From Anaeromonas frigoriresistens (lineage in GTDB: Bacteria > Bacillota > Clostridia > Tissierellales > SIT17), in assembly GCF_016820655.1 (NCBI RefSeq), contig NZ_WSFT01000005.1, forward strand, positions 1-64,000: 64,000 bases of DNA, in the 5' to 3' direction. Position numbers and translations under genes: made by a program. Below, piece by piece: positions 1 through 64,000 of this stretch. Each line of letters begins with the position of its first letter. Position 1 is the first letter of the stretch. Under the pieces are notes generated by a model, which worked only from the letters and a program-made list of their open reading frames with translations, ran no database searches and was not told the DNA's origin.

Positions 1-2
1 TG

Positions 3-44
3 CATACAATTAAAGCTGTAATGGTAGCAACATTAGGTGACTAA
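3..44 (+). CDS. C-terminal end of an unidentified gene (partial)
   Basis: Only the last 13 codons are inside the window, ending VMVATLGD and a TAA stop at 42-44. A strong Rho-independent terminator follows directly, which supports a real gene ending here. The fragment is too short to identify. Confidence 0.35.
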   Translation, partial: HTIKAVMVATLGD

Positions 45-52
45 TATAATGA

Positions 53-84
53 GAAAAGGATCTCTGATCCTTTTCTTTTTTTTT
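53..84 (+). terminator. Rho-independent terminator
   Basis: A 10-bp stem (GAAAAGGATC / GATCCTTTTC) with a 3-nt loop is followed by a run of nine T. It ends the upstream gene and isolates comEC. Confidence 0.9.
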
Positions 85-131
85 ATCTACAATAAATGAT
101 ATAATATTATAAAAAGTGGAGTATTATTATC

Positions 132-2555
132 ATGAAAAGACCATTCATTAATATCTTAATTCCCCTTATATTAGGAATAATATTTTTTTATTATACTCAG
201 ATTAAATCTTTGTTTATTTTATTGAGTTTATTTCTGATGTTCATTTTAATTTTATCTGTAAAAAATATAAGAAAAAGAGATATAATTTTATATATGATAG
301 TTTTTAATTGTGCTGGTTTATTACTTTATCAAAGTTTCAGTTCTAGTGAAATCACTGATTATTTAGATGAAGAGCTTGAAGTAGAAGTAATAATAAAAGA
401 AAAAATCAGAACTAATGAATATTACTCTGTTTATAACGGCAAAATTATTAAAGTATATAATGATAATAAACTTATTCCTTTAGCTGAAAAAACTATTGTA
501 AATTTAAAAATAGATCAAGACCTAGTATATGGAACTGTGATAAAGGGACAAGCTCAGATGACAAGTCCCAAATCTAACACTAATCCTGGTATATTTAATT
601 ATGCTAGATATCTTAATACAAAAAATATATACTCTATTGTTGAATTTAAAGAGGGTGAAGGTCAATCTATAGGGAGAGTACACTTAAGTAGGTTAGAAAA
701 AATTAAAATAGATACTAAGAAATATCTAAACACTTTCTTAAATAACACTTTAAAAGAAAGAAATGCTAGTATATTAAAAGGAATAATATTAGGAGAAGAT
801 TCATCAATAGAAAAGGATGATATTACCAAGTACAGAGAATTAGGTATAGCTCATATATTAGCTATTTCTGGTCTTCATATTGGTATAATTACAGGGTTTT
901 TATTATTTCTGTTGAAGTTGATAAATGTAGATTATAAATATTCTGTTTTAATTACTTTAATCTTTGTTGGCATATATGGATACATAGTCGATTATCCTCC
1001 TTCAATTCTTAGAGCTAGTATTATAATAGGATTTTTAATGATTTCTAGAGTTATATACCGGCGGCCTGATTATATAAATATCCTATCCTTTGTAGCATTA
1101 CTACTACTTATATATCAACCCTTATGGATTTTTGATGTAGGATTTCAATTATCTTTTATATGTACCTTCTCAATAATAGTATTGACTCCAAGAATTAATG
1201 ATACTATATTTGCCGATATAAGATTTGGAAAGTTTATAGCTCCTATACTTGCTGCACAAATTGGTATTGGACCTGTTTTGATATATTACTTTAATTACAT
1301 AACTCTAACTTCCTTAATAGCTAATCTAATATTAATTCCAATTTTATCATCTTTACTTATATTTGTTATTTTTGTCATAGGGTTATCTGTTATATCTATA
1401 AATATAGCTCAAATACTAATGATAATAGTAGATAATATATTGACATCTTTTGCTCATATTGTAGACCTTATACATAATTATTTAAATATAGTGATCTATC
1501 TACCATCTCTATCTATATTAGACATCCTTATATATTATTTTTTAGTATATATATTTGTAAATATGAAGGAACTAAAAAAAATTAGATATAGATATAAATT
1601 AGTGTTTTTTATTTCCTTTATTTTTTTAGTATTATGTCAGATTAAATACAACTCAACGAAATGGGCTGTTAACTTTATCGATGTAGGTCAAGGAGATAGT
1701 TCTCTAATACAAATAAAAGATAAAACCTTTCTTATAGATACTGGAGGTACAACATTTGGAGATTATGATATTGGGGAAAATATACTTATACCTTATCTAT
1801 TTAAAAAAGGAATTAATAAGATAGACGGGGTTTTTATAAGTCATTTTCATGAAGATCATACTGAGGGGCTAATTAGTCTATTAAAATCACCTAATATTAA
1901 AATAGACAATATATATTTTAACTCTAGAAATGAGAAGAATCACTTATATAAAGAAGTAAAATATTTAGCAAAGAAGAAAAGCGTTAAGATTCATCCTATT
2001 AACTTAATGTCTAAATTGAAAATATATGAAGATTATGAATTTAAACTATATACTTCTCGACAAAAAGATAATGATGAAGAAAATAATAATACAATGATAA
2101 TTTCTTTTAAATCAGATGAAAATAATATTCTTTTCATGGGAGATTCAGAGAAAGAACTAGAAAAAGAATATATAAAATTAAATAATGAGAAGTTTGATAT
2201 AGTTAAATTAGGACATCATGGTAGTAATACATCTACAGCCGAAGAATTCATCACTCACATAAGTCCTAAAGTGGCTATAATAAGTGTAGGAAACAATAGA
2301 TATGGTCATCCTCATCAAGAGGTTTTAAATAGACTTAGAAGTAAAAATATAAGGATATATAGAACAGATATGGAGGGACATATTTCTATTAAAGATGAAT
2401 TTGATAGTTTTAAGGTGTATGCCTATAGGGAGAGACATATTGGGTATTCACTATATGATATTGTTTTTATTATAATCTTTGGTATTCTTATATATATGAA
2501 TAATTTATATCTAAGGTTAATGAAACATACAAAGGAGAGAATTTATGACATATAA
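132..2555 (+). CDS. comEC: ComEC/Rec2-type DNA uptake channel protein
   Basis: Integral membrane protein of 807 residues, the usual ComEC length, expected to form the inner-membrane channel for transforming DNA. An N-terminal hydrophobic pair and a soluble segment (to about residue 200) are followed by the polytopic Competence domain (about 215-480), which carries ILAISGLHIG. The C-terminal metallo-beta-lactamase domain begins at VNFIDVGQGD (about 513). It keeps the metal-binding SHFHEDH motif (about 571-577) and LGHHGSN (about 692), so a nuclease-like site looks intact. The gene overlaps holA by 11 bases, as in related genomes. A GTGGAG site lies about 10 bases before the ATG. I see no comEA or comEB beside it; whether the cell is transformable cannot be told from this window. 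Confidence 0.95.
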   Translation: MKRPFINILIPLILGIIFFYYTQIKSLFILLSLFLMFILILSVKNIRKRDIILYMIVFNCAGLLLYQSFSSSEITDYLDEELEVEVIIKEKIRTNEYYSVYNGKIIKVYNDNKLIPLAEKTIVNLKIDQDLVYGTVIKGQAQMTSPKSNTNPGIFNYARYLNTKNIYSIVEFKEGEGQSIGRVHLSRLEKIKIDTKKYLNTFLNNTLKERNASILKGIILGEDSSIEKDDITKYRELGIAHILAISGLHIGIITGFLLFLLKLINVDYKYSVLITLIFVGIYGYIVDYPPSILRASIIIGFLMISRVIYRRPDYINILSFVALLLLIYQPLWIFDVGFQLSFICTFSIIVLTPRINDTIFADIRFGKFIAPILAAQIGIGPVLIYYFNYITLTSLIANLILIPILSSLLIFVIFVIGLSVISINIAQILMIIVDNILTSFAHIVDLIHNYLNIVIYLPSLSILDILIYYFLVYIFVNMKELKKIRYRYKLVFFISFIFLVLCQIKYNSTKWAVNFIDVGQGDSSLIQIKDKTFLIDTGGTTFGDYDIGENILIPYLFKKGINKIDGVFISHFHEDHTEGLISLLKSPNIKIDNIYFNSRNEKNHLYKEVKYLAKKKSVKIHPINLMSKLKIYEDYEFKLYTSRQKDNDEENNNTMIISFKSDENNILFMGDSEKELEKEYIKLNNEKFDIVKLGHHGSNTSTAEEFITHISPKVAIISVGNNRYGHPHQEVLNRLRSKNIRIYRTDMEGHISIKDEFDSFKVYAYRERHIGYSLYDIVFIIIFGILIYMNNLYLRLMKHTKERIYDI

Positions 2556-3582
2556 ACAAGTATTAAAGGATATAAAAAATAATGAATTAAAAAATGTATA
2601 TTTGTTTTTTGGAGAAGAAACATATTTGATTGATTTTTGTGTAGAGAAAATAAAAGAAAAATATATTTCTGTTTCATTTGAAACATTAAATTATATTAGT
2701 ATTGATGGTAAAGAATCAACAGTGTCTGATATAGTTAATGCTTCAGAAACCTTACCTTTTATGGCGGATAAAAAAATAGTTGTTGTAAATGAAGTGCCTT
2801 GGATTAAAGCTCAAGGTAAAAATGAAGACCTAGAAGAGTTAATAAATTATATTGATAACCCCAGTAATACCACTTGTTTAATTTTTATTAGTAAGACAGA
2901 GAGTATTGATAAGCGAAAGAAACTAATAAAGAAGATTAAACAGAATGAAGGATTAATAGAATTCTCTAGTATCAAGGGCCAGGATTTAAATAAATGGATA
3001 GATAAAACCTTCAAGAAAGAACAAAAGTTTATTAAAGAAAAGGAAATAAATAATTTTATAGAAGTAACTGGATACCTTGAACAAAATAGTAATAAAACTT
3101 TATATGATATGGAAAATGAAATTGAAAAAGTTTGTAACTACCTAGGTGATAGAGAAAGAGTAGAGTTGAAGGATATTGAAAATGTGTTAATTAAATCCCT
3201 CCATAGTAATATATTTGCCCTAGTAGATAGTATTGGAGAGATGAATTATAGTAAAGGTATATCAATATTTAATGAAATGACTCTTAATAATGAGCCTCAT
3301 CAATTAATTATTCATATGATAACTAGACAATTTAGATTATTACTTATGTCTAAGTTGCTTCATCAAAAAGGATATAGTATAGGTAATCTAGCAAAAAAGA
3401 TGGGAGTCCCTAGTTTTGTAGGTAGAAAATTAATTAATCAAAGTAATAATTTCTCTATAAAAGAATTAAGAGAAGGCTTAAATCAATGTTTAATTACTGA
3501 TAAGAATATAAAGACAGGAAAGATGGAGAGCGGTGTAGCTATAGAAGTACTTATAATGAATTTTAAAAATAATGATAAATAA
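2545..3582 (+). CDS. holA: DNA polymerase III subunit delta
   Basis: Clamp-loader delta subunit of 345 residues, which opens the beta sliding clamp. The N-terminus has the delta-family pattern YLFFGEETYLID and an AAA-like region without a working Walker A. The C-terminal helical collar domain includes the stretch HQLIIHMITRQFRLLL. The start overlaps the 3' end of comEC, and a GGAGAG site lies inside comEC, so the two are translationally coupled. The comEC-holA-rpsT order matches the B. subtilis comEC-yqeN-rpsT region. Identification rests on family pattern plus synteny. Confidence 0.93.
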   Translation: MTYKQVLKDIKNNELKNVYLFFGEETYLIDFCVEKIKEKYISVSFETLNYISIDGKESTVSDIVNASETLPFMADKKIVVVNEVPWIKAQGKNEDLEELINYIDNPSNTTCLIFISKTESIDKRKKLIKKIKQNEGLIEFSSIKGQDLNKWIDKTFKKEQKFIKEKEINNFIEVTGYLEQNSNKTLYDMENEIEKVCNYLGDRERVELKDIENVLIKSLHSNIFALVDSIGEMNYSKGISIFNEMTLNNEPHQLIIHMITRQFRLLLMSKLLHQKGYSIGNLAKKMGVPSFVGRKLINQSNNFSIKELREGLNQCLITDKNIKTGKMESGVAIEVLIMNFKNNDK

Positions 3583-3593
3583 AAAGATAAACA

Positions 3594-3620
3594 AAAAACT
3601 TCGGGAAACCCGAAGTTTTA
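3594..3620. terminator. Bidirectional terminator between holA and rpsT
   Basis: A 10-bp GC-containing stem, AAACTTCGGG / CCCGAAGTTT, with an AAA loop has T residues on the plus strand and an A tract on its 5' side. It can therefore stop holA transcription rightward and rpsT transcription leftward. Confidence 0.9.
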
Positions 3621-3631
3621 TATTTAAGTAA

Positions 3632-3895
3632 TTAAATAGCGTTATTAAGTCTTTTAGCTAGTTTGCTTACTTTTCTACTTGCAGTATTTTTATGCATAGT
3701 GTTCTTGTTAGCTGCTCTATCAAGGTTTTTCTCGATTTTTTTGAATAATTCTTTTGCTTCATCTATATTATTATTATCTAAAGCATTTTCAAATTTTTTA
3801 ATGTATGTTTTAATCGCAGACTTTCTCTTTCTATTCACCAAAGTTTTAGTTTCTATAACTTTAATTCTCTTTTTAGCTGATTTTATATTAGCCAT
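3632..3895 (-). CDS. rpsT: 30S ribosomal protein S20
   Basis: Small basic ribosomal protein of 87 residues that binds 16S rRNA. The N-terminus MANIKSAKKRIK and the helical, lysine-rich sequence ending SRKVSKLAKRLNNAI are typical of S20. It is the only leftward gene in the first half of the window, and its single-gene unit between holA and gpr is conserved in Bacillus and Clostridia. A strong GAAGGGGGTG site precedes the ATG, and its own promoter lies just upstream. Confidence 0.97.
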   Translation of the reverse strand: MANIKSAKKRIKVIETKTLVNRKRKSAIKTYIKKFENALDNNNIDEAKELFKKIEKNLDRAANKNTMHKNTASRKVSKLAKRLNNAI

Positions 3896-3932
3896 CAGGT
3901 TTCACCCCCTTCGAAATACGTTAACAAAAGCT

Positions 3933-3961
3933 ATTTTACCATAAAGGATATATAATTACAA
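3933..3961 (-). promoter_or_regulatory. Vegetative (sigma-A type) promoter of rpsT
   Basis: Read on the minus strand there is TTGTAA, a 17-base spacer, then TAAAAT, placed about 38 bases before the rpsT start. Spacing and boxes fit sigma-A. Confidence 0.75.
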
Positions 3962-4110
3962 GAAAAATATATGCTATTAATCATTACTAATTTATTTATA
4001 TAATATCCTAAAAATCAATCTATTAATCTTTTATATAGAATATTTATACCTAAATATAGCAATCATAATTATTAATAAGTTAGGTAGAATATCAAATTGG
4101 AGGGATATAG

Positions 4111-5085
4111 ATGTTTCAAATAAGAACAGATTTAGCAGTAGAAGCTAGAGAGATATATAATGAAGGGAAAGAACAAGAAGTTCCTGGTGTGGAAGTGGAG
4201 AGAGAAGAGCAAGAAGACTATACAATTACTAGAATAAAAATATTAAATGAATTAGGACAACAAAAATTAAATAAAAAGGTAGGAAGCTATGTAACTATAG
4301 AGTCCCCATCTCTTAAAAGAGCAGATCAAGATTTAAAAGACAATATAAGTAAAGTTTTAGCTAAAGAGTTAAAAGCAATAATAGCACCAAACAAACATAA
4401 GAAAGCCTTAATAGTTGGATTAGGAAATAGAAATGTAACTCCTGATGCACTGGGTCCAAAAGTAGTAGAAAAAGTTTTAGTAACTAGACACTTCTTTCAA
4501 GCCTATAATAAAACAGAAGATGAATCTATGGCGAATGTATCAGCTATTTCTCCAGGTGTTATGGGACTTACAGGAATAGAAACTGGAGAGATAATTAAAG
4601 GTATAGTGGAAAAAACTAATCCAGATATAGTTATTGCTGTAGATGCACTAGCTTCAAGAAACATGAGACACATAAGCTCTACAATTCAAATTTCTGATAC
4701 CGGTATAAGCCCTGGTTCAGGGGTAGGGAATAAAAGAAAGCCAATAAGTGCTGAATATTTAGGCGTTCCTGTAATTGCTGTAGGTATACCTACTGTAGTG
4801 GATGCAGCAACTTTAATAAATGATACAATAGGTTTAATAATTGGTGAAATGAAAAACCAAACTGAAGAAGGGCAAGAGTTCTACTCGTTATTAGAAGGAC
4901 TTAGCTCAAAAGATAAATATAGTCTCATTAAAGAAGTGCTCACTCCTTATATGGATAATGTTATGGTAACACCAAAAGAAGTAGATGATTTAATTAATGA
5001 TTTAAGTCAAGTTGTATCAAATGGTATTAATATTTCTGTACATCCAGGAATAGATTTAAAAGATGTAAATAGATACTTAAACTAA
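4111..5085 (+). CDS. gpr: Germination protease GPR (spore endopeptidase)
   Basis: GPR degrades the small acid-soluble DNA-binding proteins during spore germination. The 324-residue length fits the family. The N-terminal RTDLAVEA segment (about residues 5-12) resembles the propeptide/SASP-like cleavage region. The core has the family blocks LIVGLGNRNVTPDALGP, AVDALASR and SGVGNKR. A GGAGGG site precedes the ATG. The gene is expected to be expressed in the forespore (sigma-G in B. subtilis), but I could not pick out a convincing sigma-G promoter in the AT-rich upstream region. Its presence marks the organism as spore-forming. Confidence 0.96.
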   Translation: MFQIRTDLAVEAREIYNEGKEQEVPGVEVEREEQEDYTITRIKILNELGQQKLNKKVGSYVTIESPSLKRADQDLKDNISKVLAKELKAIIAPNKHKKALIVGLGNRNVTPDALGPKVVEKVLVTRHFFQAYNKTEDESMANVSAISPGVMGLTGIETGEIIKGIVEKTNPDIVIAVDALASRNMRHISSTIQISDTGISPGSGVGNKRKPISAEYLGVPVIAVGIPTVVDAATLINDTIGLIIGEMKNQTEEGQEFYSLLEGLSSKDKYSLIKEVLTPYMDNVMVTPKEVDDLINDLSQVVSNGINISVHPGIDLKDVNRYLN

Positions 5086-5109
5086 ACCCCAGCATATGGG
5101 GTTTTTTTA
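5084..5109 (+). terminator. Terminator after gpr
   Basis: The short stem AAACCCC / GGGGTTT with a 7-nt loop overlaps the gpr stop codon and is followed by a T run. Confidence 0.85.
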
Positions 5110-5210
5110 TTTGTAATAATTTAAAAATCATATTATATAAAAAATATGAATATATTTTATATAGTAAAAAGTGTAAAAAGTTATTTAATAGACTTCAGAG
5201 GAGTGGGAAA

Positions 5211-6482
5211 ATGAGAGTATACTATATTAAAGACAGGAGCATAATTTACATCCTAACTGCTATAATATGCCTAGTCATCATATTTATAGGAGTAAAGATA
5301 ATAAGTAATTTACAGTCTGAAGAGACTACCCAAAAAACAGTTGATGTTGTAGAAGTTTTTACTGGAAATAAAGAAAATTCAATAGTGATAGATGAAAGTG
5401 AAGATAATATAGAATACCAGAGTATAGAAGAACCTAATTTTTTTATGATGGTACTGGGTAAATCGAATGCTTTTATCAGAAGTATATATAATGAAAAATA
5501 TAAAAATAGCGATTTATTATCTCGACTAAAACAGACCTATATGATAGATTTAGAAATTGATCAGAAAATATTAAAGACACAATTACCAGCAATAGTTAGC
5601 ATGACAAACTTTGATAATGTGAAATTAGGTAATAGATTAAGTATTGCAAACAGAAGTAGTAATAAAGCAAATTCATATGAAGAATTAGAGACCTTTAATG
5701 AATTAGAAGTAGAAAGTGGTTATTCTCCCTTAGGGAATATAGCCTTTGTGGATGATAAATACGAAGAAGCTATACCAACTTCCGCAGCCGGGATATCAAG
5801 AGATGAGGCTATGAAAGCTATTGAAAGTATGGCAAAACCCAAAGCTATAAGTGTAGAGTCAAATAAACCATACGTTATGATATATCACACCCATGCCACT
5901 GAAGCATATGCACCAGTAAGTGGCGCTAGAAGCGAAGATAAAAAATATAATGTAGTAGGAATAGGAGATATGATTTCAGAGGAATTAAATAAAAGAGGTC
6001 ATGAAGTTAACCATGTAGAAAATTACCATGATCAACCTAGCTATACAGGGTCCTATGGTAGATCTCTATCTACAATAAAATCACAACTTAAAAAGGAAAA
6101 AAACCTAAAAGTATTGATAGATGTCCATAGAGATGGAGTGGCATCAGATGCCTCCTATTATGATAAAGCAAAAAAAGAAAGTGTAATTGAAATTGATGGT
6201 AAAAGAGTTGCTACCTTTTTTATGGTAGTGGGTAATGATACACCTAATAGAGATAAGATTGTACAATTTTCTAATTATATAAAAACTGTATCTGATATGC
6301 TATATCCAGGGTTATGTCGTAAACCTGTCATGAAACCTTATGGTAAGTTTAATCAATACATGAGTGACTATACATTGTTAATAGAAGTAGGGAGCAATTT
6401 AAACACTATAGAAGAAACTAGAGAAACAGCAAAATTAATTGGTGAGGTTCTAGATATAGCATTGAGGGGTATAACACAATAA
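5211..6482 (+). CDS. spoIIP: Stage II sporulation protein P
   Basis: SpoIIP is the amidase/endopeptidase of the SpoIIDMP engulfment complex, which strips septal peptidoglycan so that the mother cell can engulf the forespore. The protein has 423 residues. One N-terminal membrane anchor (about 10-32) is followed by a linker and an extracytoplasmic amidase domain. The metal-binding and catalytic residues lie in YHTHATEAY (about 223-231), and a late Glu lies in LLIEVGSN (about 387-394). It sits directly after gpr, as in B. subtilis. The start is preceded by GAGGAG. I see no clear terminator behind it; a new leader begins before lepB. Confidence 0.95.
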   Translation: MRVYYIKDRSIIYILTAIICLVIIFIGVKIISNLQSEETTQKTVDVVEVFTGNKENSIVIDESEDNIEYQSIEEPNFFMMVLGKSNAFIRSIYNEKYKNSDLLSRLKQTYMIDLEIDQKILKTQLPAIVSMTNFDNVKLGNRLSIANRSSNKANSYEELETFNELEVESGYSPLGNIAFVDDKYEEAIPTSAAGISRDEAMKAIESMAKPKAISVESNKPYVMIYHTHATEAYAPVSGARSEDKKYNVVGIGDMISEELNKRGHEVNHVENYHDQPSYTGSYGRSLSTIKSQLKKEKNLKVLIDVHRDGVASDASYYDKAKKESVIEIDGKRVATFFMVVGNDTPNRDKIVQFSNYIKTVSDMLYPGLCRKPVMKPYGKFNQYMSDYTLLIEVGSNLNTIEETRETAKLIGEVLDIALRGITQ

Positions 6483-6606
6483 TACTCCTTCTTTTTTTTT
6501 ATAATAAACAGTGCTATAATAGTACTATTGATGAATGGTTAAATAGTTTTTTATATTTAAGGTAAACCTATAAACTATTTGACTAGTATCTATCGGAGGT
6601 GCTATT

Positions 6607-7143
6607 TTGGGAGAAAATAACAAAGTTAAAAATGAGATGTTTGAATGGATTAAAAGTATTGCACTAGCTATAGTTATAGCTATAATAATAAAGACGTTTA
6701 TATTTGATACAACTTATGTTTTAGGTTACTCAATGTATCCTACGCTTCATGAAAAGGATAGATTGTTTACAAATAAAATAATCTATTTAATAGGAGAGCC
6801 AAAAAAGGGAGATATAGTTGTTTTAGAAGCTCCAGATGATCCAGATAAGGATTATATTAAGAGAGTAATAGGTACTGAAGGGGATTTAGTAGAAATTAAA
6901 GAAGGTATAGTATATGTTAACGGTAATCCAGTTAAAGAAAACTATATTGAAGGTGATATCTATACTCATAATGATTTGAAAATAAAAGTACCTGAAGAAG
7001 AAGTATTTTTATTAGGAGATAATAGAGTAGAAGGAGCTAGTAAAGATAGTAGGTACTTTGGAACAGTAGGTATTGATAGTGTAAATGGTAAAGCATTCTT
7101 TAGGTATTTTCCATTCAACGATAGATTTGGGATGTTGAAGTAA
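6607..7143 (+). CDS. lepB: Signal peptidase I
   Basis: Type I signal peptidase of 178 residues that removes Sec/Tat signal peptides on the outer membrane face. One N-terminal transmembrane segment (about 15-33) is followed by the catalytic serine in GYSMYPTL (Ser42) and the lysine base in DYIKRVIG (Lys85). The box GDNRVEGASKDSRYFG lies near the C-terminus. The start is TTG, chosen because CGGAGGTG is correctly spaced upstream. The roughly 120-base leader contains paired segments AAATAGTTT and AAACTATTT of unknown meaning. In B. subtilis this position between spoIIP and lepA does not hold a signal peptidase gene. Confidence 0.95.
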   Translation: MGENNKVKNEMFEWIKSIALAIVIAIIIKTFIFDTTYVLGYSMYPTLHEKDRLFTNKIIYLIGEPKKGDIVVLEAPDDPDKDYIKRVIGTEGDLVEIKEGIVYVNGNPVKENYIEGDIYTHNDLKIKVPEEEVFLLGDNRVEGASKDSRYFGTVGIDSVNGKAFFRYFPFNDRFGMLK

Positions 7144-7191
7144 ATGTATACTTATTAAAATCTGTGTCCATAATATCAGAGGGTGATGATT

Positions 7192-7503
7192 ATGGAGAGC
7201 AGATTAGAGAGATATTTAAAAGAAAAAGAACAAAAAAAGAAAAGCAGGAAAAAGTTCATAATAATACTAGTTTTGGTTTGTATTCTTTTCTTTGCCATTG
7301 CTGTAGTGAATAATAGTTTAGGGAATTATATAGAACTATCAGATGTTCATGTTTTTAATTATGAGTTTGAAGAATCTATTCATGAAATAGAAGTCTTCGG
7401 AAATAAATATGAAGTGGAACAAGATACAATTCATAATATATATAGTACATTTAAAAGTCCCTTTATTAACATTAAAAATTATATAAATGATATTATGGAA
7501 TAA
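7192..7503 (+). CDS. Small single-pass membrane protein of unknown function
   Basis: I do not recognise this protein. From the ATG at 7192 it has 103 residues: a very basic N-terminus rich in K and E (about 1-22), one hydrophobic segment (about 23-40), then an acidic extracytoplasmic tail of about 60 residues. The topology is probably N-in, C-out. The start at 7192 is preferred over the GTG at 7183 because AGAGGGTG is then properly spaced. It is 48 bases behind lepB and ends in a terminator, so the two are probably cotranscribed. A role near the signal peptidase is only a guess from position. Confidence 0.7.
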   Translation: MESRLERYLKEKEQKKKSRKKFIIILVLVCILFFAIAVVNNSLGNYIELSDVHVFNYEFEESIHEIEVFGNKYEVEQDTIHNIYSTFKSPFINIKNYINDIME

Positions 7504-7504
7504 A

Positions 7505-7532
7505 GGCGGACATTTGTCCGTCTTATTTTTTG
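7505..7532 (+). terminator. Terminator after the lepB unit
   Basis: The stem GGCGGAC / GTCCGTC, with one G-T pair, is followed by a T-rich tract. Confidence 0.8.
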
Positions 7533-7645
7533 TGATAAAATTAATAGGATAATCACCTTTATATTTACTTTAAAATACATATATGATATCCTACATTGTA
7601 GATAATAATGATAATAAACATTTTCCGGACTTAAGGAGGAACAGG

Positions 7646-9460
7646 ATGGATATACGAGAAAGAAGATCGAGAGTAAGAAATTTTTCAATAATTGCTCATA
7701 TAGATCATGGGAAATCAACATTAGCAGATAGATTAATTCAGAGCACAGGATTAATAACTGAAAGAGAAATGCAAGAGCAAGTTTTAGACAATATGGATTT
7801 AGAAAGAGAGAGAGGCATTACAATAAAGCTTCAAACAACTCGTTTAATATATAAAGCTAAAGATGGTAAGGAATATATCTTAAATCTTATAGATACTCCA
7901 GGCCATGTAGACTTTAACTATGAAGTATCTAGAAGTTTGGCAGCTTGTGAAGGCGCTATTTTAGTTGTAGATGCTGCTCAAGGTGTTGAAGCACAAACAC
8001 TGGCTAATGTGTACTTAGCATTAGAGCAAAACTTAGAAATTTTACCTGTAATAAACAAAATAGATTTACCAAGCGCTAGACCAGAAGAGGTAAAAAAAGA
8101 AGTTGAAGATGTTATTGGACTAGATTGTTCTGATGCCCCAATGATATCAGCAAAAGAAGGCTTAAATATAGAAGATGTTTTAGAAGATATAGTAAAAAAT
8201 GTTCCTGCACCTAAAGGAGATAATAGTGATCCTTTAAGAGCTCTTGTTTTTGACTCATACTATGATACTTATAAAGGCGTAATTGCAGATGTAAGAGTAA
8301 TGGATGGTCATATTAGGAAAGGCACAGAAATCGAAATGATGGCTACTGGTAAGAAGTTTGAAGTGACAGAGGTAGGAATATTCTCTCCTGGTATGGTACC
8401 TATAGACCAACTTAATGCAGGAGATGTTGGATATGTGTCTGCAAGTATTAAAAATGTAAAAGATGCAAGGGTTGGAGATACAATAACTGAAGCTAAAAAT
8501 AAAGCAGATGAAGCATTACCTGGATATAAAAAGGTTACTCCAATGGTATACTGTGGAATCTATCCTGCAGAGGGAGAAGACTACAATAATGTTAGAGATG
8601 CTTTAGAGAAATTACAGGTTAATGATGCAGCCTTAGCTTTTGAAGCAGAGACTTCCGTAGCATTAGGCTTTGGTTTTAGATGTGGATTTTTAGGATTACT
8701 ACACTTAGAGATAATTCAAGAGAGATTAGAAAGAGAATTTGACTTAAATATTGTTACTACAGCTCCTAGTGTAATATATAAAGTAGCAAAAACTAATGGA
8801 GAGTTTTTTGAGATTCAAAATCCTACTAATATGCCAGATCCTCAAGAAATTGAATATATGGAAGAGCCTATAGTAGAGGCTTCTATAATGACTCCTACTG
8901 ATTACGTAGGTCCTGTAATGGAATTATGTCAAGGTAGAAGAGCTGAATTTAAGAATATGGAGTATCTAGAGGAAACAAGAGTAGTTATGCATTATGATAT
9001 ACCTTTAAACGAAGTTATATATGACTTCTTTGACGCATTAAAGTCAAAAACCAAAGGGTATGCTTCCTTTGACTATGAATTAAAAGGGTATAAACGTTCA
9101 GAGTTAGTTAAATTAGATATATTAATAAACAAAGAACTGGTTGATGCCTTTTCAATAATAGCCCACGAAGATAAAGCCTATGAAAGAGGAAGAATGATTA
9201 CTGAAAAGCTTAAAGACGTAATACCTCGACATATGTTTGCAGTACCGATTCAAGCAAGTATAGGTAATAAGGTAATAGCTAGAGAAACCATCAGAGCCTT
9301 AAGAAAAGACGTATTATCAAAATGTTATGGTGGAGATATAAGTAGAAAGAAAAAGTTATTAGAAAAACAAAAAGAGGGTAAGAAGAGAATGAGACAAGTA
9401 GGAAGTGTAGAAGTACCTCAAGATGCTTTTCTTGCAGTTCTTAAATTTGAAGATAAATAA
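7646..9460 (+). CDS. lepA: Elongation factor 4 (LepA), ribosomal back-translocase GTPase
   Basis: Translational GTPase of 604 residues acting on stalled or mis-translocated ribosomes. The G-domain motifs are [17 protein letters not shown] and NKIDLP. The C-terminal LepA-specific domain ends in basic residues ([18 protein letters not shown]), a known hallmark. The start at 7646 ([14 protein letters not shown]) is chosen because AAGGAGGAACAGG directly precedes it. The reading frame stays open 21 codons further upstream without a ribosome site. Confidence 0.97.
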
Positions 9461-9485
9461 AATGCACACATTTGTGTGCATTTTC
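9459..9485 (+). terminator. Terminator after lepA
   Basis: A 12-bp palindrome pair AAAATGCACACA / TGTGTGCATTTT begins at the lepA stop codon and ends in a T stretch. Confidence 0.8.
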
Positions 9486-9508
9486 TAATTGTAAATAGGA
9501 GGGTTGAA

Positions 9509-10642
9509 ATGACCAATGGAGCCTTATATATTCATATACCCTTTTGTATTAGAAAATGTAATTACTGCGACTTTACATCCTTTAATTATAACGAAGAAAA
9601 AGTAGAAGAATATATAACATTACTTTTAAAAGAAATTGATATGTATGCAGAAAAGGTAAAAGAATATAAGTTTAAAACTCTCTTTTTTGGAGGAGGAACA
9701 CCTTCTTTAATAGATGAAAAATACATTTATAAAATAATGAATAGATTAGAACAAAAATTCAATCTATCTTTAGATGAAACAACTATTGAGTCCAATCCTA
9801 AGACATTAACGAGAGGTAAACTATTAGCCTATAAGGATATGGGGATTAATAGAATAAGCATGGGAGTACAATCTTTAGATGATAGTATTTTAAAAGATAT
9901 TGGAAGATCTCATGGAATAAAGGATTTTTTGGATACCTATGAGCTAATAAAAAACGTAGGATTTTCTAATATTAATACAGATATAATGTTTAATTTGCCT
10001 AACCAAAGTATAGATAACATGATTACAACATTAAAAGGCATAATAAGTTTAGATGTTCCTCATATATCCTTTTATAGTTTAAAGATTGAAGAGAATACTA
10101 ATTTTTTTGAAAAATATAAATCTGGAAATCTTAATGTTTCCGATGAGGATACAGAAAGAGAAATGTATCACAAAGGGATAGAACTTTTAGAGGAAAATGA
10201 TATTTATCAATATGAAATATCTAACTTTTCTAAAAAAGGATTTGAATGTGAGCATAACATGTATTATTGGAAACTAAAGCCATATCTTGGCTTAGGGTTA
10301 TCCTCCCACTCAAATATGTTTAATAAAAGATGGGGAAATACTTCTAATTATAATAACTATAAAGACAATATCTTAAATAATAAATTTCCTATATTGGATA
10401 CAGAGATAATAGATAAAAAAACCAAAATGTCTGAATATATTATCTTGGGTCTTAGATTAAATGAAGGGATTTCTATTGAAGGATTTAAGAAAAGATTTAA
10501 TGTTGATATATATGAGGCTTTTAATGGAAGTATAGACTATAGTCTAAAGTATGGACTAATAGATATAAATAGAGAGAAAATCTATCTAACTAAAAAGGGA
10601 CTAGATCTTTCTAATGTAGTATTTAAAGAATTTATAGAATAG
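9509..10642 (+). CDS. hemW: HemW-type radical SAM protein (heme chaperone family)
   Basis: Radical-SAM protein of 377 residues, formerly annotated as oxygen-independent coproporphyrinogen III oxidase and now regarded as a heme chaperone family. The 4Fe-4S ligands are Cys13, Cys17 and Cys20 in PFCIRKCNYCDF. FFGGGTPSL and ISMGVQSLDD follow, as in the HemN/HemW fold, and the C-terminal HemW domain is present. The start at 9509 is set by AGGAGGG; an in-frame extension to 9476 would run into the lepA terminator. The position between lepA and hrcA is conserved in Firmicutes. Confidence 0.93.
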   Translation: MTNGALYIHIPFCIRKCNYCDFTSFNYNEEKVEEYITLLLKEIDMYAEKVKEYKFKTLFFGGGTPSLIDEKYIYKIMNRLEQKFNLSLDETTIESNPKTLTRGKLLAYKDMGINRISMGVQSLDDSILKDIGRSHGIKDFLDTYELIKNVGFSNINTDIMFNLPNQSIDNMITTLKGIISLDVPHISFYSLKIEENTNFFEKYKSGNLNVSDEDTEREMYHKGIELLEENDIYQYEISNFSKKGFECEHNMYYWKLKPYLGLGLSSHSNMFNKRWGNTSNYNNYKDNILNNKFPILDTEIIDKKTKMSEYIILGLRLNEGISIEGFKKRFNVDIYEAFNGSIDYSLKYGLIDINREKIYLTKKGLDLSNVVFKEFIE

Positions 10643-10646
10643 GGTA

Positions 10647-10675
10647 TTGACAAAATGCCAATTCAATGATAATTT
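10647..10675 (+). promoter_or_regulatory. Sigma-A promoter of the hrcA-grpE-dnaK-dnaJ operon
   Basis: TTGACA (10647-10652), a 17-base spacer and TAATTT (10670-10675). The CIRCE operator begins 11 bases after the -10 box, a normal arrangement for HrcA repression. Confidence 0.85.
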
Positions 10676-10686
10676 TTAAATAGATA

Positions 10687-10713
10687 TTAGCACTCTATTA
10701 AGGGGAGTGCTAA
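10687..10713 (+). promoter_or_regulatory. CIRCE operator (HrcA binding site)
   Basis: A perfect consensus inverted repeat: TTAGCACTC, nine bases, GAGTGCTAA. It lies between the promoter and the hrcA start and makes the operon HrcA-repressed and heat-inducible. Confidence 0.98.
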
Positions 10714-10737
10714 TAACTAAATAAAAAGGGTGATACT

Positions 10738-11778
10738 ATGAAAATAGACGGAAGAAAGTTAAAAATATTACAGGCTATCATCCACAATTATATAACAAAC
10801 GCTGAACCAATTGGATCTAGAACTATTTCTAAAAGATACGATTTGGGTGTTAGTCCAGCTACTATTAGAAATGAGATGTCTGATTTAGAAGAGTTAGGCT
10901 ACTTATTACAACCCCATACATCAGCTGGAAGAGTTCCTTCTAATAAAGCATATAGACTTTATGTAGATGGAATAATTCAAAACAACAATAAAGACAAAGA
11001 AATAATGAATAAAATTGACAAGAAGATGCTTGATGGAATAGGGCAGATGGAAGAATTAATAGAGAATAGTGCATCAATATTATCACAGTTAACAAATTAT
11101 ACTTCATTGGCCATAGCTCCTCAGCTGAAACTTAGTAAACTTAAGCATGTGCAAGTGGTACCAGTAGATGACTTTAGAGTTCTATTAGTTATTGTTACAG
11201 ATTCAGGTATAGTAAAGAATACGATCTTAAGGTTAGATAGAAGTATACCTAATGATCAATTAAATATGATATCAAATTTACTTACATCTAAACTTAAAGG
11301 TCAGGCAATAGGTCATATAGGTAGAATTCTACAGACAGATATAATTAAAGACATGCATAGTTTTAGAGATACTATAAATGTTCTAATAAGAACAATTAAT
11401 GAATCTAGCAACAATAGTGAATCAGTAGAGTTATATTCTGATGGTATAACAAAAATATTTAATTTTCCTGAGTATAATGATATAAGCAAGGCTAAGTCAT
11501 TTTTATCCTTTATAGAAAATAAAGATAATGTGATTAAAATGTTAATGAGCAGTGGCTTGGATAATATTAATAACTTAGGTATTACTATAGGAGAAGAAAA
11601 CTCCTATGATGAGATTAAAAACTGTAGTTTAATAACTGCTACTTATAAGATTAATGGTAAAACTATAGGTAAGATTGGAGTTATAGGTCCAACTAGGATG
11701 GAATATTCTAAAGTTATTCCAGTAGTTCAGAGTATATCTTTGGACTTATCTGATATACTAAATAAATATTTTGAATAG
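10738..11778 (+). CDS. hrcA: Heat-inducible transcription repressor HrcA
   Basis: Repressor of 346 residues that binds CIRCE and is kept active by chaperonin. The N-terminal winged helix (about 1-75) contains SPATIRNEMSDLEELGYL and the conserved HTSAGRVPS. A GAF-like middle domain and a C-terminal HrcA domain follow. It is the first gene of the chaperone operon, directly behind its own CIRCE site, so the circuit is autoregulated. The ribosome site is AAGGGTG. Confidence 0.97.
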   Translation: MKIDGRKLKILQAIIHNYITNAEPIGSRTISKRYDLGVSPATIRNEMSDLEELGYLLQPHTSAGRVPSNKAYRLYVDGIIQNNNKDKEIMNKIDKKMLDGIGQMEELIENSASILSQLTNYTSLAIAPQLKLSKLKHVQVVPVDDFRVLLVIVTDSGIVKNTILRLDRSIPNDQLNMISNLLTSKLKGQAIGHIGRILQTDIIKDMHSFRDTINVLIRTINESSNNSESVELYSDGITKIFNFPEYNDISKAKSFLSFIENKDNVIKMLMSSGLDNINNLGITIGEENSYDEIKNCSLITATYKINGKTIGKIGVIGPTRMEYSKVIPVVQSISLDLSDILNKYFE

Positions 11779-11838
11779 AGGATCTAGTATAAATTTAACT
11801 CCTGTAAATATAACTTTATAGTTAAAGAGGTGAAATGA

Positions 11839-12384
11839 GTGGATAAAACAGAAAAAAATTTAGAAGAAGATAAGAAAGTTGAAGATATCATTGATGAAGA
11901 AATAGAAGAGAATAATAATGAAGAAAGTTCAAAAGAAGATCTTCAACAAAATGAAGAAAAAGATTCTAGTGAATTAAATGAAAGATATCTAAGACTTCAG
12001 GCTGACTTTTCTAACTATAAGAAAAGAGTTGAAAAAGAAAAAGAATCTATCTATAACTTCGCTAATGAGAAATTAGTTACAGAATTATTAGATGTAATGG
12101 ATAATTTTGAGAGAGCATTTGCATCTGCTGATGAAGGAGTAGAAAATGATAGTTTCTATCAAGGTGTTGTAATGGTATATAAGCAATTACTTAATATACT
12201 AGAAAAGAATGGATTAGAAGAAATAGAAGCAATAAAAGAAAAATTTGATCCTAATTTACACCATGCAGTTATGCAAGAAGAAAATGATGAATATGAAGAA
12301 AATACAGTAATAGATGTATTTCAAAAAGGTTATAAATTAAAAAATAAAGTAATAAGACCAAGTATGGTAAAAGTATCTAACTAA
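11839..12384 (+). CDS. grpE: Nucleotide exchange factor GrpE
   Basis: GrpE releases ADP from DnaK. The 181-residue protein has a long acidic, coiled-coil N-terminus (about 1-65) and then the GrpE core beginning RYLRLQADFSNYKKRV. The C-terminal beta wing ends GYKLKNKVIRPSMVKVS. The start is GTG at 11839 with AGAGGTG upstream. It lies between hrcA and dnaK in one operon. Confidence 0.96.
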   Translation: MDKTEKNLEEDKKVEDIIDEEIEENNNEESSKEDLQQNEEKDSSELNERYLRLQADFSNYKKRVEKEKESIYNFANEKLVTELLDVMDNFERAFASADEGVENDSFYQGVVMVYKQLLNILEKNGLEEIEAIKEKFDPNLHHAVMQEENDEYEENTVIDVFQKGYKLKNKVIRPSMVKVSN

Positions 12385-12412
12385 ATAATTAAATGATTTA
12401 GGAGGTTTGAAA

Positions 12413-14254
12413 ATGAGTAAAATAATTGGAATTGATTTAGGAACAACAAACTCATGTGTTGCAGTAATGGAGGGTGGAGAAGCTACAGTTATACCTAATG
12501 CAGAAGGAAATAGAACTACCCCTTCAGTAGTTGCATTCACAAAGGATGGAGAAAGATTAGTAGGTGAGACTGCTAAAAGACAGGCAGTAACAAACCCTGA
12601 AAGAACAATAATGTCTATTAAAAGACATATGGGAACAAATCATACAGAGAAGATTGATGGAAAGGATCTAACACCTCAAGATATATCTGCAATGATTCTT
12701 CAAAAATTAAAATCTGATGCAGAGAATTACTTAGGAGAAAATGTTACAGAGGCAGTAATCACAGTACCAGCATACTTTACTGATAGTCAAAGACAAGCGA
12801 CTAAAGATGCAGGGAAAATAGCTGGATTAACAGTTAAGAGAATTATAAATGAGCCAACAGCAGCTTCTTTAGCTTATGGTTTAGATAAAGATGATGAGCA
12901 CCATAAAATAATGGTATTTGACTTAGGTGGAGGTACTTTTGACGTTTCTATCCTTGAATTAGGAGATGGAGTATTTGAAGTAATTGCAACTAAAGGAGAT
13001 AACCATTTAGGTGGAGATGACTTTGATCAAGCATTAATTGATTATTTAGCACAAGAGTTTAAAAAGGAAAATGGCATAGACTTAAGAAATGATAAAATGG
13101 CATTACAAAGATTAAAAGAAGCAGCTGAGAAAGCTAAGAAAGAGTTATCATCTACAATGACAACAAATGTAAACTTACCTTTCATCACAGCTACCCAAGA
13201 AGGACCAAAACACTTAAATGTAGATATTAAGAGATCTAAATTTGAAGAATTAACAGCTGACTTAGTAGAAAGAACATTAGGACCTACAAGAGATGCCCTT
13301 AAGGATGCAGGACTTGGTTCTGGAGATCTTGATAAAGTAATCTTAGTTGGTGGTTCAACTAGAATACCAGCAGTACAAGAATCAGTTAAAAAATTAACTG
13401 GTAAAGATCCTCATAAAGGTGTAAATCCTGATGAAGTTGTAGCTTTAGGAGCAGCAATCCAAGCTGGTGTTTTAAGTGGAGAAGTTAAGGATGTATTATT
13501 ATTAGATGTTACTCCTTTATCTTTAGGAATTGAAACATTAGGAGGAGTATCTACTAAGCTTATAGAAAGAAACACTACAATTCCTACTAAGAAGAGCCAG
13601 GTATTCTCTACTGCAGCAGATAATCAAACAGCAGTTGATATCCATGTGCTACAGGGTGAAAGAGAAATGGCTGCAGGCAATGTTACTCTAGGTAGATTCC
13701 AACTTACAGGAATACCACCAGCACCAAGAGGAGTACCTCAAATAGAAGTAACTTTTGATATTGATGCTAATGGTATTGTAAATGTATCAGCAAAAGATTT
13801 AGGAACAGGAAAAGAGCAAAAAATTACTATCACTGCTTCAACTAACTTAAGTGATGAAGAGATAGAACAAAAGATCAAAGATGCAGAAATGCATGCTGAA
13901 GAAGATAAGAATAAGAAGGAAGCTATAGAAACTAGAAACACAGCTGAATCTACTATTTATCAAACTGAAAAAGTTATGAGTGATATGGAAGGAAAAATTA
14001 GTGAAGATGAAAAATCTAAGATAGAATCTAAGATTGAAGAGCTTAAGAAAGCATTAGAAGATGACAATACTGAAGAGATGAAAGCTAAAACTGAAGAATT
14101 AAATAAAGAATTCCATGCTATATCAGAAAAAATGTATCAGCAAGCACAACAACAGCAACAACAAGCTGGTCAAGGGGAAGCTAACAATCAATCCCAAGAA
14201 GACGATAATGTAGTAGATGCTGATTATGAAGTAGTAGATGATGAAGAAAAATAA
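12413..14254 (+). CDS. dnaK: Chaperone DnaK (Hsp70)
   Basis: Hsp70 ATPase of 613 residues. The phosphate-1 motif [13 protein letters not shown] starts the nucleotide-binding domain (to about 360). The linker contains [18 protein letters not shown], then come the substrate-binding beta domain and a helical lid with a Gln-rich tail ending acidic ([14 protein letters not shown]). The domain lacks the extra loop of Gram-negative DnaK, as usual in Firmicutes. The start at 12413 ([10 protein letters not shown]) is chosen because AGGAGGT is correctly spaced; a TTG six bases upstream is in frame but too close to the site. Confidence 0.98.
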
Positions 14255-14267
14255 TTGATACTATAAG

Positions 14268-14297
14268 CTGAAGCTAAATCAAATGATTTAGCTTCAG
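14268..14297 (+). terminator. Strong hairpin between dnaK and dnaJ
   Basis: A 13-bp perfect stem, CTGAAGCTAAATC / GATTTAGCTTCAG, with a 4-nt loop is followed only by TATTTTAAAG. With this weak T tract it is probably a partial terminator or mRNA-stabilising hairpin that lowers dnaJ relative to dnaK. Confidence 0.65.
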
Positions 14298-14336
14298 TAT
14301 TTTAAAGATACGCCCAAAATAGAAGGTGGTGAAAAG

Positions 14337-15476
14337 GTGAGCAAAAGAGATTATTATGAGATTTTAGGTGTAGATAAAAATGCAAGTGAACAAGATTTAA
14401 AGAGAGCTTATAGACAGCTTGCCAAGAAGTATCACCCTGATCTTAATCCTGATAATAAAGAAGCTGAGATAAAATTTAAAGAAGCTAGTGAAGCATATGA
14501 AGTATTAAGTAATTCTGAAAAGCGACAGAGATATGATCAATTCGGTCATGCAGGAGTTAATGGTCAAGGTGCTGGCGGTTATGGAGGCTTTAATGCCCAA
14601 GGTTTTGATGGCTTTGGAGATATATTTGGTGACATATTTGGAGATATTTTTGGTGGAGGCTCTTCTCAAGGACGAAGAAGAAATGGTCCAAGAAGAGGTG
14701 CTGATATAAAAGTAGCCTTAGATATCACCTTTGAAGAAGCTGCTTTTGGAACAGAAAAGAAAGTAGACATTAGAAGAACAGAGGATTGTTCTAAATGTAA
14801 TGGACTTGGAGCAAAATCATCCAGTGGTAAAAAGACTTGTGATCAATGTAATGGAACTGGTGAAGTAAAACAAGCCCAAAACACTCCTTTTGGACAATTT
14901 GTTAATGTAAGACCATGTAATGTATGTAATGGTACTGGAGAAATAATAACAGATCCATGTACTAAATGTGGTGGAACCGGTAAAGAAAAGAAAACAAAAA
15001 GAATTAATATAAATATCCCTGCTGGAGTAGATACTGGATCAGTGATACCTTTAAGAGGAGAAGGGGAACCTGGTGAGAAAGGTGGACCTCGAGGAGATTT
15101 ATATATCTATATCAATGTCTTACCTCATGAAATATTCAAAAGAGATGGAAATGATGTTATTTTAGAATTCCCAATAACCTTTGTTCAAGCAACCTTAGGA
15201 GATGAGTTAGAAGTTCCTACTCTTGATGGTAAAGTAAAATATAAAATAAGTGAAGGAACTCAATCTGGAACAGTCTTTAGGTTAAAAGGTAAAGGAATTC
15301 CAAGTGTTAGAGGATATGGTAGAGGTGATCAATACGTTAAAGTAGTAGTAGAAGTACCTAAAAACCTTAATGATAATCAAAAGGATATCTTAAGGAGTTT
15401 TGCTGAAGAAACAGGAGAAACAATTCATGAACAAAAGAAAAGTTTCTTTGATAAAGTAAAAGACGTATTTGGATAA
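14337..15476 (+). CDS. dnaJ: Chaperone DnaJ (Hsp40)
   Basis: Type I DnaJ of 379 residues that delivers substrates to DnaK and stimulates its ATPase. The J domain (about 1-68) has the HPD motif in [11 protein letters not shown] Gly/Phe-rich region (about 75-115) contains the repeat [11 protein letters not shown]. All four CxxCxGxG zinc repeats are present ([32 protein letters not shown]), followed by the C-terminal substrate domain. The start is GTG with AAGGTGG upstream. It is the last gene of the heat-shock operon. Confidence 0.97.
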
Positions 15477-15491
15477 TAAAAAATTAGTAAT

Positions 15492-15529
15492 AACAAATAA
15501 TCATCCCTTTAAAGGGGTGATTATTTGTT
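15492..15529 (+). terminator. Hairpin after dnaJ, likely operon end
   Basis: A 16-bp stem from AACAAATAATCATCCC to GGGGTGATTATTTGTT, with one G-T pair, has a 6-nt loop. The trailing T tract is short, so termination may be incomplete. Confidence 0.65.
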
Positions 15530-15553
15530 ATATGACTAAATGTTAGAGGTATA

Positions 15554-15583
15554 TTGTTTTTTTGTTATAATCTAGGGTATAAT
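15554..15583 (+). promoter_or_regulatory. Probable promoter of the prmA unit
   Basis: TTGTTT, an 18-base spacer and TATAAT at 15578-15583. A second TATAAT-like box overlaps upstream. It lies after the dnaJ hairpin and about 70 bases before prmA. Confidence 0.45.
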
Positions 15584-15655
15584 AAAACGATAGATTTTGA
15601 AAATATCAATATTTATATTATAATAATGTTAAATAAAGGTTAGGGATGTGAGAAT

Positions 15656-16609
15656 ATGAAATGGATCGAAGTTCAAATAAAGACAACTACTGAGGCTGTT
15701 GAAACTGTAACTAATATTTTATATGAATCTGGAGCAGAAGGTTTAGTTATTGAGGATCCCAACGATATAACCCTTTTTAAAAGTGACGAGGGTCAGTGGG
15801 ATTATATAGATCCAAGCTTAATGGAAAGTGACTTCGAAGGAGCTATAGTTAAAGGGTACTTTGAAGAAAGTGAGGATTTAATCGATAAGATAGAATTAAT
15901 AAAACAGAACATAGAAAAAATACCTAGTTATAATCTTGATAAAGGTCTTGGTGAAGTCACCACATCCGAAATAGAAGAACAAGATTGGTCAGAAACCTGG
16001 AGAAAATATTATAAACCTAAAAAAATAGGTGAAAAAGTTGTAATAAAACCTACATGGGAGCCTTATGAGAAAGCTGATGATGAAGTAATAATAGAATTAG
16101 ATCCAGGTATGGCCTTTGGTACAGGAACCCATGAAACTACAATGATGTGTGTAAGAGAATTAGAAAAATACATTCATCAATTTGATACTGTATTTGATGT
16201 AGGATGTGGTACGGGAATACTAGCTATAGCTGCAGCAAAATTAGGTGCAGTTAATACTATTGCTATAGATTTGGATGAAGACTCAGTAAAAGTTGCTTCT
16301 CAAAATATAAAAAAGAATGGTGTTGCAAATACTGTTCAAGTAAAACATGGGAATCTATTAGATGTGGTTGATGGAAGAGCGAATGTTGTAGTAGCAAATA
16401 TAATAGCAGATGTTATTAAAATATTAGCTAAAGACATCAAAAGATTTATGGAAGATGATGGAGTATTTATTGCTTCTGGTATAATCTTAGATAAAATACG
16501 TGAAGTTAGAGAGTCCTTAGAGGATAATGGTCTAAAAGTTATAGAGGAAATTAAATTAGGTGAGTGGGCTTGTTTAGTTTCAAAGATAGGTGTCTCTACA
16601 GATGAATAG
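15656..16609 (+). CDS. prmA: Ribosomal protein L11 methyltransferase
   Basis: SAM-dependent enzyme of 317 residues that methylates ribosomal protein L11. The N-terminal substrate-recognition domain ends with the family motif DWSETWRKYYKP (about 110). The Rossmann methyltransferase domain has the SAM-binding loop DVGCGTGILAIAAAKLGA and the downstream NIIADV. The gene is 8 bases into rsmE at its end, so the two are coupled. The prmA-rsmE-mtaB order equals B. subtilis yqeT-yqeU-yqeV. Confidence 0.95.
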   Translation: MKWIEVQIKTTTEAVETVTNILYESGAEGLVIEDPNDITLFKSDEGQWDYIDPSLMESDFEGAIVKGYFEESEDLIDKIELIKQNIEKIPSYNLDKGLGEVTTSEIEEQDWSETWRKYYKPKKIGEKVVIKPTWEPYEKADDEVIIELDPGMAFGTGTHETTMMCVRELEKYIHQFDTVFDVGCGTGILAIAAAKLGAVNTIAIDLDEDSVKVASQNIKKNGVANTVQVKHGNLLDVVDGRANVVVANIIADVIKILAKDIKRFMEDDGVFIASGIILDKIREVRESLEDNGLKVIEEIKLGEWACLVSKIGVSTDE

Positions 16610-17351
16610 ATTTTTTGTATCTCAAGAAGATATTAATGATAGTATTGTCACTATAAAAGGTGATGATATCAAACATATAAAGAATGTATTGAGACTTAAA
16701 GAAAATGATAAGATATCCGTATGTGATAATCAAGATAATGAATATATAGTTAAATTAGATAACATTTTAAATGAAGAAGTTACTGGAACAATTATCGAAG
16801 AAGTTGATATTAGAAGGGAATCTAATATTAATATTACTCTTTATCAAGGATTTGCTAAAGGGTCAAAAATGGATATGATAATTCAAAAAGCTACTGAATT
16901 AGGAGTTAAAAGAATAGTTCCTATAATAACAGATAGAGCTATTGTAAAGATAAATGATAAAAAGAAAGAAGATAAAAAAATAGATAGATTCAATAAAATT
17001 GCTATGGAAGCATCTAAACAGTCTAAAAGAGGAACTGTACCTGAGGTTTCTAATATATTATCATTGGATAAAGCAATAAAAGAAATACAGGAAAATGGAT
17101 CCTTCACTATAGTACCCTATGAAGATGAAAATCAAGTAGGAGTAAAGGATTTTATAAAAGATGTAAAAAATAGAGATATAAATATAATTATAGGTCCCGA
17201 AGGAGGATTTGAAGAGACAGAAATCTCTCAATTAAAGAGTATTAATTCAAAGATTGTTTCCTTGGGTCCTAGAATACTAAGAACTGAAACTGCAGGATTT
17301 ACTGCAATTGCTATTGTTATGTATGAACTAGGAGATATAGGAGTGGTATAA
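16602..17351 (+). CDS. rsmE: 16S rRNA (uracil-1498-N3)-methyltransferase
   Basis: SPOUT-class methyltransferase of 249 residues. An N-terminal PUA-like domain (about 1-70) is followed by the deep trefoil knot carrying IIIGPEGGFEETEI and SLGPRILRTETA, the SAM-binding signature. The start at 16602 overlaps the prmA stop and has GATAGGTG upstream. The earlier in-frame GTG at 16590 has no ribosome site of its own. Confidence 0.95.
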   Translation: MNRFFVSQEDINDSIVTIKGDDIKHIKNVLRLKENDKISVCDNQDNEYIVKLDNILNEEVTGTIIEEVDIRRESNINITLYQGFAKGSKMDMIIQKATELGVKRIVPIITDRAIVKINDKKKEDKKIDRFNKIAMEASKQSKRGTVPEVSNILSLDKAIKEIQENGSFTIVPYEDENQVGVKDFIKDVKNRDINIIIGPEGGFEETEISQLKSINSKIVSLGPRILRTETAGFTAIAIVMYELGDIGVV

Positions 17352-17352
17352 A

Positions 17353-18657
17353 ATGAAAACTGTAGCCTTTTATACATTAGGCTGTAAAGTCAATCAATAT
17401 GAAACAGATGCTATGGCTGAGATTTTTAGAAATAAAGGTTATGAAGTAATAGACTCTGAAGAAAAATCAGATATATATGTAATAAATACATGCTCTGTTA
17501 CAAATTTAGGAGAAAGAAAATCTAGACAATTTATTAGAAGGTCAAAAAAAACAAATCCCCAAGCTGTTATATGTGTAGTTGGATGTTATGCTCAGATATC
17601 TCCTGAAGAAGTAATAAACATAGAAGGTGTAGACCTAATATTAGGGACAAAGGATAAGAATAGAATAGTAGATTTATGTGAGGAAGCCGGTAGAGAAAAT
17701 AAAAAAATAAATGCGGTAGAGAACATTATGAAAACTACTAAATTTGAAGAAATGAGTTCTAACTCTATACAAGAAAATACAAGAGCGTATATAAAGATAC
17801 AAGAAGGGTGTAATCAATTCTGTTCCTATTGTATAATCCCCTATGCTAGAGGGCCGATTAGAAGTAGAGAGCTTAAGAATATTATTAATGAAGCAAAAGC
17901 ATTAGTTGAGAAAGGGTTCAAAGAAATAGTTTTAACCGGGATCCATGTAGCTTCCTATGGAAAGGATTTAGGAGATAATAGACTTATTGATGTTATAGAA
18001 GAAGTCCATAAAATTGAAGGACTTAAAAGAATCAGGCTAAGCTCTATAGAACCTACTTTGATCACAGATGAATTCATGAATAGATTAACTAAATTAAACA
18101 AAATCTGTCCTCATTTTCATTTATCATTACAAAGTGGAAGTGACACAGTACTAGAACGAATGAATAGAAAGTATAATACTGATGATTATAGAGAAAGAGT
18201 ACAACTAATAAGAAAATATATGAAGGATGCTGCTATTACAACAGATATAATAGTTGGATTTCCTTCAGAATCAGAAATTGAATTTCAACAAACCTATAAC
18301 TTTGTAAAGGAAATAAAATTTGCTCAAGTTCATGTATTCAAGTATTCTCCAAGAGAGGGAACACCAGCAGCCAAGCATAATAATCAAGTCCATGGTTCAG
18401 TAAAAAATGATAGAAGCAAGAAGTTAACTGATTTAGTAGAGAAACAAGCAAAGATGTTTATGGAGGATTTTTTAAATACATCAAGAGGGATATTAGTTGA
18501 AACTGAAAGTAGAAAACCTGGATACGTTGAAGGTTATACAGATAATTATATTAGAGTACTAGTTAAAGGAAGTAAAGATTTACAAAATGAGATTATCAAT
18601 GTAAAATTAAGAAGAATAGAAGATAATAATATTCTAGGAGAAATTGTGAATAAATAG
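17353..18657 (+). CDS. mtaB: tRNA t6A37 methylthiotransferase MtaB
   Basis: Radical-SAM methylthiotransferase of 434 residues that converts t6A37 to ms2t6A37 in tRNAs reading ANN codons. The N-terminal MTTase domain has TLGCKVNQYETD (first cluster cysteine Cys11). The radical-SAM site is Cys153, Cys157 and Cys160 in EGCNQFCSYCIIPYARG. A C-terminal TRAM domain binds tRNA. The start lies one base after the rsmE stop, so translation is coupled. The TLGCKVNQYETD form and the synteny separate it from MiaB and RimO. Confidence 0.95.
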   Translation: MKTVAFYTLGCKVNQYETDAMAEIFRNKGYEVIDSEEKSDIYVINTCSVTNLGERKSRQFIRRSKKTNPQAVICVVGCYAQISPEEVINIEGVDLILGTKDKNRIVDLCEEAGRENKKINAVENIMKTTKFEEMSSNSIQENTRAYIKIQEGCNQFCSYCIIPYARGPIRSRELKNIINEAKALVEKGFKEIVLTGIHVASYGKDLGDNRLIDVIEEVHKIEGLKRIRLSSIEPTLITDEFMNRLTKLNKICPHFHLSLQSGSDTVLERMNRKYNTDDYRERVQLIRKYMKDAAITTDIIVGFPSESEIEFQQTYNFVKEIKFAQVHVFKYSPREGTPAAKHNNQVHGSVKNDRSKKLTDLVEKQAKMFMEDFLNTSRGILVETESRKPGYVEGYTDNYIRVLVKGSKDLQNEIINVKLRRIEDNNILGEIVNK

Positions 18658-18771
18658 AGGAAATATTATATATTTATAGAATAATATTATATAACACAAC
18701 TTTAATAGAACAAGAGCATGGTTATGCTAATAACCTGACCTTAGATAACATCAATTTAAGGGGGTGATAGG

Positions 18772-19116
18772 ATGAATGAATGTATATTCTGTAAAATAAT
18801 AAATAAAGAAATACCTTCTGAAATTGTATATGAAGATGAGTTAATATTAGCTTTTAATGACATAGAAGCTAAAGCTCCCACTCATATATTAGTTATACCT
18901 AAAAAACATATTCCATCTTTAAATGACTTAAAAGAAGAGGATAGTAAGATAATATCTCATATTTTCAGTATTATACCTAAAGTAGCAGAAAAAAATGGTA
19001 TAAATAAGTCAGGATATAGAGTAGTAAATAATTGTGGCAAAGATGGTGGACAGACAGTTGATCATATACACTTCCACGTACTAGGAGGTAGAAATCTAAC
19101 TTGGCCACCAGGTTAA
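18772..19116 (+). CDS. HIT-family nucleotide-binding protein
   Basis: Histidine-triad hydrolase of 114 residues, Hint-type. The N-terminal CIFCKIINKEIPSEIVYED contains a Cys pair that binds zinc in some members. The catalytic triad His98-x-His100-x-His102 lies in DHIHFHVLGGR. Members hydrolyse AMP-lysine or aminoacyl-AMP-like phosphoramidates; the physiological substrate here is unknown. It sits between mtaB and rpsU, which is common in Clostridia, and has a GGGGGTGATAGG ribosome site. Confidence 0.93.
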   Translation: MNECIFCKIINKEIPSEIVYEDELILAFNDIEAKAPTHILVIPKKHIPSLNDLKEEDSKIISHIFSIIPKVAEKNGINKSGYRVVNNCGKDGGQTVDHIHFHVLGGRNLTWPPG

Positions 19117-19132
19117 TTATATAGGATTAGAA

Positions 19133-19168
19133 TTTTATAATATGAAAACTATTTTTCATATTATAAAA
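19133..19168 (+). terminator. 16-bp perfect hairpin after the HIT gene
   Basis: Arms TTTTATAATATGAAAA and TTTTCATATTATAAAA enclose a 4-nt loop. The stem is very AT-rich, so its termination strength is uncertain. The rpsU promoter starts 5 bases behind it. Confidence 0.55.
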
Positions 19169-19172
19169 ATAG

Positions 19173-19201
19173 TTGCAGAATATTTCTATATAAGATATAA
19201 T
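19173..19201 (+). promoter_or_regulatory. Sigma-A promoter of rpsU-yqeY
   Basis: TTGCAG, a 17-base spacer and a perfect TATAAT, about 70 bases before rpsU. The leader therefore starts near 19208. Confidence 0.8.
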
Positions 19202-19271
19202 TATTTAGTGCCGAAATCCACTTACTGCAAAGGATTTATATACTATTGCAGAAACGAGGGGAGGGAGAAAA

Positions 19272-19454
19272 ATGGCAGAAATCAAAGTTGGGGATAGTGA
19301 ATCATTAGAAAATGCCTTAAGAAGGTTTAAGAGACAATGTTCTAGAAGTGGAGTTTTATCAGAAGCTAGAAAAAGAGAGCATTATGAAAAACCAAGTGTA
19401 GCCCGTAAGAAGAAGGCTGAAGCAGCTAGAAGAAAAAATAGTAAAAAAAGATAA
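19272..19454 (+). CDS. rpsU: 30S ribosomal protein S21
   Basis: Basic protein of 60 residues of the small ribosomal subunit platform. The sequence [31 protein letters not shown] and a Lys/Arg-rich tail are typical. The ribosome site AGGGGAGGGAG is strong, as expected for a ribosomal protein. The rpsU-yqeY pair is conserved in Firmicutes. Confidence 0.97.
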
Positions 19455-19474
19455 TGTTTTAAGAAGGTGAATAA

Positions 19475-19918
19475 ATGTCACTCAAAGTAAAATTAATGGA
19501 TGATTTGAAGCAATCTATGAAAAATAGAGAAAAGCTTAGAAAAGATTCTATTACAATGATAAGATCCGCTATTAAACAAAAAGAAGTAGATGAAAGAATA
19601 GAATTAGATGATGCTGCTATATTAGATATTATAGCTAAGCAAGTTAAGCAGAAAAGAGATTCTATTAATGAATTTAAAAAAGGCAATCGAGATGATTTAG
19701 TGGAACAAACCCAACAAGAGATTGATATACTTATAGAATATTTACCACCGCAATTATCAGAGGAAGAACTTGAGGTAATTGTAAAAGCTGCTATTGACGA
19801 AGTAGGGGCTTCTTCTATGAAAGATATGGGCAAAATAATGGGTAAGGTAATGCCACAAATCAAAGGCAAAGCTGATGGTAGCCTTGTAAATAAAATAGCA
19901 ATTAAATATTTCAAATAA
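19475..19918 (+). CDS. yqeY: YqeY, GatB/YqeY-domain protein
   Basis: Helical protein of 147 residues related to the tail domain of the amidotransferase GatB. The sequence MSLKVKLMDDLKQSMKNREK and the C-terminal MGKVMPQIKGKADGSLVNK are typical of the family. A tRNA-related role is assumed from the GatB relationship, not shown. It is cotranscribed with rpsU and followed by a good terminator. In B. subtilis the next genes are yqeZ-yqfA (nfeD-floA); here a 9-kb sugar operon intervenes. Confidence 0.93.
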   Translation: MSLKVKLMDDLKQSMKNREKLRKDSITMIRSAIKQKEVDERIELDDAAILDIIAKQVKQKRDSINEFKKGNRDDLVEQTQQEIDILIEYLPPQLSEEELEVIVKAAIDEVGASSMKDMGKIMGKVMPQIKGKADGSLVNKIAIKYFK

Positions 19919-19920
19919 AA

Positions 19921-19947
19921 AAATCAGGTGAAAACCTGATTTTTTTA
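19921..19947 (+). terminator. Terminator after yqeY
   Basis: The stem AAATCAGGT / ACCTGATTT with a 4-nt loop is followed by a T run. Confidence 0.92.
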
Positions 19948-20025
19948 TTGTTTAGAAACAAGTAATTGACTAGTGTACTTAGTTATATTAATGAAATAAC
20001 AATTAGAATATTATTTTAGAATATT

Positions 20026-20075
20026 CATTATACACTAAACTTGTATATACAAATATACAAGTTTAGTGTATAATG
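20026..20075 (+). promoter_or_regulatory. 50-nt inverted repeat with GntR-type operator core at the murQ promoter
   Basis: Two perfect 23-base arms (20026-20048 and 20053-20075) flank a 4-base spacer. The centre includes TTGTATATACAA (20041-20052), the form bound by GntR/HutC repressors such as TreR. The repeat covers the whole predicted promoter. The likely ligand-responsive binder is the GntR/UTRA protein encoded at 26537 in the same operon. As RNA it could also fold into a long hairpin. Confidence 0.75.
20046..20074 (+). promoter_or_regulatory. Promoter of the muropeptide salvage operon
   Basis: TATACA (20046-20051), a 17-base spacer and a perfect TATAAT (20069-20074). It lies inside the inverted repeat, so repressor binding would block RNA polymerase. 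Transcription should start near 20081, about 45 bases before murQ. Confidence 0.65.
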
Positions 20076-20124
20076 AAGTTAATAACTTAATAAATAGTTT
20101 AAAATTAGTAAAGGAGGTGGCAAG

Positions 20125-21024
20125 TTGTTATCAGAATTAGACAGACTAGGAACTGAAGGAGTTAATGAAAGAACAAAGTTAATAGATAGAATGTCTACAA
20201 TAGAATTTTTAGAAATAATGAATGAAGAAGATAAACAAGTTATAGAAGCAGTAAATAAAGTAATACCATCTATAGCTAAACTCGTTGACTATATTATAGA
20301 TTCTTTTAAAAAGAATGGAAGATTAATCTATATAGGAGCTGGAACTAGTGGAAGGCTTGGAATTCTTGATGCGGTAGAATGTCCTCCTACCTTTGGAACA
20401 GATCCATCTAAAGTAGTAGGATTGATTGCTGGAGGAGAAAACGCTTTTGTTCAAGCAGTAGAAGGGGCGGAGGATAACTATAGTTTAGGTAAAGAGGATT
20501 TAAAAAGTATAAGATTAACTGAAAATGATATTGTTATTGGTCTATCAGCCAGTGGAAGAACACCCTATGTAATGGGAGCTTTAGAATATGCCACTGAAAT
20601 AGGAACAGTTACAGGATCTATCTGTTGTAATGAAGATTCTAAAATAAGTAAACTAGCTACAGTACCAATTGAATTATTGACTGGTCCAGAAGTTTTAACA
20701 GGCTCTACTAGATTAAAAGCTGGTTCAGCTCAAAAAATGACATTAAACATGTTATCTACTGGAGCAATGAAAGGGATAGGAAAAATATACAAGAATTTAA
20801 TGGTAGATCTGAAACCTACTAATTTAAAATTAATTGAAAGAGCAAAGGGAATAATAATGAAAGCAACTGATGTTGCGTATGAGGAAGCTGAAGAATTTCT
20901 AGAAGCTTCTAACAATAATCCTAAGATTGCTATAGTAATGATAAAGAATAAATGTAGCTATGAAGAAGCCCAAAGAGACTTAGAAAATAATTCAGGTATT
21001 CTTTATAAAGCTATAGAAAATTGA
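20125..21024 (+). CDS. murQ: N-acetylmuramic acid 6-phosphate etherase
   Basis: Lyase/etherase of 299 residues that cleaves the D-lactyl ether of MurNAc-6-phosphate to give GlcNAc-6-phosphate and D-lactate. The SIS sugar-isomerase domain carries YIGAGTSGRLGILDAVECPPTFG and GLSASGRTPYV. The C-terminus has the family's UBA-like helices (KCSYEEAQRDLENNSGILYKAI). The start is TTG at 20125 behind AAAGGAGGTGG. It is the first gene of an eleven-gene operon whose remaining steps match its product. Confidence 0.97.
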   Translation: MLSELDRLGTEGVNERTKLIDRMSTIEFLEIMNEEDKQVIEAVNKVIPSIAKLVDYIIDSFKKNGRLIYIGAGTSGRLGILDAVECPPTFGTDPSKVVGLIAGGENAFVQAVEGAEDNYSLGKEDLKSIRLTENDIVIGLSASGRTPYVMGALEYATEIGTVTGSICCNEDSKISKLATVPIELLTGPEVLTGSTRLKAGSAQKMTLNMLSTGAMKGIGKIYKNLMVDLKPTNLKLIERAKGIIMKATDVAYEEAEEFLEASNNNPKIAIVMIKNKCSYEEAQRDLENNSGILYKAIEN

Positions 21025-21045
21025 TTTAAAAAGGAGGGTTGAAAA

Positions 21046-21366
21046 ATGAAAGTTATGTTTGTATGTGCTGGGGGAATGTCTACTGCAATGACTGCAAAAA
21101 AACTTCAAGAGGTAGCAAAGAAGAATGATGTAGAAATGCAAGTAAACGCTTTTGGAACTTCTGATTATTTAGAAGAATTAGAAAATGATAATTATGATGT
21201 TTTATTAGTAGCCCCACAAATTAGACACAGATTTAATGTAATTGAAGAATCTACAGAGAAGTTTGATGATCTTATTGTAGAAAAAATACCACCCAATATG
21301 TATGCTCCAATGGAACCGATAGTGAAGAAGTTATTTAATTTTATAATGGAAAAAGTAAAAAAGTAA
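21046..21366 (+). CDS. PTS EIIB component, lactose/cellobiose family
   Basis: Phosphocarrier of 106 residues. The phosphocysteine is Cys7 in MKVMFVCAGGMSTAMTAKKL, the IIB-Lac/Chb signature. It passes phosphate from the IIA protein encoded at 22749 to the sugar carried by the IIC protein encoded at 21409. A GGAGGG site precedes the ATG. Position between murQ and mupG implies a GlcNAc/MurNAc-type sugar or disaccharide rather than cellobiose; that is inference. Confidence 0.93.
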   Translation: MKVMFVCAGGMSTAMTAKKLQEVAKKNDVEMQVNAFGTSDYLEELENDNYDVLLVAPQIRHRFNVIEESTEKFDDLIVEKIPPNMYAPMEPIVKKLFNFIMEKVKK

Positions 21367-21408
21367 TTATTTTAATAATACGATACTTAAATTAGGAGGA
21401 AATCAATT

Positions 21409-22683
21409 ATGATGGAAAAATTCATGACATGGCTTGATGAAAAGTTCTCCACACCTATGGCTAGGTTAGCAGAACAACGTCACTTAAGAGCAGTCAGAGA
21501 TGGTATTGTGGCAACACTACCAATAATAATAGTAGGTTCATTCTTTTTAATATTAGCATTCCCACCGGTACCGGCCGATACAGCAATAGCTAAATGGGCA
21601 GCGGAAAATATAATTAAGATTTTATTACCCTATAGATTAACTATGTATATCATGTCCTTGTATGCAGCTTGGGGAATTGGTTATAGTTTATCTAAATCCT
21701 ACAAGATGGATGGAGTTTCTGGTGGTAACTTAGCAGTTGTAGCTTTTCTTATGACAATTATACCTCAGGTAGCAGACGGTATAGGTTGGGTATTACCAAT
21801 GGCTAACCTTGGTGGAGCAGGTATGTTTGTTGCAATTATAACCTCTATATTTGCAGTTGAGATAATGAGACTTATTAGTAAAACAAGGTTTAGAATTACG
21901 ATGCCAGATCAAGTACCAGCTTCAGTAGCTAGATCTTTTGAAGCACTTACACCTACTGCGGTAGTTGTTATATTAATGACTATCATATCAATAGTATTAG
22001 GATTTGATTGGCATGGATTTATAGCTAAAGTTATGGCACCTTTAGTATCTACTTCTGATACACTATTTGGAGTATTATTCCCAGTAGTATTAATAACATT
22101 ATTCTGGTCAGCAGGTATCCATGGAGTTTCTGTTGTAGGATCAGTAGCAAGACCAGTTTGGACTATATTACTTGATGCAAATGGAGCTGCTGCTGCTGAA
22201 GGAGCAAAGGTATTACCCCATATTGCTCCAGAACCTTTCTATCAATGGTTTATTTGGATTGGTGGAGCAGGAGCAACAATAGGATTAGTGTTACTATTAG
22301 CTTTTGCATCTAAATCTAAATATTCAAAAACATTAGGTAGAACAGCTTTAGCACCAGGATTATTTAATATAAATGAACCCCTTATATTTGGTGCACCAAT
22401 TGTACTAAATCCAATATTAATAATTCCATTTATACTAGCACCTGTAGTAAATGCTATAGTAAGTTATGTTGCTATGTCCCTTGAATTAGTATCAAGACCA
22501 TTTATCCTGGCACCGTGGACTTTACCAGGACCAATTGGAGCATATTTAGCTACAGGAGGAGACTGGAGAGCGATAGTTCTTAATGTGGTTTGTATAGTAT
22601 TAAGTGTTATGATTTACTATCCATTCTTCAAAATGTATGATAATAATCAACTAGAAATTGAAAGATCTGAACAATCAGCATAA
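21409..22683 (+). CDS. PTS EIIC permease, lactose/cellobiose family
   Basis: Polytopic permease of 424 residues with about ten hydrophobic segments. The N-terminal HLRAVRDGIVATLPIIIVGSFFLI and the later GLFNINEPLIFGAPIVLNPILIIPF are the hallmark blocks of Lac/Chb-type EIIC. B. subtilis MurP is a glucose-family IIBC, so this organism uses a different carrier family at the same metabolic point. Neighbouring MupG suggests the cargo is a MurNAc-containing disaccharide phosphorylated during uptake. Confidence 0.93.
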   Translation: MMEKFMTWLDEKFSTPMARLAEQRHLRAVRDGIVATLPIIIVGSFFLILAFPPVPADTAIAKWAAENIIKILLPYRLTMYIMSLYAAWGIGYSLSKSYKMDGVSGGNLAVVAFLMTIIPQVADGIGWVLPMANLGGAGMFVAIITSIFAVEIMRLISKTRFRITMPDQVPASVARSFEALTPTAVVVILMTIISIVLGFDWHGFIAKVMAPLVSTSDTLFGVLFPVVLITLFWSAGIHGVSVVGSVARPVWTILLDANGAAAAEGAKVLPHIAPEPFYQWFIWIGGAGATIGLVLLLAFASKSKYSKTLGRTALAPGLFNINEPLIFGAPIVLNPILIIPFILAPVVNAIVSYVAMSLELVSRPFILAPWTLPGPIGAYLATGGDWRAIVLNVVCIVLSVMIYYPFFKMYDNNQLEIERSEQSA

Positions 22684-22691
22684 ATTTTAAA

Positions 22692-22726
22692 GTTATAAGA
22701 TTAGCCACTATGGCTAATCTTATAAC
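22692..22726 (+). repeat. 15-bp perfect hairpin between EIIC and EIIA genes
   Basis: Arms GTTATAAGATTAGCC and GGCTAATCTTATAAC enclose a 5-nt loop. No T tract follows, so it is unlikely to be a full terminator. It is better placed as an mRNA stability or processing element tuning EIIA and downstream enzymes relative to the permease. Confidence 0.75.
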
Positions 22727-22748
22727 CAAATTTAGGAGGTATTTATAA

Positions 22749-23057
22749 ATGAATGAAGAACAAATTTTTGGAATAATATCTTATGCAGGAGATGCTAAAG
22801 GTCTTGCTTATGAAGCATTAGATAAAGCAGAAGAAGGAGACTTTGATAAAGCAAATGAACTAATAGAAGAATCAAATAAAATGATGAAAGAAGCACATAA
22901 ACTACAGACAAAGATGATTCATCAAGAAGCAGCAGGTGATCCAGTGAGTGTAAATATAATTCTAATTCATGCTCAAGACCATCTTATGACTGCAATGTCT
23001 GAGAAGAATTTAATTGAAAGATTTATAAAGATGTATAAAAAAATGGATGAGAGGTAG
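22749..23057 (+). CDS. PTS EIIA component, lactose/cellobiose family
   Basis: Helical phosphocarrier of 102 residues. The family motif IHAQDHLMTAM contains His74 and His78; one of these is the phospho-acceptor from HPr. The N-terminal IFGIISYAGDAKGLAYEALDKAEEGD is typical of LacF/ChbA proteins. The ribosome site is TTAGGAGGT. It completes a three-protein EII set with the IIB and IIC genes just upstream. Confidence 0.93.
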   Translation: MNEEQIFGIISYAGDAKGLAYEALDKAEEGDFDKANELIEESNKMMKEAHKLQTKMIHQEAAGDPVSVNIILIHAQDHLMTAMSEKNLIERFIKMYKKMDER

Positions 23058-23063
23058 GTTTTT

Positions 23064-24158
23064 ATGGGGAAATTAGGAATCTCTATATATCCAGAAAAAA
23101 GTGGTTTAGAAGAAATGAGAGAATATATAGATTTAGCTACTAATAATGGATTTGATAGAATATTTACTTGTCTTTTAAGTGTAAATAAAGAAGATAAGGA
23201 TGAATTAGTGGAAAAATTTAAAAATATTAATGATTATGCAAGTTCTAAAGGAATGATGGTTGTAGCAGATGTTAGTCCTAAGGTGTTTAGTGATCTTAAT
23301 ATTAGTTATAAAGATCTTTCCTTTTTTAAAGAGATAGGTGCTCATGGCATAAGATTAGATATGGGCTTCACTGGAAATGAAGAATCTTTAATGACCTTTA
23401 ATGAACAAGGTTTAATGATAGAAATTAACATGAGCAACAACACTAAATATGTTGATTTGATAATGGATTATATGCCTAATAAAGAAAAATTAATAGGGTG
23501 TCATAATTTTTATCCTCATAATTACAGTGGACTTAATTATGACCACTTTTTAGAGTGCACAAATAATTTTAAGAAGTACGGATTACGCACTGCTGCTTTT
23601 ATAACAACACAAAATGAAAATACTTTTGGACCATGGCCAGTGACAGATGGTCTTCCTACATTAGAAATGCACAGAGAATTACCTATGGATGTTCAAGCAA
23701 AGCACTACATTGCACTTAATGGTTTAATTGATGATATAATAATTTCTAACTGTTATCCCACAGAAGATGAAATAAAAAAGCTAGGAAGTTTAAGACGAGA
23801 CTTAGTAACCTTTGATGTTAATCTAGTTTCAGATATACCTGAAATAGAAGAAAAAATAGTGTTAAATGAGTTTCATTTTAATAGAGGAGATATATCTGAT
23901 AACTTTATTAGATCTACTCAATCAAGAGTTAAGTATAAAGGTCATAAGTTTGATATATTTAATCCTAAAGATATAAAAAAAGGTGATATTATCATAGAAT
24001 CTAGCGAATATGGACATTATGCAGGAGAATTACAGATAGCTTTAAATGATATGAAAAACTCAGGAAAAAGCAATGTTGTAGGGAGAATTAAAGAAGAGGA
24101 GATATTCTTACTTGATTATATTAAACCATGGCAGAAATTTGTATTTAGAAGAGGTTAA
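23064..24158 (+). CDS. mupG: MupG-family 6-phospho-N-acetylmuramidase (DUF871)
   Basis: TIM-barrel protein of 364 residues. The N-terminus MGKLGISIYPEKSGLEEMREYIDLA and C-terminal cyclophilin-like part are typical of DUF871. Family knowledge: Staphylococcus aureus MupG hydrolyses 6-phospho-MurNAc-GlcNAc taken up by a PTS. That reaction would feed murQ (MurNAc-6-P) and the kinase gene at 24162 (free GlcNAc). The gene starts 6 bases after the EIIA stop with GAGAGGTAGG upstream. Confidence 0.88.
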   Translation: MGKLGISIYPEKSGLEEMREYIDLATNNGFDRIFTCLLSVNKEDKDELVEKFKNINDYASSKGMMVVADVSPKVFSDLNISYKDLSFFKEIGAHGIRLDMGFTGNEESLMTFNEQGLMIEINMSNNTKYVDLIMDYMPNKEKLIGCHNFYPHNYSGLNYDHFLECTNNFKKYGLRTAAFITTQNENTFGPWPVTDGLPTLEMHRELPMDVQAKHYIALNGLIDDIIISNCYPTEDEIKKLGSLRRDLVTFDVNLVSDIPEIEEKIVLNEFHFNRGDISDNFIRSTQSRVKYKGHKFDIFNPKDIKKGDIIIESSEYGHYAGELQIALNDMKNSGKSNVVGRIKEEEIFLLDYIKPWQKFVFRRG

Positions 24159-24161
24159 AAA

Positions 24162-25076
24162 ATGTATGAAATAATATCAATAGACGGTGGTGGAACTAAA
24201 ACTAAAGGGGCTCTATATTCAGATAGTGGAGAAATCCTAGAAGTGGTAGAGGCGGGTTTCTCTAATCCTTTAGTTAATTATGAGGAAAGTCTTAATAATA
24301 TATGTAAAGTTCTTAATTTACTTTTGGATAAATCTACAAAAGATAGTATTTGCATTTTAGGAATATCTGGTACTAAAGAGTTATGGATAAAGAACAAACT
24401 AGAAACTGATTTACAACAAAAATATAATCAAAAAATAATTTTAATGACAGACTTAGAGGTAGCATATTATTCTCACTTTAAAGATAAACCAGGTATTTTA
24501 GGAATAATCGGCACAGGATCTTCTTTAATAACTGTAAAAGGAAATACATTGAAAATGGCAGGTGGTTGGGGACATATACTACAAGATTATGCCTCAGGAT
24601 ATAAGTTATCTATAGAAACTATTAGAGCTGCTATAGATGAATATGAAAAAGAAAATAATGAATTAAGTGATAAAATAAAAGTATTTTATAAATTAGAGGA
24701 ATTTTCTAATATTAAGAGAATTGTTTATTTAGAAGATAAAAGAGAAGTAGCTAAACTATCTCCTCGGGTATTTGAGTGGTTGACTTCTAATAAAACAAGT
24801 AACTATGGAAAGAAAATACTCAGTGATATAATTAATAATGAGATTAAAAATCTATCTAATCAAGTTTATAATTTTTATAATGCCAACTTCAATAAAGATA
24901 ATCCTATAGAAATTGTTTTAACTGGGGGATTAGTAATGAAAAATGATTTTTATTATAATAATATTAAAGAGTCGTTAAATAATATACTTTCAAAAAATGT
25001 CTCCATCAACAGATTAGATATAGATCCAGTATTTGGAGGATTTAATATTGGTAAAAGAGTTTTAGAAGGGATGTAA
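24162..25076 (+). CDS. BadF/BadG-type amino-sugar kinase (MurK/NagK-like)
   Basis: ASKHA-fold kinase of 304 residues. The N-terminal phosphate loop is IDGGGTKTKGALYS, and GIIGTGSSL and GGWGHILQDYASGYKL are the second phosphate and adenosine-side blocks. The same family includes Clostridium acetobutylicum MurK, a MurNAc/GlcNAc kinase. Here it would phosphorylate the GlcNAc released by MupG, and perhaps MurNAc. It starts 3 bases after mupG. Substrate choice cannot be read from the sequence. Confidence 0.88.
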   Translation: MYEIISIDGGGTKTKGALYSDSGEILEVVEAGFSNPLVNYEESLNNICKVLNLLLDKSTKDSICILGISGTKELWIKNKLETDLQQKYNQKIILMTDLEVAYYSHFKDKPGILGIIGTGSSLITVKGNTLKMAGGWGHILQDYASGYKLSIETIRAAIDEYEKENNELSDKIKVFYKLEEFSNIKRIVYLEDKREVAKLSPRVFEWLTSNKTSNYGKKILSDIINNEIKNLSNQVYNFYNANFNKDNPIEIVLTGGLVMKNDFYYNNIKESLNNILSKNVSINRLDIDPVFGGFNIGKRVLEGM

Positions 25077-25080
25077 TAAT

Positions 25081-26220
25081 ATGAAGTATGCTATTGGACT
25101 TATGAGTGGTACAAGTCTAGATGGAATAGATAGTTCCTTGGTAGAAATTGAAGGTAATGGAATAAATACAAAATTTAAAGAAAAGTTTTTTAATTGTTAT
25201 TCTATACCTAAAGATATAAAGAGAGAAATACATGATAGCATGGACTTAGAGAAATCTAATGTAGCTTTAATATGTAGTCTAAATTATAAATTAGGGAAAT
25301 TATTTGCAGATGCCTGTATTGAATTATGCTATAGAGCAGATATTCCTATTGAGAATATAGACTTTATAGCATCTCACGGACAAACAATATATCATAATCC
25401 TTATAATGTGAAAAATTATGTTCCATCTACATTACAGATTGGTGAACCATCTATAATTGCATACAATACAAAAACTACAGTTATATCTAATTTTAGAGGA
25501 CGAGATATTGCTGCAGGCGGACAAGGCGCGCCCCTAGTTCCTTATTTAGATTATATATTATTTAGTAAATATAAAAAAAACATAGCAATACACAATATTG
25601 GTGGGATTGCTAACACCACTATAGTACCGTCTACAGGAAAAAAAGACGATATACTAGCCTTTGATACTGGACCAGGAAATATGATAATAGACGGTCTTTG
25701 TATGGAGTTAAAAGGATTAGAATATGATAAAGACGGACAGGTAGCAAAAAGTGGAAAGATAAATTATAAAATTTTAGAGAAGATGATGAATCATTCATTT
25801 TTAAAAAAGTTACCTCCTAAATCAACAGGTAGAGAAGATTTTGGCATGAACTATGTAAGGAAATTAATTGGTGAAAACCCTGATGTAACTTCTGAGGATT
25901 TAATTGCCACTGCAACTGAATTCACTGCATTGACTATGGCAGAAGCCTACAAATCATTTGTATTAGATAAATTAAAATTAGATGAATTGATTCTCTGTGG
26001 AGGAGGAGCATATAACTCTACTTTATTAAAATCTTTACAAGGTCACTTAAAAGAGGTAAAAGTTTCTACTATGGAAGACCATGGTATGAATTCTTTTTCT
26101 AAAGAGGCTCTTGCTTTTGCTATTCTAGGTAATGAATGTCTGAATAATATTGAGAGTAATGTTAAGTCTGCAACAGGGGCTAAAGATTATGTGGTTTTAG
26201 GTGATATAACTTATAGTTAA
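25081..26220 (+). CDS. anmK: Anhydro-N-acetylmuramic acid kinase
   Basis: Kinase of 379 residues that opens the 1,6-anhydro ring and phosphorylates anhMurNAc to MurNAc-6-P, the MurQ substrate. The N-terminal GLMSGTSLDGIDSSLVEIEG and later FDTGPGNMIIDGL, ATEFTALTMAEAY and LCGGGAYNSTLL are the family blocks. Its presence means anhydro-muropeptides, products of lytic transglycosylases including spore-cortex enzymes of the SleB type, are handled. It follows the previous gene by 4 bases. Confidence 0.95.
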   Translation: MKYAIGLMSGTSLDGIDSSLVEIEGNGINTKFKEKFFNCYSIPKDIKREIHDSMDLEKSNVALICSLNYKLGKLFADACIELCYRADIPIENIDFIASHGQTIYHNPYNVKNYVPSTLQIGEPSIIAYNTKTTVISNFRGRDIAAGGQGAPLVPYLDYILFSKYKKNIAIHNIGGIANTTIVPSTGKKDDILAFDTGPGNMIIDGLCMELKGLEYDKDGQVAKSGKINYKILEKMMNHSFLKKLPPKSTGREDFGMNYVRKLIGENPDVTSEDLIATATEFTALTMAEAYKSFVLDKLKLDELILCGGGAYNSTLLKSLQGHLKEVKVSTMEDHGMNSFSKEALAFAILGNECLNNIESNVKSATGAKDYVVLGDITYS

Positions 26221-26233
26221 AGGTGGTAGAAAA

Positions 26234-26521
26234 ATGGATAATAAACTTGTGAAAATAAGCATAAAAGGCGCTATCCTTATAATGCTGGGTATAGGTTTTA
26301 TTAACTTATTACTAGTAAACTTCATTGCTCGATTAGGATTTAATGAGGATATACTAATGATAATTTTTAATACTTTTTTATCAAGTGGAATAGTTGCTTA
26401 TGTATTGACTTTTGTTGATGGTAACAGTAAAGATAAGAACCTATTTAGAACTAGATATATAAAATTTGCTATACTATTTGGAGTAACAGCTTATTTATGG
26501 ACTAGAGGTATTTTTATATAG
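26234..26521 (+). CDS. Small three-pass membrane protein, unknown function
   Basis: I do not recognise this 95-residue protein. It shows three hydrophobic segments (about 8-32, 38-60 and 76-93) and a short charged loop NSKDKNLFRTRY before the last. It lies inside the salvage operon between anmK and the repressor gene, with tight spacing and its own AAAGGTGG site, so coexpression is likely. A role in sugar or peptide passage, or in modulating the PTS, is only a positional guess. Confidence 0.7.
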   Translation: MDNKLVKISIKGAILIMLGIGFINLLLVNFIARLGFNEDILMIIFNTFLSSGIVAYVLTFVDGNSKDKNLFRTRYIKFAILFGVTAYLWTRGIFI

Positions 26522-26536
26522 TAAAGGAGTTATACC

Positions 26537-27250
26537 ATGTCTAATATGCATAAATATCAAATAATTGAAGAATATATTAAAACTAATATTGAAAATGGAA
26601 ATTTTAAAAATGGAGAAACTATTTATTCAGAACCTAAACTAGCTAAAATGTTTAAAGTTACTAGAGTAACAGTTAGGCAAGCTATAAGTAATCTTGTTGG
26701 AGAAGGTTACTTATATAAAATAAAAGGAAGCGGTACGTATGTTTCCGATAAGAAGATAATTAAAGATAGCTTAGGATTAACGAGTTTTACTGAGGATATG
26801 GAACTATTAGGTAAAAGTCCTCACTCTAAAGTATTGAGCATGGAAGTAATAGAATCTACTGAAAGTCATGCTAAAAAATTACAGATAAATCCAAAAGACT
26901 TGGTTTTTAGAATAGAGAGAATAAGATTTGCTGATGATGAACCTTGGGGATATGAAATAGTAATTAGACCATTTCATTTCACACCAAATTTAAAAATAAA
27001 AGATATTGAAAAATCTATGTTTGCGGATTTGAAATCTAGAGGATTTGATATATTATATTCAGATCAAACGATTGAAGCACTTCTAGCCTTTGAATCAACA
27101 GCAAAACATTTAGAGATAAAAGCGGGTTCACCGTTACTTTTAATTAAATCTATAACATATTTAAAGGAAAATGTACCTCTTCAATATACGAAATCCTTTT
27201 ATAGAGGAGACAGATACAAATTTAGTAATAGAGCTTTCAGAGACAAGTAA
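26537..27250 (+). CDS. GntR/HutC-family repressor of amino-sugar genes (NagR-like)
   Basis: Regulator of 237 residues. The N-terminal winged helix (about 1-72) contains EPKLAKMFKVTRVTVRQAISNLVGEGYLYKIKGSGTYV. The C-terminal UTRA ligand domain (about 85-235) is of the type that binds phosphorylated sugars. In B. subtilis the NagR member responds to amino-sugar phosphates. The best candidate operator is the inverted repeat at 20026-20075, so the operon would be autoregulated and induced by GlcNAc-6-P or MurNAc-6-P; the ligand is inference. Confidence 0.9.
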   Translation: MSNMHKYQIIEEYIKTNIENGNFKNGETIYSEPKLAKMFKVTRVTVRQAISNLVGEGYLYKIKGSGTYVSDKKIIKDSLGLTSFTEDMELLGKSPHSKVLSMEVIESTESHAKKLQINPKDLVFRIERIRFADDEPWGYEIVIRPFHFTPNLKIKDIEKSMFADLKSRGFDILYSDQTIEALLAFESTAKHLEIKAGSPLLLIKSITYLKENVPLQYTKSFYRGDRYKFSNRAFRDK

Positions 27251-27265
27251 TAGAGGAGGGATACA

Positions 27266-28408
27266 GTGAATGCTATTATAAATGGTAAGATAATTCTTCC
27301 TAGTAGAGTTATTGAGGATTATGTTCTTATTTATGAAGAAAAAATTGTAGATATTATTCCTAAGAATGGATTTAAGGATGAAAATATAAATGTAATAGAT
27401 GCTAAACAAAACTATGTATCTCCAGGTTTCATTGATATACATATCCATGGATCTAGGGGATATGATACAATGGATGGAGAGCTTGAAGCTATTGATAATA
27501 TTAGTGATTTTATATTGAAAAATGGTGTTACATCATTTCTACCTACTACTATGACAATGGATATAGAATCTATTTATAAATCATTAGATGTAATAAGGGA
27601 AGCACAGAGTAAAAATCTAAAAGGAGCTAGAGTTTTGGGAGCTCACCTAGAAGGACCATTTATTAGTCCTAAGTATAAAGGTGCTCAAAATTCAGAGTTC
27701 ATAAAAAAACCTGAATATAACTTGATTAAAGATTATATAGATATAATTAAAATTATCACCTATGCACCAGAAGAAGATGAAAACTTTGATTTCTTACAAG
27801 CAGTTATTAAAAACAAAACTATAACTCTTTCATTAGGTCATACTAATGCTTCCTATGAAGAAGCAACTGAGGCTATAAAAAGAGGTGTAAAACATAGTAC
27901 TCATATGTTTAATGCAATGACTCCATTACATCATAGAGAACCGGGAGCGGTTGGTGCTATAATGAATACAGACATCAGTACAGAGATTATTGCAGATAAT
28001 ATACATCTTCATAAATCAATATATGATATCGTAAATAAAATTAAAGGGTCTGAGAAGATAGTCCTTGTTACTGATGCAATGAGAGCCTCTTGTCTTAAGT
28101 CTGGAAAATATGATTTAGGAGGTCAAGAAGTCACTGTTAAAGATAATAGTGCTAGATTATGTGATGGAACATTAGCTGGTAGTGTCCTAAATATGAATGA
28201 AGCTATTAAGAATGTCTATAATAATAGTGAACTATCATTGTATGAAAGTGTGCACTTAGCAAGCTTAAATCCTGCCAAAGTAATTGTAGAAGATGAGAAT
28301 AGAGGCAGTCTTGAAAAAGGAAAATACGCAGATATTGTAATATTCGATGAAAACATAAACATTAAAAAAACCGTAGTTGAAGGGATTGTTAAATATGAAG
28401 ATAATTAA
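27266..28408 (+). CDS. nagA: N-acetylglucosamine-6-phosphate deacetylase
   Basis: Amidohydrolase of 380 residues that converts GlcNAc-6-P to glucosamine-6-P and acetate. Metal and substrate motifs are [44 protein letters not shown] and LVTDAM. The start is GTG behind AGAGGAGGG. The end overlaps nagB by 14 bases. It carries forward the product of murQ and of the GlcNAc kinase. Confidence 0.97.
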
Positions 28409-29126
28409 GGTAAGAGACTATGAAGCTATGAGTAAAAAAGCTGCAGTAATCGTATCTAGTCAGATAAATATGAAAAATGACTGTGTATTAGGTCTTGCTA
28501 CAGGAGACACTCCTTTGGGAATGTATAAAGAATTAATAAAAATGTATAAAGAAGAAATAATAGACTTTAAAGAAGTCACTACTTTTAATCTTGATGAATA
28601 CTACGGAATATCAGGAGAGAATGAGCAAAGTTATAAATACTATATGGATAAAAACTTCTTTAATCATATAAATATAAAACCGGAGAACACTCATATACCA
28701 AATGGAATGGCAGAAGATATTGAAGAAGAGGCTAGAAGATATGATAGCCTTATTCAAGGAATGGGAGATATAGATTTACAGATTTTAGGGATTGGTAGAA
28801 ATGGTCATATAGGATTCAATGAACCGGATGTAAAATTTGAAGCCTGTACTCACTTAGTGGATCTTGATGATGAAACTATAGAAGCTAACTCTAGATTTTT
28901 TGATGACATCGAAGATGTTCCTAAAAAAGCAATAAGCATGGGGATAAAGAATATTATGCATGCAGATAAAATCATATTGATAGCTAGTGGAATAGAAAAA
29001 GCAGATGTAATTAAAGAGACAATAGAAGGAAGCATATCTCCTAATGTACCAGCATCAGTTTTACAGCTTCACCCTAACACTATCTTTATATTAGATGAAG
29101 CTGCTGCATCTAAACTGAATATATAG
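28395..29126 (+). CDS. nagB: Glucosamine-6-phosphate deaminase
   Basis: Aldose-ketose isomerase/deaminase of 243 residues yielding fructose-6-P and ammonia. The family motifs are [23 protein letters not shown] and [13 protein letters not shown], the last containing the catalytic His. The ATG at 28395 is chosen because it opens [17 protein letters not shown], the normal NagB N-terminus. AGGGATTG lies upstream inside nagA. It is the last gene of the operon and is followed by a strong terminator. Confidence 0.97.
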
Positions 29127-29146
29127 ATAATTCCTTTTTGAAAAAA

Positions 29147-29177
29147 GTCCTAATCTTATGATTAGGATTATTTTTTT
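29147..29177 (+). terminator. Terminator of the salvage operon
   Basis: The stem GTCCTAATC / GATTAGGAT, with a G-T closing pair and a TTAT loop, is followed by a T run. Confidence 0.92.
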
Positions 29178-29269
29178 ATAGGGATAATAATATTACAATT
29201 ATATTATTTCATACAAAATAATATAACTATGGTATATAATAGAATTAATAAGCTAGGGGGAGGTTAAAT

Positions 29270-30565
29270 ATGAAATTAAAAAGATTATTTATAATTATAA
29301 GCATTATTTTTCTCTTAATCTTTAACTCAATGATTATCTTTGCTCAAACTAATGAGGATGTATTTGTAATTCCTATAAAGGGTGAAATAGATAAAGCTAC
29401 ATACCAATTTGTAAAAAGAGAGTTAAAAAACATAGAGGATTTAAATCCAAAGGCAATTATATTTGAAATTGATACCTACGGAGGATATATAACTGAAGCA
29501 GAAAAAATTAAAAGATTAATAGTTGAATTAGATGTTCCAACTATCTCTTTTGTAAATACCAAGGCAGAATCAGCAGGAGTATTATTAACTATAGCAAGTG
29601 ATAAGGTAGTTATGGCTAAAGGATCTACAATAGGATCTGCTGAGCCTATCCCAAACACGGAAAAGACTCTATCCTATTGGGTAGAAGAGCTAAGGTCAAC
29701 TGCCATTACAAAAGGTAGAGATCCGGAATTAATAGCATCCATGGCGGATAAGAGCATAGAAATAGAAGGAATAGTTAAAGAAGGTAGACTGCTAAACTTA
29801 AACTATGAAAAAGCCAAAGAGCTAAATTTAGCAGATATCATAGCAAATGACTATGAAGAATTATTAGCAGATCTAAATATTGATTATGATGAAATAAGAA
29901 CATCAGAAATGGATTTTATTACTAGAATAGCTAAATTTATTGTTAATCCATATGTATTGAGTCTATTACTGATAATAGGATTCTTAGCTATTGTGGTGGA
30001 AATATTCACATTAGGATTTGGAGCTGGAGGAAGTGTAGCTATAATAGCCTTTGCGCTCTATTTTGGAAGCAACTTACTGGTGGGAAATACTGGATGGGCT
30101 GCATTACTTATATTTATAGTAGGTATAATATTACTATTAATAGAAGCAATAGCTCCTGGATTTGGAGTACCAGGGATAGGAGGAATAGCCTGTATAGGTG
30201 TAGGAATTGTATTAGCATCCCCTGATATAGAAATTGCTATAATATCAGTTGTTATAGCAATAGTCGTAAGTATCCTAGTGGCATATTTGTTTATAAAGTA
30301 TGGACAAAAAAGCCCATATTTTGATAAGATTATATTAAATACTAAGCAAGAAGGTAATTCAGGATATTCTAGTGCAATTGACAATAGGAAATATTTATAC
30401 AAAGAAGGTATTGCACTGACAACTTTAAGACCTTCAGGAACTATAGTTGTTGAAGATGATAGATTAGATGCAGTAACAGAAGGACAATTTATAGTGAAAG
30501 GGGAGAGAATTAAAGTTATTAAAATTGAAGGATCAAAAGTTGTTGTTAGAAAAATTGAATTATAA
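29270..30565 (+). CDS. NfeD-family membrane serine protease (ClpP class)
   Basis: Full-length NfeD protein of 431 residues. A signal/anchor (about 6-25) is followed by a ClpP-like protease domain with the probable nucleophile Ser101 in KAESAGVLLTIASD. Four to five membrane segments (about 225-350) and a C-terminal OB-fold domain ending VKVIKIEGSKVVVRKI complete it. NfeD proteins pair with flotillins, and the floA gene follows by 15 bases, as in B. subtilis yqeZ-yqfA. This is where the conserved backbone resumes after the inserted salvage operon. Confidence 0.93.
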   Translation: MKLKRLFIIISIIFLLIFNSMIIFAQTNEDVFVIPIKGEIDKATYQFVKRELKNIEDLNPKAIIFEIDTYGGYITEAEKIKRLIVELDVPTISFVNTKAESAGVLLTIASDKVVMAKGSTIGSAEPIPNTEKTLSYWVEELRSTAITKGRDPELIASMADKSIEIEGIVKEGRLLNLNYEKAKELNLADIIANDYEELLADLNIDYDEIRTSEMDFITRIAKFIVNPYVLSLLLIIGFLAIVVEIFTLGFGAGGSVAIIAFALYFGSNLLVGNTGWAALLIFIVGIILLLIEAIAPGFGVPGIGGIACIGVGIVLASPDIEIAIISVVIAIVVSILVAYLFIKYGQKSPYFDKIILNTKQEGNSGYSSAIDNRKYLYKEGIALTTLRPSGTIVVEDDRLDAVTEGQFIVKGERIKVIKIEGSKVVVRKIEL

Positions 30566-30580
30566 TAAGGGAGGATTTGT

Positions 30581-31570
30581 ATGGAAAGTTTAATAATTTT
30601 AGGAGTAATTATAGTTGGAGTTTTAATATTCTTAACGCTATTATTTAGTTTTATCCCTGTAGGATTATGGATAACAGCATATTTTTCAGGAGTAAAAATT
30701 GGATTATTTACATTAGTTGGTATGAGATTAAGAAAGGTAATACCATCAAGAATTGTAAATCCAATGATAAAATCTACAAAAGCTGGTATAGATATAAATG
30801 TAGATAAATTAGAGGCACACTATTTAGCAGGAGGTAATGTTAATACAGTTGTAGATGCTCTTATAGCAGCACAGAGAGCAAACATTGCATTACCCTTTGA
30901 AAGAGCTACAGCTATCGACCTAGCAGGTCGTAATGTATTAGAAGCTGTTCAAGTAAGTGTTAACCCTAAAGTAATTGAAACACCTAAAGTTGCTGCAGTA
31001 GCTAAAGATGGTATTGAGGTTATGGCAAAGGCTAGAGTAACAGTTAGAGCCAATATTGAAAGACTTGTTGGTGGAGCCGGGGAAGAAACTATCATTGCAA
31101 GAGTTGGTGAAGGAATTGTAACTACGGTAGGTAGTGCGGAAACTCATAAAGCAGTACTTGAAAATCCAGACGGTATATCTAGAAATGTATTAGACAAAGG
31201 TTTAGATTCAGGAACGGCTTTTGAAATATTATCAATAGATATAGCTGATGTAGATGTAGGAAGAAATATTGGCGCTACTTTACAAACTGATCAAGCAGAG
31301 GCTGATAAGAGAATAGCACAAGCTAAAGCTGAGGAAAGAAGAGCGATGGCTGTGGCAAAAGAGCAAGAAATGAAAGCGGAAGTTCAATTCCAAAGAGCTA
31401 AAGTTGTTGAGGCAGAAGCTGAAGTACCAAGAGCATTAGCAAGAGCTTTAGAACAAGGAAATATAGGAGTTATGGACTATTATAATATGAAAAATATATT
31501 AGCAGATACAAATATGAGAGAGTCTATTTCAGGTATTAATAAAGAAAATGACAACAATAAAAGAGATTAG
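30581..31570 (+). CDS. floA: Flotillin-like protein FloA
   Basis: Membrane-raft scaffold protein of 329 residues. An N-terminal hydrophobic hairpin (about 4-45) anchors it. An SPFH domain follows, with [20 protein letters not shown] and an Ala/Glu-rich coiled coil ([24 protein letters not shown]) for oligomerisation. Length and sequence fit the FloA (YqfA) branch. It is in an operon with the NfeD gene. Confidence 0.95.
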
Positions 31571-31578
31571 GTGATTTC

Positions 31579-32082
31579 ATGGATATATTAGATTTAATAT
31601 TTCCATTATTGATTCTTCTAGGACCTGCACTGCTTAAAAGTTTTTCTGATAAGAATAAAGTAGAAAAACAAAGAAATACCCAAAGCATAGATAATAAAAA
31701 CAGAGACAAAGAAGAAGTTAAAAAAATAGAAAAGTCTCCAGTGCAAGCTAGAATAAATGAAGTAAAAAGGACTTTAGATAGAAAATTGAATACACAAAAC
31801 CCTTCTGATAGTGAAAGAAAATTATCTGCAGAGAGAAATATAACTAAAAGAGTAGATGAAGAAGAATTAATCTCTAGAGTGACTAAAGAGAGACGAAGTG
31901 TAGACAGGAATAAAGTAAATGAACAAAAACAGAGAGTAGTTAGAAATAAAGATGTCATCAAAGACAATGAGATAGGAAATAATGATATTGATCTAAAGTT
32001 CGATAAAAGAGAATTAGTAAAGGGAATAATAATGTCAGAAATCTTATCACCACCTAAAGCATTAAAGAATAAAACTAATTAA
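31579..32082 (+). CDS. Unknown protein with N-terminal anchor, cotranscribed with floA
   Basis: I do not recognise a domain in this 167-residue protein. One hydrophobic segment (about 3-20, LIFPLLILLGPALL) is followed by a strongly charged, probably disordered cytoplasmic region rich in K, R, E and N. The C-terminal part KRELVKGIIMSEILSPPKAL is more ordered. It starts 8 bases after floA and ends in a terminator. The position corresponds to B. subtilis yqfB, but that protein is shorter and I cannot claim homology. An accessory of the flotillin/NfeD raft is a reasonable guess. Confidence 0.7.
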   Translation: MDILDLIFPLLILLGPALLKSFSDKNKVEKQRNTQSIDNKNRDKEEVKKIEKSPVQARINEVKRTLDRKLNTQNPSDSERKLSAERNITKRVDEEELISRVTKERRSVDRNKVNEQKQRVVRNKDVIKDNEIGNNDIDLKFDKRELVKGIIMSEILSPPKALKNKTN

Positions 32083-32110
32083 ATCTGAATAATTTATAAA
32101 GTGTTTTAAA

Positions 32111-32146
32111 AGAGGAGTAACCTTAAAAGGTTGCTCCTCTTTTTGT
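32111..32146 (+). terminator. Terminator after the nfeD-floA unit
   Basis: The 12-bp stem AGAGGAGTAACC / GGTTGCTCCTCT, with one G-T pair, and a 6-nt loop is followed by TTTTTG. Confidence 0.92.
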
Positions 32147-32197
32147 AATAGTACAAAAAAAATAAGCATAAATTTAATTATGGAGGAGGGTAGCAGA

Positions 32198-32473
32198 ATG
32201 AGTAAAAAGATAGATAATCTTAAAAACAATTTAGCAGATGCATTGGAATTACCAAAAGAGATAGTTTTAGATCTACCTAAAATTACAATGATAGGAAATA
32301 TTCAATTATATATAGAGAACCATAAAGGTATAGTAGAGTATAGTAAAGAGAGGATCAGAATCAATAGCAAGATAGGAATCATAAGGATAATAGGAAAGAA
32401 AATGATAATTAAAAATATAGTGTCAGAAGAAGTTGTAATAACTGGAGAAATTATTAATATAGAGTTTATGTAA
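32198..32473 (+). CDS. yqfC: Sporulation protein YqfC
   Basis: YabP/YqfC-family protein of 91 residues, in B. subtilis under mother-cell sigma-E control. The conserved core is DLPKITMIGNIQLYIENHKGIVEYSKERIRI. The ATG at 32198 is chosen because GGAGGAGGG is correctly spaced; an in-frame ATG at 32180 lies upstream of that site. It is followed by yqfD, as in all sporulating relatives. Confidence 0.92.
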   Translation: MSKKIDNLKNNLADALELPKEIVLDLPKITMIGNIQLYIENHKGIVEYSKERIRINSKIGIIRIIGKKMIIKNIVSEEVVITGEIINIEFM

Positions 32474-32486
32474 TAGGGGTGAAGGC

Positions 32487-33698
32487 ATGTTAATCATTAG
32501 ATTATGGAATTATTTTCGTGGATATGTTATTATTAGAATTGAAGGACTAACCCTTGAGAGATTCATCAATTTAGCCACTTTAAACGATATTTATCTTTGG
32601 GATATTGATAGATTTGATTATACTACTTTAGAAGCTAAAGTTAGTATAAAAGGATTTAAGGAGTTAAAAAAGATAATTATAAAAGCTGGCTGTAGGTTTG
32701 ATGTAATATCTAAGGAAGGATTACCCTTTGTATTAAATAAACTAAAAAGAAGAAAGATGTTAGTTGTGGGATTTATCCTAATGATAGGAGTAATCTTTTT
32801 TTTAACCTCATTTATCTGGAATATAGAAATAGTTGGGAGTAAAGATTTTGATGAAGGAAAATTAATAGAATATTTAGATAAAGAAGGAATAAAAACCGGG
32901 ATAAAAAAATCTATAGTTAATGAAGATGAACTACAAATTGATATATTGAAAAAATTTGATGATATTGCCTATGTAGATATAGATATTCAAGGAACAAATT
33001 TGGTAGTAGAAGTTAAAAAGAGAAGTTTTTATACTGAAGATGATAAAATAGATAAAAATAAACCTTGTAATATTGTAGCTAATAAAAAAGCAGTCATAGA
33101 AAAAGTTATAGCAAAAAATGGGAATGCTGTAGTGGAAAAGGGTGAAATTGTTGAAGAAGGTCAAGTACTTATAACTGGAATAGTGCAGAATGATTCAGAA
33201 GAAAATATACTATTAGTTCATTCAGAAGGGGAAGTGTTGGCTCGAACCTATTATTATAATACAATAAAAGAACCTATTATTAAACAAATCCAAGAAGAAA
33301 CTGGAGAAAAGTACTTCTCAAGAGAATTAAAAATAGGTAATAAAAGTATTCACTTGAAAAATGGAGATATACCCTTTAAAGACTATTTAGAGTTTATAGA
33401 TGATAAAGAAAATGGATTTTATTCGGTTATACCATTTAATATTGTGACTCATGAATATAGAGAAGTTGAAATAAAGACAGTTAAACAAAATGTAGATTCA
33501 CTAAAGGAATCCCTTAATGTAATTATCACTAAAGAAGCAATGGAGAAAATTCCTGAAGATAGCAAGGTTTTATCTAAAGAGATAGATTTTGAAACAAAAG
33601 ATAATTTCTTAATAGCAAAAATTAAAATTGAATTAATTGAGGATATAGGGAAAAAGGAATACATACAAAACCAAATAGAGAAATATGAGGAGGAGTAA
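32487..33698 (+). CDS. yqfD: Sporulation protein YqfD
   Basis: Membrane protein of 403 residues in the YqfD family. A cytoplasmic N-terminal part (about 1-90) is followed by a single membrane segment (about 91-112, VVGFILMIGVIFFLTSFIW). A long extracytoplasmic region begins NIEIVGSKDFDEGKLIEYL, a POTRA-like pattern. It is needed for normal sporulation in B. subtilis, but the exact role is unknown. It lies 13 bases after yqfC and 2 bases before phoH. Confidence 0.92.
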   Translation: MLIIRLWNYFRGYVIIRIEGLTLERFINLATLNDIYLWDIDRFDYTTLEAKVSIKGFKELKKIIIKAGCRFDVISKEGLPFVLNKLKRRKMLVVGFILMIGVIFFLTSFIWNIEIVGSKDFDEGKLIEYLDKEGIKTGIKKSIVNEDELQIDILKKFDDIAYVDIDIQGTNLVVEVKKRSFYTEDDKIDKNKPCNIVANKKAVIEKVIAKNGNAVVEKGEIVEEGQVLITGIVQNDSEENILLVHSEGEVLARTYYYNTIKEPIIKQIQEETGEKYFSRELKIGNKSIHLKNGDIPFKDYLEFIDDKENGFYSVIPFNIVTHEYREVEIKTVKQNVDSLKESLNVIITKEAMEKIPEDSKVLSKEIDFETKDNFLIAKIKIELIEDIGKKEYIQNQIEKYEEE

Positions 33699-33700
33699 TA

Positions 33701-34684
33701 TTGTCAAAGGAAGTTACTGAGAAGAAAATTAAAATAACAAATGAGGATTTTACAAGAGAACTTTATGGAAATTTTGATGAAAATATAAAACTTATAGAAA
33801 AAGAATTTAATGTTGATATAGTATCTCGAGAAGAAGAGATTAGAATAATAGGAATAAAAGATGATGTAAATTTAGCTGAGGCTTTAATACAAAAACTTAT
33901 AGAAATTGTGAAGGTTGAAGGGGAATTAACTACCCAACAAATAAGATATGCTACTAAACTTGTATATCAAGGAAATGAAGATAAAATGAATGATTTATTA
34001 GATGATGCTGTATGTATAACATTCTCAGGAAAAACTATTAAACCAAAAACATTAGGACAAAAAAAATACATTGATTCAATGAAGAATAACGACATAGTCT
34101 TTGGAATAGGTCCTGCTGGAACTGGTAAAACTTATCTAGCTGTAGCTAAAGCAGTTCAAGCCTTTAAAAATAAAGAAGTTGATAGAATAATCTTAACAAG
34201 ACCTGCTGTAGAAGCTGGTGAAAAACTTGGATTCTTACCAGGAGATTTACAGGATAAAGTGGATCCATATCTCAGGCCAGTATATGATGCTCTTTTCGAT
34301 ATATTTGGTGGTGAAGCATTTTTAAAAAATAGAGAACGAGGATTAATAGAGATAGCTCCTTTAGCATATATGAGGGGAAGAACATTAGACTCAGCCTTTG
34401 TAATATTAGATGAAGCACAAAATACCACAGCAGAACAGATGAAAATGTTTTTAACTCGTTTAGGATTTGGATCAAAGGCAATTATAACAGGAGATATAAC
34501 TCAGGTAGATTTACCTAATGGTAAAGCTTCTGGATTAAAACAAGTAACTAACATTCTTCAAGATGTTAAAGGAATAGAGTTTATCTATTTAAATAAAAAT
34601 GATGTGGTAAGACATAGATTAGTTCAAAAGATTATAGAAGCTTACGAAATCCATGAAAATAAAGTTGAATCTAATAAAAAATAG
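33701..34684 (+). CDS. phoH: PhoH-family ATPase
   Basis: ATPase of 327 residues with an N-terminal KH-like region (about 15-75). The Walker A motif is GPAGTGKTYLAVA (about 134-146) and the Walker B is FVILDEAQNTT. It acts in RNA metabolism, usually next to ybeY. The start is TTG with GAGGAGG upstream. In B. subtilis yqfF (pgpH) separates phoH from ybeY; here ybeY follows after 67 bases. Confidence 0.94.
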   Translation: MSKEVTEKKIKITNEDFTRELYGNFDENIKLIEKEFNVDIVSREEEIRIIGIKDDVNLAEALIQKLIEIVKVEGELTTQQIRYATKLVYQGNEDKMNDLLDDAVCITFSGKTIKPKTLGQKKYIDSMKNNDIVFGIGPAGTGKTYLAVAKAVQAFKNKEVDRIILTRPAVEAGEKLGFLPGDLQDKVDPYLRPVYDALFDIFGGEAFLKNRERGLIEIAPLAYMRGRTLDSAFVILDEAQNTTAEQMKMFLTRLGFGSKAIITGDITQVDLPNGKASGLKQVTNILQDVKGIEFIYLNKNDVVRHRLVQKIIEAYEIHENKVESNKK

Positions 34685-34751
34685 CAAGGTATATTTAAAA
34701 GTTCATATGAAGAACCTAATATTAATATTAGAATAAGGAAGGAAGAGGTAT

Positions 34752-35213
34752 ATGGAAGTATATATAGATAATAGACAAACAGAAATATTATTAGAAGTGG
34801 ATATAGAACAAACAATAAATAGTGTAGTAGAAGAATGTTTGAAGTACGAAGACTATGGTACTGATTATGAAATAAGTGTATCATTTGTTAATAATAAGGA
34901 AATAAAAGATTTAAATACTAAATTTAGAGGTAAAAATAAAGAAACTGATGTATTATCTTTTCCAATGGAAGATGAGAATGATATTAATATTGAAGGACAG
35001 GTACCTATATTAGGAGATATCGTTATATCTGCTCAAAAGGCTCAAGAACAAGCCGAGGATTACAATCATAGTTTAAGAAGGGAAATAGCATATCTAACAG
35101 CTCATAGTATGTTTCATTTAATGGGATATGATCATATGAATGAAGAAGATAAGAAAATCATGAGAAATAAAGAAAAACAAATAATGAAGAATTTAGGAAT
35201 TTTTAAAAACTAA
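34752..35213 (+). CDS. ybeY: Endoribonuclease YbeY (rRNA maturation)
   Basis: Zinc endoribonuclease of 153 residues that matures 16S rRNA and aids ribosome quality control. The metal site is the HxxxHxxGxDH pattern in TAHSMFHLMGYDHMNEEDK. The position usually written Gly after the first His is Ser here. The conserved arginine-containing stretch KFRGKNKETDVLSFP is also present. It forms a unit with phoH upstream and dgkA downstream. Confidence 0.95.
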   Translation: MEVYIDNRQTEILLEVDIEQTINSVVEECLKYEDYGTDYEISVSFVNNKEIKDLNTKFRGKNKETDVLSFPMEDENDINIEGQVPILGDIVISAQKAQEQAEDYNHSLRREIAYLTAHSMFHLMGYDHMNEEDKKIMRNKEKQIMKNLGIFKN

Positions 35214-35233
35214 TAGGAAAGCAGGTAATTTAA

Positions 35234-35923
35234 GTGAAGAGATTAATAGATAGTTTCAATTATGCAGTAGAAGGAATTATCTATACGTTAAAAACACAAA
35301 GAAACATGCGAATTCATTTCTTTATGATGATAATAATATTATTTTTAAGTTTGTTTTTTAACTTTTCTAAAGTTGAATTATTATTGTTATTCTTTGCTAT
35401 TTCATTAGTAATAATCGCAGAAATGCTCAATACAGCAATAGAAAAAACCATAGATATGTTTACTGAGGATTTCCATCCATTAGCTAAAATTGCTAAAAAT
35501 GTAGCAGCCGGGGCTGTTTTAGTTGCAGCAATGAACTCAATAATGGTAGGATATCTGTTGTTTTTTTATCGTATAAATCCTTTTACAAAATCTATATTAT
35601 TTAAAATAAGGAGTTCTCCTGTTCATATTACCTTTATATGCATCTTACTTATCATAATAGTAACCATCGTTATAAAAACTCTTACTCACTCAGGAACCCC
35701 TTTTAAAGGGGGTATCGTTAGTGGACATACTGCATTATCATTTACAGTATCTACAGTAATAACTTTTTTAAGTGAAAATATATTAATTGCAACATTAAGC
35801 TTTTTATTGTCAATTTTGGTGGGTCAAAGTAGAATAGAGGGAGAGATTCATACTTTTTTCCAAGTCATTAATGGTGCATTATTGGGTATATTAGTAACAG
35901 TACTAATATTTCAATTATTATAA
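35234..35923 (+). CDS. Diacylglycerol/undecaprenol kinase fused to a PAP2 phosphatase domain
   Basis: Fusion of 229 residues. The N-terminal part (about 1-115) is a DgkA-type kinase with the signature AEMLNTAIEKTIDMFTEDFHP and three membrane helices. The C-terminal part (about 120-229) is a PAP2 domain with GGIVSGHTALSF and SRIEGEIHT as the histidine-containing blocks. Kinase and phosphatase on one chain would recycle lipid-linked phosphates such as undecaprenyl phosphate. The start is GTG with only a modest AGCAGGT site. Confidence 0.9.
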   Translation: MKRLIDSFNYAVEGIIYTLKTQRNMRIHFFMMIIILFLSLFFNFSKVELLLLFFAISLVIIAEMLNTAIEKTIDMFTEDFHPLAKIAKNVAAGAVLVAAMNSIMVGYLLFFYRINPFTKSILFKIRSSPVHITFICILLIIIVTIVIKTLTHSGTPFKGGIVSGHTALSFTVSTVITFLSENILIATLSFLLSILVGQSRIEGEIHTFFQVINGALLGILVTVLIFQLL

Positions 35924-35944
35924 TCTACATATAGGAGGTCCATT

Positions 35945-37207
35945 ATGACTGGCACTTTAATATCAATAAGAATACTGATTTTAGCAATACTTCTAGTGTT
36001 ATCAGCTTTTTTTTCTAGTTCTGAAACTGCATTAACATCTTTAAAGATTGCTAAAATAAGACAACTTCGAGAAACAAATGAAAAAAAGGCAAGACTTTTA
36101 GAGAGAATAAAGAAAAAAATAAATACAATATTATCTACAATCTTAATTGGAAATAATGTGGTGAATATATTAGCAACTGCAATATTAACAGAGCTAACTG
36201 TAGAATTTTTTGAGGGAAGTAGTTCCACTCTTATAGCTACAGGTGTAATGACTATTTTAATATTGATTTTTGGTGAGATAACACCAAAAACCTTTGCTGC
36301 TCAAAATCCTGAGAAAGTATCTATGATAGTTGCTAGACCATTAGAAGCACTATCAGTAATTTTTAAACCTATATTAATTGTACTTAACTCAATAACTGGT
36401 TTTATAATTAAAATTTTAGGTGGTAATGTAAACTATACTGGACCCTTTGTAACTGAAGAAGAGATTAGATCATTAGTAGATGTTGGAGAAGAAGAAGGTG
36501 TAGTTAAACTTCATGAAAAAGAAATGATTGAAAACATTTTTGAAATAGATGATATAGATGTCAGTGATGTAATGGTTCCAAGAATAGATATTATTGCCAT
36601 ATCTGAAGATGCATCTATGGAAATGGCATTAGAAAAAATAACTAGAAATGGACATTCTAGAATACCGGTATATAAAGAAAATATTGATAATATAGTAGGA
36701 TTATTATATGCAAAAGATGTATTGCCTTTTATAGGATATAAACAAAAGGATATAAATGAGACAAAAATCATAGATATTATGCGTCAACCATACTATGTTC
36801 CCGAAACAAAAAAAGTGAATAAACTTCTAAGAGAACTTCAACAACATAAAGTACATATGGCGATAGTTTTAGATGAATATGGTGGAACAGAAGGATTAGT
36901 AACCATTGAGGATATATTAGAAGAAATAGTAGGGGATATATTAGATGAGTATGATAATGATATAGATATGATTGAAAAAATTGATGAAACTACTTATCAC
37001 ATAAAAGCTGAAGTATCCCTGGAGGATATTAATGAGTTATTTAACACAGACTTCCCAGAGGATGACTTTGACTCCCTGGGAGGATACATATTTAGTACTC
37101 TAGGTAGAGTTCCAAAACAAGGAGATACTTTAGAAGAACGAGGTATAAAGATGGTGGTTAAAAAAGTAGTTAATAGAAGAGTGAAGTTAGTAGAAATAAC
37201 AATTTAA
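35945..37207 (+). CDS. CNNM/CorC-family membrane transporter (hemolysin-like)
   Basis: Protein of 420 residues. The N-terminal CNNM membrane domain (about 1-175) contains the family SSSETALTSLK motif. A CBS pair (about 200-330) reads VMVPRIDIIAI and DEYGGTEGLVTIEDILEEIVGDI. A CorC/HlyC C-terminal domain follows (about 335-418). Members export Mg2+ or Co2+ or sense Mg-ATP. It is not found at this place in B. subtilis and is probably cotranscribed from dgkA through cdd. Confidence 0.92.
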   Translation: MTGTLISIRILILAILLVLSAFFSSSETALTSLKIAKIRQLRETNEKKARLLERIKKKINTILSTILIGNNVVNILATAILTELTVEFFEGSSSTLIATGVMTILILIFGEITPKTFAAQNPEKVSMIVARPLEALSVIFKPILIVLNSITGFIIKILGGNVNYTGPFVTEEEIRSLVDVGEEEGVVKLHEKEMIENIFEIDDIDVSDVMVPRIDIIAISEDASMEMALEKITRNGHSRIPVYKENIDNIVGLLYAKDVLPFIGYKQKDINETKIIDIMRQPYYVPETKKVNKLLRELQQHKVHMAIVLDEYGGTEGLVTIEDILEEIVGDILDEYDNDIDMIEKIDETTYHIKAEVSLEDINELFNTDFPEDDFDSLGGYIFSTLGRVPKQGDTLEERGIKMVVKKVVNRRVKLVEITI

Positions 37208-37229
37208 TTAATACTTGGGGGTATGTAAA

Positions 37230-38291
37230 ATGAAAAAAATATTGATCATATTATTTTTAGTAATAGTATTAGTTGGAAGTGTTGGTTGTAATAATGATGA
37301 AGATACTAATCAACAAGAACCAAATAATAATCAATCAGAAGAAGAGCAAAAGGATAATGAAGAAAATAACAACAATGATAAAGACAAGTCAAGTGCTATA
37401 ACATCGCCACTAAGCGGAATAAACACTGAAGAAAGCAAAATAAATAGAAGACCAGTAGCTATAATGTTTGATAACCATAAAAATGCCAGATGGCAATCTG
37501 GGTTAAGTGAAGCTGAAATAGCATATGAATATTTAGTTGAGGGTAAAATAACTAGGTATATGGGAATTTACTTGATAAATGATCCAGAAGTAATAGGACC
37601 ACTTAGAAGTGCTAGACCATATTACTTATCTTCCCTTTTAGAATATGATGCTATTTATGCCCATGCTGGAGGAAGTCCTCAAGCTAAAGAAGAAATAAGA
37701 GAATTGGGGATTGCTGATGTAGATGCAATTGGTGCTGCAGGATCTGTTTTTTATAGAAACAATGATGTAGGTAAAAAAGCTCCTCATAACTTATATACTT
37801 CTATGGAATCAATAAGAGAATATGCAGAAAACAAAGATTTTAATAAGGAAGCTGAATTTAACTCCTTTTCTTTTAATAAGGAAGGTAAAGATATCGATGG
37901 AGATGTAGCAAAAGATATATCCATACATTATGATTCTGATAATATTACTAGTTATAAGTATGATGAGGAATTAAGCCTATATATGCGATACAAAGATGGC
38001 GAAAAACATCTAGATGAATATGATAATACTATATTAACATCTACTAATATAATCATCCAAGAAGCTAAAACACAAGTTTTAGATGATCAAGGAAGATTAC
38101 AAATAGACATAGTAGGTAAAGGTAAAGGAACTTATATAACAAGAGGTAAATATATAAATATAACTTGGGAAAAGACCTCAAGGGAATCTAAAACTAAGTA
38201 TTATGATGAAGACGTAAAGGAAATAATACTTAACCCAGGGATTACATGGATACAAGTAACTCCAATCAACCCAAAAGTAGAAATTTCATAA
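37230..38291 (+). CDS. DUF3048 lipoprotein (YerB-like)
   Basis: Predicted lipoprotein of 353 residues. The signal peptide ends with a lipobox VGSVGC (Cys20), then an Asn/Glu-rich linker (about 22-60), then the DUF3048 domain starting near INRRPVAIMFDNHKNARWQSGLSEAEI. Function is not established; B. subtilis YerB is the nearest named member. The ATG at 37230 is chosen for the signal peptide and GGGGGTATG site. Confidence 0.88.
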   Translation: MKKILIILFLVIVLVGSVGCNNDEDTNQQEPNNNQSEEEQKDNEENNNNDKDKSSAITSPLSGINTEESKINRRPVAIMFDNHKNARWQSGLSEAEIAYEYLVEGKITRYMGIYLINDPEVIGPLRSARPYYLSSLLEYDAIYAHAGGSPQAKEEIRELGIADVDAIGAAGSVFYRNNDVGKKAPHNLYTSMESIREYAENKDFNKEAEFNSFSFNKEGKDIDGDVAKDISIHYDSDNITSYKYDEELSLYMRYKDGEKHLDEYDNTILTSTNIIIQEAKTQVLDDQGRLQIDIVGKGKGTYITRGKYINITWEKTSRESKTKYYDEDVKEIILNPGITWIQVTPINPKVEIS

Positions 38292-38307
38292 AATAGGTGG
38301 TGTCATA

Positions 38308-38733
38308 ATGAAAAAAGATGAATTAATAAAAGCAGCATTAGAATCAAAAAAGATGGCTTATGTACCTTATTCTGGGTTTAGAGTAGGAGCAGCTCTACTA
38401 ACTGAGGATGACAAAATATATACTGGTTGCAATATAGAATCCGCTAGTTATACACCAACTAACTGTGCTGAAAGAACAGCAATTTTTAAAGCAGTTTCAG
38501 AAGGAGATATGGATTTTAAAGCAATAGCAATAACAGGAGATTCAGAATACACTTTTCCCTGTGGAGTATGTAGGCAAGTAATGAGAGAATTTTCCCATGA
38601 TTTGAAAATATATATAGTTAAGAATGAAAAAGAATACAAAGAATTCACCCTAAAAGAATTATTACCATATAGTTTTGGGCCAGAAGATCTAATAGAAGAT
38701 AAAACAAAGGATGATAAAAATGAAAAAATTTAA
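38308..38733 (+). CDS. cdd: Cytidine deaminase
   Basis: Tetrameric-type cytidine deaminase of 141 residues in pyrimidine salvage. The zinc site is formed by Cys in TNCAERTA, with the proton-shuttle Glu next to it, and by the pair in PCGVCRQVMREF. The substrate block is YVPYSGFRVGAALL. The C-terminus overlaps the era start, as in B. subtilis cdd-era. Confidence 0.96.
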   Translation: MKKDELIKAALESKKMAYVPYSGFRVGAALLTEDDKIYTGCNIESASYTPTNCAERTAIFKAVSEGDMDFKAIAITGDSEYTFPCGVCRQVMREFSHDLKIYIVKNEKEYKEFTLKELLPYSFGPEDLIEDKTKDDKNEKI

Positions 38734-39613
38734 GTCAGGATTTATAACAATAATAGGAAGACCAAATGTAGGAAAGTCTACATTATTAAACCATATAATA
38801 GGGGAAAAGATATCTATCATATCAGATAAGCCTCAAACAACAAGAAATAAGATACAAACAATTCATACTACAGATAATAGTCAAATGATATTTGTTGATA
38901 CTCCAGGAATACATAAACCTAAAAATAAATTAGATGAATTTATGAGTAAAGAAATATCATTGGCATTACAAGATATGGATGTATTGATTTGGGTTGTAGA
39001 TGAAAGTTTAGAAATGGGGCCAGGAGATTCAAGAATACTAGAATCTCTTAACAATATAAAAATACCTAAAATACTAGTAATAAATAAGATGGATAAATTA
39101 TCAAAGGATGAAGTAAATAAAATAATAGAAAAATATAAAAAAAGACATGATTTTGCAGATATAGTACCTATTTCAGCGATAAATGGGAAGAATATAGATA
39201 AATTAATGAAAAAAATAGAAAGTCTGCTACCAGAAGGTCCTAAATATTTCCCAGAGGATATGATAACAGACCAACCAGAAAGAATTATAGTAGCTGAAAT
39301 TGTTAGAGAAAAAACTCTTAGATACTTAGAACAAGAAGTTCCCCATGGAATAGCAGTTGATACCACAATGATGAAAGAAAGACCAGACAAAGATTTGATT
39401 GATCTTCATGCTACAATTTATTGTGAGAAAGACTCTCATAAGGGTATAATCATTGGTAAAGGTGGGAGAAAGCTAAAAGGAATAGGGAAAAGTGCTAGGG
39501 AAGACATTGAAAGATTCCTAGGAGTTAAAGTTAACTTACAACTCTGGGTAAAAGTCAATAAAAACTGGAGAGAAAAAGAAAATTTAGTAAAACGTATGGG
39601 TTATAAACAATAG
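38720..39613 (+). CDS. era: GTPase Era (16S rRNA/30S assembly)
   Basis: Ribosome-assembly GTPase of 297 residues that binds the 3' end of 16S rRNA. The G motifs are GRPNVGKSTLLNH, DTPGIHKPK and NKMDKL. The C-terminal KH domain contains IIGKGGRKLKGIGKSAREDIERFLG. The start at 38720 is set by AAAGGATG; an in-frame ATG at 38711 overlaps that site. It overlaps the 3' end of cdd by 14 bases. Confidence 0.97.
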   Translation: MKKFKSGFITIIGRPNVGKSTLLNHIIGEKISIISDKPQTTRNKIQTIHTTDNSQMIFVDTPGIHKPKNKLDEFMSKEISLALQDMDVLIWVVDESLEMGPGDSRILESLNNIKIPKILVINKMDKLSKDEVNKIIEKYKKRHDFADIVPISAINGKNIDKLMKKIESLLPEGPKYFPEDMITDQPERIIVAEIVREKTLRYLEQEVPHGIAVDTTMMKERPDKDLIDLHATIYCEKDSHKGIIIGKGGRKLKGIGKSAREDIERFLGVKVNLQLWVKVNKNWREKENLVKRMGYKQ

Positions 39614-39709
39614 ATAGAAGGCATTATTTTTAATTTACACTATTTGTAAAGTATAATTCATTTCTTTCACCGTAAACTAAATATATATTATATATATGGG
39701 AGGATGGCT

Positions 39710-39850
39710 ATGTTAAGAAATGACATGTGGAAAATATTTGAAGCAACAGGGAAAATAGATGACTATTTATATTGTATAGATGCAATTAATGATAATGAAA
39801 TGAAAGATACAGAAAGTGATAATGAGGAACCTTCTGATATCCAAAGTTAG
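39710..39850 (+). CDS. yqzL: YqzL-family small protein
   Basis: Short gene of 46 residues with a good GGGAGGATG ribosome site. The N-terminus MLRNDMWKIFEATGKIDDYL matches the YqzL pattern (Met-Leu, Trp-Lys-x-Phe, Thr-Gly-x-Ile-Asp-x-Tyr-Leu), followed by an acidic, polar tail. In B. subtilis yqzL also lies exactly between era and recO. Function unknown. It is easily missed because of its size. Confidence 0.85.
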   Translation: MLRNDMWKIFEATGKIDDYLYCIDAINDNEMKDTESDNEEPSDIQS

Positions 39851-39864
39851 TTAGAGGTGAATTA

Positions 39865-40608
39865 ATGTTATATAAACTTCAGGGGATAGTATTAAAAGGG
39901 ACTAAGCTTAATGATTCTGATAAGATAATAACAATATTTACAAAGGAACAAGGTAAAGTTCAAGCTGTAGCAAAGGGTGTTAGAAATCCTAAAAGTAAAC
40001 TAGTTGGTTCAACAGAAACCTTTAGTTTAAGCGATTTTGTATTATATAAAGGGAAAAATCTCTACAATGTAAATCAAGGGGATGTAATAGATTCGTATTA
40101 TCCTTTAAGAGAAGACCTTAAAAAACTAGCATATGCTTCGTATATTGTAGAGTTAGTAAATAGTGGAGTTGTAGAAGAAGAATCTAACACCAAAATATTT
40201 GGCTTATTAGTTAAAACATTAAATTTAATAATGAAGGAAACTAAATACAGACAAATAGTTCGAGCTTTTGAACTAAAGTTTATTAGTTACTTAGGCTATA
40301 GACCACATTTAATAAATTGTGTTAATTGTCATGAAGATTTAAATGATAATATCAAGTTCAGCATAAATCACAGTGGAGTATTATGCGAAAAATGTAGAGG
40401 TATTGATAGATATGGTAATAATATCAATATAGAGATTGCCAATATAATGAAATTTCTTTTGTTTAGCTCTTTCGAGAATATACTTGAAATCGAAATAGAA
40501 GATAATATTCTAAAAAAGATAGAAAATATACTCAGTTTGTATATATCTAAAAATATTGATAAAACCTACTTCAATTCACTAAAATTTATAAATGCTGTAG
40601 AAGATTAA
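39865..40608 (+). CDS. recO: DNA repair protein RecO
   Basis: RecO of 247 residues, which loads RecA at single-strand gaps with RecF and RecR. The N-terminal OB fold has GIVLKGTKLNDSDKIITIFTKEQGKV, and a helical domain follows. A zinc site of the CxxC type is visible in CVNCHEDL and CEKCRG (about 152-180). The era-yqzL-recO order is conserved. Confidence 0.95.
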   Translation: MLYKLQGIVLKGTKLNDSDKIITIFTKEQGKVQAVAKGVRNPKSKLVGSTETFSLSDFVLYKGKNLYNVNQGDVIDSYYPLREDLKKLAYASYIVELVNSGVVEEESNTKIFGLLVKTLNLIMKETKYRQIVRAFELKFISYLGYRPHLINCVNCHEDLNDNIKFSINHSGVLCEKCRGIDRYGNNINIEIANIMKFLLFSSFENILEIEIEDNILKKIENILSLYISKNIDKTYFNSLKFINAVED

Positions 40609-40623
40609 TATGGAGGTGTAAAT

Positions 40624-41136
40624 ATGGATATAAGTTTAGAAAAAATCGACACTATTAGAGAACGGACTGGAGCAAGCTATAAAGAGGCTAAAGAAATCCT
40701 AGAAAAACACAATGGAGATATTGTAGAGGCACTAATTGATATTGAGAATAATGATAAAGGAAGTAACTTTAATATCAATCAAACAAGTGAAGAGGTAATC
40801 TCTAAATTAAAAGAGATAGTTAAAAAGGGAAATATCACAAAAATAATACTTAAAAAAGACGGGGAAGTTATTATGAATATTCCTGTTACTGCAGGAGCCA
40901 TAGGAGCAGTATTAGCTCCTCAACTATCAGCTATAGGTATTGCTGCTGCAATGATTTCAAGAACTACAATTGAAATTGTCAAAGAAGATGGCGAAGTGGT
41001 GAACTTAAATGAGATGGCAGGGAAAACAGTAGATAAAATTATGAGAAGAAATAAGGACACATCTACTAGTGAATATACAGAAGATTATATGAATGCAGAA
41101 GATTATACTAAAGATAATGATGATAATAAGATTTAA
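40624..41136 (+). CDS. DUF4342 protein with UBA-like N-terminus
   Basis: Protein of 170 residues. The N-terminal UBA/TS-N-like helices (about 1-42) are followed by a DUF4342 region with KEIVKKGNITKIILKKDGEVIMNIPVT and a hydrophobic stretch (about 93-116). The C-terminus is polar and repeats EDYTKD/EDYMNAED-like acidic segments. No function is known. It is tightly spaced behind recO. Confidence 0.8.
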   Translation: MDISLEKIDTIRERTGASYKEAKEILEKHNGDIVEALIDIENNDKGSNFNINQTSEEVISKLKEIVKKGNITKIILKKDGEVIMNIPVTAGAIGAVLAPQLSAIGIAAAMISRTTIEIVKEDGEVVNLNEMAGKTVDKIMRRNKDTSTSEYTEDYMNAEDYTKDNDDNKI

Positions 41137-41138
41137 TG

Positions 41139-41167
41139 TTGACAATTCAATGATTATTTGCTAAATT
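41139..41167 (+). promoter_or_regulatory. Sigma-A promoter of the glyQS T-box leader
   Basis: TTGACA (41139-41144), a 17-base spacer and TAAATT (41162-41167). It starts right after the previous stop codon and just before the T-box stem I. Confidence 0.82.
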
Positions 41168-41184
41168 AGTTATATATAACACTT

Positions 41185-41371
41185 ATTGCTGTGATAAAGA
41201 GTAGTAGACTAATACTATCATTTTAGCGAGTCAGGGAAGGTGTGAGCCTGATATGATAAGTTTTTCGAAGGCACTTTGGAGCAATCTTATTAAGTGGGTA
41301 CTTAGGTACCAAATAGGGTGGAACCGCGGAAGTAACCTTTCGTCCCTATATAGGGATGAAGGGTTTTTTTA
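41185..41371 (+). ncRNA. T-box riboswitch sensing tRNA-Gly
   Basis: Stem I is closed by ATTGCT (41185-41190) with AGCAAT (41280-41285). The S-turn GAA is followed by the probable specifier GGC at 41270-41272, the glycine codon. The T-box sequence AGGGTGGAACCGCGG lies at 41315-41329, whose TGGAA bulge pairs with the NCCA end of uncharged tRNA. Uncharged tRNA-Gly would stabilise the antiterminator and let transcription enter glyQS. Confidence 0.95.
41334..41371 (+). terminator. T-box intrinsic terminator
   Basis: The hairpin of ACCTTTCGTCCCTA with TAGGGATGAAGGGT is followed by a T run. Its 5' arm follows the T-box sequence at once, so the antiterminator is mutually exclusive with it. Confidence 0.92.
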
Positions 41372-41404
41372 TGTCTAATAAATGTAGACAAAGGAGGAGA
41401 AAAA

Positions 41405-42280
41405 ATGTATTTACAAGATCTTATTATGAAATTACAACAGTATTGGGGTGAAAAAGGCTGCGTAATAATGCAATCCTATGATGTGGAAAAGGGTGCAGGA
41501 ACTATGAACCCAAATACTTTTTTAAGAGCATTAGGTCCAGAGCCTTGGAAAGTAGTATATGTAGAACCCTCTAGAAGGCCAACCGATGCAAGATATGGAG
41601 AAAATCCAAATAGAGTATATCAGCATCATCAAATGCAGGTAATAATTAAACCATCTCCAGATAATATTCAAGAATTATACCTAGAGAGTTTAGAAGCTAT
41701 TGGTATAGATCCATTAAAACATGATATTAGATTTGTAGAGGATAACTGGGAAGCTCCTACTTTAGGTGCATGGGGTCTAGGTTGGGAAGTTTGGTTAGAT
41801 GGAATGGAGATAACTCAATTTACTTATTTTCAACAGGTAGGTGGACTTAATTGTCAATTAGAATCAGCAGAGCTAACCTATGGATTAGAAAGAATAGCTA
41901 TGTACTTACAAGATGTAGATAATATATTTGATATTCAATGGACAAAAGATATAAAATATGGTGAGATATTTAAACAAGCTGAATATGAGCATTCAGTATA
42001 TAGTTTTGATAAAGCAGAAAAAGATATGCTATTTGATTTATTTGAAACATATGAAAAGGAAGCAGCAAGGTTAATAGCAGAAGATTTAGTATATCCAGCA
42101 TATGATTATGTATTAAAGTGTTCCCATACTTTTAACATTTTAGATGCTAGAGGTGCCATCAGTGTTACAGAAAGAACAAGTTTTATCGGCAAAGTTAGAA
42201 ACCTAGCTAAATTAATAGCTTCTAAATATGTAGAAAAGAGAGAAAAACTAGAATTCCCATTATTAAAGGAGGGAAGATAA
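41405..42280 (+). CDS. glyQ: Glycyl-tRNA synthetase alpha subunit
   Basis: Class II synthetase alpha subunit of 291 residues in the alpha2beta2 enzyme; it carries the glycine-adenylation site. Blocks include [40 protein letters not shown] and [20 protein letters not shown]. The stop overlaps the glyS start by one base (TAATG). Expression is controlled by the upstream T-box. Confidence 0.98.
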
Positions 42281-44358
42281 TGAGTAAATATCTTTTAGAA
42301 ATAGGAACGGAAGAAATACCCTATAGATTTATGGAAGATGCTTTAAATCAGATGAAAAACAACATGGAAAAAATCCTTGATGAAAATAGAATAAGCTATG
42401 AAAATGTATATACTTATGGAACCCCAAGAAGACTTGTAGTTTTAGTTGAAGGGATTAATAGATTACAAGAAGATTTAGCAGAGATGGTAAAAGGACCTTC
42501 AAAAAGAATAGCATACAATGATTCTATGGAACCTTCAAAGGCCTTATTAGGATTTGCAAGAGGACAGGGAGTAGACATAGAAAATATCATTATAAAAGAA
42601 TTTAATGGTGAAGAATATGTATATGCCAATAAAGAAGTCAAAGGTATAGAGACTACTAAAATATTAACAAAACATATCCCAGATTACATTAAGAATATTC
42701 ATTTCCCTAAACCTATGAGATGGGGAGGAAAGAATATTAAATTTGCACGACCTATAAGGTGGCTAATATCTTTATTAGATAATGAGATAGTAGAATTTGA
42801 ATTAGAAGGTTTGGTTCCATCAAACAAAACAAGAGGTCATAGATTCTTAGGATCAGATAACATAACTATAGAAAATGTGGAGGAATACTTCACAAAACTT
42901 AAAGAAAACTTTGTGATAGTAGATGGAGAGAAAAGAAAAGAATTAATAAAAACTGGTTGTGAAAAGTTAGCTAAAGAAAAAGGTGGAAACTTACTAAAGG
43001 ACGATGAGTTATTAAATCAATTAACATATATAGTAGAATATCCAACTCCTTTAATTGGAAGAATTAAAGAAGAATATCTTCAATTGCCTAAGGAAGCTAT
43101 AATAACACCAATGAAAGAACATCAAAGATATTTTCCAGTAGTAGATGATAACAATAAATTAATGCCATACTTTATTGCTGTTAGAAATGGAAACAAAGAG
43201 CATTTAGATACTGTTACTAAAGGTAATGAAAAAGTATTAGATGCTAGACTGGAAGATGCTAAATTCTTCTATAACGAAGATTTAAAAGGTAATTTAGAAA
43301 GTTATGTAGATAACCTAAAGACTATAGTATATCAAGAAAAACTTGGAACACTATATGATAAGACTAAAAGAGTAAATGAACTATCTATAGAGATTGCTAA
43401 AGGCCTTGAATTAGGAGATGAAACAGAAGAAAATATAGATAGAGCTAGTAATTTAGCTAAGGCTGATTTAGTTACTAAAATGGTAAACGAGTTCACAGAG
43501 TTACAAGGTATAATGGGTAGAGAATATGCAATGAAATCTGGTGAAAACGAAATTGTAAGTTTAGCCATATATGAACATTATCTTCCTAGATTTGCTGAAG
43601 ATGAATTACCAACCACTACAGCTGGAGCAGTTATAAGTATAGCTGATAAACTAGACACTATCTGTGGATGCTTTGCTATAGGAATACAACCTACTGGTAG
43701 TCAAGATCCTTATGGATTACGAAGACAGGCATTAGGTATCATTAATATAATTCTAAACAAAAACTTAGATTTATCATTAAATGAATATATAGAGACTTCA
43801 TTAAGAATATATATTGAGAATGAGTTATACTTTGATTTTGATAAAATCAAAACTCAAATAGTAGAATTCTTTAATGGAAGAATGAAAAATATGTTTATAG
43901 ACAAGGGTATAAGATACGATGTGGTAGATGCAGTACAAAGTACCGGCAATGATAATATCACTGACCTTGTTATTAGGCTAGAAGAATTAAACAAATGGGT
44001 TGAAAAAGAAGAATTGAATGAGATATTAGCAGCCTTTAATAGGGTTATAAAGATAGCAGAAAAAGCTGAAAGTGATGAAATCATAAGAGATCTATTACAA
44101 GAGGAAGAAGAAATTCAATTGTATAAGGTATATAGAGAGATTAAAGATGAAGTTCATGACTTTATACAAGTTAAAGAATATGATAAAGCACTAGATAAAG
44201 TAGTATATTTACGAAAACCTATAGATGAGTTCTTTGACAATGTGATGGTAATGGTAGATGATGAAGAACTTAAAAGAAATAGACTTGCCCTGATAAAAAA
44301 CATCTCAAATATAATGCTTCAAATATGTGATTTATCAAAGATCTCAAACAAGGGTTAA
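42280..44358 (+). CDS. glyS: Glycyl-tRNA synthetase beta subunit
   Basis: Beta subunit of 692 residues that recognises tRNA-Gly. The N-terminus YLLEIGTEEIPYRFMEDAL, central FPKPMRWGG...FARPIRWL and DPYGLRRQALGIINI in the HD-like region are typical. It is translationally coupled to glyQ through the one-base overlap. Confidence 0.98.
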   Translation: MSKYLLEIGTEEIPYRFMEDALNQMKNNMEKILDENRISYENVYTYGTPRRLVVLVEGINRLQEDLAEMVKGPSKRIAYNDSMEPSKALLGFARGQGVDIENIIIKEFNGEEYVYANKEVKGIETTKILTKHIPDYIKNIHFPKPMRWGGKNIKFARPIRWLISLLDNEIVEFELEGLVPSNKTRGHRFLGSDNITIENVEEYFTKLKENFVIVDGEKRKELIKTGCEKLAKEKGGNLLKDDELLNQLTYIVEYPTPLIGRIKEEYLQLPKEAIITPMKEHQRYFPVVDDNNKLMPYFIAVRNGNKEHLDTVTKGNEKVLDARLEDAKFFYNEDLKGNLESYVDNLKTIVYQEKLGTLYDKTKRVNELSIEIAKGLELGDETEENIDRASNLAKADLVTKMVNEFTELQGIMGREYAMKSGENEIVSLAIYEHYLPRFAEDELPTTTAGAVISIADKLDTICGCFAIGIQPTGSQDPYGLRRQALGIINIILNKNLDLSLNEYIETSLRIYIENELYFDFDKIKTQIVEFFNGRMKNMFIDKGIRYDVVDAVQSTGNDNITDLVIRLEELNKWVEKEELNEILAAFNRVIKIAEKAESDEIIRDLLQEEEEIQLYKVYREIKDEVHDFIQVKEYDKALDKVVYLRKPIDEFFDNVMVMVDDEELKRNRLALIKNISNIMLQICDLSKISNKG

Positions 44359-44385
44359 TTAAAAAAAGTAAAGAGATATAAAGGG

Positions 44386-45030
44386 GTGAGAAATATCCAG
44401 CTGACAAAAAGACAGGAAAAAATAATAGAAATAGTAAAAGAAAATGAACCTATTACTAGTGAAGCTATAGCAAAACAATTAAAATTAACTAGAGCAACAC
44501 TAAGACCCGATCTATCTATCCTTACTATGAGTGGCATACTTGATGCTAGACCTAAAGTGGGTTACTTTTATTCTGGTAAATCAGATATAAATGTTTTTAG
44601 AGATAAAATACAATCTATAAAAGTAGAAGATATCAAATCTTTACCTACAATTATTGATGAAGAGACTTCAGTGTATGATGCTATAGTAACTTTATTTCTA
44701 GATGATGTAGGGAGTATATTTGTTACATCTAATGATTGTCTTACTGGAATAATCTCTAGAAAAGATATGTTAAAAAGTGCCATTGGTAATATAGATATAA
44801 ATAAAGTACCTGTAGCTGTGATAATGACAAGAATGCCCAATGTAATATACTTAGAAGAAAAGGAATCAATACTAGAAGCAGCTATTAAAATAATTGAACA
44901 TGAAGTAGATAGCCTCCCAATAGTAGAGAAACATAAGGATGACTTAGGGGAGGAACAATTAAAAGTTATAGGTAAGATTTCTAAAACCAATATTACTAAA
45001 TTGTTTGTAGACTTAGGTATAGAAGATTAG
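44386..45030 (+). CDS. ccpN: CcpN-like transcriptional repressor (HTH plus two CBS domains)
   Basis: Regulator of 214 residues. The N-terminal winged helix (about 1-62) reads LTRATLRPDLSILTMSGILDARPKVGYF, closely matching the CcpN/YqzB pattern. Two CBS domains (about 75-135 and 145-210) probably sense nucleotides. In B. subtilis CcpN represses gluconeogenic genes, and yqfL follows it. The GTG at 44386 is chosen from the family N-terminus, although the ribosome site before it is weak. Confidence 0.9.
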   Translation: MRNIQLTKRQEKIIEIVKENEPITSEAIAKQLKLTRATLRPDLSILTMSGILDARPKVGYFYSGKSDINVFRDKIQSIKVEDIKSLPTIIDEETSVYDAIVTLFLDDVGSIFVTSNDCLTGIISRKDMLKSAIGNIDINKVPVAVIMTRMPNVIYLEEKESILEAAIKIIEHEVDSLPIVEKHKDDLGEEQLKVIGKISKTNITKLFVDLGIED

Positions 45031-45040
45031 GGGGTATTTT

Positions 45041-45859
45041 ATGGATAAATTAATGGTAGCTTACGTGTTATCTGATTCTATTGGAGAAACAGGAGAAGAA
45101 GTAGCTCAAGCAGCTGTTAGCCAATTCAACTCTGGAGAATATGAGATAAGAAGATTCCCATATATCACTGAAGAGAGTCAGATAATCGAAATATTAGAAG
45201 AGGCAAAACAAGAAAACTGTATAATATTATTTACAATAGTAATTGAGAGCCTTCGTAAGTTTCTAATAAATAAATCAAAAGAATATGGTATTCAATCTAT
45301 AGATATATTAGAACCAATACTGAATGCTATACAAAAGGTAGTAGGATTTGAACCCAAAAGAGAGCCAGGTTTGATAAGGAAATTAGATGAAAACTATTTT
45401 AGAAAAGTTGCAGCTGTAGAGTTTGCAGTGAAATATGATGATGGCAAGGATACTAGAGGTATTAAGAAAGCAGATATAGTGCTTATTGGAGTTTCTAGAA
45501 CATCAAAAACACCCCTAAGTATGTATTTAGCCCATAAAAATGTAAAGGTAGCTAATATTCCTTTATTACCTGAAGTTAAACCACCAAAGGAATTATATGA
45601 AATTGATCCTAGAAAAATCATGGGATTAACTGCAAATCCAATTAAGCTTAACGAAATTAGACAGGAAAGATTAAAAGCATTAGGGTTAGGTAATACCGCT
45701 AATTATGCAAGCATGGAGAGAATATTAAGAGAGATTGAATATGCAGAAGAACTTATGAAAGATTTAGGTTGTGAAGTTATAGATGTATCTAATAAAGCAG
45801 TAGAAGAGACAGCTGGAGTTATACAGGAGCTTATGAGAATAAACCACATGAAAGATTAA
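45041..45859 (+). CDS. PPDK/PEP synthase regulatory protein (DUF299 kinase/phosphorylase, YqfL-like)
   Basis: Bifunctional regulator of 272 residues that phosphorylates and dephosphorylates pyruvate phosphate dikinase or PEP synthase. The N-terminus VLSDSIGETGEEVAQAAVSQF is typical of the family. The nucleotide loop is GVSRTSKTPLSMYLAHKN. It follows ccpN by 10 bases, and the pair links transcription and enzyme control around PEP and pyruvate. The PPDK gene itself is not in the window. Confidence 0.93.
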   Translation: MDKLMVAYVLSDSIGETGEEVAQAAVSQFNSGEYEIRRFPYITEESQIIEILEEAKQENCIILFTIVIESLRKFLINKSKEYGIQSIDILEPILNAIQKVVGFEPKREPGLIRKLDENYFRKVAAVEFAVKYDDGKDTRGIKKADIVLIGVSRTSKTPLSMYLAHKNVKVANIPLLPEVKPPKELYEIDPRKIMGLTANPIKLNEIRQERLKALGLGNTANYASMERILREIEYAEELMKDLGCEVIDVSNKAVEETAGVIQELMRINHMKD

Positions 45860-45886
45860 AGAGGGGGATCCCCTCTTTAATCTTTT
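45851..45886 (+). terminator. Terminator after the ccpN unit
   Basis: A 16-bp stem AAAGATTAAAGAGGGG / CCCCTCTTTAATCTTT has a GAT loop. It overlaps the last two codons and stop of the upstream gene. Confidence 0.92.
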
Positions 45887-45919
45887 GTAAAGGCTATATT
45901 TGATTAAGAGGGATATAAA

Positions 45920-46030
45920 TTGGTTATAGTTATATATATAAATAATTTTAAAAAACTACAATTCTAAGAAGGAATTAAACATACATTTATTGTATATAGA
46001 ATATAATAGTTTTAAACCAACTATAACCAA
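45920..46030. repeat. Long-range 12-bp inverted repeat around the dgt leader
   Basis: TTGGTTATAGTT at 45920-45931 is the exact reverse complement of AACTATAACCAA at 46019-46030. The 87 bases between contain a TATAAT at 46002-46007. It may be a pair of regulator sites or the base of a leader structure; nothing known matches it. Confidence 0.6.
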
Positions 46031-46051
46031 AGTATGAAAGAAGGGATATCC

Positions 46052-47056
46052 TTGAATATACGAGAACAAAGTGAAAAGTTAGAAAGAGAGACATTATCTT
46101 CAAAAGCTATGTTAAGTTCAGAGTCAAAAGGTAGAGAACGAGAAGATAAAAAATGTGATATAAGAACAGAGTTTCAACGGGATAGGGATAGAATTACCCA
46201 CTCAAAAGCTTTTAGACGATTGAAACATAAGACTCAAGTTTTCCTGTCTCCAGAGGGAGACCATTATAGGACAAGACTAACTCATACACTAGAAGTATCT
46301 CAAATATCAAGGACTATTGCCAGGGCCCTACTCCTAAATGAAGACTTGACAGAAGCTATAGCATTAGGCCATGATTTGGGACATACCCCATTTGGACATA
46401 CTGGAGAGAGAGTTTTAAAGAAATTAAATAAAAAAGGGTTCCATCATAATGAACAAAGTCTTAGAATAGTAACTTTCTTAGAAAATAGAAAAGGAAATGA
46501 AAAAGGTCTAAACCTTACCTATGAAGTTCGAGATGGAATACTTAATCATACAGGAGAGAATACTCCAATTACAATAGAAGGTCAAATAGTAAAGATCTGT
46601 GATAGGATTGCATATATAAACCACGATATTGATGATGCTATCAGAGGTAAGATACTAAAGGAAGAGGACTTACCTAAAGACTGCATAAAGGTATTAGGAA
46701 GTACCCATGGACAGCGAATAAATAACATGATTATAGATATAATAGAAAATAGTAAAAATAATCAAAATATAATAATGAGTGAAGAAATGGACCATTATAC
46801 AAAGAAACTCAGGAAATTTATGTTTGAAAAAGTGTATTTTAATAAAAAAGCAAAAAAAGAAGAAGGAAAAGCAGAGTATATAATAGAACAACTATATAAT
46901 TACTATATTGAAAATTATAATAAAATATCTATAGAGTTTAGAAAAAATCCAGGAGATAAATATGATATTATTTCAGACTATATTGCTGGTATGACTGATA
47001 GATATGCCATAAAGAAGTTCAATAATATATTCGTTCCATCTCCTTGGCAAAAATAA
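46052..47056 (+). CDS. dgt: dGTPase-like HD-domain triphosphohydrolase
   Basis: Deoxynucleotide triphosphohydrolase of 334 residues. The HD metal site appears as RLTHTLEVSQISRTIA (His), ALGHDLGHTPFGHTGE (His-Asp) and a later Asp in YINHDIDDAIRG. FRRLKHKTQVF is the conserved N-terminal block. The TTG at 46052 (MNIREQSEKLERETLSS) is preferred because AGAAGGGAT is properly spaced; the ATG at 46034 has no ribosome site. It is often found directly upstream of dnaG in Clostridia. Confidence 0.92.
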   Translation: MNIREQSEKLERETLSSKAMLSSESKGREREDKKCDIRTEFQRDRDRITHSKAFRRLKHKTQVFLSPEGDHYRTRLTHTLEVSQISRTIARALLLNEDLTEAIALGHDLGHTPFGHTGERVLKKLNKKGFHHNEQSLRIVTFLENRKGNEKGLNLTYEVRDGILNHTGENTPITIEGQIVKICDRIAYINHDIDDAIRGKILKEEDLPKDCIKVLGSTHGQRINNMIIDIIENSKNNQNIIMSEEMDHYTKKLRKFMFEKVYFNKKAKKEEGKAEYIIEQLYNYYIENYNKISIEFRKNPGDKYDIISDYIAGMTDRYAIKKFNNIFVPSPWQK

Positions 47057-47193
47057 ATTTACAGACTAATTAAGAAATCTTAATAGAGAATTTGAAAAAA
47101 ATGAAGGATATTGGACTTTTATGTCGAAATTTATCCATTCAGCACTTTTATTTAATCTATATTATAAAAGTAAAATTAAGCAAGGATGATTCA

Positions 47194-47655
47194 ATGAAAA
47201 TCTTAGTAGATTCTGACGCTTGTCCAGTCAAAGATATAATCAATAATATATCACAAAAATATAATATTGAAGTATTATTCATCTCGAGTATTTCCCACTA
47301 CACCACTAATTCTAATATTGACCGTTCAAAATTTCTGTATGTAGATAATTCTTCTCAATCTGCAGACTTAGGAATAATGAATAGAGCAGAGAAAAAGGAC
47401 ATAATAATTACTGATGACTATGGATTAGCATCATTGGTTTTATCTAAAGGTTGTTTTTGTATATCTTCAAAGGGATATATATATAATAAGGATAATATTA
47501 ATAGTCTTCTTACTCAAAGGTATTTAAGTATGCAACAAAGAAAACTTAATAATAGAGTTAAAGGTGGAAGTAAGAAAAGGGAAGTATCAGATGATGAAAA
47601 ATTTAAGAACAATTTAATGAAGTTATTAAAAGATAATGAATTTATTAAAAATTAA
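47194..47655 (+). CDS. yqxD: YaiI/YqxD family protein (DUF188)
   Basis: Protein of 153 residues with the family start MKILVDSDACPVKDIINNIS and the later TDDYGLASLVLSKG and NNRVKGGSKKR. The fold is PIN-like and a nuclease-type activity is suspected but unproven. The start at 47194 is set by AAGGATG and the family N-terminus; 34 upstream in-frame codons have no support. In B. subtilis yqxD also precedes dnaG. Confidence 0.93.
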   Translation: MKILVDSDACPVKDIINNISQKYNIEVLFISSISHYTTNSNIDRSKFLYVDNSSQSADLGIMNRAEKKDIIITDDYGLASLVLSKGCFCISSKGYIYNKDNINSLLTQRYLSMQQRKLNNRVKGGSKKREVSDDEKFKNNLMKLLKDNEFIKN

Positions 47656-47716
47656 TAAATCTATATGAAGGAATTAGTCAATTTCTGACGAATAGATTAA
47701 TATGAAGGTGGTATAA

Positions 47717-49543
47717 ATGCCTTATACCTATAATGATGAGGTTATTAATGATATAAGAGAAGCTAATAATATAGTTGATATCATATCAAACTATATTGAA
47801 TTAAAACAAATAGGATCAAACTATAAAGGTCTATGTCCTTTTCATAACGAAAAGACTCCTTCTTTTATAGTATCACCCAACAAACAAATCTTTCATTGTT
47901 TTGGATGTGGTGAAGGAGGAGATTCAATAACTTTTTTAATGAAGCATAGAAATTTGACTTTTATCGAAGCATTAAAGGAGTTAGCAGATAGAGCTAACAT
48001 TATATTGCCTGAGACAGATAATGATGTAGATAAAAAGAAATATGATGAAAGAGAAAAGTTATTTAATTTAAATAGAGAGGCAGCTCTTTATTTTTATAAT
48101 AATTTAAAGTCCAGTCAAAAAGCTTTAAAATATCTTAAGTCTAGAAATATTGATTATAAAATAATTAATAAATTTGGTCTAGGATATGCAAAGGATAGCT
48201 GGGATGATTTATTAAAATATCTCAAGGGTAAAGGATATTCTGAAGAATTATTATATAAGGTAGGATTAATAGTTCAAAGAAAAGATAAATCAGGATATTA
48301 TAATCGATTTAGAGATAGAATAATATTCCCAATAATTAATACCAGGGGAAAAGTAATAGGCTTTGGAGGAAGAGTTTTAGATAATACTCAACCTAAATAT
48401 TTAAATTCGCCTGATACTCCTGTTTTTAATAAAGGCTACAATCTATATGGAATCAATGTTTTAAAAAATAATAAGTCTTATGATAGAGCTATACTAGTAG
48501 AGGGCTATATGGATGTTATATCTCTTAATAAATATGGGATAGATTATGCAACAGCCTCTTTAGGAACAGCCTTTACTGAGAGTCAAGCAAAATTACTAAA
48601 AAAATTTGCTAAAGAATTTTATATTTGTTATGACTCAGATGAGGCAGGTATGAGAGCTACTGAAAAGGCATTAGAAATACTATATCAGCAGGATATAAAA
48701 GCTAGGGTTATCATATTACCTAAGGGTAAGGATCCTGATGATTATATTAAAGAAAGAGGCAAAAAAGCCTTTGAAGAAGCTATAGATAAATCTCTGAATT
48801 TAGTAGATTATAAAATCTATATATATAAGAAAAAAATTGACACAAGTACAACTGAGGGTAAAATAAAATTTACAAAAGCTATTGCTCAGTTTCTAAAAAA
48901 GATAAAAAATTCTATTGAACTTGATGTATATCTTAATGAAATCTCAAACAGTACTGGGATATCAGTAGATGCTATAAAAAGTGAAGTGTTTGGAAGAAAG
49001 TCTAATAATGTAAATAAGAGTTATAAGGACAAGTATACTAAGTATGATTATAGGAATAATATTAAAGACCGTATTATACCTGTTAAATATTCATTGGAAT
49101 CTGGACATTTAATATCAGAAAAAAGTCTTATAAATTTATTATTAAAAGATAAAAATGTATATAATAAGCTGAAAGAGCAATTCAGCTATCTGGATTTTTA
49201 TAATGAAGATAATAGAAAGATTGCAGAAGTGATATATAGAAAGTATGAAGAATCTGAAGTGTTAGATATGGAAGAAATTTTTAGTGAATTAGATGAAAAC
49301 ATCTCTGGTAAACTAAAAAATATTATAAACCTTAACTTAATTGTCGACAATAAAGAAAAGGCAGTTGAAGACTATATTGAGAAGATAAACTATTATAAGT
49401 TAAGGATAAAAAGAGATAAATTAAAACAAGATATAAGGCAACTTAGCGATAAAAAGGATAAGTCCAAAGGAGAGGTTGAAAAATTAAAAGCTTTATTTAT
49501 AGAATTTACTCATTTAGACAAAGAATTAAAAATAAATCACTAA
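47717..49543 (+). CDS. dnaG: DNA primase
   Basis: Replicative primase of 608 residues. The CHC2 zinc ligands are Cys40, His43, Cys61 and Cys64. The TOPRIM catalytic core has LVEGYMDVISL and YICYDSDEAGMRATEKAL, with the GFGGRVLD block before it. A C-terminal helicase-interaction domain follows from about residue 460. It is the first gene of the macromolecular synthesis pair dnaG-rpoD, with AAGGTGG upstream. Confidence 0.97.
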   Translation: MPYTYNDEVINDIREANNIVDIISNYIELKQIGSNYKGLCPFHNEKTPSFIVSPNKQIFHCFGCGEGGDSITFLMKHRNLTFIEALKELADRANIILPETDNDVDKKKYDEREKLFNLNREAALYFYNNLKSSQKALKYLKSRNIDYKIINKFGLGYAKDSWDDLLKYLKGKGYSEELLYKVGLIVQRKDKSGYYNRFRDRIIFPIINTRGKVIGFGGRVLDNTQPKYLNSPDTPVFNKGYNLYGINVLKNNKSYDRAILVEGYMDVISLNKYGIDYATASLGTAFTESQAKLLKKFAKEFYICYDSDEAGMRATEKALEILYQQDIKARVIILPKGKDPDDYIKERGKKAFEEAIDKSLNLVDYKIYIYKKKIDTSTTEGKIKFTKAIAQFLKKIKNSIELDVYLNEISNSTGISVDAIKSEVFGRKSNNVNKSYKDKYTKYDYRNNIKDRIIPVKYSLESGHLISEKSLINLLLKDKNVYNKLKEQFSYLDFYNEDNRKIAEVIYRKYEESEVLDMEEIFSELDENISGKLKNIINLNLIVDNKEKAVEDYIEKINYYKLRIKRDKLKQDIRQLSDKKDKSKGEVEKLKALFIEFTHLDKELKINH

Positions 49544-49567
49544 TTGTTGCTGAGAGGAGGGAAAGCA

Positions 49568-50686
49568 ATGAGTGAGAAAAAGAAGACAAAAAATAAGCAA
49601 AAGCAGATTGATATAGTAAATGATATTCTTACCAAAGGAAAGAAAAAGGGTATATTGACATATAAGGAAATAATGGACTCATTAGAAGATGTAGATATCT
49701 CATCGGATCAAATTGATGATATATATCAAGTTCTTGAAGATCAAGGGGTAGAGATAGTCGGTGATAAAGAAGAAGACTTACTTATTGAAAAAGACGACGA
49801 TGATGATGATGTAGAAGAAGAAACTATCGCTCCTGTGATATCTGTCCCTAAAGGTATTAATGTTGATGATCCTGTAAGAATGTATTTAAAAGAAATAGGT
49901 AAAGTACCACTACTAACAGGTGAAGAAGAGATAAGCCTAGCTAAGAGAATGGAAGATGGCGACGAAGAAGCAAAGAGAAGGTTAGCCGAAGCAAATCTTA
50001 GATTAGTAGTTAGTATTGCAAAAAGATATGTAGGTAGAGGTATGTTATTCTTAGACCTTATTCAAGAAGGTAATATGGGACTAATAAAAGCCGTAGAGAA
50101 ATTTGACTATACAAAAGGGTATAAGTTCAGTACTTATGCTACATGGTGGATAAGACAGGCAATTACAAGAGCTATTGCTGACCAAGCAAGAACTATAAGG
50201 ATACCTGTTCATATGGTAGAGACTATCAATAAGCTTATAAGAGTATCTAGACAATTATTACAAGACTTAGGTAGAGAACCAAGTCCAGAAGAGATTGCTA
50301 AAGAAATGAGCTTAGATGAAGAAAAAGTTAGAGAAATAATTAAAATAGCACAAGAACCAGTATCGCTAGAAACACCAATAGGTGAAGAAGAGGATAGCCA
50401 TCTTGGAGACTTTATTCCTGATGATGATGCTCAAGCTCCTTCAGAAGCAGCAACCTTTACAATGCTTAAAGAACAATTAGTTGAGGTACTAGATACCTTA
50501 ACAGAAAGAGAACAAAAAGTATTACGTTTGAGATTTGGTTTAGATGATGGTAGAGCCAGAACTCTAGAAGAAGTAGGAAAAGAATTTGATGTAACTAGAG
50601 AAAGAATAAGACAAATAGAAGCAAAGGCTTTAAGGAAATTAAGACATCCTAGTCGTAGCAAAAAATTAAAAGACTTTTTAGAATAA
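49568..50686 (+). CDS. rpoD: Primary sigma factor (SigA/RpoD)
   Basis: Housekeeping sigma factor of 372 residues. Region 1.1 (about 1-80) ends in an acidic Asp/Glu run. Region 1.2 begins [16 protein letters not shown], region 2 contains [22 protein letters not shown], and region 4 ends [22 protein letters not shown]. The ATG at 49568 is preceded by GAGAGGAGGG. It lies 24 bases after dnaG. Confidence 0.98.
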
Positions 50687-50710
50687 AAATGCTTCCTATG
50701 AAGCATTTTT
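50685..50710 (+). terminator. Terminator after rpoD
   Basis: The 11-bp stem AAAAATGCTTC / GAAGCATTTTT with a 4-nt loop overlaps the rpoD stop and ends in T residues. Confidence 0.88.
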
Positions 50711-50719
50711 ACATTATAT

Positions 50720-50745
50720 AAAGATTCGCCAATTGGCGAATCTTT
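50720..50745. repeat. 26-bp perfect palindrome behind the rpoD terminator
   Basis: AAAGATTCGCC, AATT and GGCGAATCTTT form a perfect palindrome 10 bases after the terminator and 21 bases before the HAD gene. It may be a second terminator hairpin or an operator for the downstream genes. Confidence 0.75.
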
Positions 50746-50766
50746 AAAAATGATATGGAGGTTAAT

Positions 50767-51483
50767 ATGAAGAAATATAAAGCTATATTATTTGATCTAG
50801 ATGGTACATTATTGCCAATGGATATGGATGAATTTATGAATGGGTATTTTAAAGAATTAACAGGAGAAATAAACTATGATGTAAGTCCAGAAATATTTAA
50901 AAGATATATTTGGCAGTCAACAATGGATATGATAACTAGTATAGAAAAAGAAAAGACTAATCAAGATGTATTTTTTGAATCCTTTAGTAAACTAATAAAT
51001 GATGATATTGTGAATTATAAGAATCAATTTAATAGTTTTTATAAAGAACACTTTCCAAACTTAAAACAATATACAAAACCAGATCCTATAGTGAAGGATA
51101 TTATAGAATTTTTAAAGGAAAAGAACGTTAAGATGGTAGTAGCAACAAACCCTGTATTCCCAAGAGAAGCAATAGAACATAGAATAGATTGGGCGGGACT
51201 AAATACTGAGAATTTTGATTTAATAACAAGTTATGAAAATATGCATTTTACTAAACCTAATAGTGAGTATTATAAAGAGATATTAGACAAAATAGGAATA
51301 GACAAAGAAAATGCTATAATGGTAGGCAATGATATGGATGAAGACATAGTAGCAAGTAAGATAGGTCTTCAAACCTTTTATATCGATACATACGGAATCG
51401 ATAAAGGGGTAGCAGACTTTAAACCAGACCATGTAGGATCATTGAGAGATTTTTTTGATTATATTAAAGAAATATACAAATAG
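50767..51483 (+). CDS. HAD-superfamily hydrolase
   Basis: Phosphatase-like protein of 238 residues. Motif I is LFDLDGTLLPMD, motif II is VVATNPVF, and motif III/IV is KPNSEYY followed by MVGNDMDEDIVASKIG. An alpha-helical cap (about 18-105) places it in subfamily I. The substrate is unknown. The ATG at 50767 follows ATGGAGGT. It starts a compact run with trmK and the Nif3-like gene. Confidence 0.9.
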   Translation: MKKYKAILFDLDGTLLPMDMDEFMNGYFKELTGEINYDVSPEIFKRYIWQSTMDMITSIEKEKTNQDVFFESFSKLINDDIVNYKNQFNSFYKEHFPNLKQYTKPDPIVKDIIEFLKEKNVKMVVATNPVFPREAIEHRIDWAGLNTENFDLITSYENMHFTKPNSEYYKEILDKIGIDKENAIMVGNDMDEDIVASKIGLQTFYIDTYGIDKGVADFKPDHVGSLRDFFDYIKEIYK

Positions 51484-51492
51484 GAGGAAATC

Positions 51493-52185
51493 ATGAAACT
51501 AACTCCAAGACTATTAGAAATAGCAAATAAAGTAGAAAAAGATTCAGTAGTTGCAGATATAGGTACAGATCATGGATATATTCCCGTATATCTAATAGAA
51601 GAAGGAATATCTAGAAAAGTAATAGCCTGTGATATTAATGAAGGCCCCTTAGAAAGTGCAATAAACTATGTGACAAAGAAAAAATATCAAGACTATATAG
51701 ATACAAGATTAGGAGATGGATTAAAGCCAGTTAAACCTAATGAAGTAGATACAGTAATCATAGCAGGTATGGGCGGTATCCTTATAGCGGATATACTAGA
51801 TGCAGATAAAAAAATAGCAGATACTATAGAAAATTTTATACTACAACCTATGGTAGCAAGTAGTGAATTACGAAAATATTTATATAATAATGGATATAAA
51901 ATAGTAAGTGAAAAATTATCTAGAGAAGATAATAGATTCTATGAAATAATAGTAGCAACCCATGGCAGAGAAAATATAGAAGATGAAATATATTATGAAG
52001 TGGGAGCTAAACTAATAGAGAATAAAGATCCTTTATTAAAAGACTATTTACTTAAAAAGATAGATAAAACACAAAAGATAATGAAAAACATTGAAGAACA
52101 CGGAGAGACAGAAGATAATGATAAATACAATAAACTTAAAGAAAGACTTTCAAAACTAGAGGAGGTATATCATGATAACTTCTAA
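51493..52185 (+). CDS. trmK: tRNA (adenine-22-N1)-methyltransferase TrmK
   Basis: Rossmann methyltransferase of 230 residues that makes m1A22 in tRNA. The N-terminus KLTPRLLEIANKV is typical, the SAM loop is VADIGTDHGYIPVYL, and the catalytic-side motif is IAGMGGILI. A C-terminal coiled coil follows. The end overlaps the Nif3-like gene by 14 bases. In B. subtilis the same pair is yqfN-yqfO. Confidence 0.95.
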   Translation: MKLTPRLLEIANKVEKDSVVADIGTDHGYIPVYLIEEGISRKVIACDINEGPLESAINYVTKKKYQDYIDTRLGDGLKPVKPNEVDTVIIAGMGGILIADILDADKKIADTIENFILQPMVASSELRKYLYNNGYKIVSEKLSREDNRFYEIIVATHGRENIEDEIYYEVGAKLIENKDPLLKDYLLKKIDKTQKIMKNIEEHGETEDNDKYNKLKERLSKLEEVYHDNF

Positions 52186-53278
52186 AGATGTGATTAGGAA
52201 GTTAGAAGAAATAGCCCCAAAAAAATTAGCCGAGAAATGGGATAATGTAGGATTACAGATTGGAAGTAGAGAAAAAAGAGTAAACAAAATACTATTAGCA
52301 TTAGACGTAACATTAGATGTGGTACAAGAAGCCATAGATAATGAAGTAGATATGATAGTATCTCATCATCCAATATTTTTCTCCCCTATAAAATCAGTAG
52401 ATTATGATAGTTATAGAGGACAGTTGATAAAAAATATAATAAAAAATGATATAATAGTATATACAGCTCATACCAATCTCGATTCTTCAAACCGAGGAGT
52501 AAGTGATGCATTAATAGAAGAATTAGATATAAAACCTACTGGCATATTATCAAAGGTGTATAAGGAGAAATTATACAAGCTAGTAGTATTTGTACCAGAA
52601 ACCCATGAAGAAGCTCTGAGGGGAGTTTTAGGAGGTGTAGGAGCAGGATCTATAGGTAACTATAGTAATTGTTCATTTACATCAAAAGGAACTGGAAGAT
52701 TTAAACCAGAAGATGGAGCAGATCCGTATATAGGAAGTATAGATGAAATAGAAAAGGTACAAGAAGTAAAGATAGAAGTGATAGTATCAGAGGATAAACT
52801 AAATAAGGTAGTAGAAGAAATGATATCAGCTCATCCTTATGAAGAAGTAGCCTATGATATAATCAGACTAGAAAATACATTTAGTGAATATGGTACTGGA
52901 AGAGTAGGATATGTTGAAAAGACTACCCTAGGAGAACTAGCTAAATATATAAAAAGGAAACTGAATACACCTGATATTAGAGTGTATGGAGAGTTAGATG
53001 AATCAGTAGAAAGAGTAGCAGTATCAGGAGGAGAAGGTAGCGACTTTATCAAAGATGCTAAAAGAGCAAATGTTGATGTATATATCACTGGAGATATAAA
53101 ACATCATATGGCTCAAATAGCAACAGAACTAGGAGTGAATATCATAGATGCAGGACACTTCTATACAGAAAAGATTGTTATGAAAAAATTAGCAAAATAT
53201 TTTGAAGGAGAATTCTCTAAGGATATTGAAGTATTAATATCAGAGAAAGATAATATAGCAAAATATTATTCTTTATAA
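52172..53278 (+). CDS. Nif3-like dinuclear metal protein (YqfO)
   Basis: Protein of 368 residues in the Nif3/YqfO family, a hexameric ring with a dinuclear metal site. Metal ligands sit in IVSHHPIFF, TAHTNLDSSNRGVSDAL and ITGDIKHHMA...DAGHFYTE. The inserted PII-like domain (about 125-230) is present, as in the long Firmicute form. Activity is not firmly known. It is coupled to trmK by overlap. Confidence 0.93.
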   Translation: MITSKDVIRKLEEIAPKKLAEKWDNVGLQIGSREKRVNKILLALDVTLDVVQEAIDNEVDMIVSHHPIFFSPIKSVDYDSYRGQLIKNIIKNDIIVYTAHTNLDSSNRGVSDALIEELDIKPTGILSKVYKEKLYKLVVFVPETHEEALRGVLGGVGAGSIGNYSNCSFTSKGTGRFKPEDGADPYIGSIDEIEKVQEVKIEVIVSEDKLNKVVEEMISAHPYEEVAYDIIRLENTFSEYGTGRVGYVEKTTLGELAKYIKRKLNTPDIRVYGELDESVERVAVSGGEGSDFIKDAKRANVDVYITGDIKHHMAQIATELGVNIIDAGHFYTEKIVMKKLAKYFEGEFSKDIEVLISEKDNIAKYYSL

Positions 53279-53295
53279 ATATAAGGGGAGTAAGG

Positions 53296-53326
53296 AGGCT
53301 ATTGAAAATATATATTTCAATAGCCT
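53296..53326 (+). repeat. 12-bp hairpin between the Nif3-like and zinc-ribbon genes
   Basis: Arms AGGCTATTGAAA and TTTCAATAGCCT enclose a 7-nt AT loop. No T run follows, so it is more likely a processing or partial termination signal than an efficient terminator. Confidence 0.6.
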
Positions 53327-53345
53327 GCTACTAAGGAGGGATTAT

Positions 53346-54074
53346 ATGAATCAGCTTGAATCTATTTGGAAAATCGAACAGACTCATAAATCTATAAAAG
53401 AATTAGAGTCAGAAAAAGAAAGTATAGAAAAAAGTGAAAATCTTGATGATGTTTTATTAAGAATCAGAGAAAGAGAATATGATATTACCCATATAAAAAC
53501 CCAATTAGAAGTTGATGATATAAAGATACAAAGATTGAATCAGAAATTAAAGCAGATAAGTTTTAAACTTAAAGAAATTAATAAAAAATTATATAGCGGT
53601 AAAATAACAAATGTCCAAAAACTAACATCTCTTCAAGACGAAGAAAAAGAGTTAAAAGAGGACATTGAAAAAACAGAAGATCAAATACTAGAATTACTAG
53701 ATATTATAGAACACAATACAGAAAAGCTTTATGCTTTAGAAAAGGAACAGGAAAAGTTAAATAAAAACTTTCAAGAGTCACAAGAACAAAATAAAGAAAA
53801 ACTAATTAAAATTGAGAATAAGTTAATTGATTTAAATCAAGAGATTAAAAAGCTAAAAACTGATTTAGATGATGAGATCTTAAATAAATATGAACATTTA
53901 AGTAAAAAGAAAACAAAAGCAATAGCTAGAATAGATGGAGACAAATGTACAGGATGCCATATGTCAATCCCCTTATCAGTGATTTCTAAAATCAAAAAGG
54001 GAAACAAGTTAGTAAACTGCGATAATTGTGGAAGAATCCTTTATTATGAAGCTGATGAAGAAGAAAGGCAATAA
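53346..54074 (+). CDS. Coiled-coil protein with C4 zinc ribbon
   Basis: Protein of 242 residues. An almost continuous coiled coil (about 5-195) rich in K, E and Q is followed by a zinc ribbon with two CxxC pairs, DKCTGCHMSIP and NCDNCGRILY. The family is widespread in bacteria as an uncharacterised nucleic-acid-associated protein and commonly follows yqfO. The start has AAGGAGGG. Confidence 0.88.
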   Translation: MNQLESIWKIEQTHKSIKELESEKESIEKSENLDDVLLRIREREYDITHIKTQLEVDDIKIQRLNQKLKQISFKLKEINKKLYSGKITNVQKLTSLQDEEKELKEDIEKTEDQILELLDIIEHNTEKLYALEKEQEKLNKNFQESQEQNKEKLIKIENKLIDLNQEIKKLKTDLDDEILNKYEHLSKKKTKAIARIDGDKCTGCHMSIPLSVISKIKKGNKLVNCDNCGRILYYEADEEERQ

Positions 54075-54111
54075 CATATAAGGCATTGTGTCTAATGGTA
54101 AAAATAACCAC

Positions 54112-54140
54112 TTGTATACTGATATTAGCTGTGTTATAGT
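54112..54140 (+). promoter_or_regulatory. Promoter of rnpB
   Basis: TTGTAT, a 17-base spacer and TATAGT. It lies about 35 bases before the mature 5' end of the RNase P RNA, allowing a short processed leader. Confidence 0.7.
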
Positions 54141-54175
54141 ATTACTTGTCGTTGAAAACGAAACTTAAAAATTAA

Positions 54176-54520
54176 ATATGAGTAAGTCAGATGATCGCAT
54201 GCTTTTGCATGAGGAAAGTCCGAGCTCCGTAGGGCAAGGGTGCTGGGTAATGCCCAGTGGGGGTGACCCCAAGGATAGTGCAACAGAAATAGACCGCCTG
54301 CTTATAGCAGGTAAGGATGGAAAGGTGAGGTAAGAGCTCACCAGCAGCTAGGCGACTAGTTGGCTCTGTAAACCCCACCCGGAGCAAGACCAAGTAGGGA
54401 CCATATGACAAGCGGCTGCCCGTCGCTGTCCCGTAGGTAGGTTGCTGGAGTCTACTGGTAACAGTAGACCTAGAAAGATGATCGTCCAATACAGAACTCG
54501 GCTTATAGACTTACTTGTAT
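54176..54520 (+). ncRNA. rnpB: RNase P RNA
   Basis: Catalytic RNA that matures tRNA 5' ends. The conserved GAGGAAAGTCCGAGC (P4 5' side) lies near 54211, AGTGCAACAGAAATAGACCGCC near 54278, and ACAGAACTCGGCTTATAG near 54491. The ends are set by helix P1: ATATGAGTAAGTC (54176-54188) pairs with GACTTACTTGTAT (54508-54520), with two G-U pairs. Protein-like reading frames on the opposite strand are not real. It ends the conserved housekeeping region. Confidence 0.97.
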
Positions 54521-54528
54521 ACACTATG

Positions 54529-54562
54529 AAGACCACTACCGCATGAGGTAGTGGTCTTGTTG
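54529..54562 (+). terminator. Terminator of rnpB
   Basis: The 12-bp stem AAGACCACTACC / GGTAGTGGTCTT with a 6-nt loop is followed by TGTTGTG. The stem is strong; the T tract is moderate. Confidence 0.82.
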
Positions 54563-54711
54563 TGTATTCTATTGACAAACTGAATCTGGTATATATCCTT
54601 TGCTTTCTGCATCTTCTGCAACTGGTGGTACAAGAGTAAGTGATCCTAAGGATAGCATAAGTGTCACAATAAGTAAAAATCAATTGAATGAGAAAAAATA
54701 TATATAATAAA

Positions 54712-54756
54712 AAATCCTAAGTTATACAATACATTAAATTGCATAACTTAGGATTT
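54712..54756 (-). terminator. Terminator of the leftward YceG-TelA operon
   Basis: A 14-bp stem AAATCCTAAGTTAT / ATAACTTAGGATTT has a 17-nt loop. Read on the minus strand it ends in TTTTTTATTA. Confidence 0.85.
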
Positions 54757-54764
54757 AATTTTGA

Positions 54765-55862
54765 TTACTTTCCACCTAATTTATTTTGATACTCAGCTTG
54801 TAATTCTTTCATTCTCTTAGTTCCAGAAAGTCTCTTTTGTTTAGCATCTTCTTGAACTCTCTTAGTTTCATCAATTCCCTGCATGATAGTTTGCCATGTC
54901 TTTTCAAGAGTTTCAATTTTAATAGAGCTTCCAGAGGCTAATTCTGCAGTAAGCTTAGATTGAGTAGCAATATTTTGAGCATTTTTTAATAATAACTCAT
55001 TAGTCTTATCATCTAAAGCTTTCATAGCATTAGCTTGAATAGCCTGTCTTTTCAATGTAATTGCTTGAATCATTGCATTTTTAAATATTGGTATAGTAAT
55101 TATAAATGCAGAGTTTATCTTTCTTACTAAGTTATAGTTACCTTGTTGAATTAATTTGATTTGAGGCATTGTTTGTAATGCTACAGTTTTAGCTAATTCT
55201 AAATCATATAATCTTTGTTCCATCATTTCTAATGATCTAAGGCCATTATTTAATTGCATTTGATTATATTGATTAGGTTCTTCAGTAGCTTTTACTTCTA
55301 ATTGAGGTATTATTTCAGTCTTAATTCTATCAACGATTAGATGACCAGCTTGTATATACTTTTCAATTGCTTCATAATATTCCATGTTTTTATCAAACAT
55401 CTGTTGCAACATATTATTCGAATTATTAATTTCAACCTCATAATTATTTAATTCTACATATACTTTATCGATTTCACCACCCATGGTATGATATTTTTTA
55501 AACAAATCTTCCATGGATTTTTTAGCTTTATTAAATAATCTACCTAATAACCCTTGCTTTTCTTCTTTAAAATCCTTAATTTCAAACTTATCCATGATTT
55601 TATTTAATTGTAATAGAAGAGAACCGGAGTTTTCTACCTTTGTTGTTTCTAAAGTATGAAGTATTCTATCTGCAAACTTTGATATCTCTTGAGATGTATC
55701 TTGGCCAAATTTGAGAATAGCTTGACTATCTTTAACATCTAGTTGTTTAGATAAGGCTATTACTTCTGGGGAACTTTGTATCTTTTGAGCTATAGCATTA
55801 GTTTCTTTGTCTAAATTTACTGCATTAGGTTCACTCATTTGACTTGTTAATTGATTTTCCAT
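54765..55862 (-). CDS. TelA/KlaA-family toxic-anion resistance protein
   Basis: Soluble helical protein of 365 residues, close to the B. subtilis YceH length. It contains the family's long helical bundle with NKIMDKFEIKDFK, LEMMEQRLYDLELAKTVALQTMPQIKLIQQGN and the ending KRMKELQAEYQNKLGGK. TelA proteins occur with TerD, TerC and YceG in tellurite/stress loci; their biochemical role is not known. It follows the YceG-like gene by 28 bases on the minus strand, with GAGGAGG before the ATG. Confidence 0.93.
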   Translation of the reverse strand: MENQLTSQMSEPNAVNLDKETNAIAQKIQSSPEVIALSKQLDVKDSQAILKFGQDTSQEISKFADRILHTLETTKVENSGSLLLQLNKIMDKFEIKDFKEEKQGLLGRLFNKAKKSMEDLFKKYHTMGGEIDKVYVELNNYEVEINNSNNMLQQMFDKNMEYYEAIEKYIQAGHLIVDRIKTEIIPQLEVKATEEPNQYNQMQLNNGLRSLEMMEQRLYDLELAKTVALQTMPQIKLIQQGNYNLVRKINSAFIITIPIFKNAMIQAITLKRQAIQANAMKALDDKTNELLLKNAQNIATQSKLTAELASGSSIKIETLEKTWQTIMQGIDETKRVQEDAKQKRLSGTKRMKELQAEYQNKLGGK

Positions 55863-55890
55863 GGTGATTCCTCCTCATTTTTCATATTAT

Positions 55891-58422
55891 TTAATAACCT
55901 CTACCAAATAAATTCCCTAAAATAGATTTTGCTTTATTTATATTTAAAGAATTGAAATCGGGCAGATTTAAATCAAAATTAATAGTTTCCAGTTTATGAG
56001 TATCATAATACTTTTCTTGAATCTGTTGCTCAATATTGTTATATCCAGTAGGAGTTATTACCAGTATATCAAATCCTAGTAAATTTAAAAATCCTAAAAC
56101 AATAGAATCTTCATCATTGAATAAATCTTCAGTATTATCAAATATAATTAGCTTTGGTACTTTAAAAGGATAGTCAAAGCGTTGAATAGCTTTAAGTATT
56201 CTATCATCTAAGGATAAAAGGGTTATAAGAATTTTAAGTTTATATTCTTTGCTATTATTCTTTTTAAGCATATCAGATTTCATTAATATATTTATTTTAT
56301 CAAGAATAGTTTCTTGAAGGGCAGTGCTTAAATAAGCATATTTATAAACTTGGTGCCCAAATAATCGTCTTCTATCAATCCCTTTATCATTTATTAGAAA
56401 GCTAGCTGTATACATATCTGACTGCCTAAAAATAGGTTTTGTAAAAGGCACTTTATCGTGGAATATTACTTGATTTACTGATTGAAATTGTTTTACCTCA
56501 TTCCAATACTTATTTAAATCTTGGTAGGTTCCACTAATCTTTGCAAATAAATTTGGAATATAAACTGTTCCATTTTCTACTTTAAATCCGGTTCGCATCC
56601 TAGATTCTTCATCCCATAGTATCATTAACTCTTCATAAGTTGTTTTAAGAGTTACATGGGAGGTTTGATAGGATTCAAACTGCCAAGGCTTATATAAACC
56701 ATCTTGTTCATCATGGATTACCTTAGAAATTTCTTCAGATGCTTTATATGCATTTGTCTCTACCCTTATAACCACATCTTCCTTTGGGAATTCCTTCATT
56801 GGTATTTTATTTTTAAAATGAAGAGATCTAGAATAAGTCTCATCTTTATCAAAGGATTCAAAAGCTTCATCAGAAAAAGAATTTAAATATAATATATCAG
56901 ATCCTAACTTAGATAAAAGTACTAAGAAGTAAATTTCATGTTCCTTTATGTCTCCGTAATATAGTATCTTAGGGTTTTTTATAGGCGACTTATTATCTCT
57001 AAAGTCCACCCCTGTAAAAAGATTCTTAGCATATTGATTTATCCAAATAAGTAATTTTAAGGCAAAGTTTTTAACTTTATTTATATTGGTACTTTTAGAT
57101 TTACTTATATATAAATCTAAAATAAATCTGAAGCTTTTTATAAGGGTATTATTTAATAATTCATTTTTAAAGACGGGAAAAGATTTAGTTTGAACAAACC
57201 TTGCTACTATTAAATCTGGAGTAGAATTGTTTATACTTTTTACTTCATTCCAAATACTTCTTGTCTTTTCAATTAACTCTTGATTGTGGGTTAGAGGAAT
57301 TTGGTTTAAAAATTTTATATAATAATTATCTAATGAAGAAAGCTTTTTATCTAAATTATACAATATATGATAATATTCATCTGTCTTTTTATCTGTACCT
57401 ATATATCTGTAGAAATAAATAGGAACAAAAGGAGTAGTGCTTTCTATATATCCAGCCCTATGATTTACTGGAAGAAAGATATCTTCAAATAGGTCACTAG
57501 TTTTCTTAGGAGATGTATTTACAATATCCTTATCATCGATATTCAAATTAATATTATATTCTACAGGAGTACTTTCGTTAGTATCTTTCCTTATAGGCTT
57601 TGTATTATTAGAACTTGTACTATTAACTTTAGTAGGAGTAGGCTTTAAACTTGGCTTCTTACAGGTAGGAAATTCTTTTATAATCCCGTTTTTTGGAAGT
57701 TTTATTGTATTAGGAATTTCATATACTAGTCCTTCTTTTTGAAAACTATTATTTAAACTAGGATTTATATATAATACATCCACTCCCAATTTATATAAAT
57801 AGGTTAAAAAATAGATCTCATGCTTTCTAATATCTCCATAGAATATTACCTTAGGGTTAATATTATTTTCTATAGATGTTCCTTGAAAATCACCTAATAA
57901 TTTAGGAATATAATCATTAATCCATGCAAAAAATTTAAGACAAAAATTTTTCACCTTTGATATGTTAATTATTTTTTCATTCTGAAAATAGAATTCTAAT
58001 AGATCATGGAAACTTTCAATCATGGACTTTCTGTATAAGGAATTATTTAATGATGGATATAGATTAATGTTTTTTAGATCATTAAATAGATTTTCCTTAT
58101 TAGTAGGTAATATAGGATTATATTTTTTCCATATAACATCAGTCATGGATACAAGATCAGTACGGGCTGGTATAGGAATACCATTGTCAAATCTTATATA
58201 TTGATTATTTAAACTTTTAAGTTTCTTATCTAGTTCATTAAGATCATTATAATATGTAGTTTCATCTTCTTTAGTTCCTATGTACTTATAATAATAGGTA
58301 GGAATAATTGGAGATTGTCCAATTCTAAAACCGTCCCTTTTATCTAGGGGCATAAAGATAGAGTTTAATGGATTATTTGATTGGGCTAAAGTTGCTCTAA
58401 TCATTTTTCTTATATCTAACAT
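55891..58422 (-). CDS. YceG-like protein with three tandem modules
   Basis: Protein of 843 residues, much longer than B. subtilis YceG (about 540). Three related modules can be seen. Module A (about 22-255) starts IFMPLDKRDG and has NPKVIFYGDIRKHEIYFL. Module B (about 314-575) starts IFLPVNHRAG and has NPKILYYGDIKEHEIYFL. Module C (about 586-820) is more diverged and has VPKLIIFDNTEDL. A Ser/Thr/Asn-rich linker joins A and B. The usual YceG probably equals B plus C, so A is an extra copy. YceG is treated as part of the biosynthetic side of Ter systems; no reaction is proven. It is cotranscribed with telA. Confidence 0.88.
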   Translation of the reverse strand: MLDIRKMIRATLAQSNNPLNSIFMPLDKRDGFRIGQSPIIPTYYYKYIGTKEDETTYYNDLNELDKKLKSLNNQYIRFDNGIPIPARTDLVSMTDVIWKKYNPILPTNKENLFNDLKNINLYPSLNNSLYRKSMIESFHDLLEFYFQNEKIINISKVKNFCLKFFAWINDYIPKLLGDFQGTSIENNINPKVIFYGDIRKHEIYFLTYLYKLGVDVLYINPSLNNSFQKEGLVYEIPNTIKLPKNGIIKEFPTCKKPSLKPTPTKVNSTSSNNTKPIRKDTNESTPVEYNINLNIDDKDIVNTSPKKTSDLFEDIFLPVNHRAGYIESTTPFVPIYFYRYIGTDKKTDEYYHILYNLDKKLSSLDNYYIKFLNQIPLTHNQELIEKTRSIWNEVKSINNSTPDLIVARFVQTKSFPVFKNELLNNTLIKSFRFILDLYISKSKSTNINKVKNFALKLLIWINQYAKNLFTGVDFRDNKSPIKNPKILYYGDIKEHEIYFLVLLSKLGSDILYLNSFSDEAFESFDKDETYSRSLHFKNKIPMKEFPKEDVVIRVETNAYKASEEISKVIHDEQDGLYKPWQFESYQTSHVTLKTTYEELMILWDEESRMRTGFKVENGTVYIPNLFAKISGTYQDLNKYWNEVKQFQSVNQVIFHDKVPFTKPIFRQSDMYTASFLINDKGIDRRRLFGHQVYKYAYLSTALQETILDKINILMKSDMLKKNNSKEYKLKILITLLSLDDRILKAIQRFDYPFKVPKLIIFDNTEDLFNDEDSIVLGFLNLLGFDILVITPTGYNNIEQQIQEKYYDTHKLETINFDLNLPDFNSLNINKAKSILGNLFGRGY

Positions 58423-58472
58423 CAGAGCTTCTCCTTTCTTGGTATAACTTGAGATAAAATATGAAATAATAT

Positions 58473-58649
58473 TTAAAGATTCTTAGATTTGTATTTTAAT
58501 AATAGATCATCAATAGCTTCATCATGAAGTTTGGATTTACTAATCTTAGTTTTTCTTGCTAGTTCATCTAGCTTATCTACTAAATCCAATCTTAAAGTAG
58601 TAGTCACTCGTTTTCTAGTTTTAAGATTTTGCTGTGATGTATTCATCAT
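58473..58649 (-). CDS. Ribbon-helix-helix (CopG-type) regulator, 58 aa
   Basis: Short gene with GAGGAGG directly before two adjacent ATG codons (58649 and 58646; the second has the better spacing). The sequence KRVTTTLRLDLVDKLDELARKT is the beta-strand and first helix of an RHH DNA-binding protein. ISKSKLHDEAIDDLLLKY forms the second helix. It is the first gene of the leftward operon, 50 bases before the YceG-like gene. Paired direct repeats at its own promoter suggest autoregulation. Confidence 0.85.
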   Translation of the reverse strand: MMNTSQQNLKTRKRVTTTLRLDLVDKLDELARKTKISKSKLHDEAIDDLLLKYKSKNL

Positions 58650-58666
58650 TTTTCCTCCTCAACTAT

Positions 58667-58701
58667 CTATTGAACTCGAATATATCAACTATTGAACTCG
58701 A
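58667..58701. promoter_or_regulatory. Paired 13-bp direct repeats, probable RHH operator
   Basis: CTATTGAACTCGA occurs exactly at 58667-58679 and 58689-58701, 22 bases apart (two helical turns). One copy fills the -35/-10 spacer of the regulator promoter and the other abuts the -10 box. RHH proteins typically bind such repeats cooperatively. Confidence 0.7.
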
Positions 58702-58707
58702 TTGCAA
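58679..58707 (-). promoter_or_regulatory. Promoter of the RHH-YceG-TelA operon
   Basis: Read on the minus strand there is TTGCAA (58707-58702), a 17-base spacer and TATATT (58684-58679). It lies about 30 bases before the regulator start. Confidence 0.75.
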
Positions 58708-58793
58708 TTTAGATAGCCTTGTGATAAAATTGTATTGCAATTGAGAATTTTCTAAAGTTATATTTTAAATATTTTACCACTTATTTCAGGTTG

Positions 58794-58822
58794 TTGCAAG
58801 TTATTTAAGTTATAGGAATAAT
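58794..58822 (+). promoter_or_regulatory. Possible promoter of the exchanger-terD operon
   Basis: TTGCAA, a 17-base spacer and AATAAT. It would drive the rightward operon about 110 bases before the exchanger start. The match is only fair in AT-rich sequence. Confidence 0.4.
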
Positions 58823-58930
58823 TTAGAGAAAATTGATAATAGAATAAATCTGATAAGAGGAATCAATTTTAAAAAACTATTTTAGATGAAATCAATTCAT
58901 AACACAGAGTACTATGATGGAGGTGCATGG

Positions 58931-59989
58931 ATGTTTGAATGGATAAATAACATATGGGTAGCAATAATTATGATTATAGTTATGTCAGGGGTAGTAAGTA
59001 AAGCATCAGATAAATTAGGAGATGTATTACACGTATTAGGTATTAAACTAGAAATACCAACATCAGTTAGAGGAGCAACATTTGATGCAGTTAGTTCTTC
59101 ATTTCCAGAGTTCGCAACAGCTATGATAGCTGTTTTATTTTATCACAGATTTGAGGATGTAGGAGTACCTACAATTGCTGGATCAGGGGTATTTAATATT
59201 TTGTTAATTCCTATGTTGAGTATTATTGCATTTAAAGGGAAAGAATTAGTAGTAAGGGTAGAAAAGAAAGTAGTATTGAGAGATATGTTTTTCTACTTAA
59301 TATCAGTAATAACATTAATTTTATTTACATATTTAGGTCAATTTACGGCATTTACAGGATTATTACTTATACTGATATATGTAGGATATGTAGTAGTTTT
59401 ATATAGAGAGACAATTGCATATCGTAAAAATATAACTGATTTAGAATTAGCCGTAGAATACAATGAATTGAAAGATGTTTTAGATGAGGAAGAAGAAGAG
59501 AATGTAAATATTAATATGGGTTATGGAGCTATAATATTATGGATTGCCATAACTATTGGATTCGTGTGGATTAGTATTGATGCTATAATTCAGTCTGCTA
59601 TAGTAGTATCTGATACATACAATATACCTCAATATATTGTATCAGTTATCATAATAGCTGCAGCAACTTCAATCCCAGATACTCTTTTATCAGTAAAATC
59701 ATCAAGGATGGGAGATGTAGAGGGCGCTGTTTCAAATGCAGTAGGTTCAAATATATTTGATATTTGTGTATGCTTAGGATTACCAATGATTATTGCTGGA
59801 AGAACTATACCAGTTAGCTTTAATGAAAATGTAGGTACATTAATATTTTTGGTACTTTCAATGCTTACCACAGCATTTTTATTATTAAAGAAGAATGGTG
59901 TTTCTAAAAAGGACTCTTTAGCTATGGGATTTGTGTATTTAGTATTTTTAGGATTTATAATCTCTACAGCATTTAATATTGTTATTTAA
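58931..59989 (+). CDS. CaCA-superfamily cation exchanger linked to TerD genes
   Basis: Membrane protein of 352 residues with about ten hydrophobic segments in two halves and a central acidic cytoplasmic loop (about 175-198, DEEEEENVN). The alpha-1 repeat reads GATFDAVSSSFPEFATAM with Glu60. The alpha-2 repeat reads AAATSIPDTLLSV and AVGSNIFDICVCLGLP with Asp250 where Glu is usual. This is the Na+/Ca2+ exchanger fold; the ion is not readable. The ATG at 58931 follows GGAGGTG. It stands where TerC-type proteins usually stand in Ter loci. Confidence 0.88.
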   Translation: MFEWINNIWVAIIMIIVMSGVVSKASDKLGDVLHVLGIKLEIPTSVRGATFDAVSSSFPEFATAMIAVLFYHRFEDVGVPTIAGSGVFNILLIPMLSIIAFKGKELVVRVEKKVVLRDMFFYLISVITLILFTYLGQFTAFTGLLLILIYVGYVVVLYRETIAYRKNITDLELAVEYNELKDVLDEEEEENVNINMGYGAIILWIAITIGFVWISIDAIIQSAIVVSDTYNIPQYIVSVIIIAAATSIPDTLLSVKSSRMGDVEGAVSNAVGSNIFDICVCLGLPMIIAGRTIPVSFNENVGTLIFLVLSMLTTAFLLLKKNGVSKKDSLAMGFVYLVFLGFIISTAFNIVI

Positions 59990-60027
59990 TATATATTTAA
60001 AATTAGAGTAAGAAAGGAGAAATAAGG

Positions 60028-60609
60028 ATGGCAGTTAGTTTAAAAAAGGGACAAAAAGTAGATTTAACTAAAACAAATCCAGGCCTTTCTAATGTTATAG
60101 TAGGCCTTGGATGGGACACTAACAAGTATGATGGAGGATTTGATTTTGACTTAGATACTTCAGCTTTCTTAATTGGAGAAAATGGTAAGACAATGAATGA
60201 TGGGGATTTTATCTTTTATGGAAATCTTAATCACTCTTCTGGAGCTGTATCCCACCTAGGTGACAATAGAAGTGGGGAAGGAGAGGGAGATGACGAGCAG
60301 ATAAAAGTAGATTTAAGTAAGGTTAATTCTAATGTTAGTAAAATAGCATTTACAGTAACAATACATGAAGCTCAAGAAAGAAGTCAAAATTTTGGTCAAG
60401 TTTCAAATGCATTTATTAGAGTTATTAATGAAGATACAAATGAAGAAATAACAAGATATGATTTAAGTGAAGATTACAGTATAGAAACAGCTATAGTAGT
60501 GGGGGAACTTTATAGGCATGGTGATGAATGGAAATTTGCTGCAATTGGAAGTGGATTTGAAGGCGGCCTAGCATCCCTTTGTAATAATTTTGGGATTAGT
60601 ATTGCTTAA
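60028..60609 (+). CDS. terD: TerD-family protein 1
   Basis: Calcium-binding TerD-domain protein of 193 residues. The N-terminus [30 protein letters not shown] and the acidic metal motif [15 protein letters not shown] are typical, and the ending [20 protein letters not shown] is conserved. Family knowledge: TerD proteins bind Ca2+ and act in stress and tellurite resistance with TerC and TelA. An AGGAGA site precedes the ATG. It is the first of three paralogues. Confidence 0.96.
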
Positions 60610-60633
60610 AAATGTATAGAAAGGGGAATATAA

Positions 60634-61212
60634 ATGGCAATTAATTTGAAAAAAGGTGAAAGAATTGATTTAACTAAAAGTAATCCTGGATTAAAGCAGG
60701 CGATAATTGGTCTTGGATGGGACACTAATAAGTATGCTGGAGGAGCAGATTTTGATTTAGATGCTTCAGTATTTATGGTAGGAAGCGATGGTAATGTTAA
60801 AAATGATGAAGATTTTATATTCTATAATAATTTAGAGCATCCAACAAAATCAGTTATACATACAGGAGATAATAGGACTGGTGAAGGAGAAGGAGACGAT
60901 GAAGCAATTATAATAGACTTCGGAAAAGTTCCTTCCCATATAGATAAAATAGCTATAACAGTAACAATCCATGATGCAGTTAATAGAGCTCAGAACTTTG
61001 GACAAGTTACCAATGCCTTTGTAAGGGTTTTAAATAAAGAAAATGACAACGAAATACTACGTTATGATTTAACAGAAGACTTCTCTATTGAAACAGCATT
61101 AATATTCTGTGAGTTATACCGTCATAACAATGAATGGAAATTTAGTGCAGTAGGAAGTGGATTCCAAGGTGGATTAGAATCTCTTTGTAAAAACTACGGA
61201 TTACAAGTATAA
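60634..61212 (+). CDS. terD: TerD-family protein 2
   Basis: TerD-domain protein of 192 residues, very similar to the first copy over its whole length. It has [25 protein letters not shown] and the acidic motif [23 protein letters not shown] is closer to canonical TerD than the corresponding DTSAFLIG of copy 1. It lies 24 bases downstream of copy 1 with AAAGGGGAA upstream. Confidence 0.96.
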
Positions 61213-61243
61213 AAATCGAAAATATAATCAGGGGGTAATATAA

Positions 61244-61855
61244 GTGGCTATTAATTTATCAAAAGGTCAAAGAATTAGTTTAACTAAAGACAATGAAGGT
61301 TTATCTAAAATTAAAGTTGGTCTTGGATGGGATCCTATTGAGCAACCTAGAAAAAAAGGGTTATTAGGTGCAATTATGGGTTCTAGTACCACAGATATGG
61401 ACTGTGATGCTTCTGTTTTTATGCTAGGTGAAAATGATAAAATGATCAGTGGACAAGATAGACTAATCTATTTTGGACATAAAACTAGTAATAATGGAAG
61501 TGTTCATCATACAGGAGATAATTTAACTGGGGAGGGAGAAGGTGACGATGAAACAATCATCGTTGACTTAAAGAACATCCCTAACAATGTTCATAAATTA
61601 GTATTTGTTGTAAACATTTATAACTGTGTAGCAAAAAGGCAACATTTTGGAATGGTACAAAATGCATATATAAGAGTTGTGAACTTAAGTAATAATCAAG
61701 AAATGATAAGATTTAATTTAACAGATCAATATACGGATAAAACTGGATTAATAGTAGGAGAAATATATAGAAATGGTAATGAATGGAAGTTCGGAGCATT
61801 AGGTGAAGGAACTGACGATACTTCATTAGAAACCCTGTCAAGAAGATATAAATAA
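61244..61855 (+). CDS. TerD-family protein 3 (diverged)
   Basis: TerD-domain protein of 203 residues, the most diverged of the three. After GLGWDP it has a basic insertion (about residues 30-45, EQPRKKGLLGAIMGSS) before MDCDASVFML. The acidic motif [15 protein letters not shown] is retained, so calcium binding is still likely. This form resembles the YceE-like branch. The start is GTG behind GGGGG. It ends the operon at a strong palindromic terminator. Confidence 0.93.
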   Translation: MAINLSKGQRISLTKDNEGLSKIKVGLGWDPIEQPRKKGLLGAIMGSSTTDMDCDASVFMLGENDKMISGQDRLIYFGHKTSNNGSVHHTGDNLTGEGEGDDETIIVDLKNIPNNVHKLVFVVNIYNCVAKRQHFGMVQNAYIRVVNLSNNQEMIRFNLTDQYTDKTGLIVGEIYRNGNEWKFGALGEGTDDTSLETLSRRYK

Positions 61856-61871
61856 TACTATTAAATAGATA

Positions 61872-61910
61872 AAAATAATAGTCGCTAAATTTAGCGACTA
61901 TTATTTTTTA
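61872..61910 (+). terminator. Terminator after the terD genes (36-bp perfect palindrome)
   Basis: Arms AAAATAATAGTCGCTAAA and its exact complement meet with no spacer, and T residues follow. A symmetric stem like this can act in both directions. Confidence 0.88.
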
Positions 61911-61920
61911 TGAAAGTAAT

Positions 61921-61948
61921 TTGAAATCATGGGTATAATTGATATAAT
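61921..61948 (+). promoter_or_regulatory. Promoter of the HpcH-like/phosphoribosyltransferase unit
   Basis: TTGAAA, a 16-base spacer and TATAAT, about 50 bases before the ribosome site of the next gene. The biosynthetic genes can thus be expressed apart from terD. Confidence 0.72.
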
Positions 61949-62000
61949 AGTTATTTATAGATATAAAATAAGCCCTAGGGCAGGTCGGAGGAGGAGTAAG

Positions 62001-63194
62001 TTGAGGTATTTTGATTTTTTAAGTGACGAGGATAGGAAGAAGATATTTATACATGAGCCTCAGCAAATAGATAAAGATTTGGATAAAGAATCTTTACAAT
62101 ATGCATTAGGAGCTACCCTTTACATACCAGCAACTAAAGATTATATTGCGGAGGATATAATATCTAATAAGATTAAAGCAAAATCAATTGTAATATGTTT
62201 AGAAGATGCTATAGGGGATAGTCAAATAGAGTTAGCCTATGAGGGACTAACAAAACAACTAAATAATATTCAAGAGGCAATTAATAAAGAGAAAATACAG
62301 AGGGATAAACTACCCCTTTTATTTATAAGGATTAGGAATTCAGATCAAATACTTAATATAATGAAAAAATGTAAGAGTAATTTAGAATTTATAGTAGGAT
62401 TTGTATTTCCAAAATTCTCTTGGAATAATGGTAGTGACTATTTTGAGAAGTTAAAGATTTTAAATAATGAATTAAATAGAAAATTTTATGGGATGCCCAT
62501 ATTAGAAACAGAAGATATAATTAATATGGAAAGTAGAAGAGACTCCCTAAATAAAATTAATGAAATATTAAATGAAAATAAGGATCTAGTTTTAAATATA
62601 AGAATTGGTGCCACTGACTTTTCAGGGATATTTGGAATTAGAAGGGGATATGATGTAACCGTATATGATATCCATGTTATTCGAGACTGTATAACTGATA
62701 TAATTAATAGATTTGGTAGATCAAATAATAATTTTGTAATTTCTGGACCAGTCTGGGAATATTTTTTTAGCGGAGATAGGGTTTTAAAGCCCAAATTAAG
62801 AGTTACCCCTTTTAGAAAAAACTATGGATTAAATGGGGCAGAGATACGATCTAAGTTGGTAGATAAATATATAGATGGATTGATTAACGAAGTTTTAATA
62901 GATAGAGCTAATGGATTGATAGGTAAAACCATCATTCACCCTAGTCATATAATTCCCGTACAATCACTATATGTAGTTACTCATGAGGAATATACGGATG
63001 CTTTGAGTATCTTAGAAAAAAATGATGGCAATATAGGAGTATTTAAAAGTGATTATTCAAATAAAATGAATGAAATAAAGCCCCATACCAATTGGGCAAA
63101 GAGAATATTAAAAAGAGCTAAAATATATGGGGTATATAATATTAACCAAGATTTTATTAGCTTAATGAAAATAGCAGTACGAAATCAAATATAG
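62001..63194 (+). CDS. HpcH/HpaI aldolase, citrate lyase beta-like protein of the Ter locus
   Basis: TIM-barrel protein of 397 residues in the HpcH/HpaI/CitE superfamily. A metal-site motif VICLEDAIGD (about 65-74), a conserved arginine in FIRIRN, GATDFSGIFG and the family ending IGKTIIHPSHIIPVQSLY are visible. The TTG at 62001 (MRYFDFLSDEDRKKIF) is chosen because CGGAGGAGG precedes it; upstream in-frame codons run over the promoter. In described Ter loci such proteins, with phosphoribosyltransferases, form a predicted pathway for a nucleoside-like metabolite. The substrate is unknown. Confidence 0.87.
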   Translation: MRYFDFLSDEDRKKIFIHEPQQIDKDLDKESLQYALGATLYIPATKDYIAEDIISNKIKAKSIVICLEDAIGDSQIELAYEGLTKQLNNIQEAINKEKIQRDKLPLLFIRIRNSDQILNIMKKCKSNLEFIVGFVFPKFSWNNGSDYFEKLKILNNELNRKFYGMPILETEDIINMESRRDSLNKINEILNENKDLVLNIRIGATDFSGIFGIRRGYDVTVYDIHVIRDCITDIINRFGRSNNNFVISGPVWEYFFSGDRVLKPKLRVTPFRKNYGLNGAEIRSKLVDKYIDGLINEVLIDRANGLIGKTIIHPSHIIPVQSLYVVTHEEYTDALSILEKNDGNIGVFKSDYSNKMNEIKPHTNWAKRILKRAKIYGVYNINQDFISLMKIAVRNQI

Positions 63195-63212
63195 GAATAA
63201 GGAGCAATTTAA

Positions 63213-64000
63213 TTGGAGAATGAAATTAAATATAATGTATTAGATAATTTAAAAATTAAATTAAGTATAGATAATAATAAGTTCAATATTTTACCAGAAG
63301 AGCTATTTTTAATAGCTGCAAGAAAAAATAAAAAGAGAAGTTTTCTATTTGTAAGTAAAGTATTAGGGAAGCATATACCAGTGGATCCTAAACTATCTCT
63401 CTTAGTAGGAAAACTTCTAGGTAATGAATATATCAAGCAAATATTAGGAGTAGAGTCTAAATCAACAGAAGATATAGTGAAGGCTTTAAATAAAAAAGAA
63501 AATATTGATAAAGTTTATGATAAAGCCTTTAATTATTTAGATGATTTACCTGAAAAGACCCTATTCATAGGATTTGCAGAAACTGCCACAGCTTTAGGAC
63601 ATTCAGTTTTTTCTTCCTTTAAAAGTAATGCCTATTATATCCATACAACTAGGGAAGAAATATTAGAATATAAAAACCCTATAAAATTCCAAGAGGAGCA
63701 TTCTCATGCTACTGGGCATAATCTCTATCCAGTAGATTTTGATATATTATCTTCTAAAGCACCTATAGTTTTTGTTGATGATGAAATAACAACAGGAAAA
63801 ACTACGTTGAATATAATAGAAGCTATCCACAAAAAATATCCAAGAAAAAATTATACTATTATTTCCATCTTAGATTGGAGAAAACAAGAAGATAAACAAA
63901 GGTTTAAAGAAGTAGAAGATAAACTAAAAATTAACATAAATACAATATCCTTATTATCTGGAAATATTAAAATAGAAGAAGATAGATTATCGGATTTAGA
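63213..64000 (+). CDS. Phosphoribosyltransferase of the Ter locus (cut by window end)
   Basis: At least 262 residues, open to the end of the window. The start is TTG behind AAGGAG, 18 bases after the previous stop. The PRPP loop is VFVDDEITTGKTTLN (about 186-200), with a preceding GFAETATALGHSVF block and a conserved EEHSHATGHNLYP stretch. This matches the orotate-PRTase-like proteins of Ter biosynthetic modules. Catalysis is probably base or amine transfer to PRPP; the acceptor is unknown. Downstream partners (ATP-grasp, HAD) would lie outside. Confidence 0.88.
   Translation, partial: MENEIKYNVLDNLKIKLSIDNNKFNILPEELFLIAARKNKKRSFLFVSKVLGKHIPVDPKLSLLVGKLLGNEYIKQILGVESKSTEDIVKALNKKENIDKVYDKAFNYLDDLPEKTLFIGFAETATALGHSVFSSFKSNAYYIHTTREEILEYKNPIKFQEEHSHATGHNLYPVDFDILSSKAPIVFVDDEITTGKTTLNIIEAIHKKYPRKNYTIISILDWRKQEDKQRFKEVEDKLKININTISLLSGNIKIEEDRLSDL

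Follow-up and report, generated by a model that had tools for sequence, protein, structure and literature searches.

The yceG gene of Anaeromonas frigoriresistens (positions 55891..58422, minus strand, of the 64,000-nucleotide stretch analysed here, referred to as the window) is a single intact ORF encoding an 843-aa protein of a tellurite/stress-resistance operon. The questions addressed here are how many YceG modules it contains, which of them is the extra one, and whether this arrangement is peculiar to the gene.

Module composition of the window YceG

The protein matched PF14266, a profile of 250 positions, three times with a total score of 444 bits (curated cut-off, 25), and PF14266 was the only Pfam family matched. 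In the whole-genome scan, the per-domain scores were 129.5, 169.4, and 171.2 bits for modules A, B, and C. The gene is single-copy, and no second yceG was found in the genome. The chain has the order A-linker-B-connector-C. Module A, the extra N-type module (residues 21–262), is encoded at 57637..58362 and is followed by a low-complexity A-B linker (residues 263–313, 57484..57636), all on the minus strand. The conserved core, in which an N-type and a C-type module are joined by a conserved connector, follows on the same strand as module B (residues 314–552, 56767..57483), the B-C connector (residues 553–597, 56632..56766), and module C (residues 598–822, 55957..56631). The family profile built in this work placed the modules at residues 21–283, 314–572, and 598–839.

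An initial sequence-only reading had described two long segments with the same order of motifs and a third, diverged copy at the end, spaced by 270–290 residues. All four quoted motifs are present: IFMPLDKRDG starts at residue 22 and FYGDIRKHEIYFL at 194 in module A, and IFLPVNHRAG starts at 315 and YYGDIKEHEIYFL at 488 in module B. In BLASTP, A and B were 36% identical over 233 aa (E 7e-48). The spacing holds for B to C (284 residues), but the A-to-B offset of 293–294 residues is slightly larger. Pairwise comparison of C with A and B was near chance (E 0.002 and 1.6). Profile-profile comparison, which had been suggested as a check, linked all three modules, with E values of 1e-61 for A-B, about 1.2e-6 for A-C, and 1.5e-7 for B-C; the reversed-profile controls gave E values above 0.2 (0.35–0.7). 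A separate set of alignments gave 6e-8 for the N-type versus C profiles. Core positions common to A, B, and C are an early R, F/Y-x-[RK]-x-x-G, a P-K pair ahead of the second core strand, and a late G-x-D; module A keeps R29, F/Y44, G49, W167, P190-K191, G196, E202, G213, and D215. The 843-aa protein is thus confirmed to consist of three tandem homologous YceG modules.

Identity and age of the extra module

When 82 modules were placed in a maximum-likelihood tree, every C module, whether from a two- or a three-module protein, fell in one clade (support 100/100), and A, B, the N modules of two-module proteins, and the single modules fused to proteases were on the opposite side. Since the modules group in this way, the two-module form corresponds to N + C, equal to B + C of the window protein. 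Judging from this phylogeny, the added piece is A, an N-type duplicate at the N-terminus, and not C. The terminal copy is indeed homologous (profile E about 1e-7), but it is not an addition: it is placed by the tree as the ancestral partner of the N-type module. It is also the best conserved of the three modules and has the highest Pfam score. The mean identity to relatives was 54% for the connector, 46% for C, 36% for B, 30% for A, and 16% for the A-B linker. No stretch of the protein is better conserved than the connector (RxETxAYxASxEI...YKPWQFExY...TLKTTY), and nothing equivalent follows module A.

A gene-internal duplication had also been suggested, and a duplication did happen, but the copy that it added is N-terminal and old. 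A recent duplication in this genome was rejected, since A and B are only 36% identical and module A is common to relatives in other families and orders. Comparison of module A with that of L104 gave dN of 0.34 and dS of about 2, the latter being saturated. Across most of the family, the R, W, PK, G, and G.D residues of A are kept at or near 100%, and the A modules of Oscillospiraceae are very weak (16–38 bits). Together, the sequence comparisons show that A arose from an N-type module by an old duplication, is under purifying constraint, and evolves faster than B and C.

The low conservation of A could mean that the duplication left it as a decaying or neutral leftover that has no separate function. 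It is the least conserved module and is barely recognisable in Oscillospiraceae, and in a tree of the B-C core some two-module forms branch from within groups of three-module forms, as loss of A would produce. We consider such a leftover unlikely: the core residues are kept in most of the family, A is retained across families and orders, and its amino-acid changes are far fewer than the synonymous ones.

The module-number label changes at least six times in the B-C core tree; L143, scored as two-module, lies at the end of a contig and could be truncated. These changes would fit one early gain followed by several losses as well. Placing all A modules in a single clade was disfavoured (AU p 0.024), and long branches leave the number of origins unsure.

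Distribution of two- and three-module YceG

PF14266 proteins are patchily distributed, being found in 5 of 60 close genomes, 14 of 291 genomes of the class, and 16 of 398 genomes of the phylum; all three searched genomes of the same genus lacked them. The 30 multi-module proteins first collected, from these genome searches and from annotated collections, comprised 16 with three modules and 14 with two, besides four proteins with a single N-type module. When GTDB genomes were scanned with a profile, a procedure biased towards query-like proteins, 63 three-module and 16 two-module ORFs were returned. When genome contigs were scanned, the single-protein query gave no match but an alignment query did.

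The sequence-only reading had allowed B. subtilis YceG only two modules, and two is the number in the Bacillus-type proteins of Bacillus sp. M6-12 (L156), Ureibacillus (L154 and L157), and Aneurinibacillus (L164); two-module forms were also found in Lactococcus, Alkaliphilus, Tepidibacter, and Acetoanaerobium. The third module is not a peculiarity of the window gene: three-module YceG is widespread in Clostridia, including Clostridium, Oceanirhabdus, Desulfosporosinus, Desulforamulus, Desulfotruncus, Dethiobacter, Anaerotruncus, and other Oscillospiraceae. The nearest relative found (62% identity) came from a Thermohalobacteraceae assembly. By these comparisons, three-module YceG is an old and common clostridial arrangement, and the window protein is largely ordinary.

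Two of the collected loci are unusual. The yceG of Clostridium bovifaecis (L138:7001-9504) is split between B and C into two overlapping ORFs, reflecting a frameshift or a sequencing error. A three-module yceG accompanied by telA and terD (L103:9444-11717) was found in an unverified human faecal scaffold labelled Bacteriophage sp. (MT836648.1), which is more probably of bacterial than of phage origin.

The Ter locus and its neighbours

Directly downstream of yceG, after a gap of 28 bases, lies its conserved neighbour telA (PF05816; 54765..55862, minus strand). The divergent side of the locus, on the plus strand, comprises a gene of the Na/Ca-exchanger family (PF01699; 58886..59989), three terD genes (PF02342; 60028-60609, 60634-61212, and 61244-61855, together 60028..61855), a C-C bond lyase gene of the Ter-linked biosynthetic set (PF15617; 61929..63194), and a PRTase_2-TRSP gene (63213..63998) that continues beyond the window end, where it is followed by StiP-PELOTA and HAD phosphatase genes. 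The terD paralogues, telA/yceG, and the biosynthetic genes therefore occur together in one locus. L070 and L159 likewise have the PF01699 gene placed between yceG and terD.

Whether they encode two or three modules, yceG genes are found in one and the same position, upstream of telA and in the vicinity of terD, CC-lyase, PRTase, StiP, and HAD genes. Since both forms share this type of locus, the third module is no marker of a different system. In a Clostridium group (L110, L113-L117, L125, L145, L161, and L167), telA was not seen beside yceG.

Directly upstream of yceG, at 58473-58649 on the minus strand, a 58-aa ribbon-helix-helix protein is encoded (PF12651, RHH_3; E 1e-12). A 12-base direct repeat, TATTGAACTCGA, is located just upstream of this gene (58668-58679 and 58690-58701) and could be a candidate operator of the protein. 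On the other side, an RNase P RNA gene (RF00010, 297.8 bits; 54179-54521, plus strand) adjoins telA, and the minus-strand ORFs overlapping it were rejected as genes.

In Bacillus subtilis, yceC-yceH (yceC-H) forms a stress operon of the sigma-W/B/M regulon (PMC3498285). Deletion of yceGH in Bacillus anthracis lowered resistance to reactive oxygen species (ROS) and competitive fitness (PMC6813211); this functional evidence concerns yceGH as a pair.

Predicted structure and fold

The AlphaFold2 model, based on an alignment of 62 sequences, had a mean pLDDT of 86.8 and contained three confident domains (about 92, in blocks mostly of 90–97). Residues 255–290 (pLDDT below 50) and 827–843 were disordered. 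Module A modelled alone without an alignment had a pLDDT of 37.7. Per-residue DSSP agreement was 93% for A/B, 75% for A/C, and 76% for B/C. To compare the three folds, secondary structure, profile alignment, and per-module PDB alignments were used rather than rmsd. The structure prediction thus agrees with a modular protein and, within what these comparisons can show, the full chain is predicted not to be one continuous non-repeated fold. The pTM of the full chain was 0.45, so the relative placement of the modules was not predicted. This bears on the possibility that A regulates the core by folding back on C or by competing with B for C, with the protein switched on under stress. Module A is of the same N type as B, and its leash of about 50 residues could reach C; this mode of action nevertheless appears quite improbable to us, no interdomain contact being predicted with confidence.

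Nearly all leading PDB fold matches were P-loop NTPases, with recurring regions at residues 16–242, 309–537, and 594–813. Each module aligned separately with AAA+ or SF1 helicase domains (Z 5–6.9, mostly 3.4–5 angstrom over about 115–137 residues); matches with Z below 8 are in the range of unrelated folds. With Foldseek, viral models yielded no more than weak helicase/ATPase matches. Searches by sequence with the full-length or the C profile found no solved relatives, and the N-type profile had only a chance-level match to lysyl oxidase (E 0.78). The predicted P-loop-like fold is a lead, not a result.

These alignments are relevant to the view of YceG as a multi-site enzyme of the Ter-linked biosynthetic set, in which every module would be an active site. 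YceG is encoded together with the set's enzymes (C-C lyase, PRTase-TRSP, StiP-PELOTA, and HAD), polar residues (R, E/D, and D) are conserved in each module, and each module aligns weakly, at Z 5–7, with P-loop ATPase domains. However, these Z values fall within the range of unrelated folds, and none of the 15 aligned N-type modules has the Walker A motif GxxxxGK[ST] in the loop that follows the first core strand; module C lacks the motif too. In module B this loop reads GTDKKTD, and it is not conserved. No catalytic motif was seen in the YceG modules, and we know of none for YceG. Moreover, YceG-TelA also occurs at many loci where no biosynthetic genes were seen nearby within the flanks examined. 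A multi-site enzyme, as the sequence-only reading had envisaged, is thus unsupported and seems to us a long shot; nucleotide binding by the weak P-loop-like fold is possible. The scaffold role proposed alongside it is likewise possible.

Single-module protease fusions

In four proteins of 455–479 aa, a single N-type YceG module is connected by a low-complexity linker to a Trypsin_2 protease domain (L074:9659-11089, L072:8129-9553, L090:9036-10475, and L097:1697-3064). The His and Ser motifs were found in all four, and the Asp motif was recognised by a simple pattern in two. No obvious export signal was present at the N-terminus of the L074 protein. The genomes encoding these fusions also have three-module YceG. 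Because the N-type module stands alone on a leash before the protease, it would work as a portable unit, and the fusions are a natural hint at its recognition role.

A speculative reading, to which we assign a low probability, is that YceG modules are related to P-loop NTPases but have lost the nucleotide pocket and turned into recognition domains. The N-type module would then be a portable reader of some ligand or partner in the Ter pathway, present in duplicate in three-module YceG and, in some clostridia, attached to a cytosolic trypsin-like protease. If this is true, the protease-fused module would aim proteolysis at a Ter-marked target.

Possible role of the extra module

We favour, at roughly even odds, an assembly or adaptor protein rather than a three-site enzyme. 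B-connector-C would be the conserved working unit, acting with TelA, and A, as the anatomy suggests, would be an additional, flexibly tethered interaction module of the N type that raises valency. Module A may bind the same kind of partner as B, such as TelA, TerD, or another Ter component, and this added contact would allow the Ter/TelA stress-response complex to be assembled or held more tightly. Co-location with telA is circumstantial as a sign of partnership. The faster evolution of A and its weakness in Oscillospiraceae speak against the valency model, as they would also fit a marginal function.

The results define the parts of a conserved stress-operon protein: an N-type module, a C-type module, a connector, and an optional extra N-type copy, the last being an old and common trait and not a one-off. 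Such a definition gives clean constructs for binding and structural work.

Comparison with known systems

The E. coli protein called YceG is MltG, a lytic transglycosylase of a different family, and has only the name in common with the protein analysed here (PMC8135044, PMC12288455). The window protein resembles the two-module PF14266 YceG_bac of Bacillus, Lactococcus, and Aneurinibacillus in module homology, in the B-C connector, and in the position of telA directly downstream with terD and biosynthetic genes nearby. It differs from them by one more N-type module and a disordered linker at the N-terminus (843 versus about 540 aa). No separate name for the three-module form was found.

The locus as a whole resembles the Ter-dependent stress response systems of Anantharaman, Iyer and Aravind (2012), as cited in PMC9604106, in having telA, yceG, three terD genes, and the C-C bond lyase, PRTase_2-TRSP, StiP-PELOTA, and HAD genes. 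It differs from these systems by the Na/Ca-exchanger family gene beside the set, the membrane protein next to terD being of PF01699, and no terC gene was noticed in the vicinity.

The closest counterparts are the three-module YceG proteins of Clostridium, Desulfosporosinus, Thermohalobacteraceae, and other groups, which share the full-length A-linker-B-connector-C organisation with up to 62% identity and show only ordinary sequence divergence, with nothing of substance setting the window protein apart. It belongs to a known family, of which it represents, in an ordinary way, the form common among clostridia. The more interesting leads lie to its side: the weak P-loop-NTPase-like fold without Walker A and the trypsin-like proteases in which a single N-type module sits on a similar leash.
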